The translations under genes and the position numbers were made by a program. From the NCBI GenBank assembly GCA_002909145.1, contig PNQY01000179.1, forward strand, positions 34,939 to 89,119: a stretch of 54,181 nt of DNA, given 5' to 3'. Position 1 is the first letter of the stretch. Each line of letters opens with the position of its first letter. The DNA is from Candidatus Thioglobus perditus. Its GTDB lineage: Bacteria > Pseudomonadota > Gammaproteobacteria > PS1 > Pseudothioglobaceae. The notes under the pieces are model-generated. The model was given only the letters and a program-made list of their open reading frames with translations. It did not search any database and had not been told where the DNA came from. Shown piece after piece: positions 1 through 54,181 of the stretch.

Positions 1-1280
1 CTGGCTTCTCTTCAGTTGATAGCATAAAGACAGACGAGGAAAAACAAAGATTGGAAGAATTTTTCCAAGACTTGGAGGGTTTTACTAGGGTTTTTAGTGA
101 TATTAAACAACTTTATGTAGATGAAATTGACAACAAAGAGCTATTTAACAATGCCATCAAAGGCATGGTTACTGGCCTTGACCCACACTCAAACTATCTA
201 GAGCCAAAAGAGCAAGAAAACCTACTTGAAAGCGCATCAGGTAAGTTTGGTGGACTAGGTATTGTAATTGCCAAAAAGGATGATGCCATTCAAGTCATAT
301 CTCCAATTGATGATACTCCTGCATATAGAGCTGGTATACAATCAGGAGATCTAATTGTGAAAATTGGTAATAAGCCTGTAAGTGGTATGACTCTTGAAGA
401 AGGTGTTGATCTTATGCGTGGAGATCCAGATACAGAGGTAACTCTCACAATTGTACGTAAAGATAAAAAACCTTTTACAATAAATATAACTAGAGAAATA
501 ATAACCATTATTTCTGTAAAAGGATATTTAATTGAAAAAAATATTGGCTATGTTCGCATATCTAGCTTTCAAGGGCCTACCGCAGAATTAATAAAAACCA
601 CGATAAACAAGCTAGTTAAGAAAAATGGACGATACCTAGATTCTTTAATACTTGACTTAAGAAATAATCCTGGTGGAGTACTAGAAGGTGCAGTTGATGT
701 TTCTAATTTATTTATTGATAAAAAAGGTTTAGTGGTTTATACAGAAGGCAGAATTAAAAGCTCTAACCTTAAGTTTAAAACTGAAACAGGAGACGTACTA
801 CTTGGTGCGCCAATTGTTGTTCTTATCAATGAAGGATCTGCATCTGCAGCAGAAATTGTAGCTGGGGCTTTACAGGACCATAAACGCGCGATTATTATGG
901 GGAAAACATCATTCGGTAAGGGATCGGTACAAACGGTTATCAATCTAGATGATGGATATGGATTAAAAGTTACAACCGCACGTTATTACACCCCTTCTGG
1001 CAGATCAATCCAGGCTAAAGGAATTGTGCCAGACATTGCATTAAAAAATATTAGCCTTGAGAATGAAAAAGAAGAGAATATTGCTAACACCAAAGAGAAG
1101 GATCTTAATGGTCACTTAGAAATCGAAGACCCGTCTAAGCTTTCATCTGAAGAAATTTTAAAATCTCAAGAAAAGAATAAAGACGATCAAGATAAAAAAG
1201 CCATCGAAAAATTGAAAAAAGACTACTTTGTACACGAGGCGTCTAATTTATTAAAAGCTTTAAAGGTGCTTGATAAATAA
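1..1280 (+). CDS. ctpA: S41-family C-terminal processing protease (5' partial)
   Basis: Serine protease of the tail-specific/CtpA type, normally periplasmic and acting on envelope protein C-termini. The reading frame is open back to base 3, so the start and signal peptide lie outside the window. The TTG at 51 is only an internal codon. Counting from that codon, a PDZ domain spans about residues 65-150, beginning near GKFGGLGIVI. The protease core carries the catalytic dyad Ser265 (in GSASAAE) and Lys290 (in SFGKGSVQ), 25 residues apart as in the family. The C-terminal 70 residues are rich in Lys and Glu. parA follows 55 bp downstream. In many proteobacteria this gene follows an envC-type murein hydrolase regulator, which cannot be checked here. 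The family assignment is secure; the substrate is unknown. Confidence 0.93.
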   Translation, partial: GFSSVDSIKTDEEKQRLEEFFQDLEGFTRVFSDIKQLYVDEIDNKELFNNAIKGMVTGLDPHSNYLEPKEQENLLESASGKFGGLGIVIAKKDDAIQVISPIDDTPAYRAGIQSGDLIVKIGNKPVSGMTLEEGVDLMRGDPDTEVTLTIVRKDKKPFTINITREIITIISVKGYLIEKNIGYVRISSFQGPTAELIKTTINKLVKKNGRYLDSLILDLRNNPGGVLEGAVDVSNLFIDKKGLVVYTEGRIKSSNLKFKTETGDVLLGAPIVVLINEGSASAAEIVAGALQDHKRAIIMGKTSFGKGSVQTVINLDDGYGLKVTTARYYTPSGRSIQAKGIVPDIALKNISLENEKEENIANTKEKDLNGHLEIEDPSKLSSEEILKSQEKNKDDQDKKAIEKLKKDYFVHEASNLLKALKVLDK

Positions 1281-1335
1281 AAACTAAAATGAATATATTT
1301 ATTCTTAATAGCAACAGCAACTCTTTGTTTTAAAA

Positions 1336-2106
1336 GTGGCTACTGTTCTTTCCATTGCAAATCAAAAAGGCGGAGTGGGTAAAACCACTACTGCTATAAA
1401 TCTATCTGCTGCTTTAAAAGCAATAAAAAAACGCGTACTAATGATTGATATCGACCCTCAAGGAAACGCCACAATGGGTTATGGTATTGATAAATATAAT
1501 CTAGACAACTCTATTTGTGAATTACTATTAGACGAGTGCAGTATAAATAATGCTATTGAGTATTCGCAAGATTCTGGGGTTGATGTGCTTGGATCTAATA
1601 CTGATTTAATTGCTGCTGAAATAGCCCTACTACGCAAAGACAATTCTGAATACAAACTCAAAGAAGCTATTGCCAAAGTTGATAGTGATTATGACTATGT
1701 CATTATTGATTGTCCACCATCGCTAAATATGCTTACTATTAATGCATTTACTGCATCAAACGGTATTATTATTCCAATGCAGTGTGAGTACTATGCGTTA
1801 GAAGGATTGAGTGCATTAATGCAAACTATTGAAAAAATCAAATCAACTACAAATCCAGATTTAGAAATTACCGGATTGGTGCGTACAATGTTTGACACTC
1901 GAAACAACCTATCTAATGAAGTATCAATTCAATTACTTAAATATTTTTCACACAAAGTCTTTAAAACAATCATCCCTAGAAATGTAAAATTAGCTGAAGC
2001 GCCAAGTTTTGGTCAGTCAGCTATAAGCTACGCTAGATCATCAAAGGGAGCTATTTCATACATTTCACTAGCAAGCGAAGTATTAAGGAAAACCCAAATA
2101 AATTAA
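1336..2106 (+). CDS. parA: ParA/Soj chromosome partition ATPase
   Basis: Deviant Walker-type ATPase that, with ParB, segregates the replication origin region. The start is a GTG giving MATVLSIANQKGGVGKTT. The P-loop is residues 11-18 with signature Lys11, and the A' motif DIDPQGN is at 38-44. The 256-aa length matches chromosomal Soj proteins. No convincing Shine-Dalgarno sequence precedes the GTG, so translation may be weak or coupled. parB begins 12 bp downstream, forming the usual pair. The location is unusual for a gammaproteobacterium: the neighbours are a CtpA protease and lepB, not gidA/gidB. No parS site was recognised nearby. Confidence 0.96.
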   Translation: MATVLSIANQKGGVGKTTTAINLSAALKAIKKRVLMIDIDPQGNATMGYGIDKYNLDNSICELLLDECSINNAIEYSQDSGVDVLGSNTDLIAAEIALLRKDNSEYKLKEAIAKVDSDYDYVIIDCPPSLNMLTINAFTASNGIIIPMQCEYYALEGLSALMQTIEKIKSTTNPDLEITGLVRTMFDTRNNLSNEVSIQLLKYFSHKVFKTIIPRNVKLAEAPSFGQSAISYARSSKGAISYISLASEVLRKTQIN

Positions 2107-2118
2107 AGAGTATTAACA

Positions 2119-2967
2119 ATGGCAAAAAACTCAAAACTAGGTCGTGGATTAGATATTTTATTAGGTCAAACACATTCTAATAAAGATCAAACAACCAACA
2201 ATGGCATGAAAATGCTTGATGTTAAATCCCTACAAAGGGGAAAGTTTCAGCCTAGAGATGACATAGATCCAGACACTTTAAACGAACTAGCAGAGTCAAT
2301 CAAATCTCAAGGCGTTATTCAGCCATTGGTTGTTAGAAAAGTAACTTACGATAAATACGAGATTGTTGCTGGAGAAAGACGCTGGCATGCAGCTCAGATT
2401 GCAGGCCTTAGTGAAGTTCCTGTTATTATTCGTGAAATTGACGATCAAGTTGCCCTTGCAATTGGACTGATTGAAAATATTCAGCGTGAATCTCTAACTC
2501 CTCTTGAAGAGGCAAAAGCCCTACAACAACTAATTGAGGACTTTAAGATGACACATGAGGAAATATCTCACGTGGTTGGTAGATCTAGGTCTAGTGTTAG
2601 TAATTTAATTAGACTGTTGCAATTAAGTGAAGCAGTTAAATTATTACTAGGAAGTGGCAAGCTAGAAATGGGCCATGCTCGTGCATTATTGCCACTAGAT
2701 GATGACACTCAGCTTTATATTGCCAATAAAGTTATATCAAAATCGCTTTCAGTGCGCCAAGCAGAAGATTTAGTTAAAAAGACCTTAAATCCAAAATCTA
2801 AAAAAACCAGCTCTACAGATCCTTATATCTCAGAGCTAATGAAATCCCTAAGTAAAAAACTAGACTCCAAGACCGAAATTAAACAGTCTGGCAATAATAA
2901 AGGCAAGATCATCATTCATTATAAATCTAGTGATGAATTTGATAATATCTTAAAACATATTAAGTAA
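2119..2967 (+). CDS. parB: ParB/Spo0J chromosome partition protein
   Basis: DNA-binding CTPase that loads at parS sites and stimulates ParA. The N-terminus (KLGRGLDILLG) resembles the ParA-interacting tail. The ParB/Srx nuclease-like domain lies at about residues 35-125, with the conserved GERRWHAAQIAGL block and ENIQRESLTPLEEA. A helix-turn-helix follows at about 137-165 (EEISHVVGRSRSSVSNLIRLL). The C-terminal 60 residues would form the dimerisation domain. The 282-aa length is typical. It ends 24 bp from the convergent end of lepB with no obvious terminator between them. Confidence 0.96.
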   Translation: MAKNSKLGRGLDILLGQTHSNKDQTTNNGMKMLDVKSLQRGKFQPRDDIDPDTLNELAESIKSQGVIQPLVVRKVTYDKYEIVAGERRWHAAQIAGLSEVPVIIREIDDQVALAIGLIENIQRESLTPLEEAKALQQLIEDFKMTHEEISHVVGRSRSSVSNLIRLLQLSEAVKLLLGSGKLEMGHARALLPLDDDTQLYIANKVISKSLSVRQAEDLVKKTLNPKSKKTSSTDPYISELMKSLSKKLDSKTEIKQSGNNKGKIIIHYKSSDEFDNILKHIK

Positions 2968-2990
2968 AAAATTTAATCCATTATTAGCGG

Positions 2991-3875
2991 TTAATCAAAC
3001 CCGCCAATTCTATCAAACTTTAAAGATTCATCGTAATGCATCCATATACCAAATGCTTTACCAATAATATACTCTTCTGGAACAAAACCCCAAAAACGTG
3101 AATCACTACTACGAGAGCGATTGTCACCCATTACAAAATAATGCCCTTCTGGAACTGTTGCCTTTACTCCTCTAGAGTCGTTATTTGGATCAAGTAATAC
3201 ATCATGAGAGGCATCTTCAAGTAATTCAACCTTATGTTTAAATCCAGTCATTTTTATTCCTGACTCGACCCCTTTATATGAGCCCACATCTTGGTAATGA
3301 ACCTTTTCACCATTTACTCTTAAACGATCAGAATGGTAGATTATCTTATCTCCAGGAATGCCGACAACACGCTTAATAAAATCAGCACCTTTATATTTTG
3401 AGTCTTTTTCATAATTCGGATACCTAAATACAACCACATCACCTCTTTTAGGTTTTGAAAATTCAATTATTTTCTTATTAAGTATTGGAATACTAACTCC
3501 ATAATCAAGCTTAGATACTAAAATAAAATCGCCAGTTAGAAGTGTTGGCATCATTGAATTAGAGGGTATTCTAAATGGCTCTACAATGAACCCACGCAAT
3601 ACAAATACTAATAAAATAACTGGAAAGAATTCAGCTGACCACTGTACTACTTTTGGTCTGTTTTCATATTTCTGAGATTTATTAAATCTTAAAAATAAAA
3701 CAAAATAAATAAACTTACCTAATCCGGTTTTATTCTTTGAACTGTTGTCATCTCCCTTTCCAGTGTTAAAAAACAACTGATCAATACTAACAATTAAAAA
3801 TGCAACAACTAAAAATGTCGCCAACCAAGATGATACGTCCCATGCAAAAAATGGTGCTGCGTTTTCAATAGTCAT
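2991..3875 (-). CDS. lepB: Signal peptidase I
   Basis: Membrane-bound leader peptidase that removes Sec and Tat signal peptides on the periplasmic side. Two N-terminal hydrophobic segments (about residues 15-32 and 83-98) flank a basic cytoplasmic loop. The catalytic Ser107 sits in PSNSMMPT and the Lys168 general base in ADFIKRVVGIPGD. The family boxes MGDNRSRSSDSR and GFVPEEYIIGKA follow. The 294-aa length is normal. It is transcribed divergently from the DsrC-like gene, with 79 bp between the two starts. The usual partners lepA and rnc are not adjacent. Confidence 0.96.
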   Translation of the reverse strand: MTIENAAPFFAWDVSSWLATFLVVAFLIVSIDQLFFNTGKGDDNSSKNKTGLGKFIYFVLFLRFNKSQKYENRPKVVQWSAEFFPVILLVFVLRGFIVEPFRIPSNSMMPTLLTGDFILVSKLDYGVSIPILNKKIIEFSKPKRGDVVVFRYPNYEKDSKYKGADFIKRVVGIPGDKIIYHSDRLRVNGEKVHYQDVGSYKGVESGIKMTGFKHKVELLEDASHDVLLDPNNDSRGVKATVPEGHYFVMGDNRSRSSDSRFWGFVPEEYIIGKAFGIWMHYDESLKFDRIGGFD

Positions 3876-3887
3876 ACAAAAAAGGGG

Positions 3888-3949
3888 TTGAATAAAAGAT
3901 TGTTATTATATAATAACTTCTTTTTATAGTTTTTCACATTGGAGGAAAT
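3888..3949 (+). promoter_or_regulatory. Promoter and strong RBS of the DsrC-like gene, with palindrome over the -10
   Basis: A -10 TATAAT at 3909-3914 is preceded by TTGAAT at 3888-3893, a short 15-bp spacer. A perfect 16-bp palindrome, GTTATTATATAATAAC (3902-3917), covers the -10 and could be an operator or just a low-complexity coincidence. A strong Shine-Dalgarno sequence (GGAGG, about 3942-3946) fixes the ATG at 3955. The same 79 bp must also hold the lepB promoter on the other strand. Confidence 0.55.
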
Positions 3950-3954
3950 ATACA

Positions 3955-4281
3955 ATGGCATTAGCTGATTTAGAAAGAGATGGTCACGGTTACTTAGCGA
4001 ACCTTGATGATTGGAACGAAGACATTGCTAAGGAAATAGCAGAAGAAGAAGGTGTTACATTAACAGATGACAGCTTTAAATTAATTAACTTCTTGCGTGA
4101 CGAATATATTAATAACAATGCTAACCAACCTAATGAACGCAATATGGTTAAAGCATTAAAGGGCGACTGGGAAGGAAAATTAACAACTAAAGAACTATAT
4201 GCTTTATTTCCTAAAGGTCCTGCCAAGCAAGCTGGTAAGGTTGCAGGCCTACCTGAAACAAGACGTAAAGGTGGTTACTAA
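3955..4281 (+). CDS. DsrC/TusE-family protein lacking all cysteines (RspA-like)
   Basis: Small protein of the DsrC/TusE/RspA family. Typical DsrC carries persulfide or trisulfide intermediates on two C-terminal cysteines, and TusE uses the penultimate one. Family hallmarks are present: LADLERDGHGYLANLDDWNE at the start, a helical middle, and the FPKGPAKQA-KVAGLP segment near the end. There is no cysteine anywhere in the 108 residues. The position normally reading KQAC is KQAG (Gly94), and the tail reads ETRRKGGY instead of ending in Cys-Val. It therefore cannot act as a thiol sulfur carrier. Cysteine-less members have been called RspA and suggested to be regulatory, which is inference here. 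It is monocistronic, with a strong RBS and its own terminator, suggesting good expression. Confidence 0.85.
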   Translation: MALADLERDGHGYLANLDDWNEDIAKEIAEEEGVTLTDDSFKLINFLRDEYINNNANQPNERNMVKALKGDWEGKLTTKELYALFPKGPAKQAGKVAGLPETRRKGGY

Positions 4282-4304
4282 GAATATTAGAAACAACATC
4301 TAAT

Positions 4305-4335
4305 AAAAAAGGCGCTCAATGAGCGCCTTTTTTTT
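4305..4335 (+). terminator. Rho-independent terminator after the DsrC-like gene
   Basis: Perfect 7-bp GC-rich stem (GGCGCTC, AAT loop, GAGCGCC at 4311-4327), preceded by six A and followed by eight T. The A/T tracts on both sides make it likely bidirectional, so it may also serve the convergent aroA operon, which ends at 4378. Confidence 0.93.
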
Positions 4336-4377
4336 AACTCTTCAAGAAATCTAATGGATTTTCCTGGATGACCTTTT

Positions 4378-5682
4378 TTATATTTCTGTAATATTCATAC
4401 CAGCACTGTTAGCTAGTGCAACAAAATTAGGAAACGATGTCATAACATTATCCACGCCATTAATTTCAATTGGATAGTCACATCTGAGTGATGCTATAGC
4501 GAATGACATAGAGATACGGTGATCATGGTGTGACTCAATCATTTGAGCTGGATTTTGAAAAACACCGCCTTGAATCTTGATGCCGTCTTCCAGCACTTCA
4601 TTTTCAATACCTAGTATGTTTAATCCGTCCGCCATTACTTGAATACGGTCAGATTCTTTAACCCTAAGCTCTTTGGCGCCAGTTAATGTCGTTTCACCTT
4701 GAGCGCAACTTGCTGCAATAAATACAGCTGGAAACTCATCAATAGCGAGTGGCACGAGCTGCTCTGGAATTTTAATACCTTTTAATTCTGATGATTGGAT
4801 ACGAATATCAGCTAATAGTTCACCGCCAATTTCACGTTCATTTGACAAGGTAAGGTTTGCACCCATAAGTTGTAAGATATTAATCACACCGGTGCGGGTT
4901 GGATTAACATTAACACCAGTTAGGGTTACATCAGCCTGTGGTGCAATTGCCGCTGCCACCATAAAAAATGCAGAAGAGGATATATCACTTGGTACTTGAA
5001 TTTCAGTAGCTGTTAATTCACCACCACCAGTAAGGCACATTTGATTTTCATTCACACGAACATCATAACCAAGACCTTTTAGCATACGTTCGGTATGATC
5101 ACGTGTTGGAGCTGGCTCTGTAACGCAAGTCTCACCATCAGCATACAACCCTGCCAACAAAACACAAGACTTTACTTGAGCAGATGCTACTGGTAAATCA
5201 TATTTAATACCTTTTAACTTTTGAGAGCCTTTAATTCTAAGAGGTGGCTTGCCGTTATCATTACTTTCAATAACTGCACCCATCTTAGTAAGAGGGTTAA
5301 TAACCCTGCCCATTGGGCGTTTAGATAAAGACTCGTCACCATGAAGTTCACAGTCAAAATCTTGTGCAGCTAAAATTCCAGACATTAGCCTTATAGATGT
5401 GCCAGAATTGCCCAAATCTAGAGCTTTTAGAGGCTTTTTTAGGCCGTTGATACCAACACCATGAATTGTAACATTGTCACCCTCACGCTCGATTTTGACA
5501 CCCATGGCTTGGAAAGCTTTAAGAGTAGAAAGAGCATCCTCGCCTTCTAGGAATCCTTTTACTTTTGTAACTCCACTAGCTAACGATCCAAGCATAATGG
5601 ATCTATGTGAAATTGACTTATCCCCAGGAATTTTTAGATTTCCAGATAGCGAGGTCGCTGGTTTTGCAATAAATTTACTCAT
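4378..5682 (-). CDS. aroA: 3-phosphoshikimate 1-carboxyvinyltransferase (EPSP synthase)
   Basis: Cytosolic shikimate-pathway enzyme joining shikimate-3-phosphate and phosphoenolpyruvate. Visible motifs are LKIPGDKSISHRS near the N-terminus, LGNSGTSIRLMSGILA (PEP-binding loop), TRDHTERML, IPSSAFF-type SDISSSAFF, and DEFPAVFIAAS with the catalytic acid region. The 434-aa length is normal. It is the last gene of the serC-serA-pheA-hisC-tyrA-aroA operon, 12 bp after tyrA. The cmk and rpsA genes that usually follow aroA in this cluster are absent and a convergent terminator closes the unit. Confidence 0.97.
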   Translation of the reverse strand: MSKFIAKPATSLSGNLKIPGDKSISHRSIMLGSLASGVTKVKGFLEGEDALSTLKAFQAMGVKIEREGDNVTIHGVGINGLKKPLKALDLGNSGTSIRLMSGILAAQDFDCELHGDESLSKRPMGRVINPLTKMGAVIESNDNGKPPLRIKGSQKLKGIKYDLPVASAQVKSCVLLAGLYADGETCVTEPAPTRDHTERMLKGLGYDVRVNENQMCLTGGGELTATEIQVPSDISSSAFFMVAAAIAPQADVTLTGVNVNPTRTGVINILQLMGANLTLSNEREIGGELLADIRIQSSELKGIKIPEQLVPLAIDEFPAVFIAASCAQGETTLTGAKELRVKESDRIQVMADGLNILGIENEVLEDGIKIQGGVFQNPAQMIESHHDHRISMSFAIASLRCDYPIEINGVDNVMTSFPNFVALANSAGMNITEI

Positions 5683-5694
5683 ATTGTTTTTTAT

Positions 5695-6549
5695 TTATTC
5701 GTCTATCCACTTATCTCTTGTGGATTTTGCATCGATAAATAATCTTTCCAACTCTTCAGTTTGATTGTTTTTAATTAAATTTGATAGTTTTTCCAGTGCT
5801 TGCTGATAGCCTTCAATGTGCTTTACAATTTGATCGGAATTATTAATACAAATATCTCTCCACATAATTGAATCACTTGAAGCTATACGCGAAAAATCCT
5901 TAAAACCACCGGCAGCATAATCACAAGCACTAGGATTATTATCCATAAGATAATCCATAAGACTAAAAGCCAACATATGCGGAAGATGTGAAGTCATAGC
6001 CAATAAATCATCGTGTTTTGTATAATTCATAATTTCAACTCGTGCCCCAATGCATTCCCATAAATCGCTCACTGCAACTACAGACTGAGTGTCTGCATTA
6101 CTTTCTGGGGTTAGGATTACACGCTTATTTTTAAATAAAGACGCGTCACTTGCATTAACCCCGCTTTTCTCCTTGCCTGCAATTGGGTGTGCCGGGATAA
6201 ATTTTGCCGGTATTTTTCCAAATACTTCTTTAGCAATTTTTACTATACTGCCCTTGGTACTGCCAACATCAGAAATAATTACCGAATCATTAATGTGCGG
6301 CTTTATCAACTCTAATATCTCCTTAAAGCTATCAACAGGTGTGGCAATAACCACCATATCCACATCTTCTAGAGCTTGGGAAATATCCAGGCTGTATTCA
6401 TCAATAACACCAATATTTTGGGCTGTTTTTAAATTGTCTTCATTTCTACTAAACCCAACAATAGTTTTAACTTTGGATGATTCTTTTAATCCTGCAGCAA
6501 AAGAGCCACCTATTAATCCAACACCAATTATGCAAATTTTTTCAATCAT
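5695..6549 (-). CDS. tyrA: Prephenate/arogenate dehydrogenase
   Basis: NAD(P)-dependent enzyme that converts prephenate to 4-hydroxyphenylpyruvate (or arogenate to tyrosine). The Rossmann fold starts at residue 4 (ICIIGVGLIGGSFA). Later boxes are DVGSTKGSIV, FIPAHPIAGKEKSG (substrate-binding region) and MTSHLPHMLAFSLMDYL. At 284 aa it is the stand-alone form, without a chorismate mutase or ACT domain and not fused to AroA as in some pseudomonads. Its ATG overlaps the hisC stop by 4 bp, so translation is probably coupled. Cofactor and substrate preference cannot be read safely by eye. Confidence 0.94.
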   Translation of the reverse strand: MIEKICIIGVGLIGGSFAAGLKESSKVKTIVGFSRNEDNLKTAQNIGVIDEYSLDISQALEDVDMVVIATPVDSFKEILELIKPHINDSVIISDVGSTKGSIVKIAKEVFGKIPAKFIPAHPIAGKEKSGVNASDASLFKNKRVILTPESNADTQSVVAVSDLWECIGARVEIMNYTKHDDLLAMTSHLPHMLAFSLMDYLMDNNPSACDYAAGGFKDFSRIASSDSIMWRDICINNSDQIVKHIEGYQQALEKLSNLIKNNQTEELERLFIDAKSTRDKWIDE

Positions 6550-7610
6550 ATAACTAATTTTAAAGCATTAAGAAAGTCATCGTTTTCCCTAGATGTTCCA
6601 ACTGACACTCTCAGATAATTTTTCATTTCTACCGGACGCACAATAAAACCTTCTTCCAATAATTTTTTATAAATATTTTCAGCATTATCAACCTTTACTG
6701 CAATGAAATTTGCAAAAGACTGTATATAAGACAAACCCAACTTGTCAAACCCTTGAGATAGTTGAGATAGTCCATTTTTATTTGCAATAATCGATCTTGC
6801 TAAATGTGAATCATCTCCAAGAGCTGCAGTAGCGGCCATTTGTGCAATATGATTAACATTAAAAGGTTGACGAATACGATTTAAATAATCAGCAATTTTC
6901 TCACTAGAAATCGAATACCCTACTCTTAACCCTGCTAGCCCATAAGCCTTAGAAAAAGTTCTGGTAATAACAAGATTATCAAATTCTTTTAACCATGCTA
7001 TAGCATTATCACTAGTATCTAGGTACTCAAAGTATGCCTGATCTAGAACTACAATAATAGATTTTGGCACTCTAGACAAAAAATCTTGTATAGCGTTATC
7101 ATCCAATAGTGTTCCTGTTGGATTATTTGGATTGGCTATAAATATTAGCTTAGTATTATCATTAACAGCCGACAACATTGCCTCAAGATTATGGCCAAAT
7201 TCATTTGCAGGAGTAACAACTGCCTTTGCTCCTATTGCTTGAGTAACCAGTGGATAAACCACAAAAGCAAATTCTGAAAATATAACCTCGTCATCTGCTT
7301 TACAAACATAAGCTCTAGCAATAAGTTCTAATAGATCATTAGATCCATTGCCCAAAGTTATGCTGTTTGGATAGACGTTAAGATGTTTGCTGATTGCTTG
7401 TTTTAACTCAAATCCATTGCCATCTGGATATCTATCAATCTCATAAACTGCTTTTTGCATTGCTGCTAAAGCTTTAGGACCAACACCAAGAGGGTTTTCA
7501 TTACTAGCAAGTTTAACAATATTATCTAAACCCAACTCACGCTGTAATTCACTTATAGGTTTTCCGCCTTGATAAGGTTTTAAAGATTTTATTGATGGGC
7601 AAACACTCAT
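6546..7610 (-). CDS. hisC: Histidinol-phosphate/aromatic aminotransferase (HisC type)
   Basis: Class I/II PLP-dependent aminotransferase of the HisC subfamily. Landmarks are KLASNENPLG near the start, NPNNPTGTLL, DQAYFEY, and the PLP lysine in TRTFSKAYGLAGLRVGY. The C-terminal Arg lies in LRVSVGTSREND. The 354-aa length is normal. Its position between pheA and tyrA indicates a role in the last step of phenylalanine/tyrosine synthesis, in addition to or instead of histidine synthesis. No other his genes are in the window. Confidence 0.93.
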   Translation of the reverse strand: MSVCPSIKSLKPYQGGKPISELQRELGLDNIVKLASNENPLGVGPKALAAMQKAVYEIDRYPDGNGFELKQAISKHLNVYPNSITLGNGSNDLLELIARAYVCKADDEVIFSEFAFVVYPLVTQAIGAKAVVTPANEFGHNLEAMLSAVNDNTKLIFIANPNNPTGTLLDDNAIQDFLSRVPKSIIVVLDQAYFEYLDTSDNAIAWLKEFDNLVITRTFSKAYGLAGLRVGYSISSEKIADYLNRIRQPFNVNHIAQMAATAALGDDSHLARSIIANKNGLSQLSQGFDKLGLSYIQSFANFIAVKVDNAENIYKKLLEEGFIVRPVEMKNYLRVSVGTSRENDDFLNALKLVI

Positions 7611-7630
7611 AAACTATATATAAGAATTTT

Positions 7631-8710
7631 TTATAAAACCGCAACAGGATATGACCCAAGAACATTTACCTTAAGCACTCTATTTGCAACCTCTGTCAAA
7701 GCTTGCTTTATTTTCTTATCTTCTCTATGGCCTTCAATATCAATCAAAAATAGATATTCCCATTTAACTCCTGGAATTGGGTGTCTAGCCAACTGCAACA
7801 TATTAATTCCTTGATCTTTAAACGGCTCAAGCAAATCAAATAACGCTCCAGATTCATGCTTAGTTACAACCAATATAGAGGTTTTGTCACTTCCAGATGC
7901 AGGCACATCTTCTTTGCCAAGAATTAAAAATCTGGTTACATTTCCAGTTTTATCCTCAATATTTTTTGCAATCCTTTCCAGACCATACAAACTAAGTGCG
8001 GCTTCTGATGCGATTGCAGCGGCATTATTTTCATCTTTTACAATACGTGCTGCTAGGGCATTCGATGCAACACTTTTCAACTCGGCATTTGGATAATGAT
8101 TACTTAACCAGCGTTGACACTGATCTAGAGCCTGTTGATGTGCATAAATAACTTCAATATCCTCAGATTGATCAGCGCTCATAAGTTGATGCTGAATTGA
8201 AATCTCAACCTCACCACAAATTTTTAAACCTTGTGAATAAAGCATGTCGACCGTTCCACCAATTACACCATTTGAAGAGTTTTCAATTGGCACCACACCA
8301 TGGTGAGCATTGCCCTTCTCAACCTGATGAAAAATTTCATCAATACTGGCACAATCAATTGTTGACACCGCATGACCAAAATGTTTCAGTGCAGCCTCTT
8401 GGGTAAATGTGCCTTCAGGCCCTAAATATGCAACATTAAGTGGCTGCTCTAAAGCTAAACAAGCTGACATGATCTCACGAAAAATATGAGCCATATCTTT
8501 ATCTTTTAATAAACTGTCATTACGTTCAATAATTGAACGCAACACTTGAGCCTCTCGCTCTGGACGATAAAAAACACTGTTGCTATCTGCTGCTTTTTTT
8601 ACCTCTGCAACATCAGAAGCCAACTGTGCACGATCAGCAATTAATGACTGAACTTTTTTGTCCAGAGCATCAATTTCATCTCGTAACTCTGGTAATGTTT
8701 TTTTACCCAT
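7631..8710 (-). CDS. pheA: Bifunctional chorismate mutase/prephenate dehydratase (P-protein)
   Basis: Converts chorismate to prephenate and then phenylpyruvate. The AroQ chorismate mutase domain spans residues 1-90 (LRDEIDALDKKV, YRPEREAQVLRSI). The prephenate dehydratase domain spans about 92-270 (YLGPEGTFTQEAA, PIENSSNGVIGGTVD, and catalytic TRF at 259-261 in NVTRFLIL). The C-terminal ACT domain is at about 275-350. The ACT domain keeps the GAL motif (288-290), but the motif usually read as ESRP or ETRP is ARHP (308-311). This may alter phenylalanine feedback. The 359-aa length is normal. serA ends 9 bp upstream of its start codon. Confidence 0.96.
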   Translation of the reverse strand: MGKKTLPELRDEIDALDKKVQSLIADRAQLASDVAEVKKAADSNSVFYRPEREAQVLRSIIERNDSLLKDKDMAHIFREIMSACLALEQPLNVAYLGPEGTFTQEAALKHFGHAVSTIDCASIDEIFHQVEKGNAHHGVVPIENSSNGVIGGTVDMLYSQGLKICGEVEISIQHQLMSADQSEDIEVIYAHQQALDQCQRWLSNHYPNAELKSVASNALAARIVKDENNAAAIASEAALSLYGLERIAKNIEDKTGNVTRFLILGKEDVPASGSDKTSILVVTKHESGALFDLLEPFKDQGINMLQLARHPIPGVKWEYLFLIDIEGHREDKKIKQALTEVANRVLKVNVLGSYPVAVL

Positions 8711-8719
8711 TTTTTATAC

Positions 8720-9877
8720 TTACAAACCCCTAACGGTTAGTATGCCTTCAACTTGTTTTAAATTATCGATTACTGTATCAGAAATTTCACTCTCCAGGTC
8801 AACTAAAGTGTAGGCAACATTATCTCTTGATTTATTAAGCATATCAACAATATTAGCGCCAGAGTCTGCAATTGCAGTTGAAATCTGACCAACCATATTT
8901 GGTACATTTTTATGCGTAATAGCTACACGCTCCTTTCCAGCTCTAGGCATTACCGCCTCAGGAAAGTTTACTGAGTTAATGATATTACCATTTTCAATAT
9001 AATCTTTAACTTGATTTGCAACCATAATTGCACAATTATCTTCAGCTTCTGCTGTTGATGCACCTAGATGCGGTAATGCAATAACTCTATCATGATTCTT
9101 TTTATCATCAATTGGAAAATCGGTTACATAGTACTTAACCTTTCCACTATCAAGAGCGGCTATTAAAGCATCTTCGTCAATAATTCCGTCACGTGCAAAA
9201 TTCAAAATTGTTGCGCCATCTGGCAATAATTCTATGCGCTCTTCATTAAGCAAGTTCTTAGTGCCTTCAACTAACGGCACATGGAATGAAACAAAATCAC
9301 TTTGTGAAAACAATTCATCAACACTAATTGCTTGTTGCACACCAGAAGATAGTTTCCATGCGCTTTTAATGGTAATGCTTGGATCAAAACCAATCACATT
9401 CATACCTAATGCGTGTGCCGCATTGGCAATCTGTACACCAATAGCACCAAGACCAACGATACCCAAAGTCTTTCCTGGTAATTCTGATCCAGCGTAGTTC
9501 TTTTTACCATCTTCAACTGCTGTTTTTAAGTTGTCAAGTGGTAAGCCTTTTACATAGTTCCAAGCTTGACAGATATTACGGCTTGCCAAAAGCATTGACG
9601 AAACTACCAACTCCTTGACCGCGTTAGCATTTGCACCAGGTGCATTAAATACCACCACACCTTTATCACTCATCTTATCTAGAGGAATGTTATTAACACC
9701 GGCTCCAGCACGACCTACAGCTTTCAAATTGCCACTAATATCCATATCATGCATCTTTGCACTACGCACTAAAATTGCATCGGGGTCGCTCATCTCTGAT
9801 GCAACCTCATAACCATCTCTTGGCAGTTTATCTAAACCAACTGGAGATATATTATTCAAGGTTTGAATCTTTATCAC
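8720..9877 (-). CDS. serA: D-3-phosphoglycerate dehydrogenase
   Basis: First enzyme of serine synthesis, NAD-dependent oxidation of 3-phosphoglycerate. The substrate domain has VGRAGAGVNNIPLD and NAPGANANAVKEL. The nucleotide-binding domain has GKTLGIVGLGAIGVQIANAA. The catalytic region includes LNFARDGIIDEDAL and ALPHLGASTAEAEDNCA. An ACT domain occupies the last 75 residues. At 385 aa it is a compact form with one ACT domain. The start is GTG, overlapping the serC stop codon by one base (TAGTG), which indicates translational coupling. Confidence 0.96.
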   Translation of the reverse strand: MIKIQTLNNISPVGLDKLPRDGYEVASEMSDPDAILVRSAKMHDMDISGNLKAVGRAGAGVNNIPLDKMSDKGVVVFNAPGANANAVKELVVSSMLLASRNICQAWNYVKGLPLDNLKTAVEDGKKNYAGSELPGKTLGIVGLGAIGVQIANAAHALGMNVIGFDPSITIKSAWKLSSGVQQAISVDELFSQSDFVSFHVPLVEGTKNLLNEERIELLPDGATILNFARDGIIDEDALIAALDSGKVKYYVTDFPIDDKKNHDRVIALPHLGASTAEAEDNCAIMVANQVKDYIENGNIINSVNFPEAVMPRAGKERVAITHKNVPNMVGQISTAIADSGANIVDMLNKSRDNVAYTLVDLESEISDTVIDNLKQVEGILTVRGL

Positions 9878-10956
9878 TATCCGTTCTCCTTTTCAAAGTC
9901 ACCCATAAAGCTAACTAGTGCATCAATACCCTCTTGTGGCATAGCATTGTAAATACTTGCACGCATACCACCAACAGATCTATGACCTTTAAGTGCTAAC
10001 AGTCCAGCATCAAAAGCCTTCTCTAAGAACAATCCATTTAAATTATCATCGGCCAACAGGAAAGGAACATTCATCCATGAGCGATACTTAGGTGCCACCG
10101 GGTTCGAATAAAAATCAGAGTTATCAATAGCACTATAAAGGGTTTGAGCTTTAGTTTGATTGATCTTACCCATTCCAGCTAATCCACCTTGAGCCTTTAC
10201 CCATTCAAAAACACGTCCAGCCGCATACCAAGCAAATGTTGGCGGAGTGTTGTACATTGATTCATTGTTTGCTTGAGTTGAATAATCAAATAATACCGGT
10301 TGATTCTCAACAACTTGACCAATTAAATCCTCTCTAACGATAACAACAGTTAAACCAGCAGGGCCAATATTTTTTTGTGCACCAGCATAAATAACGCCAT
10401 ACTTAGATACATCAATTTCACGTGATAATATAGTTGATGACATATCAGCAACTAAAGGCATGTCAGCCTCTGGAATGTAATCAAACTCCAGTCCAGCAAT
10501 TGTTTCATTCGGGGTGTAGTGTAAATATGCTCCATCAGCATCAATATTCCAGTTTGAAAAATCATCAATATCAGTGTATTTATTTGCAGAATTATCAGTA
10601 CAAATATTTACATCACAATAGCGCTTTGCTTCAGCAATAGCTTTTTTAGACCAATGACCAGTATGGGCATAATTTGCTTTATTTTTGCCTCTTAGTAAAT
10701 TTACCGGAACCATAGAAAACTGAGATGAAGCCCCACCTTGTAAAAACAAAACTTTGTAATTACTAGGAATGTTCATCAGGTCTCTAAGGTCTTGCTCTGA
10801 TTTTTTAGCTAATCCCATGAAATCTGCACCACGATGCGATATTTCCATAACAGATGCCTTGGCATTGCCATATTCCAATAATTCACCTTGAATTTGCTCT
10901 AAAACTGCCCTTGGTAACATTGCTGGGCCGGCGCTAAAATTATATGCCTGAGACAT
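9877..10956 (-). CDS. serC: Phosphoserine aminotransferase
   Basis: PLP enzyme making phosphoserine for serine (and possibly pyridoxine) synthesis. Visible motifs are YNFSAGPAMLP at the N-terminus, EISHRG, LFLQGGASSQFSM, ADMSSTILSR, and the PLP lysine in YAGAQKNIGPAGLT. The 359-aa length is normal. It heads the six-gene serine/aromatic operon read toward lower coordinates. The RBS (GGAGT) lies just upstream of the ATG. The serine phosphatase serB is not in the window. Confidence 0.97.
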   Translation of the reverse strand: MSQAYNFSAGPAMLPRAVLEQIQGELLEYGNAKASVMEISHRGADFMGLAKKSEQDLRDLMNIPSNYKVLFLQGGASSQFSMVPVNLLRGKNKANYAHTGHWSKKAIAEAKRYCDVNICTDNSANKYTDIDDFSNWNIDADGAYLHYTPNETIAGLEFDYIPEADMPLVADMSSTILSREIDVSKYGVIYAGAQKNIGPAGLTVVIVREDLIGQVVENQPVLFDYSTQANNESMYNTPPTFAWYAAGRVFEWVKAQGGLAGMGKINQTKAQTLYSAIDNSDFYSNPVAPKYRSWMNVPFLLADDNLNGLFLEKAFDAGLLALKGHRSVGGMRASIYNAMPQEGIDALVSFMGDFEKENG

Positions 10957-11339
10957 TTCTACTACTCCTTGACTTGATAAAATTTGAATCGAATTATTTT
11001 ATCAGAAGTAAGGTTATTCATAGGCTCTTAATATCAGACAAAGTTGTCGACATTAATTCTTTTACAATTAATTAAAAATCATTGATATATAACAATTTTT
11101 AATTGTTTTTTCTAACCATTAAATACAAAACTATTGTCTGATATGCCTTGGATTCAGGAGTGTATTTTTTTAAACAAAACACTGCCAATTTATATCTAAA
11201 AACCAGTCAATTTTTACTTGTAAAAAACTTATTAATTTTTATATATGGCAACACTAAATTATTTATGTATAGATAAAATTCACAACATTTATTAGAATTA
11301 TGACAATAACTAATGATATTAAACACTATAATTCACACT
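10957..11339. other. Non-coding stretch between serC and the btuB leader
   Basis: About 380 bp of very AT-rich sequence without a supported gene. It must hold the serC promoter on the minus strand and the promoter of the B12 unit on the plus strand (perfect TATAAT at 11327-11332, with no good -35). An 11-bp inverted repeat (ATATCAGACAA at 11031-11041, TTGTCTGATAT at 11134-11144) is separated by 92 bp, and an 8-bp palindrome TGTCGACA lies near 11045. Either could be a regulator site. Confidence 0.5.
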
Positions 11340-11445
11340 TGTAATTTAGGTCACTGGAAGTTAGTTAAATTCTAACACTGCCCTCGCAACGGTAAAGTCC
11401 GATACACATCTAAATAATAAATTTAACAACTACGATGGGTAGTGG
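11340..11445 (+). promoter_or_regulatory. Candidate cobalamin riboswitch aptamer upstream of btuB
   Basis: The conserved cobalamin-aptamer core is recognisable. GGAA (11356-11359) is followed by a short GTTAG/CTAAC stem (11360-11364 with 11372-11376), then CACTGCCCTCGCAACGGTAA (11376-11395), close to the CTGCCCCCGCAACTGTAA consensus. A B12-box-like GTCCGATACA follows at 11397-11406. The segment after the core is unusually short, so the 3' limit is uncertain. A small ACTAC/GTAGT hairpin lies near 11429-11442. Position directly before btuB, a BtuM-like gene and cobO supports the call. Confidence 0.65.
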
Positions 11446-11482
11446 GTTATGCGATACATTAATTTGTATAGCCTTCTCGCGC

Positions 11483-11506
11483 TCGTTAAATATTAACGAA
11501 GCAATT
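11483..11506 (+). promoter_or_regulatory. Hairpin at the btuB ribosome-binding region
   Basis: Perfect 7-bp stem with a 3-nt loop (TCGTTAA, ATA, TTAACGA at 11483-11499). It ends 7 bases before the ATG at 11507 and covers the only purine-rich stretch that could act as RBS (ACGAAG). It could be the expression platform of the upstream riboswitch, closing the start when ligand is bound. This is inference from position. Confidence 0.45.
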
Positions 11507-13369
11507 ATGAACCTTAAAAGACTACCTCTAGCATTTGCCATATCTGCTGTTACTTTGTCAACTGCAACAAATGCTGTATTGGGGCCTGTCCCTATATATC
11601 TAAATACAGAATACAGAACTGACATTCCAGTCATTGACTCTATCGCTTCAACAATGACATTTACTGAAAGCGACATTAAGGCTACTGGAGCAAGCACATT
11701 TTTAGATTTTTTGGCAACTGTGCCAAGCATTGGCTTGGTTGATGCAACTGGAAATATCCCCGCACTGTTTATACGCGGTAACGAAGCAAGGCACACATTA
11801 GTTTTAGTTGATGGTGTTAGCGTCAATGATATCTCTAGCACTGATGGTGCTGTAGGAACAGGACTGTTAAATGTTGCATTAAACGATATTGAAAAAGTGG
11901 AAATTATTAAAAACTCAGGCTCTGTGTTATACGGTTCAGCCTCATCTGGGGGTGTTATTTCTCTCACTACCAAAAAAGGGGCAAATGGAGAGTATGGCGT
12001 AGTAAGCGCTAAATATGGCACACACAGCTCTAAAACTTACAACTTATCAGCGTCTGACGGTAACAAAGATGGCTTTATTCGCTTATCTCACAGTAATTAC
12101 AAAACTGACGGAATTAATGCCAGAATTGACGATAATTCAACTGATAAAGATGGCATCAAAGACCAATCAACACAAATAAAGGTGGGCAATAAGAACTTTA
12201 TCATTAGCTATTTGAAAGGTAGGAACAAAACAGAGTATGACAACACTTATTCTTCTGACGGCAGTACACTTCTAGCTGACAGAAAACTTACTAAAATAAC
12301 GCTTAACACAAATAAAAAATTTAGTAAAAAATGGAAAGCTAAACTTTCACTTGCACAAACAAAAATTAGTAGAGATAGGGGTGTGAATGCTTCTACCATT
12401 GGAGATAAATACAAAAACACAAGTGTAACTCTGCTTAATGATGTTAAAGTTAATGATGCTCTACTTACTATCGGCTTATTTCACAACACAGATGCAAACA
12501 CAACAGGCAATCAAAAATTTGTCAGCAAAGAAGTTTTTGCTAATTGGCAAAAAAATATTGAAAGTATAAGTGTTAATACAGGCTTCCGTCGTGTTGATCA
12601 TGACGAATTTGGCGGCCATACCGTTTATGGTCTTGGCAGTGGAAAGCGTCTTGATAACAATATTAAACTAATAGCTAATTACAATACCGCATTCAAAGCG
12701 CCAACTCTTTTTCAAGCAAATAAATACAATAATCCTGCCAAATTAAAGCCAGAAACTTCAAAAAATATTGAACTAGGCGCAGAAAAAAAATATGATTGGG
12801 GTGTTTTAAAAATAGCTGTCTATAAAAACACAGGTAATGACACTATAGATTACAGGGCTTGCAGTGATGGTAGTGCAGTTACATACCCAGGACCTTCATA
12901 TTCAGCGGTATGTGTAGCTCCTGGCGCTACCCCTCTTGAGCATTACTTTAATGAAGATGAACTAGTTTCCAAGGGCTTAGAGCTATCTATCAACGCCAAT
13001 GTATCTGGCTACAATGTTGATTTTAATCACAACTACAATACTGCCAAAAAGAATAATGACGCGAAACAAGTCCTTAGAAGGCCAAAAAATATAACAAACC
13101 TAACTATTAATAAACAGTACGCTAAGTTTAACCCAAGATTGCAAATAATTAGAAAATCATCTAGCCTTGATGATACAACTTTTGACGGGAATGGAGACAC
13201 AAAACTAAAGGGTTATACTTTGGTTAACTTATCAACTGGTTATACTATTAGCAAAAATGCAAATGCAACGATTAATGTCAAAAATGCAACTAATGAAAAA
13301 TATACAGTTATCGATAGTTACAACCAACTTGAAAGAACAATTGAGGTAGGTTTGGATTACAAATTCTAA
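11507..13369 (+). CDS. btuB: TonB-dependent outer-membrane receptor, BtuB-like
   Basis: Outer-membrane transporter probably for cobalamin. The chosen start gives 620 aa with a clean signal peptide (MNLKRLPLAFAISAVTLSTATNA). The frame is open further up to an ATG at 11435, but that would lie in the leader and add non-signal residues. The plug domain spans about residues 45-155 (ALFIRGNEARHTLVLVDGV, IEKVEIIKNSGSVLYGSASSGGVI). The remainder is a beta-barrel ending in an aromatic-rich strand with terminal Phe (GLDYKF), as outer-membrane proteins do. The cobalamin substrate is inferred from the riboswitch-like leader and the downstream B12 genes. No tonB/exbBD genes are in the window. Confidence 0.85.
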   Translation: MNLKRLPLAFAISAVTLSTATNAVLGPVPIYLNTEYRTDIPVIDSIASTMTFTESDIKATGASTFLDFLATVPSIGLVDATGNIPALFIRGNEARHTLVLVDGVSVNDISSTDGAVGTGLLNVALNDIEKVEIIKNSGSVLYGSASSGGVISLTTKKGANGEYGVVSAKYGTHSSKTYNLSASDGNKDGFIRLSHSNYKTDGINARIDDNSTDKDGIKDQSTQIKVGNKNFIISYLKGRNKTEYDNTYSSDGSTLLADRKLTKITLNTNKKFSKKWKAKLSLAQTKISRDRGVNASTIGDKYKNTSVTLLNDVKVNDALLTIGLFHNTDANTTGNQKFVSKEVFANWQKNIESISVNTGFRRVDHDEFGGHTVYGLGSGKRLDNNIKLIANYNTAFKAPTLFQANKYNNPAKLKPETSKNIELGAEKKYDWGVLKIAVYKNTGNDTIDYRACSDGSAVTYPGPSYSAVCVAPGATPLEHYFNEDELVSKGLELSINANVSGYNVDFNHNYNTAKKNNDAKQVLRRPKNITNLTINKQYAKFNPRLQIIRKSSSLDDTTFDGNGDTKLKGYTLVNLSTGYTISKNANATINVKNATNEKYTVIDSYNQLERTIEVGLDYKF

Positions 13370-13454
13370 ATGCGCTCTGCTCTAATGGAGTGGTGGCAAG
13401 TACAGTAACATTGACTATAATAAGACTATTAACTTTGAATTAACAGGATTTCAA

Positions 13455-14036
13455 ATGACAGATCAAATTAATAAAACCAGGACGGTGTTTGCCGTATTTA
13501 TTATGGTGCTACTAATGATTGCAACTCGCGGACATAATAACTGGATTTCGTCAATAGTTCATTTGCCTGATTTTACTATTCCAGCTCTATTCATTGCTGG
13601 TGTTTACTTACGCAAGTTTCGGGTGGCTTTTGTTATTATATTGAGCGCTATTGCTATCGACAACTACGCAATTGTGCATGAGGGAATTGGAGCTAATTGC
13701 ATTACCCCTGCCTACAGTGTATTGCCATTTACATATTACGGCGTTTTCTGGATTGGTAAGTACATAAGTAGCCTTAAAATTGATTCTAATATTATAAAAA
13801 ATACATTTGTTGTTGTTGCAGCTTCTAGCACTCAGTGGCTAATAGCGACATCAAGTTATTACTTTTTTACAGGCGCTTATGCAAAAACAGGCTGGACTAA
13901 CTTTTATGCCTATGTCACACAATGGTCAATGGTTGAAATTCCATTAGTACTTTATTGGATGATTGCAATTACTATTGTATTTACACTAAACCACCGTTAT
14001 TCATTTACATCCTTCTTTTCAGCACAGAAAAGTTAA
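13455..14036 (+). CDS. btuM: BtuM-like cobalamin transporter (solitary ECF S-component type)
   Basis: Integral membrane protein of 193 aa with about five or six hydrophobic segments. It resembles the BtuM family: an RGH motif after the first helix, the block LPDFTIPALFIAGVYLRKF, then GIGANCITPAYSVLPFTYYG with a single cysteine at position 82, and a later FFTGAYAKTGW. In characterised BtuM a cysteine near position 80 coordinates cobalt and aids removal of the upper ligand of cyanocobalamin. The match is from memory of the family, not a search. It lies 85 bp after btuB and 9 bp before cobO, consistent with inner-membrane B12 uptake. No ECF ATPase or T-component gene is in the window. Confidence 0.7.
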   Translation: MTDQINKTRTVFAVFIMVLLMIATRGHNNWISSIVHLPDFTIPALFIAGVYLRKFRVAFVIILSAIAIDNYAIVHEGIGANCITPAYSVLPFTYYGVFWIGKYISSLKIDSNIIKNTFVVVAASSTQWLIATSSYYFFTGAYAKTGWTNFYAYVTQWSMVEIPLVLYWMIAITIVFTLNHRYSFTSFFSAQKS

Positions 14037-14045
14037 AACAAACTT

Positions 14046-14639
14046 ATGTCTGATAATCAATATAAAACGCGCATGAAGCGCAAGAAAGAACATATTGATT
14101 CTCGCATAGAGCAAGCCAGTATAGACAAAGGCGTCATTATTCTATTGACTGGCAATGGCAAAGGCAAATCTTCATCCGCACTAGGTATGATTTGCAGGGC
14201 GCTAGGTTACGATATGAAAATAGGTGTGGCTAAATTCTTAAAAGGCATACAAGACACAGGTGAAGATATGTTTCTTGCTCAGCAATCCAATGTGCAAATG
14301 GTTAGCATGAAAACCGGCTTCACTTGGGATACACAAGATAAAAAATATGACACAGCTATGGCAGTTGAAACTTGGACTAAGGCCAAAGAATATTTAAATG
14401 ACGGATCAATTGATTTAGTTGTACTGGACGAACTAACTTATATGATTAATTATAAATATCTTGACGAACAGGATATTCTTGACACTATCAACAATCGCCC
14501 AAACAATCAACATGTTGTTATCACTGGTAGATCAGCCCCTGATGGCTTAATTAATATGGCTGATACAGTGAGTAAGATTGAAGACGTTAAGCACGCCTTT
14601 CGTAATAACATCAAAGCACAAAAAGGTGTAGATTTTTAG
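14046..14639 (+). CDS. cobO: Cob(I)alamin adenosyltransferase, CobO/BtuR type
   Basis: ATP-dependent enzyme that adenosylates corrinoids to make adenosylcobalamin or its precursor. A basic N-terminal tail (KTRMKRKKEHID) precedes the modified P-loop LTGNGKGKSSSALG at about residues 35-48. VVLDELTYMINYKYL and HVVITGRSAPDGLI are typical of the family. The 197-aa length is normal. No corrin-ring synthesis genes are present, so in this window it completes an uptake-and-activation set. Its 3' end overlaps the convergent Msr fusion gene by 4 bp. Confidence 0.93.
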   Translation: MSDNQYKTRMKRKKEHIDSRIEQASIDKGVIILLTGNGKGKSSSALGMICRALGYDMKIGVAKFLKGIQDTGEDMFLAQQSNVQMVSMKTGFTWDTQDKKYDTAMAVETWTKAKEYLNDGSIDLVVLDELTYMINYKYLDEQDILDTINNRPNNQHVVITGRSAPDGLINMADTVSKIEDVKHAFRNNIKAQKGVDF

Positions 14640-15835
14640 AGTTGCACTCTAGCTCTTGGTACAAACTCTAAAACTGTAGCATTTATACAATATCTAGGCT
14701 TACCATCGGGCCCATCATCAAACACATGACCAAGATGAATATTTGAATCTTTTGCACGAACCTCTGTACGAGTCATACCAAAGCTATTATCTACTTTTTC
14801 ATACACTTCACTATCTACTGCTTTAGTAAATGACAACCAGCCTGATTTTGAGTCAAACCTATCTTTAGTGTCAAACAAAGCTCTGCCTGACAATTTATCA
14901 ACAAAGACCCCGTCAGGTGTGTTTTTAAAAATATCATACTGCTTGCAGAAACGATTATCAGTACCTTCATTAAAAGCAACATTAAATGCTTCTGAACTTT
15001 TACCAAGCTTAAACTCTCCTAGTGCCTTGTAAAATTCATCTGGACTCATATAACCTTGCTTTGCCCAAACCTCTTTGCCATTCTTAATAAAGAAAATAGT
15101 CGGAGTTGCCCAAGTTGCAGTTTTTAAATCAAAACCTTTTAATGCTGATACAGGGGAGGTTCTTAAAGATACAGAGCCTTGGTATTTTGAAACAACATCT
15201 TTTCTAAATTGCAAACAATATACGCATGTATTTATATCTTCATGCTCAACAACAACAATCTCCATACCTCCAAGTGGCTCAATGGTATTAACAAATTTAT
15301 TGTTTTTAATATCTTTAAACTTTATGCCAGTTGCATGGTTTGGACAATACCCGTTTGGATTTTTTGCTAAATAATTTTGATGGTAATCCTCTGCAGGCCA
15401 AAATTTATCCAGTGGTTTAATTTCAGTAACAATCTTGCCGTAATTCTTGAGTGACAACAATTCTTGAAACTCGCTCTTGGTTTTGTATGCAGCAGACTCC
15501 TGTTCTAATGTTGTAAAGTAAAGAGCTGATCGATAGTTATTACCGATATCATTACCTTGTCTATTGATCTGAGTTGGGTCGTGAATTTCCCAAAAGTTTT
15601 TTATTAAGTCCTCTGTAGATACCTTGAACGAATCGTATACAACCTTAACTGCTTCTGTATGATTGGTAAAACTTTCACTTTGAAGTTTGCGATTTTTTAG
15701 AATATCCTCATAGGTTGGATTACTATAACTACCACCAACATACCCAGAGGTAACACTTACAACGCCATCAATTTTTTCAAAATTCTTTTCAACACCCCAG
15801 AAACACCCTGCTGCAAAAACAATTTCTAATAACAT
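14636..15835 (-). CDS. Three-domain methionine sulfoxide reductase: MsrA-thioredoxin-like-MsrB
   Basis: Repairs oxidised methionine, both S- and R-sulfoxides. MsrA occupies residues 1-180 with catalytic Cys11 in AAGCFWG and a recycling Cys164 in NGYCPNH. A thioredoxin-like domain follows at about 190-275 with a CVYC pair (204-207), a WATPT cis-proline region and IFFIKNGKEVW. MsrB occupies about 283-396 with catalytic Cys383 (RYCINA), SGRALFD and GWLSF. The MsrB zinc cysteines are absent. The ATG at 15835 is chosen over a TTG 15 bp upstream because it follows a GGGG-containing RBS and starts directly at the MsrA fold (399 aa). No signal peptide, so probably cytosolic. The order differs from the Trx-MsrA-MsrB order of neisserial PilB. 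Confidence 0.88.
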   Translation of the reverse strand: MLLEIVFAAGCFWGVEKNFEKIDGVVSVTSGYVGGSYSNPTYEDILKNRKLQSESFTNHTEAVKVVYDSFKVSTEDLIKNFWEIHDPTQINRQGNDIGNNYRSALYFTTLEQESAAYKTKSEFQELLSLKNYGKIVTEIKPLDKFWPAEDYHQNYLAKNPNGYCPNHATGIKFKDIKNNKFVNTIEPLGGMEIVVVEHEDINTCVYCLQFRKDVVSKYQGSVSLRTSPVSALKGFDLKTATWATPTIFFIKNGKEVWAKQGYMSPDEFYKALGEFKLGKSSEAFNVAFNEGTDNRFCKQYDIFKNTPDGVFVDKLSGRALFDTKDRFDSKSGWLSFTKAVDSEVYEKVDNSFGMTRTEVRAKDSNIHLGHVFDDGPDGKPRYCINATVLEFVPRARVQL

Positions 15836-15973
15836 GCACAACCCCGACAATATATAAGTAATTTATTTATATATTACATATTAATTATAAAAATAGTCTC
15901 AATTTTTATATAGGAATGTATATCGAGGTGATTACTTTACAGAATGATTGCTATTTTATAGATTCACTGAAAT

Positions 15974-16318
15974 TTATTCTATTCCGTACATCTTGCCATT
16001 AACGATCATTCTCCATACCTTAGAAGTTTTACCTTCATAAGAAGCAAGCTTACTAAGTAATATTGCAGTTGGGGCATATGCATACTGGTATCCTTCAGTG
16101 GTACAAGTAACATACGTATCATCGCGAAAATAAATATTTCTGCCAACTTCACAACCCTGAAAAGCAGACTCCTCTCTGCCACTCTCATGCTCAAAACTGT
16201 CTATTATTTTAGTACTCTCAATAGTCCAGCCCACACTTCTCTCCCATGCAGAACTAAAATCTGCATACGATGAAATTGAAACAAATATTAATGATGCCGC
16301 TATGATAATTTTTTTCAC
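15974..16318 (-). CDS. Small secreted protein of unknown function
   Basis: Not recognised. The 114-aa product has a clear signal peptide (MKKIIIAASLIFVSISSYA, cleavage before DFSSAWERSVGW). The mature part, about 95 residues, holds two cysteines (in FQGCEVG and VTCTTEG) that could form a disulfide in the periplasm, and several Tyr/Trp residues. An RBS (AAGGAGA) precedes the ATG. It lies between radA and the Msr fusion in the same direction, with 138 bp before the Msr start and 63 bp after radA's upstream neighbour boundary, so co-transcription is uncertain. Confidence 0.75.
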   Translation of the reverse strand: MKKIIIAASLIFVSISSYADFSSAWERSVGWTIESTKIIDSFEHESGREESAFQGCEVGRNIYFRDDTYVTCTTEGYQYAYAPTAILLSKLASYEGKTSKVWRMIVNGKMYGIE

Positions 16319-16381
16319 TGTTTCTCCTTGATTATGTAATGTAGAAAATTATAACACTGCTTGAATTAATTTAATGAACAG

Positions 16382-17743
16382 TTAAGTATTTTCAGCCAAG
16401 TATTGTAGTGCTTGATACAAATATTCTACTGGAATAATTTTTAACCCTTTTGGAGCTTTTTTAGGCATATTACCCTTTGGTATGATGGCAACCTTAAATC
16501 CGTGTTTTTGGGCCTCTGATAAGCGCTCAATTGCATTGTATACTGGACGAACCTCGCCAGTAAGTCCAACCTCCCCAAATGCAATCCAATTATTTGGAAT
16601 TACCTTATCTCTAAGGCTGGACATAATAGCAAGCATTACTACAAGGTCAGATGCTGTTTCGCTTACCTTTATACCGCCAACCACATTTACAAAAACATCT
16701 TGATCGTGTGTAGCCACGCCGCCATGTTTGTGTAACACAGCCAACTGCAGAGCTAGACGATTTTGCTCTAAGCCCACGCTAACGCGCCTAGGATTGCCAC
16801 CCGCTTGGTCAACCAAAGCCTGCACTTCGACCATTAATGGTCGTGTTGCTTCACGTGTTACCATTACCATTGAACCTGGTGATGGCTTGGCTTGATTAGA
16901 TAAGAAAATAGCTGAAGGATTTTCTACTTGCTGTAATCCATTCTCACCCATAGCAAATACACTAATCTCATTCACAGCACCAAAACGATTTTTGACAGCA
17001 CGGATAATGCGATAACGCCCACCCGCATCACCTTCAAAATAAAGCACAGCATCCACCATATGCTCAAGTATTCTTGGTCCTGCTAGTGCTCCACCTTTGG
17101 TTACGTGGCCAATCATTAACAAAATAGTATTTGTCTGCTTTGCAAACTGTGTAAGTTGTGCTGCACAATCGCGCACTTGAGTAACTGATCCTGGTGCAGA
17201 TGTTGAACTATCTGTTACCATAGTTTGAATTGAGTCAATCACAATAACCTTTGGTTGCGTCTCTTTAGCTAGCTTAATAATCTTTTCTAGATGAGTCTCA
17301 CTTAAAAGCAAGATATCTTCCTTGATACCTAGTCGTATAGCTCTATCGCTAATTTGTTCAGACGACTCCTCTCCACTCACATACAAAGTTGTATTGTTTT
17401 TATTAATTGCAGCCATAGCCTGCAAAATTAAAGTTGACTTACCAACACCGGGGTCGCCGCCAATTAGTACTACTGAACCATCAATCAAACCGCCACCTAA
17501 GGTGCGATCAAGTTCGCTCAATCCTGTAGTTAATCTAACTCTATTTTCAGATTTTATTTTAGTAAGATTTTGAACTTTTGAAGGAGGCAGGTCCTTAAGG
17601 CTTTCCGGCTTTGATGATGTTGCTTGGGACAATACAATCTCTTCTAATGTGTTCCACTCTTTGCAATCTAGGCACTGACCTGCCCATTGATGATGCGACG
17701 CACCACAATCTCTACAAACGAACTCTATTTTTGCTTTTGCCAT
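16382..17743 (-). CDS. radA: DNA repair protein RadA/Sms
   Basis: RecA-related ATPase/helicase that processes recombination intermediates. Order of domains: a four-cysteine zinc finger near the N-terminus (CRDCGASHHQW, then GQCLDCKEW), an ATPase core with P-loop GGDPGVGKST at about residues 94-103, the RadA-specific KNRFG motif (RAVKNRFGAVNEI), and a C-terminal Lon-like domain. The 453-aa length is normal. A 235-bp gap separates it from nrdR upstream. Confidence 0.97.
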   Translation of the reverse strand: MAKAKIEFVCRDCGASHHQWAGQCLDCKEWNTLEEIVLSQATSSKPESLKDLPPSKVQNLTKIKSENRVRLTTGLSELDRTLGGGLIDGSVVLIGGDPGVGKSTLILQAMAAINKNNTTLYVSGEESSEQISDRAIRLGIKEDILLLSETHLEKIIKLAKETQPKVIVIDSIQTMVTDSSTSAPGSVTQVRDCAAQLTQFAKQTNTILLMIGHVTKGGALAGPRILEHMVDAVLYFEGDAGGRYRIIRAVKNRFGAVNEISVFAMGENGLQQVENPSAIFLSNQAKPSPGSMVMVTREATRPLMVEVQALVDQAGGNPRRVSVGLEQNRLALQLAVLHKHGGVATHDQDVFVNVVGGIKVSETASDLVVMLAIMSSLRDKVIPNNWIAFGEVGLTGEVRPVYNAIERLSEAQKHGFKVAIIPKGNMPKKAPKGLKIIPVEYLYQALQYLAENT

Positions 17744-17887
17744 AAATAAACCCTACTGCCACTCATCAAAATGAAAAATTAACATCTAAATATTCTACCG
17801 TGTCATCAACAACACCTTCTTGTTCATTCCAGGGTAGATTTAATTAACCTACACAGCCATAAATTTTGTTTTTAAGTTTTTTTCATA

Positions 17888-17907
17888 GAAAAGATTGACA
17901 TCTTTTC
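17888..17907. repeat. Perfect hairpin between nrdR and radA
   Basis: GAAAAGAT, TGAC loop, ATCTTTTC: an 8-bp perfect inverted repeat. It lies in the 235-bp gap upstream of radA on the minus strand. It is not followed by a T-run on the minus strand, so it is more likely a protein site or RNA hairpin than a terminator. Confidence 0.5.
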
Positions 17908-17978
17908 AAAAAGGGTTTGCCTGGTGGCACTAAATACAGCTTTCTTTGTAGAAAATATCCTGGCCCAATGCTTCACAG

Positions 17979-18431
17979 TTATTTTTTCATAAGCCTATCA
18001 ATCTCATTTTTAAAAGCTTCAATGTCTTGGAATTGACGATAAACTGAAGCAAAACGGATGTACGCTACTTCATCTAAAGACTTAAGCTCTTCCATGACCC
18101 AGCCGCCAATTTTATTTGATGGAACTTCACGATCAGATTGAGTCATTAGCTTACGCTCAATACGTTGAATTGCTGTTTCAATCTCAGAGGTTTTAACGGG
18201 TCGCTTTTCTAGGGCCTTTAATAATCCAGACCTAAGTTTTTCTTCACTAAATAACTCACGAGAATTATCACTTTTAATAAGACGAGGAAAATTAAGATCT
18301 ACTACCTCACGTGTAGTATAGCGCTCACCACATGATGTGCATTCTCGACGACGACGAACTTGAGAGCCGTCATCAATAAGACGAGTGTCTAATACTTTAG
18401 TATCATCAGACTGACAAAATGGACAGCGCAT
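17979..18431 (-). CDS. nrdR: Transcriptional repressor NrdR
   Basis: Zinc-finger and ATP-cone repressor of ribonucleotide reductase genes. The zinc ribbon has cysteines 3, 6, 31 and 34 ([10 protein letters not shown] and [10 protein letters not shown]). The ATP-cone begins with [23 protein letters not shown]. The 150-aa length is standard. It sits 21 bp downstream of glyA, the glyA-nrdR pairing common in proteobacteria. No nrd genes are in the window. Confidence 0.97.
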
Positions 18432-18452
18432 TTTTTTTCCTATTAATTATTG

Positions 18453-19706
18453 CTATTTATAAACTGGATGCTTAGCACAAAGCTCAGCAACCTTACCTTT
18501 TACTTCGTCAATTATTACTTGATTGTCTAAATTATCACAAATATCACACATCCAAGATGCAAGATCTCTACACTCAGACTCGCCAAAACCACGTGTTGTA
18601 ACTGCGGGCGTACCTACACGAATGCCACTAGTAATAAATGGCGATTGTGGATCATTTGGTACTGCATTCATATTGACAGTAATATGTGCACCACCAAGAG
18701 CTGCATCTACTGCCTTTCCAGTTAAACCTTGCTCAATAAAACTAACCAGGAATAAATGATCATCTGTACCACCAGAGACAACATCAAACCCACGCTCAAT
18801 AAAAGTATTTGCCATTGCCTGCGCATTAACCTTGACTTGCTTTTGATATACCCTGTAATCTTCACTCATTGCCTCTTTAAAGCTTACCGCTTTAGCAGCA
18901 ATAATATGCATCAAAGGTCCGCCCTGTATGCCTGGGAAGATTGCTGAGTTTAACTTCTTTTCAATCTCTTCATTTGCCTTTGCAAGAATCAACCCTCCAC
19001 GAGGGCCACGTAAAGTTTTATGTGTTGTTGTAGTTGTTACATCAGCAATTTGAACTGGAGATGGATATTCACCCGTAGCAATAAGTCCGGCAACATGTGC
19101 CATATCAACAAATAAATAAGCTCCTATACTATCAGCAATATCTCTAAACCTTTGCCAATCAACCACTCGAGAATAAGCGGAGAAGCCTGCGATGATCATT
19201 TTTGGATTGTGCTCTTTTGCTAGACGTTCAACCTCTTCATAATCAATCTCACCAGTTTCAGGATTCAATCCATATTGAATTGAATTGAAGTTCTTTCCAG
19301 AAAAAGAAGGTGCTGCACCATGAGTAAGATGACCACCGTGTGCAAGACTCATTCCAAGAATTGTGTCTCCTGGAACTACCAGTGCTTGAAAAACAGCTGC
19401 ATTTGCCTGTGATCCAGAGTGTGGTTGTACATTGGCATAATCTGCACCAAACAATTCCTTGGCACGATCAATAGCTAACTGCTCCACCACATCTACATGT
19501 TCACAGCCACCATAGTAACGCTTCTTTGGGTAACCCTCTGCATACTTATTCGTAAGCTGAGAGCCCTGCGCCTCCATTACTGCTGGTGAGGTATAGTTTT
19601 CACTAGCAATGAGCTCGATGTGATCTTCTTGACGATCCTCTTCTGCACTTATTGCATTTGCTATATCGATATCTACTTTAGATAAAGTTTGAGATTTGTT
19701 GAACAT
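18453..19706 (-). CDS. glyA: Serine hydroxymethyltransferase
   Basis: PLP enzyme that interconverts serine and glycine with tetrahydrofolate and feeds one-carbon metabolism. Motifs are [31 protein letters not shown], and the PLP lysine in [15 protein letters not shown]. The 417-aa length is standard. A good RBS (TAGGAG) precedes the ATG. It lies downstream of sdaA on the same strand, 144 bp apart. That gap shows no recognisable glycine riboswitch. Confidence 0.98.
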
Positions 19707-19850
19707 GGCGCTCCTAGTTTGAAATTAATAGAAAGAAATTCTAGATAATAAAATTAATTCAATTTTATATTATTTTCAGGATTATTACGGACAGTTAAAG
19801 GTGGTAATTTCTGTTATTTTTTACCTTCCCCTATCCCCTAAATATAAATA

Positions 19851-21230
19851 TTAACACTCCGTAACACTTACAGCTAGGCCACCCAATGATGTTTCTTTGT
19901 ATTTGTGTGACATCTCTAACCCAGTCTGCTTCATAGCCTCAATACAACTATCCAACGGCATAAAGTGACTACCATCGCCATGAAGTGCAAGGGTGGCCGC
20001 TGTGTGGGCTTTAATTGCTCCAAAGCCATTGCGCTCAATGCAGGGGACCTGTACAAGCCCGTCAACAGGGTCACAAGTCATACCAAGGTGGTGCTCAAGT
20101 GCAATTTCGGCAGCATTTTCCACTTGATCTGGAGTGCCACCAAGAACTGAGCACAGACCAGCTGCCGCCATAGCTGCGGCTGAACCCACCTCACCCTGAC
20201 AACCAACCTCTGCTCCAGATATAGAGCTTCTGTGTTTAATTATCCCGCCAATCGCACTGGCCGTAAGAAGGAACTCTCGTACCTGTTCTTTTGTGCCATT
20301 CTCATGATTAACGAAATAATATATGACCGCAGGTATAACTCCAGCGGCACCGTTCGTTGGCGCTGTGACCACCATATTTCCAGCTGCATTCTCTTCATTA
20401 ACGGCCATAGCATAAGCACAAAGCCAATCATTTATAGTTGCATTATCGAGATTAGATTGTATTTTTTGGTATAAACCCTTGGAGCGCCTATTAATGTCAA
20501 GACCGCCTGGAAGCTTACCCTCTGATTCCAAACCCCTCTCAATACATACTTGCATATATTTCCAGACCTTATCTATTCCATCAAAAAGCTTAGCTTCACT
20601 TAAATGTTCAAGCTCATTAACTTTCTTCATACTGGCTATTGATACGTTTTCATTGTGTGCCATATGAAGCATCTCATTTGCCGAAGAGAATGGATACTTA
20701 CATAAGGAGTATTTCTTCATCTTGAGTGGCGCTTGGAGTTGATTAATTTCAGCAATAGTGTTAATAAAACCACCACCAATAGAGAAGTAGGTTTCTGAAA
20801 ATACCACATCATTGTTTTCATTCAATAACTCAAAAATCATACCGTTGGGATGCTCTGACATAGCGGCACTCTTATCAAAAACAATATCAATATTGGGATC
20901 GAATAAGACTTTAATCTCTTGATTTATATAGACATGGTAACTTTTCCAAATCTGTTCAAGTAGCTCTGACACATTTTCATCAACCAGGTCACTTGGCAGG
21001 TATCCGTGCAAGCCCAAGGAAACTGCGTGGTCAGTAGCATGACCCTTACCAGTAAAGGCCAATGAGCCCCTAAGTATACAACGAACCCTCCCCTCTTTTA
21101 TAGCTAACTTAGAGGAGTCTAAGCCACCTATAAGACTGGCAAAACTGTTCGCCGCGATCATAGGCCCAAGTGTATGTGAACTTGAGGGACCAATGCCTAT
21201 CTTAAATAACTCTAGTACACTTATAAACAT
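19851..21230 (-). CDS. sdaA: L-serine dehydratase (L-serine ammonia-lyase), iron-sulfur type
   Basis: Deaminates serine to pyruvate and ammonia using a [4Fe-4S] cluster. Single-chain form of 459 aa with the beta domain at the N-terminus ([16 protein letters not shown]) and the alpha domain at the C-terminus. Three conserved cluster cysteines are visible: [18 protein letters not shown] region, MTCDPVDG and VPCIERN. It shares the neighbourhood with glyA and the kbl/tdh pair, pointing to serine/glycine/threonine turnover. A terminator on its upstream side (21326-21357) belongs to the preceding small gene. Confidence 0.96.
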
Positions 21231-21325
21231 GATATTTTTTTAGCAATTTATAAAGATATTTTACGAGTCTTAGTTTGATTATATCAAGATTGTTAGTGGG
21301 TGTTTATGCCTTGAATTACGGGCAA

Positions 21326-21357
21326 CAAAAAAGGCCGCAAAATGTGCGGCCTTTTTG
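21326..21357 (-). terminator. Rho-independent terminator after the 57-aa gene
   Basis: Seven-bp stem (GGCCGCA 21333-21339 paired with TGCGGCC 21345-21351), flanked by an A-run on the left and a T-run on the right, so it can work in both directions. On the minus strand it begins about 30 bases after the stop codon of the 57-aa gene and separates it from sdaA. Confidence 0.9.
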
Positions 21358-21379
21358 TTTGCAATAACTTATGTATAAA

Positions 21380-21553
21380 TTATGGCTTTTTTGGTACCTG
21401 GTATGTAGCTTCTTTCTGAAAAGACTCCCATTCTGTTTGGTAACCAACAAAAAATCCTGGTGTTACTTCGTTTTGAGTTGTTGTTACTTTAAGTGCTGTA
21501 TCTACTGATCCTGTAGGAACTACAGGTCTTACCATTTGACCGCCTCCGCTCAT
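21380..21553 (-). CDS. Unrecognised 57-aa protein with strong RBS
   Basis: A short open frame encoding 57 residues, starting MSGGGQMVRPVVPTGSVD and ending YQVPKKP. It has an AAAGGAG Shine-Dalgarno sequence eight bases before the ATG and a strong terminator just after the stop, so it looks like an independent, well-expressed gene. The product has no cysteine, signal peptide or membrane segment. The N-terminus is Gly/Val/Pro/Thr-rich, and the C-terminal half contains GFFVGYQTEWESFQKEATY. I do not recognise the family. Codon use resembles the neighbours. Confidence 0.72.
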   Translation of the reverse strand: MSGGGQMVRPVVPTGSVDTALKVTTTQNEVTPGFFVGYQTEWESFQKEATYQVPKKP

Positions 21554-21690
21554 ATACTACTCCTTTGATAGTTCTTAAGATATCCGCCACAAGAAACTGT
21601 AACTAAAAAATACCTTAATAAAACAATATAAGGAAACAATTATACAGATAATTCTTTAAAAAAATGCTTAAATGACAATAATTGTACTAA

Positions 21691-22116
21691 TTATTTTTTC
21701 CAAAAACGATTGCCACTAAACAGTAAAGCTATGGCAATAGAAAGCTCAACAGTTGCCAATATGCTTATATGCAAATACTCTGTTTGGAACTGTTTTGACA
21801 AGTATGATCCCAATGTAATCATCGATGCTAAAAATAAGAAAAATCTAGCTCGATAAAATTGCCATATTTTGGGGTTTTTTAATCCCTCTATGCGCCTTAT
21901 ATTTTTATCACAAAACTTAACAAATAAATATTTTGCTTTAAGCAATCCTAATATAAAACCAACAATAATTAGCAATATTATTATTGATGTCGATACACCA
22001 AGTGTACTAATATTAATAAATAAATAAGCGCTCTTTAGTATTAGAACAACAACACCAAAGTACCAAACTAATAATGCAAGTATTTTTAAAGTTTGAATAG
22101 AAGTATTAAATAACAT
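21691..22116 (-). CDS. Membrane protein of unknown function (four segments)
   Basis: Not recognised. The 141-aa product has four hydrophobic stretches (about residues 10-30, 40-60, 90-107 and 117-135). A basic cytoplasmic-like loop sits between the second and third (KYLFVKFCDKNIRRIEGLKNPK). It begins 57 bp after kbl on the same strand and could be the last gene of the moeB-tdh-kbl unit. Nothing in the sequence assigns a substrate or partner. Confidence 0.7.
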   Translation of the reverse strand: MLFNTSIQTLKILALLVWYFGVVVLILKSAYLFINISTLGVSTSIIILLIIVGFILGLLKAKYLFVKFCDKNIRRIEGLKNPKIWQFYRARFFLFLASMITLGSYLSKQFQTEYLHISILATVELSIAIALLFSGNRFWKK

Positions 22117-22173
22117 TGGGCGACTCTTTGTTAACGCTGATGGCGCATATTTATTAAATTTTTAACGGTAAAA

Positions 22174-23367
22174 CTATGTAGATAGCTCTTTATAGGTTTG
22201 TGCAAAAGCCTTAATGGCTTGATCTAAATCCTGCTTAGTATGTACAGCAGATATCTGTGTACGAATCCTTGCCTTGCCTTTTGGCACCACTGGAAAGAAA
22301 AAACCAATGGCATAGATACCTTTTTCTAGTAATTTTTTGCTCATCTCTTGCGCAATATTAGCATCGCCAAGCATTACCGGCACAATTGGGTGGTCGCCAT
22401 CATCTACATCAAACCCAGCCTCTTGCATTCCTTTTCTAAAATAGTGTGTGTTTTCTTCTAATTTGTCACGTAGCTCGGTTGATTTAGACAGCATATCAAG
22501 AACTTTAAATGATGCTGCACAAATAGAGGGTGCCAATGTATTGGAAAATAAATATGGACGTGATCTTTGACGCAGCATATCCACAATCTCCTTGCGTGCA
22601 GATGTATATCCACCCGATGCACCACCAAGGGCCTTACCGAAAGTGCCAGTAATAATATCCACCCTATCCATCACATTACAGTACTCATGCACGCCACGTC
22701 CAGTTTTACCCATAAATCCAACTGCATGACAATCGTCATGATGCACCATAGCATCAAATTCATCAGCTAAATCACAGATCTTATCTAGCTGTGCAATAGT
22801 GCCATCCATAGAAAACACTCCATCAGTAGTAATCAAGATGCGTCTTGCTCCGCCCTCTTTGGCCTCAATAAGCTTAGAGCGAAGATCATCCATATCATTA
22901 TTTTTATAACGTAATCTAGCTGCCTTACATAAGCGAACACCATCAATAATAGAGGCATGATTAAGTTCATCAGAAATAACAACATCTTCATCGGTTAAGA
23001 TGGTTTCAAACAATCCTGTGTTTGCATCAAAACACGCAGCATATAAAATTGTATCCTCCATACCTAGAAACTCACTAACTTTCTGCTCTAAAGCTTTATG
23101 AATAGTTTGAGTTCCACAGATAAAACGCACCGAAGACAAGCCAAAACCCCACTGATTAAAACTGTCTTTTGCAGCCTGAATTACATCTGCGTTGTTTGCC
23201 AATCCTAGATAGTTATTGGCACACATATTAATAACTTCAGAGCCGTCATCTAAAGTAATATCATTTTTTTGTTCGGAAGCAATTACACGCTCAATTTTCC
23301 ATAATCCTGCTGCTTTAATTTCTTCCAAATCTTTTGCGATACTGTCTTTTGCGCTTTTAAAACTCAT
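22174..23367 (-). CDS. kbl: 2-amino-3-ketobutyrate CoA ligase (glycine C-acetyltransferase)
   Basis: PLP enzyme that cleaves 2-amino-3-ketobutyrate with CoA to glycine and acetyl-CoA, the second step of threonine breakdown. Motifs are [46 protein letters not shown], and the PLP lysine in [16 protein letters not shown]. The 397-aa length is standard. It follows tdh by 12 bp, so both steps are co-expressed. Confidence 0.97.
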
Positions 23368-23379
23368 AATAATTTCTAA

Positions 23380-24414
23380 TTAATCTTCCCAATTTAAAAT
23401 TACTTTGCCGGATTCGCCTGATAGCATTGCATCAAAGCCTTTTTGAAAATCTGTATAGTGAAAACGATGAGTAATAACATCCTCTAAAGGCAAGCCACTT
23501 TGTACCATCATAGAGCCCTTGTACCAAGTCTCAAAAATTTCACGCCCGTAAATACCCTTAATAGTAAGGCCCTTAAATACCACCTGATCCCAATCAATGC
23601 CTGATCCTGAAGGCATAATCGCAAGCATAGCTATATTTCCACCATTAATCATAAGATTCAGCATATCACTAAATGCGTGTGGTGATCCGCTCATCTCTAG
23701 CCCAACATCAAAACCCTCAAAAATGCCAAGACTCTGCATAAAATCTTTAGTAATAGACTCATTAGCAACATTAATTGGAATAACTTTTGGAGCAACTTTC
23801 TTAGCCAGGTCCAGCCTATACTGATTAAGATCAGTAATTACAATATTGCGTGCACCGGCATGCATAGCCACCATTGCCGCCATAATGCCAATAGGGCCAG
23901 CTCCAGTGATTAAGACGTCCTCACCCACCATGTTAAAAGAGAGTGCAGTATGTACAGCATTACCATACGGGTCAAAACAAGCAAGCAAATCTGTTGAAAT
24001 TTCACGCGAAGGTTTGAATACATTTTCAGAAGGGATGGACAAATACTCAGCAAAACAACCTGTTTTATTAACACCAATGCCAATGGTGTTTGGACAAAGA
24101 TGCTTACGTCCTGCCAAACAGTTACGGCAACGTCCACAAGTAATGTGTCCTTCACCAGAAACAATATCACCAACTTGCAAATCGGTAACGCTTGAGCCTA
24201 ATTCTAAGATTTCACCAGAAAATTCATGGCCAATAGTCATTGGCACTAGAATAGTTCTATGAGCCCAATCATCCCAATTATAAATATGAATATCGGTTCC
24301 ACAAATTGCGGTTTTTTTAATTTTCACCAAAACGTCATTACTGCCTAACTCTGGCATAGGGACATCTTCTAACCAGATACCCTCTTTTGCGTGTTTTTTT
24401 ATTAATGCTTTCAT
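23380..24414 (-). CDS. tdh: L-threonine 3-dehydrogenase
   Basis: Zinc-dependent medium-chain dehydrogenase oxidising threonine to 2-amino-3-ketobutyrate. The catalytic zinc site includes [15 protein letters not shown] and GHEFSGE. The structural zinc cysteines are in [19 protein letters not shown]. The nucleotide-binding [10 protein letters not shown] is at about residues 170-180. The 344-aa length is standard. It lies between moeB (11 bp upstream) and kbl (12 bp downstream). Confidence 0.97.
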
Positions 24415-24425
24415 AATCCTAATGC

Positions 24426-25169
24426 TTATATTTTGCTACAAACTGCACAAGACTCATCTTTGTTAATACTAATACTTCTAAAGGTTAAATCTAATGCATC
24501 AAACATCATTAGCTTACCTGTAAGCTGATGTCCCAGATTTAGTGCTACCTTTACTGCTTGCAACGCTTGAATTGAGCCCATAACTCCAGCAACTGGAGCA
24601 AGTACGCCGTTTTCAACGCAATTTTCATTGTTACTGCCTTCTTTTGAATATAGACACTGATAACAAGGTTGGTCACTCTCATAACCTTTAAAAACTGAAA
24701 GCTGACCCTCAAAACGAATTACTGCAGCCGAAACCAATGGTTTTTCTTCTTCAACACAAGCCTTGTTAACTTTAAAACGCGTATCAAAATTATCAGTACC
24801 ATCTAAAACCACATCTGCCTTTGATATCCATGAGTTTAGATTTTCAGCGTTAAGCTCTTTAACTGTAGTAACCTTAACATTAGGATTAACTGCCAACATT
24901 TTTTCCTTGGCAGAATCAACCTTATATTTGCCAATATCATCAGTATGATGAATTACTTGACGCTGAAGATTTGACAACTCAACCTTATCAAAATCAGCAA
25001 TAATTAAATGTCCAACACCTGTAGCTGCCAAATAAAGTGCACTTGGAGATCCAAGGCCGCCCATACCAATTAATAACATAGTAGAATCGAGTAAAGCTTG
25101 CTGCGCCTCTATGTCGATTTGTGGCAACATAATTTGACGCGAATATCTTAATAGATCTTGATCTTCCAT
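24426..25169 (-). CDS. moeB: MoeB/ThiF-type adenylyltransferase
   Basis: E1-like enzyme that adenylates the C-terminus of a ubiquitin-like sulfur carrier (MoaD or ThiS). The nucleotide site reads [51 protein letters not shown] and the zinc cysteines CYQC and CAVC follow. The 247-aa length fits MoeB without a rhodanese domain. The choice between molybdopterin and thiamine roles cannot be made from this gene alone, although a thiO gene 12 kb away makes ThiF plausible. It is divergent from the AlkD-like gene with only 39 bp between starts. Confidence 0.9.
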
Positions 25170-25208
25170 TTATATAAAATAAATACAAAAAAAACATTAG
25201 TATAGTCG

Positions 25209-25913
25209 ATGAATGTAGATAAAGTTATCCAAGAATTAAAATCTTTTGCCAATGATGAGCGCAAAAAAACTAATGAGTGGTTTTTTAAAACTGGAAAGGG
25301 TGAATATTCAGAGCATGACAGGTTTATCGGGGTTCGAGTGCCAGAGACTAGGCAGATTGCCAAACGCCATTTTAAAGATATACCGTTCACACAGTTAGAT
25401 AGATTAATTAACCACCCTGTTCATGAAGTGCGACACTGCGGTTTGATAATACTGGTGAATAAATACAAGTCTGGAAACAAAGAACAAGCATTTGATTATT
25501 ATCTACAAAACATACATGCTGCTAATAATTGGGATCTTGTAGATACAACCATTCCACATACTATTGGTGATTATATTTTTAACCATCAAGACAGACTCAA
25601 AATTTTATCTGACTACGCAAAATCAGAAAACCTATGGAAGAGGCGCATTGCCATTGTGGCAACCTTTGCATTTATTAAAAACAACCAATTTGGTCCAACT
25701 CTTAAAATTTCCAAGACCTTGTTGAAAGATTCTCATGACTTAATCCACAAAGCTATTGGTTGGATGCTAAGAGAGGTTTACAAAAAAAATACAGAGGTTT
25801 GTAAAACCTTCTTAAGAGAAAACTATGCACAACTACCTAGAACTACTTTAAGATATGCTATCGAACGCATGCAAGAAGATGAGCGACAAATTTATTTAAA
25901 AGGAAAATTCTAA
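25209..25913 (+). CDS. AlkD-like DNA alkylation repair protein
   Basis: HEAT-repeat DNA glycosylase family (AlkD/DNA_alkylation). Characteristic segments are GKGEYSEHDRFIGVRVPETRQIAK, HEVRHCGLIILVNK, NNWDLVDTTIPHTIGDYI, LWKRRIAIVATFAFI, HKAIGWMLREVYKK and LPRTTLRYAIERM. The 234-aa length is typical. The substrate would be N3/N7-alkylated purines, an inference from the family. Its stop codon shares a base with the next start (TAATG), so it is translationally coupled to the NIF3-like gene. Confidence 0.9.
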   Translation: MNVDKVIQELKSFANDERKKTNEWFFKTGKGEYSEHDRFIGVRVPETRQIAKRHFKDIPFTQLDRLINHPVHEVRHCGLIILVNKYKSGNKEQAFDYYLQNIHAANNWDLVDTTIPHTIGDYIFNHQDRLKILSDYAKSENLWKRRIAIVATFAFIKNNQFGPTLKISKTLLKDSHDLIHKAIGWMLREVYKKNTEVCKTFLRENYAQLPRTTLRYAIERMQEDERQIYLKGKF

Positions 25914-26224
25914 TGTATCAAATTGGTTTTTATGTTCCCGAAACTGACTTAGAAATCGTTAAAAATGCGATGTTTGAGGCTGGAGCTGGTAAATATGACA
26001 ATTATGAAAATTGCGCCTGGCAGACAATTGGTATGGGGCAGTTCAAACCTATTGATGGAGCTAGACCAACCATAGGAATACTAGATGAACTTGAAGCCAT
26101 AGAGGAATACAAGGTCGAAATGATGTGTACGGATGAAAGCCTTCAAAAAGTAATTAAAGCTATGAAATTCTCACATCCATATGAAGAAGTTGCATACACA
26201 GTAATTAAAATGGAAGAGCAATGA
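25913..26224 (+). CDS. NIF3/YqfO-like small domain protein
   Basis: 103-aa protein matching the CutA/PII-like insert or C-terminal domain of the NIF3/YqfO family as a stand-alone unit: MYQIGFYVPETDLEIVKNAMFEAGAGKYDNYENCAWQ, then AIEEYKVEMMC, and KFSHPYEEVAYTVI at the end. Function is unknown in the family; it is often annotated as NGG1-interacting factor 3-like. It overlaps the AI-2E-family gene by 4 bp. Confidence 0.82.
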   Translation: MYQIGFYVPETDLEIVKNAMFEAGAGKYDNYENCAWQTIGMGQFKPIDGARPTIGILDELEAIEEYKVEMMCTDESLQKVIKAMKFSHPYEEVAYTVIKMEEQ

Positions 26225-27303
26225 GTATTAATACAAAAGCTCCATATGAGCACGGTTTTATGTTGTCGTTATTATTAATATCTATTGCTGGACTTATATG
26301 GCTATTTATGCCATTTATACCCGCACTGTTTCTCTCTCTGCTTATAACTATAGCCACATTTTCTCAGTTCAACGAACTCAAAAACAAATTCTCAAAAAAT
26401 GCATCGGCATTAATAACAACTACATTTGTCACTATCTTATTAATCCTACCTCTTAGCTATATTTTGCTTGTAAGCGGTATGGAAATATCAACATTAATAC
26501 AAAATATTAACGCCAACTTTAACTACGAACAGACTAGCAAGTTGATAAACCAAACCATTCAAGGATTGCCATTATCAGAGTCATTTAAATCAACTCTAAA
26601 TTCTACAATTGCCAATAACCTAGAAGAACTACTAACCAGTATAAAAGACTTTTCTATAGTCATACTAAAGAGCATAGTGTCACTATCATCTCACTTTGTA
26701 TTGTTTTTAGTTATTGTGATTTTCTCACTGTATTATTTTTATATAGATGGTGAGAATATCATTAAACGCATAAAGGATTTGTCACCACTTGAAAACCACC
26801 TTGATGACATATTATTCAAACAATTTGCCAATTTATCTATTACTTTGGTTGGTAGTGTATTTGTAGTTGCAATATTACAAGGCTTAGTGTTTTCAATTGG
26901 CGTTATGATTGTTGGACTGCCAGCTCTTTACTTTGGTATTGCTATGGCATTGGCTAGTTTTATACCTGTATTAGGGGGGCTTATTATTTGGCTACCACTT
27001 AGCCTATACCTTTATGCACAAGGACAAACAGCAGATGCACTAACTATTATATTTTTTGGCGCTGTGATTATTGGCACCATTATTGATCATTTCATTAGGC
27101 CAATAGTTATACAAAAATTTTCACAAAAATCAGACCAATCTAGCGCACTTGATCATACATTGATTACTGTTTTATCAACACTTGCGGGTATCATACAATT
27201 TGGTATTTTAGGATTATTTATTGGTCCAATTATTGCAGCAATGGCAATTAGTATTTTTGACGTATACGCCATTAAATACGCAGACTCTCTTGATAAGCGC
27301 TAA
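26221..27303 (+). CDS. AI-2E/PerM-family inner-membrane transporter
   Basis: Membrane protein of 360 aa with about eight hydrophobic segments: paired segments near the N-terminus (residues 12-50 and 62-88), a soluble middle, and several in the C-terminal half. The typical IIDHFIRPIVI motif is present at about residue 285. The family includes exporters of autoinducer-2 and sodium/proton antiporters, so the substrate cannot be deduced. It is the third gene of a tightly overlapping unit with the AlkD-like and NIF3-like genes. Confidence 0.87.
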   Translation: MSINTKAPYEHGFMLSLLLISIAGLIWLFMPFIPALFLSLLITIATFSQFNELKNKFSKNASALITTTFVTILLILPLSYILLVSGMEISTLIQNINANFNYEQTSKLINQTIQGLPLSESFKSTLNSTIANNLEELLTSIKDFSIVILKSIVSLSSHFVLFLVIVIFSLYYFYIDGENIIKRIKDLSPLENHLDDILFKQFANLSITLVGSVFVVAILQGLVFSIGVMIVGLPALYFGIAMALASFIPVLGGLIIWLPLSLYLYAQGQTADALTIIFFGAVIIGTIIDHFIRPIVIQKFSQKSDQSSALDHTLITVLSTLAGIIQFGILGLFIGPIIAAMAISIFDVYAIKYADSLDKR

Positions 27304-27368
27304 ACAGCGCTAGCCCTATTATTTGCCGTAATGTATAATGCATCCCTTTAATTTAAAAACACATCAGA

Positions 27369-27839
27369 ATGCTAAAAAAACTAGTTGAATTTATAAAAAA
27401 CAACCATGAAGAAAGCAACATAGATGAATACTTAGACGCAAGATACATTCAACTTAATGATTCACAATTAAAACAAATTGCTGATGCAATAGACAGTGGT
27501 GAATTAATAGAAAAACCAGCATCAAGCTGTAACGCAGATAACTTTATTTTTCATTTTGGAACTACAATTATTCTAGTTCAAAAAGACAACTCTAACTCAA
27601 ATATTGTTTATAGTGCTGAGCTATCTTGGGAAACAGACTTTTTATCAATTCGCTCTACTAGAGATAAAACCAAAGGCTTTTATTTTATTAATTTTGAGTT
27701 TGATGACAACTACAATGCAACATTGAAAGACACAGAGAAAACTATCAAAGATCAGATAATTAACAAAGATAAAAACGAAGAAATTGTTAACAAGGTTATG
27801 CCTGTGTTAAAAGGCTTTATGAACGCTATTAGTGACTAA
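27369..27839 (+). CDS. Hypothetical cytosolic protein
   Basis: Not recognised. The 156-aa acidic product has no signal peptide or membrane segment. It starts with a helical, charged region (LVEFIKNNHEESNIDEYLDA), has a central beta-rich part (FHFGTTIILVQKD, YSAELSWETDF) and a Lys/Asn/Glu-rich end. A TATAAT at 27334-27339 lies just upstream, so it may have its own promoter. It converges on ihfA with 8 bp between the stops. Confidence 0.65.
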   Translation: MLKKLVEFIKNNHEESNIDEYLDARYIQLNDSQLKQIADAIDSGELIEKPASSCNADNFIFHFGTTIILVQKDNSNSNIVYSAELSWETDFLSIRSTRDKTKGFYFINFEFDDNYNATLKDTEKTIKDQIINKDKNEEIVNKVMPVLKGFMNAISD

Positions 27840-27847
27840 CAGACTAT

Positions 27848-28132
27848 CTAGTTGTCTTGAGTTGCTGATTTAAGCTTTGGACCAGGTTTAAAAGTAACAA
27901 CCTTTCTAGCTGAAATCTCCACAACCTCACCAGTCTTAGGATTTCTACCAGGTCTAGCAGCTTTATCTCTTATGTGAAAATTACCAAAACCAGAAAGCTT
28001 TACATCTTCACCAGTGGCTAATTCTTGCTTTATTTGATCAAAAAATTCATTAGTAATTACAAGAGCCTGAGCATTACTAATATTAATACTATTCACTAAT
28101 GCATCGGCAATATCTTTTTTAGTAACTGACAT
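27848..28132 (-). CDS. ihfA: Integration host factor alpha subunit
   Basis: DNA-bending protein that dimerises with IhfB. It is a 94-aa HU/IHF fold with FGNFHIRDKAARPGRNPKTGE, the arm containing the DNA-intercalating proline. The IHF-alpha assignment rests on position: it follows pheT with a one-base stop/start overlap (TAATG), the order found in enteric bacteria. The second HU-family gene at 45218 is HU. Confidence 0.93.
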   Translation of the reverse strand: MSVTKKDIADALVNSINISNAQALVITNEFFDQIKQELATGEDVKLSGFGNFHIRDKAARPGRNPKTGEVVEISARKVVTFKPGPKLKSATQDN

Positions 28133-30495
28133 TATCGTAAAACAGCTGAAAACTTATCTTGCATAAGTCTTAATACTTCTTCAACATTAGCGTTTACTTC
28201 GTTATCAGACAATGTTGCCTCTAATGATTGGTATGTTAAATTAAGTGCTACGCTTTTCTTACCAGATTCAATATTTTCACCGGCATAAATATCAAACAAA
28301 CTTACTCCCTTGAGATACGTTTGATTCATATTTTCAATACTTTGAACAAGCTTAGCTACTGGAATATCAACATCTAATACTAAGGCAATATCTCTAGTTG
28401 CTTGCTGATATTGAGAAAATGGCTGATATTTAGCAATTTTTCCAGTTAATACAACATCTAAGTCAATCTCAAATAAATAACACTTAGACAGCGATAATTC
28501 TTTCTGTGCAGTAGGTGATAATGCTCCAATCCATCCTACTTGTTTATCATTTAACATGATCTTAGCAGTCTGGCCTTTTTGCAGAGCTGAATGCTCGCTT
28601 TGCTCAAAATCAACCTTGGCGCCTGAAAGTGCTAATAATGACTCTAAATCAGCCTTAGCGTCAAAGAAATCTAGAGCTTGGGACTCTGATGACCATTGCG
28701 CTTCATGTCGATTACCAGTCGCAACACCGGCGACTTTATTAGATTGCTCATCTGCCTTAACACCATCAAAGCACAATCCAATTTCAAAAAACCTACCATC
28801 TGTATGACCACGTCTTTGGTTAGACTCAACAGTTTGCAACAAGCCGGCCCAAAGCGAAGATCGCATGATAGACATATCTGCAGAAATTGGATTAGACAAT
28901 GTAATTTTATTGGCATCAGGGTCAATTAAATCTTGATACTTTTCAGAAATAAAACTATAAGTAATTACCTCTTGATATCCGCGACTAACCAATGCCTGCA
29001 TAGCATCATATTTATCAATAGAAGCTTCAGTAGTTGCATTAATATTTGCATCTAGCGATAGCTTTTGCACTGGTAATTTATCGTACCCATAAAGCCTTGC
29101 CAATTCTTCAATTAAATCAGCAGGGATACGAATATCAAATCTAAAACTAGGTGGGACAATAGTCCAAGAATTACTGGTCTTATTTGAAATTTCAAAATCC
29201 AGATTTATAAACTTTTCTTCAATCCAATTTGCATCCAATTCAAAACCTAATACTTTTTGAATTTTTTCTTGAGTGATAGTAATTGGCTCTAATTTTGGCA
29301 GCGCACCATCATCAATACAACTGTTGATCTCACTGGCTGTGCCACCACAAATATCAACAATTAGTTGTGTTGCGCGATCCATAGCTTTTTCAGTAATCTT
29401 AAAATCAACACCACGCTCAAAACGCAATGAAGACTCTGTATGAAGACCATAATTTCTAGCTTTTCCTGCAATTGAAACTGGTTCAAAAAACGCACTCTCA
29501 AGCAAAATTTCAGTTGAACTATCTTGGGTAGAGCTTGCCATACCACCCATTACACCTGCAATAGCAAGCGCCGAACTATCATCAGCAATAATCAATGTAT
29601 TGCTTTCTAATGAAACGGTTGTTTCGTTAAGTAGCTCAATTTTATCGCCAGCTTTTGCATTTCTAACTTCAATAGATCCATCTATCTTTGCCATATCAAA
29701 AGCATGCATTGGTTGACCTAGTTCTAACAATACATAATTAGTAATATCAACCACTACTGAGTGTAGAGCCTGACCTGAACGAGTAAGCTTGTCAGCCATC
29801 CATTTAGGTGTGTCTACTGTGTTATTAATACCTGACACTGTTCTAGTTAAATACTTAGGACATGCAGATGTATTGCTAACACTAGTATTTATTTTTGAAT
29901 CGCCCTGCGCTTTAACTTCAAACTCAGGAAAACTAAAAGGTATATTGTAATTTGCACTTACTTCACGAGCAACACCCAAAATTGAAAAACAATCGCCTCT
30001 ATTAGGTGTAATATCTAGCTCGATAATATTATCGTCAAGTGATAAATATTCCCTAATATCTTGGCCAATTGGTGCATCTGCTGGCAATTCCGTAATACCA
30101 TCTGATGAGTCTGCCATGCCAAGCTCTGAATCTGAGCAAATCATACCAAATGATTCGACACCACGTAATTTAGCTTTTTTAATTTTTAAGCCACCTGGTA
30201 ATTTAGCACCAACAGTTGCCACTACTACTTTCAGATCAGCACGGACATTCTTAGCGCCGCAAATAATTTGTAGATTGTCACCCTCTCCAGCATCAACTTG
30301 ACAAAGATTTAACTTGTCTGCATCAGGATGTTTTTCACAAGATACAATACTACCAACCACAACTTTATTAAATACTGGAGCAACGGAATCAATACCATCA
30401 ACTTCTAAGCCAGCCATAGTTAATTGTTCTGCTAATACCTCATCATTAACATCTGGAGAAATCCACTCACGCAACCAAGACGATAAAATATTCAT
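28132..30495 (-). CDS. pheT: Phenylalanyl-tRNA synthetase beta subunit
   Basis: Beta subunit of the heterotetrameric enzyme charging tRNA-Phe. The N-terminal tRNA-binding (EMAP-like) domain spans about residues 40-150, with KHPDADKLNLCQVDAG and IICGAKNV. B3/B4 editing and B5 domains follow (ITPNRGDCFSILGVAREV; RFERGVD). The C-terminal FDX-ACB anticodon domain starts at FSQYQQATRDIALV. The 787-aa length is normal. It lies 4 bp after pheS. Confidence 0.98.
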   Translation of the reverse strand: MNILSSWLREWISPDVNDEVLAEQLTMAGLEVDGIDSVAPVFNKVVVGSIVSCEKHPDADKLNLCQVDAGEGDNLQIICGAKNVRADLKVVVATVGAKLPGGLKIKKAKLRGVESFGMICSDSELGMADSSDGITELPADAPIGQDIREYLSLDDNIIELDITPNRGDCFSILGVAREVSANYNIPFSFPEFEVKAQGDSKINTSVSNTSACPKYLTRTVSGINNTVDTPKWMADKLTRSGQALHSVVVDITNYVLLELGQPMHAFDMAKIDGSIEVRNAKAGDKIELLNETTVSLESNTLIIADDSSALAIAGVMGGMASSTQDSSTEILLESAFFEPVSIAGKARNYGLHTESSLRFERGVDFKITEKAMDRATQLIVDICGGTASEINSCIDDGALPKLEPITITQEKIQKVLGFELDANWIEEKFINLDFEISNKTSNSWTIVPPSFRFDIRIPADLIEELARLYGYDKLPVQKLSLDANINATTEASIDKYDAMQALVSRGYQEVITYSFISEKYQDLIDPDANKITLSNPISADMSIMRSSLWAGLLQTVESNQRRGHTDGRFFEIGLCFDGVKADEQSNKVAGVATGNRHEAQWSSESQALDFFDAKADLESLLALSGAKVDFEQSEHSALQKGQTAKIMLNDKQVGWIGALSPTAQKELSLSKCYLFEIDLDVVLTGKIAKYQPFSQYQQATRDIALVLDVDIPVAKLVQSIENMNQTYLKGVSLFDIYAGENIESGKKSVALNLTYQSLEATLSDNEVNANVEEVLRLMQDKFSAVLR

Positions 30496-30499
30496 AAGG

Positions 30500-31513
<1,014 letters not shown>

Positions 31514-31535
31514 TTAGATAAATAATGAGTTTGAT

Positions 31536-31558
31536 AAAAGCCGCGGATAACCACGGCT
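31536..31558 (-). terminator. Possible attenuator/terminator hairpin between rplT and pheS
   Basis: AGCCGTGG, TTAT loop, CCGCGGCT on the minus strand (31539-31558): eight pairs with one wobble, followed by a short run TTT. The T-run is weak, so it may reduce rather than stop transcription from rplT into pheS-pheT. No phenylalanine-rich leader peptide was recognised in the 58-bp gap. Confidence 0.5.
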
Positions 31559-31571
31559 CTTAATCATTTTT

Positions 31572-31940
31572 TTACTTAACTGCCGCAGCGATTGCCGCCT
31601 TAGCTTGATCTGCAATTTGTGCAAATGCCGCCTTATCAAAGATAGCAATATCTGATAAAACTTTACGATCAATCTCGATGCCCGCTTTATTCATGCCATC
31701 AATCATTCTTGAGTAGCTTAAACCATTGTTACGAGCTTCAGCATTGATACGTACAATCCAAAGTCTACGAAACTGACGGCGTCTTTGACGACGGTCACGG
31801 TATGAATACTGACCAGCTTTGATCACTGCTTGCTTAGCAACGCGATAAACCTTAGACCTTGCACCGTAGTAGCCTTTAGCTTTCTTTAAAATTTTCTTGT
31901 GTTTAGCGTGCGCCTGCACACCTCTTGATACTCTTGCCAT
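31572..31940 (-). CDS. rplT: Ribosomal protein L20
   Basis: Large-subunit assembly protein, 122 aa, highly basic. It has the N-terminal [25 protein letters not shown], the central [16 protein letters not shown], and the [15 protein letters not shown] region of L20. It follows rpmI by 14 bp. In enteric bacteria L20 represses its own operon by binding the rpmI leader; whether this holds here is not visible. Confidence 0.98.
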
Positions 31941-31954
31941 TTTCTATACTCCTA

Positions 31955-32152
31955 TTAACTGTACGGTAACATTTTTTTCACCATTGGTACATCGACTTTC
32001 TCGATCATATCTGGTGAACGTAGACCACGTTTTCTAGAAGTACTCTTTTTTGTCAAGATATGACGTAAGTGAGAGTGCTTACACTTATAACCACCTTTGG
32101 CGGTTTTTTTGAAGCGCTTCGCAGCACCCCTATTTGTTTTTAACTTCGGCAT
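31955..32152 (-). CDS. rpmI: Ribosomal protein L35
   Basis: 65-aa basic ribosomal protein starting [21 protein letters not shown], with the typical [15 protein letters not shown] block. It lies between infC and rplT. The 67-bp gap upstream holds a CCTC/GAGG hairpin (32184-32196) and an 18-bp perfect palindrome around the infC stop (32207-32224), candidates for an L20-type control region. Confidence 0.98.
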
Positions 32153-32219
32153 AATTTACTCCTTGCCCTATCAGGCTCTATACCTCTTTGTGAGGCTGTT
32201 ATATTGAATAAGCTTAAGC

Positions 32220-32750
32220 TTATTTCTTTTTCGATTTGGGTGACAGCATCATGCCTAGCTGACGACCCTCCATCTTTGCTTTTTGTTCTACATTAGCAAA
32301 TTCTTCTGTATCTTTCTCAATTCTGTCTAGCATTTCCATGCCTAGCTCTCTGTGTTGCATTTCACGACCACGGAACCAAATACTTACTTTAACCTTATCA
32401 CCATTATCTAAAAACTTAACCAAATTTCTAAATTTAATCTGGTAATCACCCTCTTCTGTTCCTGGGCGATATTTAATAGTCTTAACCTGGGTTTTCTTTT
32501 GTTTCTTTTTAGCTTCTTTCTTTTGCTGTTTTATCTCATAAAGATATTTACCAAAATCCATAATTTTGCATACTGGTGGCTCAGCATTTGGAGATACTTC
32601 TACTAAATCTAAACTCGCCTCTTTTGCCTTCTCTCTTGCAGTGTTTGTATCTACGATACCAACCTGCTCACCTTGTGCATCTATTAATCGAACCTTTGAT
32701 ACTCTAATGTATTCATTAGTTCTAGTTTTCACTGTGTTTGGTTTTTTAAT
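32220..32750 (-). CDS. infC: Translation initiation factor IF-3, probable ATT start
   Basis: Binds the 30S subunit and monitors start-codon selection. The body reads [43 protein letters not shown] and [24 protein letters not shown] at 32732 could start the frame, but the frame continues upstream without a stop to two ATT codons (32750 and 32753). These sit 4-7 bases from an AGAGG Shine-Dalgarno sequence that overlaps the thrS stop codon, whereas the GTG has no RBS. An ATT start is the known hallmark of infC autoregulation. The second ATT gives 176 aa (normal size). Confidence 0.93.
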
Positions 32751-32760
32751 AATTAATCCT

Positions 32761-34656
32761 CTATTTTTCTTTATTAACTAATTCAATAAACGCTTCAATT
32801 GACATAGATCCAAGATCTTCGCCGCCACGTTTTCGCACTGAAATTTGGTTGTTTTCCATTTCTCGACCACCCGTCACTAAAATATACGGGTAACGTTGCA
32901 TAGAATGCTCGCGTATTTTAAAGCCTATCTTCTCATTTCGCAAGTCCGAAATCACTCTAAGTCCTTGTTTTTTTAACTTTTTACTCACATTAGCGACATA
33001 ATCTTGCTGTTTTTCAGAAATATTCAATATAACTGCTTGAATTGGCGCCAACCAAGATGGGAATGCACCCTCGTAGTGTTCGATCAAAATACCAACAAAT
33101 CTCTCAAGTGATCCAACAATTGCACGATGCAACATAACTGGTGTTTGTTTAGAGCCATCTTCAGCAATAAACTGTGCATCTAGGCGCTCTGGCATAGAGA
33201 AATCCACTTGTAAAGTGCCACATTGCCATTCACGCTCTAAACAGTCTTTTAAAACGAATTCAATTTTAGGACCATAAAAAGCGCCCTCGCCTTCTTGAAG
33301 CTCCCATTTAATGCCTTTGGCATCTAACGCTTCAGCTAGTGCTGCCTCGGCACGATCCCAAACTTCATCAGATCCCACACGCTTTTCAGGGCGAGTAGAG
33401 AGTTTAATATCAACATTATCAAAGCCAAAATGCTTGTAAACCTTAAATGTTAGATCAATAAATTCTGATACTTCTGATTGAATTTGATCGCTACTAACAA
33501 AAATATGACCGTCATCTTGCACAAAATTACGAACACGCATAATGCCGTGAAGCGTGCCTGATGGCTCATTACGATGGCAAGAGCCAAACTCAGCTAAACG
33601 CAACGGCAAATCACGGTAAGACTTCAAGCCTTGATTAAAAATTTGAATGTGTGCCGGACAGTTCATTGGTTTCACTGCATAGTCACGATTCTCGCTACTA
33701 GTAGTAAACATCGCATCGCCAAACTTATCCCAATGACCCGACTTTTCCCAAAGCGTTCTATCAATCAGCTGTGGGGTATGCACTTCCTTATAATCATTAT
33801 CTCTAAATACTGAGCGCATATACTGCTCAACGATTTGATACAGAGTCCAGCCCTTCTCATGCCAGAATACCATGCCAGGAGCTTCTTCCTGCATATGGAA
33901 TAAATTTTGAGTTTTTCCAATCTTTCTGTGGTCACGCTTTTCAGCTTCTTCTAAGCGATGCAGGTGTGCTGCAAGATCATCCTTAGTTGCCCAAGCAGTA
34001 CCATATACACGCTGTAACATCTCATTATTAGAATCACCACGCCAGTATGCGCCAGCTAGTTTCATTAATTTAAAAGCTTTAAGTTTTGCTGTTGATGGTA
34101 CGTGTGGTCCGCGACATAAATCAACAAAATCGCCTTGTTTGTATAAAGACAATACTTCGCCTTGAGTAATTGACTCAATCAGCTCTGCTTTATAATTCTC
34201 ACCCTTGTCATTGAAAAACTTAATTGCCTCATCACGATCCATTTCTAATCGTTCAATCTTAAGATTTTGCTTAACTAGCTTATTCATATTTTTCTCAATC
34301 TTAGCTAGATCATCTTCAGAAAAACCATCTTTATAAGCAAAGTCGTAATAAAAGCCGTTATCAATTACCGGTCCAATAGTCACTTGTGCATCTGGATAAA
34401 GCATCTGCGCTGCTTGCGCTAGCATATGCGCAGTTGAGTGACGAATAATCTCAAGACCCTCTTCATCACTAGCAGTAATAATAGACAATGTGCTATCATT
34501 TTCAATAATGTGTGATGCATCCACCAACTCGCCATTTATCTTTCCAGCTAGTGTTGCTTTAGCAAGTCCAGAACCAATAGATTTAGCCACCTCAAATACG
34601 TTAGGCGCTTGATCAAATGATTTTTCAGTTCCATCTGGAAGTGTAATTATTGGCAT
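32761..34656 (-). CDS. thrS: Threonyl-tRNA synthetase
   Basis: Class II synthetase of 631 aa. Order of domains: TGS domain (residues 1-62), editing domain with the [10 protein letters not shown] and CRGPHVPST zinc/hydrolysis motifs, catalytic core ([27 protein letters not shown], and a zinc-binding set), and C-terminal anticodon-binding domain ([21 protein letters not shown]). It heads the thrS-infC-rpmI-rplT-pheS-pheT-ihfA series. The 173-bp upstream gap holds a long AT-rich palindrome. Confidence 0.98.
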
Positions 34657-34707
34657 TGCAAAATTATTAAAAAATAAAAGGCTGTATTTTACCTTGATAC
34701 AACTGCA

Positions 34708-34734
34708 TTTTAAAAAAATCGGATTTTTTTAAAA
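34708..34734. repeat. AT-rich perfect inverted repeat upstream of thrS
   Basis: Thirteen-base arms (TTTTAAAAAAATC and its complement) around a single G. On the minus strand it lies about 50 bases before the thrS ATG, in the leader. It could be part of the recJ 3' end, a promoter element or an RNA hairpin. No E. coli-like thrS operator was recognised. Confidence 0.5.
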
Positions 34735-34829
34735 TTAGCTACAATTAAGGCAATAAAAACATCAAAAAATACTGTTTTTAATAATAAAAATAGCAACAAA
34801 TAGGATAATTTGCAAAATTTCTCAAATTT

Positions 34830-36527
34830 TTACAATGAATTAATTTGTTCAACCACAAGTTGCAAAGAAATATTACCCCGCCAAATATTAATAGAAAGCT
34901 TGTATGCAACTTCAACTTGTTGCGAATCAAGTGGTGTTTGGAAAAAAGCAATAGCGTTATGTACTTGGGTATCACTTTCAAGTTTTAAGCGACACTTAAG
35001 GTGCTTTTCACCCACCACTTTTTGATCAACAAGCTCGAACTCACCATAAAAAATAGGCTCTTCAAAACCCTGACCCCAAGGACCAGCATCTTTAAGTAAT
35101 TGTGCATTATCAAGCGAGATGTCAAATGCCTCAAGACTGCCATCAGTAAGTAACTCCATTTTTGGAATTTCATTGCCTAAATGTGCTTTAATTGCATCAT
35201 CAAATGCACGCTTAAATGACCAAAAATCTTCTATTTTGATACTAAGACCTGCAGCCATAGCATGCCCACCAAACTTAAGGATTAAATTAGGATTTTGCCT
35301 GTCAATTAAATCAAGTAAATCTTTAATATGCACGCTTGGTATAGATCGAATAGAGCCTTTTAAAAAATCACCGGATTTTGCAAATACTGCTACTGGACAG
35401 TGATAATCCTCTTTAAGCTTGCCAGCCACAATACCAACAATGCCTTCATGCCAAGATGGATCAAACAAGCTAAGTGAAAACTTGCCTTCAGACACTTCTT
35501 GGGCATCTACAATGGCCTGCGCCTCATCTTGAATACGTGTTTGCTCTTGTTTGCGTTTTTGATTAAACTCTTCTAGTTCTTTAGCGTAACGTCTGGCATC
35601 ATTTATATCATCCGTTAATAGACAACGAATACCACGAGAAATATCACTAAGTCGTCCTGCTGCGTTAAGGCGTGGTGCTACTGAAAAACCCAAATCACTA
35701 GCTTGAAGGTTTTGCGCTTGTCTGTTAGAAATTTCTAGTAATGCCAATATGCCTGGTGCGCATATTTTTTGTTGAATGCGCTTTACACCCTGGTCAATCA
35801 AAATACGGTTATTCTGATCAAGCTTAACCACATCAGCAACAGTTCCTAATGCTACAAGGTCAAGCACGTTGCGCAAATCTGGAGGGGCAATACTTAGCTT
35901 GGAAAAATACTTGTTATGAGTAAGATGAGTTTTTAAGGCTGAGAACAAATAAAAACACACACCAACACCAGCTAAATTTTTAGATAAAAATTCACAGCCT
36001 TTAAGGTTTGGGTTAATAATGGCATCAGCTTCTGGCAAAGACTCGCCCGGCAGGTGATGATCAGTGACAATTACATCAATACCTGAAGATTTGGCCAGCT
36101 TAGTACCATCAAAACTAGCAATGCCATTATCAACAGTAATTATTAAATCAGGCTGTTTGTCTTTAATTGCTAACTCAACAATCTCAGGGCTAAGACCATA
36201 GCCGTGTTCAAAACGATTTGGTACTAAAAAATCTACATATTTAGCACCCATCATACGTAATGATTTCACAGCCACGACAGATGCTGTAGCGCCATCACAA
36301 TCAAAATCACCAACAATAAGTATATTTTTTTGATCAACTAAAGCTTGTTCGAGAAGGTCTAATGCTTTATCAAGTTGGTCAAAATTAGGAGTTAATAGTT
36401 TCGATAGACTTAAAGAAAGTTGTGACTCTGATACCCGCCTTGCAGCATATATTTTTTTTAGAAAAACCGGTATGTCATCAGAATAAGAATCAAATAATGT
36501 TTGATCTATTTTTCTACTTAGCATCAC
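34830..36527 (-). CDS. recJ: Single-stranded-DNA exonuclease RecJ
   Basis: 5'-3' single-strand exonuclease of the DHH family used in recombination and mismatch repair. Metal-binding motifs are visible: ILIVGDFDCDGATA (motif I), ITVDNGI, VIVTDHHLPGESLP (DHH motif), VALGTVADVV and the DHHA1 region GGHAMAAGLSIK. The 565-aa length is normal. Its start lies within the 3' end of the DUF1566 gene (14-bp overlap), so it is the last gene of the lipoprotein-lspA-thiO-DUF1566-recJ unit. Confidence 0.97.
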   Translation of the reverse strand: MMLSRKIDQTLFDSYSDDIPVFLKKIYAARRVSESQLSLSLSKLLTPNFDQLDKALDLLEQALVDQKNILIVGDFDCDGATASVVAVKSLRMMGAKYVDFLVPNRFEHGYGLSPEIVELAIKDKQPDLIITVDNGIASFDGTKLAKSSGIDVIVTDHHLPGESLPEADAIINPNLKGCEFLSKNLAGVGVCFYLFSALKTHLTHNKYFSKLSIAPPDLRNVLDLVALGTVADVVKLDQNNRILIDQGVKRIQQKICAPGILALLEISNRQAQNLQASDLGFSVAPRLNAAGRLSDISRGIRCLLTDDINDARRYAKELEEFNQKRKQEQTRIQDEAQAIVDAQEVSEGKFSLSLFDPSWHEGIVGIVAGKLKEDYHCPVAVFAKSGDFLKGSIRSIPSVHIKDLLDLIDRQNPNLILKFGGHAMAAGLSIKIEDFWSFKRAFDDAIKAHLGNEIPKMELLTDGSLEAFDISLDNAQLLKDAGPWGQGFEEPIFYGEFELVDQKVVGEKHLKCRLKLESDTQVHNAIAFFQTPLDSQQVEVAYKLSINIWRGNISLQLVVEQINSL

Positions 36528-37065
36528 TCACTAGTCTTATATGTGCATCAAATGACTTGTCAGAACTCTTAACCCCGCCATAAAAAAATGGAACATCAAT
36601 AGCTATATTTTCATCAATCTGATCAGAACTCCAATATGACTTAAGTTTAGTATTAGGAAAGAAGCTTGTATTAATTAGTAAATCTTCATCACCATATACA
36701 ATTAAAGTTCTTAATTCGGCCTCACTTGGCAATCTCCACGAGTTAATTTTGCATACATTCTCATTATTGATAGCGTTAACAAAAGCCGCAGTATTGCAGT
36801 TCTCACCCCAATTACAGTTGTGACTGTATTTACCATTTTCAACGCCAGAATCATCATCAAACCAAGTATAGGTGTTTTGTTTGTCCTGCAGTCCTTTTTT
36901 TGAGCTTTTGACCTCCCAAACCAGCTTAGTTTTACTGTCCAAAACACAACTAAACTCATTAGCATCTTTACTAAGAATATTGCCAAGATCTGAGACCTTA
37001 AATAATTTCGCTCCAGCTCCTGCCGAGAGGGCGAGAAGAGATAAAAAAAGTATTATTTTATTCAT
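36514..37065 (-). CDS. Secreted DUF1566-domain protein
   Basis: 183-aa exported protein with a signal peptide (MNKIILFLSLLALSAGAGA). The mature part has the DUF1566/Lcl pattern, with LVWEVKS, TYTWFDDDSG, and NSWRLPSEAELRTL, then YWSSD. Five cysteines (in FSCVLDS, HNCNWGENC, ENVCKIN) suggest disulfides in the periplasm. The family's role is unknown; it is sometimes linked to attachment or the cell surface. It overlaps both thiO (8 bp) and recJ (14 bp). Confidence 0.8.
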   Translation of the reverse strand: MNKIILFLSLLALSAGAGAKLFKVSDLGNILSKDANEFSCVLDSKTKLVWEVKSSKKGLQDKQNTYTWFDDDSGVENGKYSHNCNWGENCNTAAFVNAINNENVCKINSWRLPSEAELRTLIVYGDEDLLINTSFFPNTKLKSYWSSDQIDENIAIDVPFFYGGVKSSDKSFDAHIRLVSDAK

Positions 37066-38044
37066 TGTTAATCAATTTTTTAATTCTACGTGCACTCTCT
37101 GGGGCCATATTCAAACCATTACGAAAGTGTCCGGTATTTACAAATAAATTTTCATATCTACTATGCTTACCGAGTATAACCTTGCCAGACCTGCTAGCCG
37201 GTCTAAAGCCAGACCAATGATGCTCAATTTTTGCATTATTTAGTATTGAAAACCTGTCAACGGCAAACCGCCTTAGTGCATTTTTGGTGTCCTCATCAGT
37301 GCTACGATCAAAACCAACATCCTCCATGGTCGATCCAACCAATACTCTTCCGTCAGCTCTAGGAATAATATACCTGCCCTGATCAAGGACAATGTTTTTG
37401 ATGCTTTCTGCTTTAGACTTGAGCACTATCATTTGTCCTTTCATCGGAAAAACTTCATCCTCCAAATTCAAATAATCACCACTCCAGGCTCCGCTACAAG
37501 ATAGAGTATTATTAGCAATAAATTCTCCCTTATTGGTTTTAACACCTATAGCCCTGTCACCACTTAGAGAGATAGATTGAACCTGTGTATTTTCAACAAC
37601 CTTGACGCCCTTTCTGACAATGTCTACCTTTAGAGCTTGCAATAATCTAGGATTACGCACTTGAGCAATATTTGTAAACAGCGCACCATTGTCCTGCTTT
37701 TTGTAGCTGACATTAAATCGATCCATCCAGTTAACTGCTGTTTCTGAATCATATTCATCCAGCATTAATAGACCAGATTTTATATATTGTGGATTAATAC
37801 CACTAGATTCGTACAACTCATCACACAATTCCTCGTAAACCACTTGTGATGCAAAGCTAAGCTCATTGGTCAAATCATCATAATGCCAAGGGTAGAGAGG
37901 ACTAATAATCCCTCCACCTGCCCACGAAGATTCACCTCCACATTCACTCTTATCAAGAAGGGTTACACTGGCGCCAGAAATAACCAGTGCTCTAGCACTC
38001 ATCATGCCAATCACCCCTCCACCAATTACCAAGCAGTCACTCAT
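37058..38044 (-). CDS. thiO: FAD-dependent glycine/amino-acid oxidase, ThiO-like
   Basis: DAO-family flavoprotein. The FAD-binding GGGVIGMMSARALVISG is at the N-terminus, followed by GGESSWAGGGIISPLYPW, typical of ThiO. The C-terminal region has GRYIIPRADGRVLVGSTMEDVGFD and WSGFRPASRSGKVILG. The length of 328 aa is somewhat short but complete. ThiO oxidises glycine to the imine used to build the thiazole of thiamine. No other thi genes are adjacent. It overlaps lspA by 4 bp. Confidence 0.87.
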   Translation of the reverse strand: MSDCLVIGGGVIGMMSARALVISGASVTLLDKSECGGESSWAGGGIISPLYPWHYDDLTNELSFASQVVYEELCDELYESSGINPQYIKSGLLMLDEYDSETAVNWMDRFNVSYKKQDNGALFTNIAQVRNPRLLQALKVDIVRKGVKVVENTQVQSISLSGDRAIGVKTNKGEFIANNTLSCSGAWSGDYLNLEDEVFPMKGQMIVLKSKAESIKNIVLDQGRYIIPRADGRVLVGSTMEDVGFDRSTDEDTKNALRRFAVDRFSILNNAKIEHHWSGFRPASRSGKVILGKHSRYENLFVNTGHFRNGLNMAPESARRIKKLINNE

Positions 38045-38502
38045 TTGGATTTCCTATCGCTAAAAATTAACATCACAACTCCAATGGTAATTAAACTATC
38101 AGCAACATTAAATACTGGGTAATAGAAATCCTGATAATGTAGATCAATAAAGTCAATCACAAATCCATATGCCAAGCGGTCAACTAAATTACCTATGGCA
38201 CCGGCAAGTAGCACAGTTAATGCGCTAAGCTTCAGTATATGTTTTGGGTCAACCCTTGTCATCCAAACTGCAATAAAAATACTAACAATAACAGATATAG
38301 ATGACAATAGGTACCTCTGCCAGCCACCCTCGTCAGCTAAGAAACTAAAAGCAGCCCCGTGGTTATGTACATAGGTTAAGTTGAAGAATGAGCTAACAAC
38401 TATTGACTCTCCTAGCTGCATATACTCACTCACAAGTAACTTTGTAGACTGATCAATAATCAGTAAGACTAAGGTCAGTAAAAAGTAATGCTTAATCTTC
38501 AT
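38041..38502 (-). CDS. lspA: Lipoprotein signal peptidase (signal peptidase II)
   Basis: Inner-membrane aspartyl protease that cleaves prolipoprotein signal peptides. The start chosen ([21 protein letters not shown]) overlaps the upstream stop by 4 bp (ATGA) and begins at the first membrane segment. A longer frame with 20 extra residues lacks support. Catalytic aspartates are in GAIGNLVDRLAYG and PVFNVADSLI. Four membrane segments; 153 aa, a normal size. It directly follows a lipoprotein gene. ileS and fkpB, common neighbours, are absent. Confidence 0.96.
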   Translation of the reverse strand: MKIKHYFLLTLVLLIIDQSTKLLVSEYMQLGESIVVSSFFNLTYVHNHGAAFSFLADEGGWQRYLLSSISVIVSIFIAVWMTRVDPKHILKLSALTVLLAGAIGNLVDRLAYGFVIDFIDLHYQDFYYPVFNVADSLITIGVVMLIFSDRKSK

Positions 38503-40580
38503 GAGCGTCTGAACCTGTGAGCTATTAGGATAATGATCAAAGCAATAAAGAACATGGGCCACAAAACAACTTTGTTGTATTGCATGCGGAATTTGTCCCT
38601 AATATTTGGATCAACTTTTAAATACTTCAAGGTGTTCCGTGCCATAGAGTGAGGCTTTGAGTTGGTCAACCATTGATGATACAGGCCATATGACTTGGGT
38701 ATGAAACCCCAAACCCATGGAGCATCTTCGCGCAAAATATCCACCATTTGATCAATTATGGCTTGCCTCTCGTCAGAGTTTTGCATATTCTTCATTTGTT
38801 CAAACAATTCATCATACTTAGGATTTGCATAGTTTGAACCGTTCTCTCCTCCAGTTTCAACTTTGGAGTTTTTACTATAAAGCAAAAATAAAAAATTCTC
38901 AGGATCTGGATAGTCAGCATTCCAACCCAATTCAAAGATCTGGATCTGGCCCTTGCTCATTTTATCTTGGAGTCTATTGTAACTACTAGGTCTAATTATT
39001 AGCTGTATATTAAGCTTTTTAAACTGCTTAGTAAACCAATCAAGCCTTGGCTGATCGTCGGCACTAGTTGCAGTTGTGTCAAAATACAATATCAATGGTT
39101 TTTTTGTTTCTGGATCAATGCCATCCTTGTAACCGGCTTGGTCCATAAGTCTGCGTGCGTACTCAACACCCCTACGCTCCAAGTTGTTGTTAATTTTCTC
39201 ATACACAAACGGGTTGTAGTCTTCACTGGCACCAAAGATACCCTGAGGGATCGGTCCATGAGCAGCACTCCCCCTACCATTTCTAAATATAGAGATGTAC
39301 TCCTCTTCGTTTATAGCTATTGATATTGCTTGACGCAATTTTTTGCCAGCATCTGTATGGCCTCCAACTTTATCATCAAGCATATTAAAAGCTGTGTAAT
39401 AAATACTAGTGCTATTGCTAGTTAACAGTCTAATATTTTTTTCTTTCATTCTAGGAGCTAAACTGGCCTCACCTCTGGCCTTAACCTCAATTGCTTGATC
39501 AAAATTATCACTAGCAATACCTGACTGATCGTAATACCCCTGTAAGAATTTATTCCAATAAGGTGTAGCTTCCTTTTCTAGTAAGAAATGCACTTTATCT
39601 AAAAATGGGAGTTTTTTATTTTTATCAGTTAGCAAGTTATTTTCGATATCAGCATCTTCTCCAGAGTTAGGATAGTACTCATCATGAAAATTTGGATTCT
39701 TCAATAAAATCATTTCTTTGTTTGGATTATTGACACTAAGCATAAACGCTCCGGTACCAACAGGATGCCAGTCTAGAACAATGTTTTTATCTATAAGGGC
39801 ATCTTGTGAGTAAAAACGATCAACCTCAGGTGGTATTGCGGTAAAAAATGGCATTGCCAGCCAATATAAAAACTGCTCTTGGATGCCTTTTAGCTTGATT
39901 GAGTAACGGTATTTATCCAAGACTTTAACTCCAGATATTTGATAATCATCCAAATAAAACTTATCTGTTTGTTTTTTAAGTTTAGTGTTTAATTCATCAA
40001 GACCGACAATCATCTCACTCATTAGACTGAATATTGGCGAATGCAGTTTAGGGTTTGCCAGACGCTTTATCTGGTGTACAAAATCGCTCGCTATTAGCTC
40101 TCTGGTGGAGGTCTTGGTTATGTCACTTAGGTTGTTTATTTTGCTTAACTCTTCGGCAGATAGAGACAAATTGCTATCAACAAATGCAGGGTGGTTTTGA
40201 TACATGATACCTGGCTTTATAGTTAAGACATATTCTGAAAATTTAGCCTTGTGCTTATTCTCAGCACCTATTTTTTGATTATTTTCATCATAATACTCAA
40301 CTTTAGGCATAGATTTAAGCACGCCGGGGATAAGCTCATATGGACGTTTTAAATAGTGATACTGTAGTGGTGTTTCGTATACCGATTGAATAAAGGTCCA
40401 CTCATTTGATGAGTATGATCTAGCTGGATCAAGATGTTTTGGGCGTGAAGAGAATGAACTATAAAGAGTGTTATCAAACCTTTGAGAATCCAGATATGGA
40501 TTATTCCATGGCTCAGTACAGGCGCTCAACAGGGGCAAAAGAATCCATAAAAGAAGTTTTATATGTTTATAATCACACAT
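38499..40580 (-). CDS. Peptide-type ABC transporter solute-binding lipoprotein with C-terminal membrane helix
   Basis: SBP_bac_5 family protein of 693 aa. The N-terminus has a lipoprotein signal ending in a lipobox (LLSAC, Cys21). The body shows family landmarks: [69 protein letters not shown]. Unusually, it ends in a hydrophobic helix (about residues 672-688) followed by HRFRRS, so it may be anchored at both ends. No permease or ATPase gene is next to it. Its ATG lies 30 bp from the divergent fabI start, so promoters must overlap. Confidence 0.85.
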
Positions 40581-40610
40581 CGTATAAATTATAAATCTTT
40601 CGGAGGAATT

Positions 40611-41396
40611 ATGGGGTTTTTAACTGGAAAAAGAGCATTAATAGTTGGTGTTGCATCAAACCGCTCAATTGCCTGGGGTATTGCCGAGTCAATGGCCAAA
40701 CAGGGTTGTGAAATTGCACTAACCTATCAAAATGAAAAACTAAAAAAACGTGTAGATAAATGTGCCGATGTTTGTAATTCAGATATAGTTATTGAGTGCG
40801 ACGTCTCAAGCAATGAGAGTATCGAGAACACATTTAAAGAGTTAAAAAATCATTGGGATAATTTTGACATCTTAGTCCATTCAGTTGCATTTGCCCCGCG
40901 TGAAGCTCTAGATGGTAATTATGTTGAAGTAACTACTAGAGAAAACTTTGCAACTGCACATGACATTAGCTCATATAGTTTTACCGCATTAGCAAAAGCT
41001 GCAAACCCTATGCTTAATGAAAACGGAGCACTGCTAACAGTTAGCTACCTTGGCGCTATTAGAGCAATCCCTAATTACAATATTATGGGTGTGGCGAAGG
41101 CATCACTTGAGGCCAATGTTAGATATATGGCTGCAGCTATGGGCCCTGAAAAGGGAATTCGTGTAAATGCCGTTTCAGCAGGTCCAATTAAGACACTGGC
41201 TGCTTCTGGTATTAAAGACTTCGGAAAACTGCTTGATTATGCTGCTGACTCTTCTGCCCTTAAGCGTAATGTTACAATTGAGGAAGTTGGTAATGCTTCA
41301 GCATTTCTATGCTCTGATCTTGCATCTGGCATTACAGGAGAGATTACCTATATAGATTCAGGTTACAGTTTTTATGACAAAGGTCCAGATCTTTAA
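40611..41396 (+). CDS. fabI: Enoyl-[acyl-carrier-protein] reductase (NADH), FabI type
   Basis: Last reduction step of each fatty-acid elongation cycle. The start is fixed by a CGGAGGA RBS seven bases upstream. An in-frame ATG at 40563 is rejected because it would run over this RBS. Motifs are [40 protein letters not shown] (catalytic Tyr and Lys), and [15 protein letters not shown]. The 261-aa length is standard. It is monocistronic, with a terminator 13 bp after the stop. Confidence 0.97.
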
Positions 41397-41408
41397 TGCT
41401 TAATAAAT

Positions 41409-41438
41409 AAAAAAACCTGCTAATAAGCAGGTTTTTTT
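41409..41438 (+). terminator. Rho-independent terminator after fabI
   Basis: CCTGCT, AATA loop, AGCAGG (41416-41431), preceded by seven A and followed by seven T. It is likely bidirectional and may also serve the convergent DUF302 pair, which ends at 41462. Confidence 0.92.
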
Positions 41439-41461
41439 ATTAAAACAATAATTAAATATAT

Positions 41462-41920
41462 TTATTTTTCATATTGGCTCTTAACTTGCCTCAAGATACT
41501 TTTCATATCCTCCTGCCAACGAAATATAGTCAAACTATCTTCACCACTATCAACCAAAGGTAATAATGTTATTGGCGGTGTAGCAATAATCAATGTATGC
41601 TTACCCTCTTCCATTACTGTAATTTTTAATGGAAAAAATACAGCAAGCCCAGGATACTTTTTGCTCATTGATTTCATCTCATCATATTTACCAAAGAAAA
41701 GAATTCGGTACTTGTCAGTTTTGTAATGACGCTCATTTAGAGCAAAATCACAACGCTGCAGATATGCTGGCTTGTAGTTATGAGCTTTAATGGTTTTATC
41801 TAGTGCTAACCAAGTATAAGAAAATTTTGTATTTACACGCTCAATTAACAACTCATTGTGATTAGAAAATACTGAAGTTGATAGTAATATCGCAAATAGC
41901 ACTAAAATCCTTGCTACCAT
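41462..41920 (-). CDS. Secreted DUF302 protein
   Basis: 152-aa protein with a signal peptide (MVARILVLFAILLSTSVFS). The mature part is one DUF302 domain: FSYTWLALDKTIKAHNYKPAYLQRCDFA, YRILFFGKYDEMKSM, LAVFFPLKITVMEEGKHTLIIATPP. A single cysteine (in LQRCDF) could be a ligand or dimer contact. The function of DUF302 is unknown, but such genes are often found near sulfur-oxidation and cytochrome genes in thiotrophs (established association, not proof). It overlaps the cytochrome c-DUF302 gene by 7 bp, so the two are co-translated and may form a complex. Confidence 0.85.
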   Translation of the reverse strand: MVARILVLFAILLSTSVFSNHNELLIERVNTKFSYTWLALDKTIKAHNYKPAYLQRCDFALNERHYKTDKYRILFFGKYDEMKSMSKKYPGLAVFFPLKITVMEEGKHTLIIATPPITLLPLVDSGEDSLTIFRWQEDMKSILRQVKSQYEK

Positions 41921-42933
41921 AATACCTCCTCAATCATCTCTTGCATCTTCTGAATTAATTCATCAGCTGACTCATTCATCTGATCATTATTAAAGCGTCT
42001 TAATGCATGCTTATAGTTTTCAATAATTATGCTAACCTCACCTTCGTCATTTTCTACAACAGTAGCTCTACACGGCAGCATAACTCCAAGTCTTGGATCG
42101 ATCTTTAAAAACTCTTGCATATTTTTAAAATTACAAAAACGCACCACAATTTGCTTATTGTCTTCAATATTAGGCTCACCCAATCCTTCAAATAAAGTTC
42201 TATTTGGATAAACTCTAAAATTATATGCTGCAGCTGATTCACGCAATTTACTAACAGTTGCATCTAAATCATGTGGACTTTTGTAAATAAAAACAAGCGG
42301 CTCATCTATAGTATCTTCCCCAGAATTAAATTCTTTCTGGTGTGAACGAATATACGCAACTAAGTCATTTGTCATTTGATCGGTAAAATTAAACTCTTTA
42401 GCAAAAGATATCATTTCAGTATCTTCAATGCCGTTAATAATGATGTGCTTAATCATTTGGTCGCTAGCAGCGTATAAAAATCCTTGATTAGATAATGATG
42501 GAGGGGAAACTTCTCTATCTTTTTGCCAAGAAAAGTTTTTACCAGTACCCTGACCGCCTTCTAAATTATCGCCATGACATCTTTTACAATACTGCTCATA
42601 GGTATATTGTCCAGCACCAATATCACCTTTAATAAGGGCTGTATCATATTTTGGAGCTTTAACTCCAGCACGTAGAAATCTAATTAATTTAGCCACCTGA
42701 GCATCAGATAAATTAAACCCTGGCATAACTCTGCCCGGCCTACCATTTCTTATTGTTCTTTGTAGGTACCTATCAGAATGATTAGCAATAGTTGAACGAT
42801 ACAATGGCAATCCTAAAGATCCTTGACGAGAAAAGCCATGACATTTTTCACAGTTTTCACTATAGATTTCTCTGCCACCTGCAAAACTAATAAGAGGAAT
42901 TATCGTCAAGATTAGTAAAAACTTGTATTTCAT
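41914..42933 (-). CDS. Diheme cytochrome c fused to a DUF302 domain
   Basis: 339-aa periplasmic protein. The signal peptide is residues 1-18. The first cytochrome c domain has CEKCH (28-32) and a likely axial Met70 in RVMPGF. The second has CKRCH (116-120) and a likely Met174. The C-terminal 120 residues form a DUF302 domain (SPHDLDATVSKLRESAAAYNF, KQIVVRFCNF, LGVMLPCRATVVENDEGEV) with two cysteines (267, 288). This is a paralogue of the downstream stand-alone DUF302 gene. The fusion suggests electron transfer to or from whatever DUF302 binds. Haem attachment would need the Ccm system encoded 3-5 kb away. Confidence 0.88.
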   Translation of the reverse strand: MKYKFLLILTIIPLISFAGGREIYSENCEKCHGFSRQGSLGLPLYRSTIANHSDRYLQRTIRNGRPGRVMPGFNLSDAQVAKLIRFLRAGVKAPKYDTALIKGDIGAGQYTYEQYCKRCHGDNLEGGQGTGKNFSWQKDREVSPPSLSNQGFLYAASDQMIKHIIINGIEDTEMISFAKEFNFTDQMTNDLVAYIRSHQKEFNSGEDTIDEPLVFIYKSPHDLDATVSKLRESAAAYNFRVYPNRTLFEGLGEPNIEDNKQIVVRFCNFKNMQEFLKIDPRLGVMLPCRATVVENDEGEVSIIIENYKHALRRFNNDQMNESADELIQKMQEMIEEVLW

Positions 42934-43093
42934 TATGATCTGCGTTAACTATATTCGATCTAATATTTTAATATAGATATATAAAAAAATAATTATCATA
43001 TATCAATAAAAACAAAAAAATCTTATCGAATCAAATAATAATTAAGAGGTTTATGCGGGAGGAAAAACTCAGAGCTGAATATTTAAAAAGCAC

Positions 43094-43125
43094 ACACCAA
43101 ACTATATAATTATATAGTTTGGTGT
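43094..43125. terminator. Long perfect palindrome after ppiD, probable terminator
   Basis: Thirty-two bases reading identically on both strands: arms ACACCAAACTATATAA and its complement, with no spacer. On the minus strand it starts 13 bases after the ppiD stop, is followed by TGTGC and then TTTTT, and so resembles a terminator. On the plus strand it is followed by TTTT. It could equally be a dimeric protein site. Confidence 0.65.
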
Positions 43126-43137
43126 TTTAAATCTAAT

Positions 43138-44985
43138 TTATAGATTTTGTGTAAATATTTTTATCTCAGCGCTGGAGTGAAGGGTTTTTAAAATGCTAGA
43201 GAAAATCTCATTAGCTTCAAACTCTAACAACGAAGATTTAAGGCTAGATTTAGATTTACTTGAAACATCGGTCTTTACAGAGTTTAGGTTAATTACAACC
43301 ACACTACTCTTGGATAAAGTCTGAGAGCTATAAGTTGAACTATTAGCGCTTGGCTTGGGCAGTGTAAACACTCTGCTAACTATATCTTTATCAACATCAT
43401 TGGAACCTCTATCTACCCAGATAGCGTCAGAAAATTTAAGCTGATTTTTATCCATTAGCTCTTTAGCAGCGTCTTTATCGCCACTTCTTAGAGATTTAAC
43501 AATTTGCTGGGCAATATTATCAACAAAAGTTTTTGCCAAGACCTTTGTCAAATGAGTGTTTATCTCACCTTCAACCTCGGAAAAGGCTTTTTGTCTTTGT
43601 GCTAACTTTTCTTTTAACCTAACAACAACATATCTGTTCTCTGCTAATTCTAAAACTTCAGAATTTTCATTTTTATTTAGCACAACATCACTAAAAGCTG
43701 CATTTACAAAGCCTTTTTCATAGTCAGTATTGCTTCTAGCAAAGAATTCAGTTGTGTTAAGCTTTAAGTCCATTTGATCAACAACCTCTTCAAGACTAGA
43801 CTCGTAGGCCAAATTAGCTAACTGTTCAGTTGAATCATAAAGAGACTTTTGTGCTTTAGTTTGCTTATAAGTATTAGACAATTCAAAACGAGCATCAGCA
43901 AATGATCTTAATATGCCAGGCTTAATTTCATTAAGTTTGATAATGTGATAGCCAAATTCAGATTTAACCAAACCACTAGTTTGCCCAGCACTCATAGCAA
44001 ATACTTTTTGCTCAAATTCCGGAACCATAACTCCACGAGTAAAAAATCCTAAGTCACCGCCATTATCTTTTGACCCAGTATCAACAGAATACTCCTGAGC
44101 TAGCTTGTTAAATTCAATACCCTTAGCTAATAAATCAACAACTTTCTGAGCTTCCGCTTCATCTTCAATCAATATATGTTGGGCTTTTCTTTCTTCCTCA
44201 GTAGTAAAACGCTCAGACTCTTCTTCATAAAAGTTAAACAGCTCATCTTCACTAGCTTCTATTTTTTTAGCAATTTCAGCTAGTGACAATTCAACAAATT
44301 CAACTTTTACTTGTTCAGGGGCAAAAAATGATTCTTTTTGATTGTCGTAATAATCCTTGATACTTTTAGCATCAACCTTTACTTTTTCAATGTAATTGTC
44401 AGCATTAAGTACAACGTGGCTAAATTTACGCTGCTGATCATTAAGTTTTTGTAATTTATCAAGTTGTGACGGGGTTACAAAGGCCGAATCTAATAAATTA
44501 TATTTAATTTGGTCTTGTGTAAGACCTTGTGATTTTGTTGATTCATACTTAGCAACGTTGTAACCATTAAGTCTTAGTAGTTGCTTATATTTTTCCATCG
44601 AAAAATTGCCGTTTTCTTTAAATGCATCATCTGCCTGGATAATAAATTTCAACTCTGCTGCGGTTGTTACATGCCCTAACTCATCTGCAAGCTGATCAAG
44701 CAACCGTGAATCAATCATTTGATTTATGATAGACTGCTTAAGTATTGAATCAAAATTAGCATCATACTTCTCAGACAGTTGCTGCTGCAAACGTCTTTTT
44801 TGTGGATTGAATTCTGCTAAAAATTCTTCTTTAGAGATATCGTTGTCGTTTATTGTTGCAACAACAACATTTGAAGCGCCAGTAAAATATTCATTAATAC
44901 CAAATAAGGCGAAAGGAATAGTAATTAAACCAACGATAAAGTAGGCTACAACGCCTTTAGTTTTGTTTCTAATTGAGCCTAGCAT
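43138..44985 (-). CDS. ppiD: Periplasmic peptidyl-prolyl isomerase/chaperone PpiD
   Basis: Inner-membrane-anchored folding factor of 615 aa, active on proteins leaving the Sec channel. One N-terminal membrane segment (about residues 11-32), a SurA-N-like chaperone domain (40-190), and a parvulin domain at about 262-360 (RKAQHILIEDEAEAQKVVD, NGGDLGFFTRGVMVPEFE, SEFGYHIIKLNEI). The C-terminal region is less conserved. It follows hupB and the two tRNAs, the order known in pseudomonads. Confidence 0.95.
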   Translation of the reverse strand: MLGSIRNKTKGVVAYFIVGLITIPFALFGINEYFTGASNVVVATINDNDISKEEFLAEFNPQKRRLQQQLSEKYDANFDSILKQSIINQMIDSRLLDQLADELGHVTTAAELKFIIQADDAFKENGNFSMEKYKQLLRLNGYNVAKYESTKSQGLTQDQIKYNLLDSAFVTPSQLDKLQKLNDQQRKFSHVVLNADNYIEKVKVDAKSIKDYYDNQKESFFAPEQVKVEFVELSLAEIAKKIEASEDELFNFYEEESERFTTEEERKAQHILIEDEAEAQKVVDLLAKGIEFNKLAQEYSVDTGSKDNGGDLGFFTRGVMVPEFEQKVFAMSAGQTSGLVKSEFGYHIIKLNEIKPGILRSFADARFELSNTYKQTKAQKSLYDSTEQLANLAYESSLEEVVDQMDLKLNTTEFFARSNTDYEKGFVNAAFSDVVLNKNENSEVLELAENRYVVVRLKEKLAQRQKAFSEVEGEINTHLTKVLAKTFVDNIAQQIVKSLRSGDKDAAKELMDKNQLKFSDAIWVDRGSNDVDKDIVSRVFTLPKPSANSSTYSSQTLSKSSVVVINLNSVKTDVSSKSKSSLKSSLLEFEANEIFSSILKTLHSSAEIKIFTQNL

Positions 44986-45000
44986 AGTCTCTCTTAATAG

Positions 45001-45077
45001 TGGCGGAGCGGACGGGATTCGAACCCGCGACCCCCTGCGTGACAGGCAGGTATTCTAACCAGCTGAACTACCGCTCC
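45001..45077 (-). tRNA. tRNA-Asp (GTC)
   Basis: On the minus strand GGAGCGG pairs with CCGCTCC, the D-arm reads TAGTTCAGCTGGTTAGAA, the anticodon loop CTGTCAC gives anticodon GTC, and the T-arm is GCGGGTTCGAATCCCGT. The CCA end is encoded (77 nt). It lies 15 bp before ppiD. Confidence 0.97.
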
Positions 45078-45088
45078 GAAGTTTTTTT

Positions 45089-45164
45089 TGGTGGGCGCTA
45101 CAAGACTTGAACTTGTGACCCTCGCCTTGTAAGGGCGATGCTCTACCAACTGAGCTAAGCGCCC
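45089..45164 (-). tRNA. tRNA-Val (TAC)
   Basis: On the minus strand GGGCGCT pairs with AGCGCCC, the D-arm reads TTAGCTCAGTTGGTAGAGC, the anticodon loop CTTACAA gives anticodon TAC, and the T-arm is ACAAGTTCAAGTCTTGT. CCA is encoded (76 nt). It is 11 bp upstream of tRNA-Asp, surely in one transcript. Confidence 0.97.
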
Positions 45165-45200
45165 AAAAAAATGCCCAACACCTAATCAAGCACCGGGCAT
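45165..45200 (-). terminator. Terminator between hupB and tRNA-Val
   Basis: On the minus strand ATGCCC (45200-45195) and GGGCAT (45176-45171) form a 6-bp stem with an 18-base loop, followed directly by seven T. It would partly separate hupB from the tRNA genes. Confidence 0.55.
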
Positions 45201-45217
45201 ATTATACTCAAGAAAAT

Positions 45218-45493
45218 TTATGAATTTACTGATTCTTTAAGTAATTTTCCTGCTTTAAATGCTGGCACTTTAGAGGCGGCAATTTGAATCGCTGCACCTG
45301 TTTGTGGATTGCGACCAGTACGTGCTGCACGATCTCTAACTAAAAAACTACCAAAACCTGTAATTGCGACGCTATCACCACCTGCTAAAGCTGAAGTAAT
45401 TGCACCTGTAGTTGCATCTAATGCGCGAGCTGCATCTGCCTTTGTTAAACCTGAAGTTTCTGCAATTGCCGCTACTAAATCTGATTTATTCAT
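45218..45493 (-). CDS. hupB: DNA-binding protein HU (beta type)
   Basis: 91-aa nucleoid protein: [26 protein letters not shown], then [23 protein letters not shown], the DNA-intercalating arm. It has a strong AAGGAGA RBS and a near-consensus promoter (45569-45596). HU-beta identity is supported by the adjacent tRNA-Val, tRNA-Asp and ppiD. lon, which often precedes hupB, is absent. Confidence 0.96.
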
Positions 45494-45568
45494 TTATCTT
45501 GTTCTCCTTTATATTAATTCTTATCTTCTGTTGAAGATGACAAGCTTTTTTAATCAAGCTCTCACCGA

Positions 45569-45596
45569 ATTATCCATTAAATATAAGCCCTGTCAA
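45569..45596 (-). promoter_or_regulatory. Sigma-70 promoter of hupB
   Basis: Perfect -35 TTGACA (45596-45591) and -10 GATAAT (45574-45569) with a 16-bp spacer, on the minus strand. They lie about 75 bases upstream of the hupB ATG. It is the closest match to consensus noticed in the window, fitting an abundant protein. Confidence 0.78.
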
Positions 45597-45628
45597 TGGG
45601 TTTTGAGAAAAAATATGACAAACCTTAT

Positions 45629-46153
45629 TTATTTTGTTTTTAATTGTTTAATTAATGGCAAAACCTGTTCTATCCAAATGCTTCTAGTCATCTCACCAAT
45701 ACGTTTAAAACGTATAACACCTTGTTTGTCAATAATAAATGTCTCAGGCGTGGCATACACTCCAAGCTCAAGACCTAGTTTGCCTTGCTCATCAAAAACA
45801 ATAAAATCGTATGGATTTCCTAAACCTTTTAGATATCTGTTTGCATCTTTTTTAGTGTCTTTGTAATTAACACCCATCATTTGAACAACATTACTACTGC
45901 CAATTTCATTCAGCATATCGTGCTCAGCCTTACAGGTAACACACCAAGATGCCCAAACATTTATCAATGACACTTTGTTTTTTAATTTATCTTTGGTGAA
46001 GTATCTTTCACCAGTGTTAAAATCCTCAACCTCTATATTTGGAAAATCTTTGCCTATTAAAGGTGATGGTAGTTTTTTTGCATCTAATCCGAGGCCTACA
46101 TATAAAAATCCAACTAGTACAACAAATAAAGCCAGTGGTACAAATTTATTCAT
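45629..46153 (-). CDS. ccmG: Thiol:disulfide interchange protein CcmG/DsbE
   Basis: Membrane-anchored thioredoxin-like protein that reduces apocytochrome c for haem attachment. An N-terminal anchor (about residues 5-23) precedes a thioredoxin fold with the redox pair in WASWCVTCKAEH (Cys71, Cys74) and a TPETFIID cis-proline region. The 174-aa length is typical. Its start overlaps the ccmE stop by 4 bp. In most clusters ccmF separates ccmE and ccmG; here it is missing. Confidence 0.95.
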   Translation of the reverse strand: MNKFVPLALFVVLVGFLYVGLGLDAKKLPSPLIGKDFPNIEVEDFNTGERYFTKDKLKNKVSLINVWASWCVTCKAEHDMLNEIGSSNVVQMMGVNYKDTKKDANRYLKGLGNPYDFIVFDEQGKLGLELGVYATPETFIIDKQGVIRFKRIGEMTRSIWIEQVLPLIKQLKTK

Positions 46154-46566
46154 TGTTTAGTTTTTTCCAATGCGTCCGCTACTTCTGGTGGCATATAATT
46201 TTCATCATGCTTGGCCAATACCTCTGTTGCAACAAAAGTGCCATTAATCAATGAACCAGTAGTAATAATTCCCTGACCTTCTCTAAACAGATCTGGCAAT
46301 ATGCCCTTATATTCGACATTAAAGGTATTGGCATTATCAGTTACATCAAAGTTAACCTTTATACCATCACGCTTAACACTATTCACACCAACCAAACCAC
46401 CTAGGCGAAAACTCTTACCAGTTGGAGCCTTGCCTTCAACCACATCTGTTGGTGAAAAGAAATAAAGCAAATTCTCATTGAAGGCCTTAAGGCCTAAATA
46501 ACCAGCCAAACCAACGCCAAGCACTAACAAGGCAACAAATATCATTCTACTTTGTCTTTTTTTCAT
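46150..46566 (-). CDS. ccmE: Cytochrome c maturation haem chaperone CcmE
   Basis: Periplasmic haem chaperone anchored by an N-terminal helix (about residues 8-26). The haem-binding histidine is H120 in LAKHDENYMPPE, with the neighbouring Tyr124. RLGGLV and the OB-fold strand LPDLFREGQGI match the family. The 138-aa length is normal. It begins 5 bp after ccmD. Confidence 0.96.
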   Translation of the reverse strand: MKKRQSRMIFVALLVLGVGLAGYLGLKAFNENLLYFFSPTDVVEGKAPTGKSFRLGGLVGVNSVKRDGIKVNFDVTDNANTFNVEYKGILPDLFREGQGIITTGSLINGTFVATEVLAKHDENYMPPEVADALEKTKQ

Positions 46567-46571
46567 TTTAT

Positions 46572-46742
46572 TTAATCTTCTCTTGAATATTTAATACGTA
46601 ATTGAGAAAAGGTTTTCTTATGGATTGAACTAGTGCGTATAAATAATATTGCAATAGTTATAAATACTACCAAATATGAAAACCATATATAAAAAGCATA
46701 CTTACCATAAGGTAGAAATTCAAAATATTCCGCTATGGTCAT
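46572..46742 (-). CDS. ccmD: Cytochrome c maturation protein CcmD
   Basis: Very small membrane protein of 56 aa that releases holo-CcmE from CcmC in System I. It begins MTIAEYFEFLPYGKYAFYIW, has one membrane helix (about residues 14-36), and ends in a basic tail (KKTFSQLRIKYSRED). Its ATG overlaps the ccmC stop by 4 bp (ATGA), and an RBS (GGAGGACGG) lies in the end of ccmC. Confidence 0.92.
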   Translation of the reverse strand: MTIAEYFEFLPYGKYAFYIWFSYLVVFITIAILFIRTSSIHKKTFSQLRIKYSRED

Positions 46743-47491
46743 TTTCCGTCCTCCATAATAACATTTTTAACCCATCTCATATTTTGCTCTCTAATCAACA
46801 CTTCATCCCTAGCACGCATAAGCATTAAAGCTCCATACAATAACTTAAATGAAATACTCATTAGGATAAGCGGCATTAACATGTCTGGATGAATTGCTGG
46901 AGCTGCAATTTTCTCAACCGAGCTAACCGAAGCTCCCTGATGAAGAGTGTTCCACCAAGTAACTGAATAGTGAATAATTGGTATATTGATCAAACCAACA
47001 ATAGCCAATACCGAACTAGCCTTAGATGCAGTTTTTGGATTATCAAATGCATTGCCTAATGACATATAAGCTAGATATAAAAATAACAATATAAGTTCAG
47101 AAGTAAGGCGTGCATCCCACACCCACCAAGTGCCCCACATTGGCTTACCCCATACTGCGCCAGTTACCAAAGCTAGGAACGTAAATGATGCGCCAATTGG
47201 TGCTGATACTTTAGCAACCACATTAGCTAGCTTTATCTGCCAAATGAGTCCTATACCGCCAGATACTGCCAATACTATATATATAAACATACTCATCCAT
47301 GCAGCTGGAACATGAACAAACATAATTCTATAACTTTCTCCCTGTTGATAATCAATCGGAGCAATCACCAGCCCCCAATACAATCCAACCAAAGTGAGCG
47401 CGATAAATGGATATAAGAACCAAGGAATGATCTTTTTACTAATTCTATAAAAATTTTGCGGTGAGGCAAACGCCTGAATCCATTTCCACAT
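46739..47491 (-). CDS. ccmC: Haem export/handling protein CcmC
   Basis: Inner-membrane protein of the haem-handling family that loads haem onto CcmE. It has six hydrophobic segments and the signature tryptophan-rich loop WGTWWVWDARLTSELILLFLY at about residue 127. Flanking histidines include VHVPAAWMS (near 60) and IHYSVTWWNTLHQG (near 185). The 250-aa length is normal. The ABC components ccmA and ccmB that usually precede it are absent, and tsaB lies 27 bp upstream. Confidence 0.95.
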   Translation of the reverse strand: MWKWIQAFASPQNFYRISKKIIPWFLYPFIALTLVGLYWGLVIAPIDYQQGESYRIMFVHVPAAWMSMFIYIVLAVSGGIGLIWQIKLANVVAKVSAPIGASFTFLALVTGAVWGKPMWGTWWVWDARLTSELILLFLYLAYMSLGNAFDNPKTASKASSVLAIVGLINIPIIHYSVTWWNTLHQGASVSSVEKIAAPAIHPDMLMPLILMSISFKLLYGALMLMRARDEVLIREQNMRWVKNVIMEDGK

Positions 47492-47518
47492 AAAGCATAT
47501 ATATTAAATAAAGTTAAA

Positions 47519-48184
47519 TTATTTTAACGATTTCTGGGCAATATTGTTACGTAAATAAGTTGGCAATGGCAATTTATCATCAAAAGCATCATTTTGATTA
47601 ACATAGGTTAAATATAGGTCTATAAGGTTTTCAGATTTTGGATAAAAATCAGCCACACTTTCAGCAATACCTGTTTGTTTTATTAGTTCATCCTTGTAAG
47701 CACCCCACCCTGTACCAACACCAATAAATTGTTGATTTAGAGCGTCCACTTCATTTGGTTTTTTTAATACTTCAGTATCTAGTTTATTATCCTTATAGAC
47801 ACCCCAATAAACCTCATTCATACGTGCATCAAGAGCCACCGCAACTTTATTAGTATTGTATTTTTTACTAGCACCAAAACCCACAACTTCAAGAGTTGAA
47901 AAACCCATGGTTGGTATGTCGTGAGCTAAAGATATACCTTGCACAACACCAACACACATCCTAACCCCAGTAAAACTACCAGGCCCTTTGGTATAAACAA
48001 TAGCATCTAGGTCTGATGGTAACAATTCAGCTTCAGCAAATACTTCATCACACATTGGGAGAATTAAACCGGAGCTTTTTTCCACACCTTGAATAAAACG
48101 AGAAATTTTCTCACCCCTGGTATAAAGGCTAGCCGAGCAAACCTCAGTGCAAGTATCAATGGCTAATATGTTTTGATTTGACAT
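47519..48184 (-). CDS. tsaB: tRNA threonylcarbamoyladenosine synthesis protein TsaB
   Basis: Partner of TsaD/TsaE in the t6A37 modification of tRNAs. It is an ASKHA-fold protein of 221 aa: NILAIDTCTEVCSASLY at the start, KGPGSFTGVRMCVGVVQGIS, and VALDARMNEVYWGVYK. It lies 4 bp downstream of the truncated PBP1b-like gene and before ccmC on the same strand. Confidence 0.95.
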   Translation of the reverse strand: MSNQNILAIDTCTEVCSASLYTRGEKISRFIQGVEKSSGLILPMCDEVFAEAELLPSDLDAIVYTKGPGSFTGVRMCVGVVQGISLAHDIPTMGFSTLEVVGFGASKKYNTNKVAVALDARMNEVYWGVYKDNKLDTEVLKKPNEVDALNQQFIGVGTGWGAYKDELIKQTGIAESVADFYPKSENLIDLYLTYVNQNDAFDDKLPLPTYLRNNIAQKSLK

Positions 48185-48188
48185 TTGG

Positions 48189-48884
48189 TTATTTTACAAT
48201 TTTTTCATACTTGTTATACAGACTCAAAACCAATTGTCTGCGTTTATCTAATCTTTGTGGATGCTTGATTGGATGATAAAAACTAGGACCTTTAACCAAG
48301 GCCACCAAAGTTGCCACCTCTTCCAAAGATAACATATTAAGTTGCTTATTAAAATAAAACTCAGCAGCATCGGCAAAACCTCTTATCTCTTTATTGCCAT
48401 CTTGAGCCAAATAAACAGTATTTAAATACCTATTAAGAATAAATTCTTTATCAAATGAATGCTCTAACAATAACGACATAAGTGCTTCTTTAAATTTACG
48501 GGTTATATTTCTATGTCTAGTTAATAAAGTATTTTTAATCAATTGTTGAGTGATAGTACTTGCACCACGTAGCGGTTTATCATAAAGCGTATAATCACGA
48601 ACCACTCTAGCAATCTCTTTAAAATCTACTCCTGGATGATTAAAGAATGACTGATCTTCCACTATCAACAACATATTAATAACAACCTTTGGTTGTTGAT
48701 TAAAAGCTAAAGCATCGGTATTAATATCTTTTGAAAATTCATTTTTAACAACATTATTAAGATGACTCAAATACACAGCTAAAATTATCAGACTTAATAA
48801 CACTAAGCGCATAATCCATCTAATAATTGCAGGTTTTTTAGTCAAAACTATAATTTTCTTAAAAAATAAACTGAATTTTAACAA
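48189..48884 (-). CDS. Peptidoglycan glycosyltransferase, PBP1b-type, transpeptidase domain absent
   Basis: 231-aa membrane-anchored glycosyltransferase (family 51) that polymerises lipid II glycan strands. One N-terminal helix (about 22-40) is followed by the catalytic EDQSFFNHPGVD (Glu76), GASTITQQLIKN, HRNITRKFKEALMSLLLE and NTVYLAQDGNKEIRGFADAAEFYF. The last motif and VKGPSFYHPIKHPQRLDKRRQLVL are those of class A PBP1b, not of MtgA. Full PBP1b continues with about 400 residues of transpeptidase; here the frame stops, with tsaB 4 bp later. It therefore works as a monofunctional enzyme. Confidence 0.88.
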   Translation of the reverse strand: MLKFSLFFKKIIVLTKKPAIIRWIMRLVLLSLIILAVYLSHLNNVVKNEFSKDINTDALAFNQQPKVVINMLLIVEDQSFFNHPGVDFKEIARVVRDYTLYDKPLRGASTITQQLIKNTLLTRHRNITRKFKEALMSLLLEHSFDKEFILNRYLNTVYLAQDGNKEIRGFADAAEFYFNKQLNMLSLEEVATLVALVKGPSFYHPIKHPQRLDKRRQLVLSLYNKYEKIVK

Positions 48885-48970
48885 AATCCTCTCAATAAAG
48901 GTCTTTTCTGGGTATTTGCAAAATTTGTGAATTTTTTAGCAATTAAATAAGAAAAACACAGTGTAAATAA

Positions 48971-48998
48971 TTGTAAAAACCTTACAAACTAGTATAAA
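48971..48998 (+). promoter_or_regulatory. Promoter of the rpsF operon
   Basis: TTGTAA (48971-48976) and TATAAA (48993-48998) with a 16-bp spacer, about 70 bases upstream of the rpsF ATG. Confidence 0.6.
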
Positions 48999-49012
48999 AT
49001 ACCCTCTTCCTT

Positions 49013-49036
49013 GCTTGAGAGCGCGGTGTTCCAAGC
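49013..49036 (+). promoter_or_regulatory. Hairpin in the rpsF leader, candidate S6:S18 control site
   Basis: GCTTG (49013-49017) pairs with CAAGC (49032-49036), enclosing a further short stem around GAGCGCGGTGTTC. S6:S18 binding leaders with such a hairpin near rpsF are known in many bacteria. The match is by position and general shape only; the diagnostic CCG element is not clear. Confidence 0.4.
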
Positions 49037-49066
49037 TATTTTAATAACCATAAGGAGATACAACTC

Positions 49067-49396
49067 ATGAGACACTATGAGATAACACTTATTGTGCACC
49101 CTGACCAATCAAGCCAGGTTGATACAATGATGAGCAAATACAAAGAAATAATCACTTCTGGTGGCGGCAACGTTCACAGAGAAGAAGACTGGGGGCGTAA
49201 GCACCTGGCTTATCCAATCAAGAAAATTTACAAAGCTCACTACTTAATGATGAACATTGAGTGTGATCAAGATACTCTTGATAAGCTTAACTATAACTTC
49301 CGTTTTAACGATGCAATCCTTAGAAATTTAATTATTTCTGAAGATAGCGCAATTACTGAGCCTTCAATTATGATGGCCAATAAAGACAAAGACTAG
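49067..49396 (+). CDS. rpsF: Ribosomal protein S6
   Basis: Small-subunit protein, 109 aa: [21 protein letters not shown], then [22 protein letters not shown] and [12 protein letters not shown]. First gene of the rpsF-rpsR-rplI unit, preceded by AAGGAGA. The acidic glutamate tail seen in enteric bacteria is absent. Confidence 0.98.
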
Positions 49397-49405
49397 GAGA
49401 TTATT

Positions 49406-49660
49406 ATGGCTAAGCAACAAAAGAGAAAACGTAGACCTCAAATTAAAATTAATACTTTCTGTCGCTTTACTGCAGCAGGTGTTACAAAGATTGACTATAA
49501 AGATGTTGATACATTATTAAAGAATATCGATGAAAGTGGTAAGATTACTCCGTCAAGAATGACAGGTACTAACGCTAAATTCCAGCGTCAACTAACTACT
49601 GCAATCAAAAGAGCTAGATTTTTAGCCCTTATTCCTTACACTGATAAGCACAAGAAATAG
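49406..49660 (+). CDS. rpsR: Ribosomal protein S18
   Basis: 84-aa basic protein that pairs with S6 in the 30S platform. [20 protein letters not shown], then [34 protein letters not shown] is diagnostic. An AGGAG RBS lies in the 9-bp gap after rpsF. The priB gene found between rpsF and rpsR in enteric bacteria is absent. Confidence 0.98.
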
Positions 49661-49669
49661 GAGCCTAAC

Positions 49670-50122
49670 ATGCAAGTAATTTTATTAGAAACAATCCAAA
49701 AAGTAGGATCTTTAGGCGAATTAGCTAACGTTAAAGCTGGCTATGCTCGTAACTTTCTAATCCCACAAGGTAAAGCTAAGCCTGCAACTAAGGCCAACTT
49801 GGCAGAGTTTGAAACTCTTAAGGCTGATTTAGAAGCTAAAGAAGCAGCAGCACTTAAGGGCGCACAAGAAGTTGAAGCTAAAATGACTGGTACGGTTTGT
49901 ACAATCATAGCAAATGCTGGCGATGAAGGCAAGCTATTTGGTTCAATCACAACGGCCGACATTACATCAAGTCTAGCAGATGCTGGCTTTGAAGTAGAGA
50001 AGCGTGATATAAACATGCCAGAGGCAATTCGTCACACAGGTGAATACGATGTAAGTGTTACACTACACACTCAAATCACTGTTGCTATCAAGGTTGTGGT
50101 TGAAGCTCAAGAAGAAGCATAA
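49670..50122 (+). CDS. rplI: Ribosomal protein L9
   Basis: Two-domain 150-aa large-subunit protein. The N-terminal domain reads MQVILLETIQKVGSLGELANVKAGYARNFLIPQGKA. A long connecting helix spans residues 42-75, and the C-terminal domain contains GDEGKLFGSITTADI. It is followed by a strong terminator. Confidence 0.98.
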   Translation: MQVILLETIQKVGSLGELANVKAGYARNFLIPQGKAKPATKANLAEFETLKADLEAKEAAALKGAQEVEAKMTGTVCTIIANAGDEGKLFGSITTADITSSLADAGFEVEKRDINMPEAIRHTGEYDVSVTLHTQITVAIKVVVEAQEEA

Positions 50123-50152
50123 AACAACTTCAAATTTTGAGTTAAAATTAAG

Positions 50153-50180
50153 AACCCTCGCAAGAGGGTTTTTTATTTTT
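50153..50180 (+). terminator. Rho-independent terminator after rplI
   Basis: AACCCTC, GCAA tetraloop, GAGGGTT (50153-50170), then TTTTATTTTTT. It separates the ribosomal operon from dnaB, whose ATG is only 13 bp further. Confidence 0.92.
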
Positions 50181-50192
50181 TAAACAAAGCAA

Positions 50193-51638
50193 ATGGACAT
50201 TAAAAACGTAAAAGTACCACCTAACTCTATAGACTCAGAGCAGTCTGTTCTTGGTGGTCTACTATTACATAATGATGCCTGGGATCAGGTAGCAGACATA
50301 CTTACTGAGGTTGATTTTTATACTGCTTCACACAGAATTATTTTTGATGCTATTTCCACCCTATTACAGCACGATAAACCGGCTGACATTCTAACGGTTA
50401 AAGAACAAGTTAAAAAAACTGGCAACGAGCAAACTATTGGTGGTTTTGTATATCTGGCTCAAATTGCTGAAAACACTCCTAGTGTTTCAAACATTGAGGC
50501 TTATGCAAAACACGTGCGTGAATTAAGCGTATATCGTCAGCTAATCTCAGCTAGTCATGAAATTGCTGATACCGCATACAATCCAAAAGAAATTGAAGTT
50601 CAGGAATTAATAGATCTTTCTGAGAAAAAAATATTTGAAATAGCAGAGCAAGTAACACGTGGTAAACAAGATATTACCAATGTAAAAGATATTATTAAAG
50701 ACGTTGTTAACCGCGTGCATGAAATGCAAGAATCTAGTGGTGTTACTGGATTAGAATCAGGATTTAGTGAGCTTGATAAACTTACATCAGGACTACAAAA
50801 TGGCGATCTAATTATTGTTGCTGGACGCCCTTCAATGGGTAAGACTGCATTTTCAATGAATATTATTGAACACGTGGCTATCACTGCTAAAAATCCAAAA
50901 CCTGTAGCTGTGTTTAGCTTAGAGATGCCTACTGAACAGTTAGTTATGCGTATGATTTCTTCATTTGGACATATTGAAGGCTCTAAATTACGCGACACCA
51001 TGACCGAAACAGATTGGAACAGTTTTAACCATGCAGTACTAGCATTAGAAAAATCAACTGTACTAATTGACGAGACTCCATCCATAACTCCAACAGAAAT
51101 TAGGGCCAAATGTCGTCGCCTAAAAAGACAGCACCCTGATTTATCACTAATTATGGTTGACTACCTGCAATTAATGACAGTACACGGCAAGAGCGAAAAT
51201 AGAGTCCAAGAAATTTCTGAAATATCTCGATCTCTTAAAGCTTTAGCTAAGGAGATAAACGTACCAGTTATCGCTTTATCACAACTTAATCGTGGTGTTG
51301 AATCACGACCTAAAGCCGGCAAAGGCCGTATGCCACAAATGTCAGACTTACGTGAATCTGGCTCTATTGAGCAAGATGCAGATATCATTGGATTTATTTA
51401 TCGTGATCAGCAATACCATGATGATTCATATTCAAATCCTGAAGAAGTTGGTAAGGCAGATTTAAAAATTGCCAAACATAGAAATGGTGCAACTGGTAAT
51501 ATCAAGCTTGCATTTATTGGTGAGTATGCACGTTTTGAAGATTTAGCTAACGAGGATCAATTCCAAGGCGTATCTGACGAGCAAATGGATGCAGCATATA
51601 ATAACAATATGGCTAACTTTGACCAAGAGCCTTTCTAA
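50193..51638 (+). CDS. dnaB: Replicative DNA helicase
   Basis: Hexameric fork helicase of 481 aa. The N-terminal DnaG-interacting domain (residues 10-115) starts SIDSEQSVLGGLL. The RecA-like core has Walker A in VAGRPSMGKTAFSMN, Walker B in SLIMVDYLQLM, and SQLNRGVESR, DLRESGSIEQDADII. No intein interrupts it. Position after rplI and before alr is common in gammaproteobacteria. The terminator just upstream implies a promoter within or before the hairpin. Confidence 0.98.
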   Translation: MDIKNVKVPPNSIDSEQSVLGGLLLHNDAWDQVADILTEVDFYTASHRIIFDAISTLLQHDKPADILTVKEQVKKTGNEQTIGGFVYLAQIAENTPSVSNIEAYAKHVRELSVYRQLISASHEIADTAYNPKEIEVQELIDLSEKKIFEIAEQVTRGKQDITNVKDIIKDVVNRVHEMQESSGVTGLESGFSELDKLTSGLQNGDLIIVAGRPSMGKTAFSMNIIEHVAITAKNPKPVAVFSLEMPTEQLVMRMISSFGHIEGSKLRDTMTETDWNSFNHAVLALEKSTVLIDETPSITPTEIRAKCRRLKRQHPDLSLIMVDYLQLMTVHGKSENRVQEISEISRSLKALAKEINVPVIALSQLNRGVESRPKAGKGRMPQMSDLRESGSIEQDADIIGFIYRDQQYHDDSYSNPEEVGKADLKIAKHRNGATGNIKLAFIGEYARFEDLANEDQFQGVSDEQMDAAYNNNMANFDQEPF

Positions 51639-51659
51639 CCATATTAACAAGGCAAATAT

Positions 51660-52709
51660 ATGCATGCTGTTGCATCAATATCACAATCAGCTTTAGCTCA
51701 CAATCTATCAACTACCAGAAGACACTCGCCTAAAACAAAGATTGTATCAATGGTTAAAGCCAACGCTTATGGCCATAAATTAGATTTAATTAACCCTTTG
51801 ATTGAAAACTCTGACTTGTTGGCAGTAAGTGAATTATCAGAAGCTAAGAAACTCAGGGGGAAAACCAACAAGCCAATTTTGTTATTGTCTGGTGTGTACT
51901 CTAATAATGACCTGCAACAAGCAATCAAGCTAGATTGTCAGATTGTTGTCCATCATAAATCACAAATATCCATTGTTAATAATTCAAGCGAGCAAGTAAA
52001 TGTTTGGATAAAAATTGATACTGGCATGCATAGGCTTGGACTATCGGCAAGCGAATACAACGAGTGCTTAACTCTTCTAGAGCTTAACTCTTTGATTAAT
52101 ATTGAATGTGTAATGAGTCATTTTGCTTGCGCTGATGAAATAGACAATACAATGAATAAATCTCAATTGAACAAATTTAACGAGCTAACAAGCGCTAAAT
52201 ACAAACGTTCAATGGCAAACTCTGCAGCAATACTGTCAAACACTAAGTCACACTTTGATTATATTCGCCCAGGGATTATGCTTTACGGCATTTCCCCATT
52301 TGCCAAAGAGTTTAGCTACCTTAAAGCAGCAATGAAACTGTCTGCTCCAATCATGTCAATCAAAACCATTAACTCTGGTGAATCTGTTGGCTATGGTGCA
52401 ACCTGGACAGCAGACAAGAAAACCACCATTGCAGTAATTGGTATTGGCTATGGTGACGGTTACCCACGCCATGCTAAAAATGGCACACCTGTAGTTGTTA
52501 ATAACACAATCTGTCCACTTATTGGCCGAGTGTCAATGGATTTAATTTGTGTAGATATTAGCAATATTAATGCAAACATTGGAGATATTGCTACGCTTTG
52601 GGGTGATGATTTGCTTAGTGTGGAGACGGTTGCTGATTGGAGTAACACAATTGGCTATGAGCTAGTAACCGGATTAAGCTCTAGAGTAAAATTTATCGAT
52701 GTTGCATAA
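51660..52709 (+). CDS. alr: Alanine racemase
   Basis: PLP enzyme making D-alanine for peptidoglycan. The PLP lysine is Lys33 in MVKANAYGHK. Other landmarks are WIKIDTGMHRLGL, MSHFACADE, NSAAILS, RPGIMLYGISPF, the catalytic tyrosine in SVGYGATW, and GIGYGDGYPR. The 349-aa length is normal. It begins 21 bp after dnaB and overlaps the next gene by 11 bp. Confidence 0.97.
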   Translation: MHAVASISQSALAHNLSTTRRHSPKTKIVSMVKANAYGHKLDLINPLIENSDLLAVSELSEAKKLRGKTNKPILLLSGVYSNNDLQQAIKLDCQIVVHHKSQISIVNNSSEQVNVWIKIDTGMHRLGLSASEYNECLTLLELNSLINIECVMSHFACADEIDNTMNKSQLNKFNELTSAKYKRSMANSAAILSNTKSHFDYIRPGIMLYGISPFAKEFSYLKAAMKLSAPIMSIKTINSGESVGYGATWTADKKTTIAVIGIGYGDGYPRHAKNGTPVVVNNTICPLIGRVSMDLICVDISNINANIGDIATLWGDDLLSVETVADWSNTIGYELVTGLSSRVKFIDVA

Positions 52710-53403
52710 TACTTTTGTACAAATAAGTGACTGTCATATTGATGACAATCCCCAGTCAATGGGTGTTAACACGCACCTAAATCTTAATAGGGTTATAAAT
52801 AAACTATCTAACACTAAATTTGACAACTTGATTATCAGCGGGGATCTCGCAAATAGCGGCACAATAAAATCATATCAAATATTAAAAAAAGCATTAAAAA
52901 AAATTAATTCCGACATATGGGTCATGCCTGGTAACCATGACAATATAGAAAATCTCAACACTGTTTTCTCTGAAAATATACTTGATAAACTTTTACTTGG
53001 AAAATGGGAAATTATCACTATTGATTCAGTACAAGAAAACAAAACTAGTGGCATACTAACTAAAAAAAATCTAGAAAAGCTAGATTTAGACCTGTCTACA
53101 TCAAAAGCAAAATATAATTTAATTATCCTACACCATCCTATCGTACCAATGAATAGCAACTGGGATGATTCGTTATCTTTAGAAAATCCAGAGGAATTAT
53201 TTACACTAATTAGTAAATACCCTAAAATAAGGGCTGTTTTGTTTGGGCATGCACATCAAATGTCTGAATTTAAACAAAATAATTTGCAAATTATTTCCTG
53301 CCCGTCAACTGCAATTCAATTCGATGAAGAGGAAAGAGTTGGCTTTAATAGCTATACCTTGCATGATAACGGAAAATTAGAATACTACACACAATGGATA
53401 TAG
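52699..53403 (+). CDS. cpdA: Metallophosphoesterase, CpdA/Icc-like
   Basis: Calcineurin-like phosphodiesterase of 234 aa with all metal-ligand motifs: DCH (11-13), SGDLANSG, MPGNHDN, LHHPIV and FGHAHQ. CpdA hydrolyses 3',5'-cAMP in enteric bacteria. The same substrate here is likely but not certain, since related enzymes act on other phosphodiesters. It lies next to a DUF1249 gene, as cpdA does in E. coli, which supports the name. The start overlaps alr by 11 bp. Confidence 0.88.
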   Translation: MLHNTFVQISDCHIDDNPQSMGVNTHLNLNRVINKLSNTKFDNLIISGDLANSGTIKSYQILKKALKKINSDIWVMPGNHDNIENLNTVFSENILDKLLLGKWEIITIDSVQENKTSGILTKKNLEKLDLDLSTSKAKYNLIILHHPIVPMNSNWDDSLSLENPEELFTLISKYPKIRAVLFGHAHQMSEFKQNNLQIISCPSTAIQFDEEERVGFNSYTLHDNGKLEYYTQWI

Positions 53404-53858
53404 AAAAGGGCTTCTTAGAGTCTTTATACAATCAGCAAAAACCCAAGACTTATGCGCAAGTTTCGCAGCTATTTGAGCTTAATTATCAAAAAATATTAAA
53501 ACTAATTCCGCTACTCAAGCAAACATCTCATAGCTGTGTAATTAAACATAATAGTGAAAAAGATCTACACCTAATAGTTGAGGATAGATTTGCTCACACT
53601 GGAGTTTTTACCCTTACACATAAACTTGATTGTGAAAATGGCATTGTTAATAAGCCCGATATAAAATTTAAAATATATTTTGATGCTCAGCTTTTAGAAG
53701 TTATATCTGTGTGCAATGAAACTACACTAAATAAATCCCACCCTTATTTATCACAATGCAGTGATATGAATATACAATGGGAGTTGAATACTTTTATTGA
53801 AAGATGGTTAGATTACTGTCTAGACAAATACCAAGGAAAATTATGGCAGACTCTGTAG
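53394..53858 (+). CDS. DUF1249 (YqiB-like) protein
   Basis: 154-aa protein matching the YqiB family by eye: AQVSQLFELNYQKILKLIPLL near the start and a C-terminal WELNTFIERWLDYCL. The middle is beta-rich. The function is unknown. The family gene lies beside cpdA in enteric bacteria, and here it overlaps cpdA by 10 bp and the next gene by 16 bp, so all three are co-translated. Confidence 0.8.
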   Translation: MDIEKGFLESLYNQQKPKTYAQVSQLFELNYQKILKLIPLLKQTSHSCVIKHNSEKDLHLIVEDRFAHTGVFTLTHKLDCENGIVNKPDIKFKIYFDAQLLEVISVCNETTLNKSHPYLSQCSDMNIQWELNTFIERWLDYCLDKYQGKLWQTL

Positions 53859-54181
53859 CTCCAGATGTTAAAGACAAACTAGTAGTTGCTATCTCATCAA
53901 GAGCTTTATTTAATTTAGATGAGTCACACCAGGTTTTTAAAGAACACGGTGTTGAAGCCTATGCAAAACACCAAGAGGAAAATGAAAATGTAATTCTTCA
54001 GCCAGGAGTCGGTTTCTCACTAGTTAAAAAACTTCTTAATCTTAACACTAAAAAAAATCCAATTGATGTAATTCTCCTGTCGCGCAATAGTGCAGATACT
54101 GGTTTACGAATATTTAACTCAATTGAGCATTATGGTCTTAACATTTCTCGTGCAGCCTTTACTCGAGGTGAAAGCACACAT
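53843..54181 (+). CDS. 5'-nucleotidase (cytosolic IMP/GMP type), 3' partial
   Basis: Begins with ATG inside the end of the DUF1249 gene, after an AAGGAAAA RBS, and runs open to the window edge (113 codons). LVVAISSRALFNLDESHQVF and VILLSRNSADTGLRIFNSIEHYGLNISRAAFTRGES match the 5-nucleotidase family (PF06189 type). In that family the N-terminal aspartate motif of HAD enzymes is replaced by such segments. The substrate is inferred from the family. The C-terminal part is outside the window. Confidence 0.85.
   Translation, partial: MADSVAPDVKDKLVVAISSRALFNLDESHQVFKEHGVEAYAKHQEENENVILQPGVGFSLVKKLLNLNTKKNPIDVILLSRNSADTGLRIFNSIEHYGLNISRAAFTRGESTH

Follow-up and report, generated by a model that had tools for sequence, protein, structure and literature searches.

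DUF302 is a widespread domain for which we know of no assigned function. Its solved members, the TT1751-like proteins 1j3m, 1q9u and 7tj1, are single-domain proteins with no haem domains. They share two conserved cysteines, in the motifs FCN and LPC, that are not a requirement of the Pfam definition (PF03625). Among periplasmic haem c proteins, the thiosulfate dehydrogenase TsdA and SoxAX couple the chemistry of sulfur-bound cysteines to electron transfer. According to a report on Acidithiobacillia, a single DUF302 gene lies between soxA and soxB in a cluster without soxCD; it encodes a presumed periplasmic protein of 191 aa, and the authors propose a role in trithionate oxidation (PMC5037610). 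Other papers report a DUF302 gene within sox clusters that lack soxCD (PMC5248467), DUF302 genes among the sox clusters of Sulfitobacter (PMC11034169) and a co-occurrence of DUF302 in Acidithiobacillia (PMC10512742). The open-access literature yielded no characterised homologue of the pair described below and no biochemical evidence for DUF302, and the passages on DUF302 examined there contained no description of a diheme-DUF302 fusion or of such a pairing.

Architecture of the fusion and its partner

The pair is a new variant within two known families, cytochrome c and DUF302. It lies on the reverse strand of a 54,181-nucleotide stretch of the Candidatus Thioglobus perditus genome, which we call the window. 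The first gene (41914..42933, minus strand) was recognized from its open reading frame and Pfam matches as a secreted cytochrome c–cytochrome c–DUF302 fusion of 339 aa. The second (41462..41920, minus strand), recognized by the same means together with profile comparison, encodes a secreted, divergent DUF302 protein of 152 aa. Start of partner and stop of fusion share the 7 bp ATGGTAG (41914..41920, minus strand), and both proteins appear, as read from the sequence, to start with a Sec signal peptide. Both frames and their 7-bp overlap are just as the first-pass annotation describes. Its account of the fusion as a secreted protein with two CxxCH sites, two plausible methionine ligands and a C-terminal DUF302 domain is likewise borne out by the reading frame, by Pfam and by the conservation of both methionines.

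Pfam finds Cytochrome_CBB3 (4.9e-24) and Cytochrom_C (1.3e-15) in two stretches each of the fusion, followed by DUF302 (6.9e-8). The class I c-type cytochrome pattern of CxxCH plus a distal methionine occurs twice and is conserved, so far as putative haem binding can be judged from motifs. The first site is CEKCH (residues 28-32; 42838..42852, minus strand), with Met70 (42724..42726, minus strand) as probable axial ligand; the second is CKRCH (residues 116-120; 42574..42588, minus strand), with Met174 (42412..42414, minus strand) as its probable ligand. Each of the two methionines is present in 65/65 fusions. The closest solved relative of this part is CcoP (3mk7 chain C; E 3e-9, 39 bits, residues 20-128), which likewise carries two c-type domains in tandem. 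However, the fusion has no adjoining ccoNO, a signal peptide takes the place of the membrane part of CcoP, and the C-terminus is DUF302; it also fails the NCBIfam ccoP model (TIGR00782; 43.3 bits against a cut-off of 180). It differs from TsdA and SoxAX in having DUF302 and in haems that look His/Met ligated, with no cysteine ligand identified.

The C-terminus of the fusion passes the DUF302 gathering cut-off (32.7 bits against 23) and so belongs to the same Pfam domain as the solved proteins. A profile search returned 1q9u (6e-10) and 1j3m (7e-7). The best Foldseek matches were 7tj1, 1q9u and 1j3m, that to 1q9u having E 1.8e-6 and TM 0.85 (target-normalised) from a model with mean pLDDT 47; the single-chain models of the two proteins are of low confidence, with mean pLDDT 47 and 42. 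The partner passes the same cut-off only marginally (23.5 bits against 23, E 5.3e-5). This weak match is real, since profiles built from 31 partners and from the DUF302 domains of 31 fusions match each other (98.6% in hhalign, E 7e-16) and the partner family profile matches 1q9u (E 2e-4). What sets the pair apart from the solved DUF302 proteins is secretion, the attachment of two haem domains, and an unequal partner, in whose family the FCN and LPC cysteines are both replaced. The fusion of the window is 66-74% identical to those of other Thioglobaceae, and dN/dS is 0.06-0.18 for the fusion and up to 0.25 for the partner, with dS often near saturation. This identity, the low dN/dS and the recurrence of the stop/start overlap place the two reading frames beyond chance.

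Distribution and fixity of the pair

We searched 370 Gammaproteobacteria drawn evenly from the class, 366 of them outside the family of the window, and called a fusion wherever a strong match to its DUF302 domain fell inside a frame of about 340-550 aa. Outside the family, 59/366 genomes carry the fusion, and these calls stand well apart from ordinary DUF302 matches. The pairing is thus not a peculiarity of this genome: the partner follows the fusion immediately on its 3' side in all 58/58 loci inspected, spread over 29 other families, as well as in the Thioglobaceae copies. In each of these 58 loci the frame that encodes DUF302 carries CxxCH motifs ahead of it; there are two apiece, the second being disturbed in L108. 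Stop and start overlap in 66/67 loci, by 4 bp in 56, 7 bp in 7 and 1 bp in 3; the remaining locus has a 19-bp gap.

Within the window's own family, the partner occurs in 16/83 genomes and 4/11 genera. Several copies in genus g5 are interrupted by stop codons or missing; Ca. Ruthturnera belongs to this genus, and its loci L012 and L020 are identical. The small g5 genomes G035, G036, G038, G040 and G041 carry partners with several stops and form an erosion series. A sample of 377 genomes of the phylum showed the fusion only in the window's genome and in G632, both within the class, and none outside Gammaproteobacteria. A plasmid collection gave CcoP-like and simple DUF302 matches only.

The DUF302 pair also exists unfused. 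Six genomes that hold the haem-fused pair also encode a membrane-anchored DUF302 protein followed by a mostly lipoprotein-like one, with a 4-bp overlap (L123, L124, L126-L129). The unequal DUF302 pair is therefore a module of its own, occurring with and without haem domains.

Sulfur-oxidation genes and the three cysteines

Sulfur oxidation was scored by soxB (E below 1e-100) and dsrA (E below 1e-50), with presence lists compiled by hand. The fusion and its partner are strongly tied to sulfur oxidation in Gammaproteobacteria. soxB is present in 54/59 fusion genomes and 98/307 others (OR 23, p 2e-18), dsrA in 48/59 and 71/307 (OR 14.5, p 3e-17), and one or the other in 55/59 and 110/307 (Fisher p about 1e-17), statistics to be read with the knowledge that the genomes are not independent and that 29 families contribute. 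The fusion is found in 47/106 genomes with both genes, 7/46 with soxB alone, 1/13 with dsrA alone and 4/201 with neither. The pair is thus not mainly a feature of organisms lacking sulfur metabolism, but the opposite; together with the pairing across families, this supports the earlier suggestion that the fusion joins DUF302 to sulfur or redox electron transfer. The window's genome itself has soxB, dsrA and soxYZ, and soxC was not found in it.

Among soxB genomes without dsrA, soxC scores above its cut-off in 0/7 with the fusion as against 23/39 without it (hypergeometric p about 0.005). For genomes with dsrA, the absence of soxC was rejected as an independent predictor; they rarely have soxC either way (3/59 of those lacking the fusion).

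The pair is not a member of the Sox core, as it lies near soxYZ in 4 loci only and many soxB genomes do without it. Two Thioglobaceae genomes, G039 and G056, have soxB and dsrA and lack the pair, and it decays in other members of the family. It is therefore an accessory, dispensable for sulfur oxidation, and not a core enzyme. This accessory distribution and the loss in reduced symbionts would also suit a periplasmic sensor of redox state or sulfide that works through thiols, with haems that report the state of the cysteines and no part as an enzyme of energy metabolism. A response regulator gene stands just upstream of one pair (L102), but no signalling partner is conserved among 67 loci, and we consider a sensor very unlikely.

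Two cysteines of the fusion, Cys267 (FCNF; 42133..42135, minus strand) and Cys288 (LPCR; 42070..42072, minus strand), are the canonical DUF302 pair and align with the conserved cysteines of 1q9u and 1j3m. Both are kept in every fusion except those of genus g186 (family f83) and family f91. A third cysteine occurs in one of two places. It is Cys323, in the last helix of the fusion, in 63 cases (11 of them with C288F) and Cys57 of the partner in 23, the window included, some of these loci being duplicates of one genome. The window has Cys57 (41750..41752, minus strand) and Ala323, whereas most other lineages have Cys323. The third cysteine is never on both subunits, and outside g186 it is on one or the other in every complete pair. 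On the tree, the swap between subunits, the loss of the full triad and C288F are each a single event, and the swap node is fully supported. This suggests, rather than proves, that Cys267, Cys288 and the third cysteine make up one shared site across the subunit interface. The occurrence of the third cysteine on either subunit, together with the synteny, supports a putative fixed complex of the two proteins, as the overlap had suggested in the first-pass annotation.

In g186, all three cysteines are gone from every fusion seen, while the haem motifs, the methionine ligands and the partner are retained; soxB or dsrA is found in 0/8 genomes. Its sister genus g475 has soxB in 3/3 and dsrA in 2/3 genomes, and its fusion retains all three cysteines. 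The rule is not absolute. Members of family f91 have C288F, yet soxB and dsrA are present in members, so that Cys288 is not essential everywhere. A simpler rule, by which loss of soxB and dsrA always goes with loss of Cys288, held in 4/4 cases at first and was abandoned when the relatives of G376 in f91 proved to have both genes with C288F. G376 itself shows only short soxB fragments in an assembly of 410 contigs, which is probably incomplete.

Candidate function and gene neighbourhood

The constant pairing, the link to sulfur oxidisers and the loss of the triad in the lineage without sulfur-oxidation genes together point to a pair that probably draws its electrons from sulfur compounds beyond the inner membrane. 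Our leading explanation, which we hold tentatively and expect to fail slightly sooner than to stand, is a sulfur-compound (thiol or sulfane sulfur):cytochrome c oxidoreductase, a periplasmic heterodimer that supplements truncated Sox/Dsr sulfur oxidation. The two unequal DUF302 folds would form the heterodimer, and Cys267, Cys288 and a third cysteine from either subunit would form the site reacting with reduced sulfur. That site could act on sulfane sulfur, on a persulfide or polysulfide, or on a protein that carries sulfur, for example SoxY or a rhodanese. From there the electrons would pass through both His/Met haems into the pool of periplasmic cytochromes and on to a terminal oxidase. A narrower form of this explanation assigns the pair to Sox/Dsr bacteria without SoxCD, with the interface site of three cysteines binding and oxidising sulfane sulfur, possibly on SoxY or rhodanese, and feeding two haems c; at that level of detail we regard it as doubtful.

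The haem fusion, the invariable partner, the sulfur link and the triad loss turn DUF302 into a defined redox hypothesis. If true, it would give truncated Sox/Dsr sulfur oxidation an accessory outlet for electrons and DUF302 a first function, and it would fill part of the gap concerning sulfane-sulfur electrons in the absence of SoxCD.

Several observations argue for a sulfur oxidoreductase. The absence of soxC in all seven fusion genomes that have soxB without dsrA is one, and the occurrence of DUF302 in the Acidithiobacillia sox cluster without soxCD (PMC5037610) and in Sulfitobacter sox clusters (PMC11034169) is another. The Acidithiobacillia gene likewise encodes a DUF302 protein of sulfur oxidisers; neither haem domains nor a second DUF302 are described for it. 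The neighbourhood adds soxYZ upstream of the pair in two families, 1-2 kb away in L088, L093 and L105 (family f41, three genomes) and in L099 (f91), with a SoxX-like haem protein accompanying soxYZ in L088. It also adds a secreted rhodanese of two domains, which immediately precedes the pair in five species of Thioglobaceae (L007, L008, L011, L013 and L022), for example at 4978-5907 of L007 and 4987-5916 of L011, and is absent from the window. Against the same explanation stand the C288F lineages of f91 with their soxB and dsrA, the fact that the cysteine changes are each single tree events, the relatives G039 and G056 that have soxB and dsrA but not the pair, the low confidence of the structure models, and the absence of an adjoining sulfur gene at most loci, the window's copy among them.

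A molybdoenzyme operon also counts against it. In the related genomes G083 and G333 (L100 and L125), the pair lies between NapG-like and NapH-like genes. The molybdoenzyme there is NapA/formate-dehydrogenase-like, far below the NapA cut-off, with HemN nearby. Such a position would suit a pure electron shuttle between periplasmic donors and oxidases or reductases, in which the DUF302 pair serves only as a docking or dimerisation module, and g186, with its haem motifs and methionine ligands intact after the loss of three cysteines, fits that picture as well. But docking alone leaves unexplained three conserved cysteines, one of them moved between subunits, and also the unfused DUF302 pairs without haem. 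We judge a pure shuttle improbable.

The joint loss of three cysteines would fit a metal site as well as it fits the redox relay of the sulfur oxidoreductase. The triad could then be a metal or cofactor site, for instance for handling copper or haem in the periplasm, the pair would assemble or protect c-type cytochromes or the cbb3 oxidase, and the sulfur link would be indirect, through respiration. The cytochrome part most resembles CcoP of the cbb3 oxidase, the Thioglobaceae copies have ccm genes nearby, hemN comes after a few other copies, and a DUF302 gene adjoins ccoG in Bradyrhizobium (PMC6515984). Cytochrome maturation (ccm) and cbb3 oxidases, however, generally reach far beyond the range of the pair, most of whose carriers are sulfur oxidisers, and in g186 the triad is lost where sulfur genes are missing while the haem domains remain. 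We hold a metal or cofactor site to be unlikely.

Beyond these cases, the neighbourhood is not constant. An operon with a fixed functional neighbour was rejected, the 67 loci differing in their neighbours and showing no third constant gene. They include adenylate cyclase in 15, soxYZ in 4 and HemN directly downstream in 3, and the Thioglobaceae copies have fabI and a peptidyl-prolyl isomerase. No relic of the rhodanese was found in the window by tblastn. In the Bathymodiolus heckerae symbiont (L013), the rhodanese is frameshifted and the cytochrome gene is also split. The window's genome has five DUF302 matches, namely the fusion, the partner and three others. One of the three (L004, C16), with a signal-like N-terminus, adjoins soxYZ and a cytochrome with seven CxxCH motifs.
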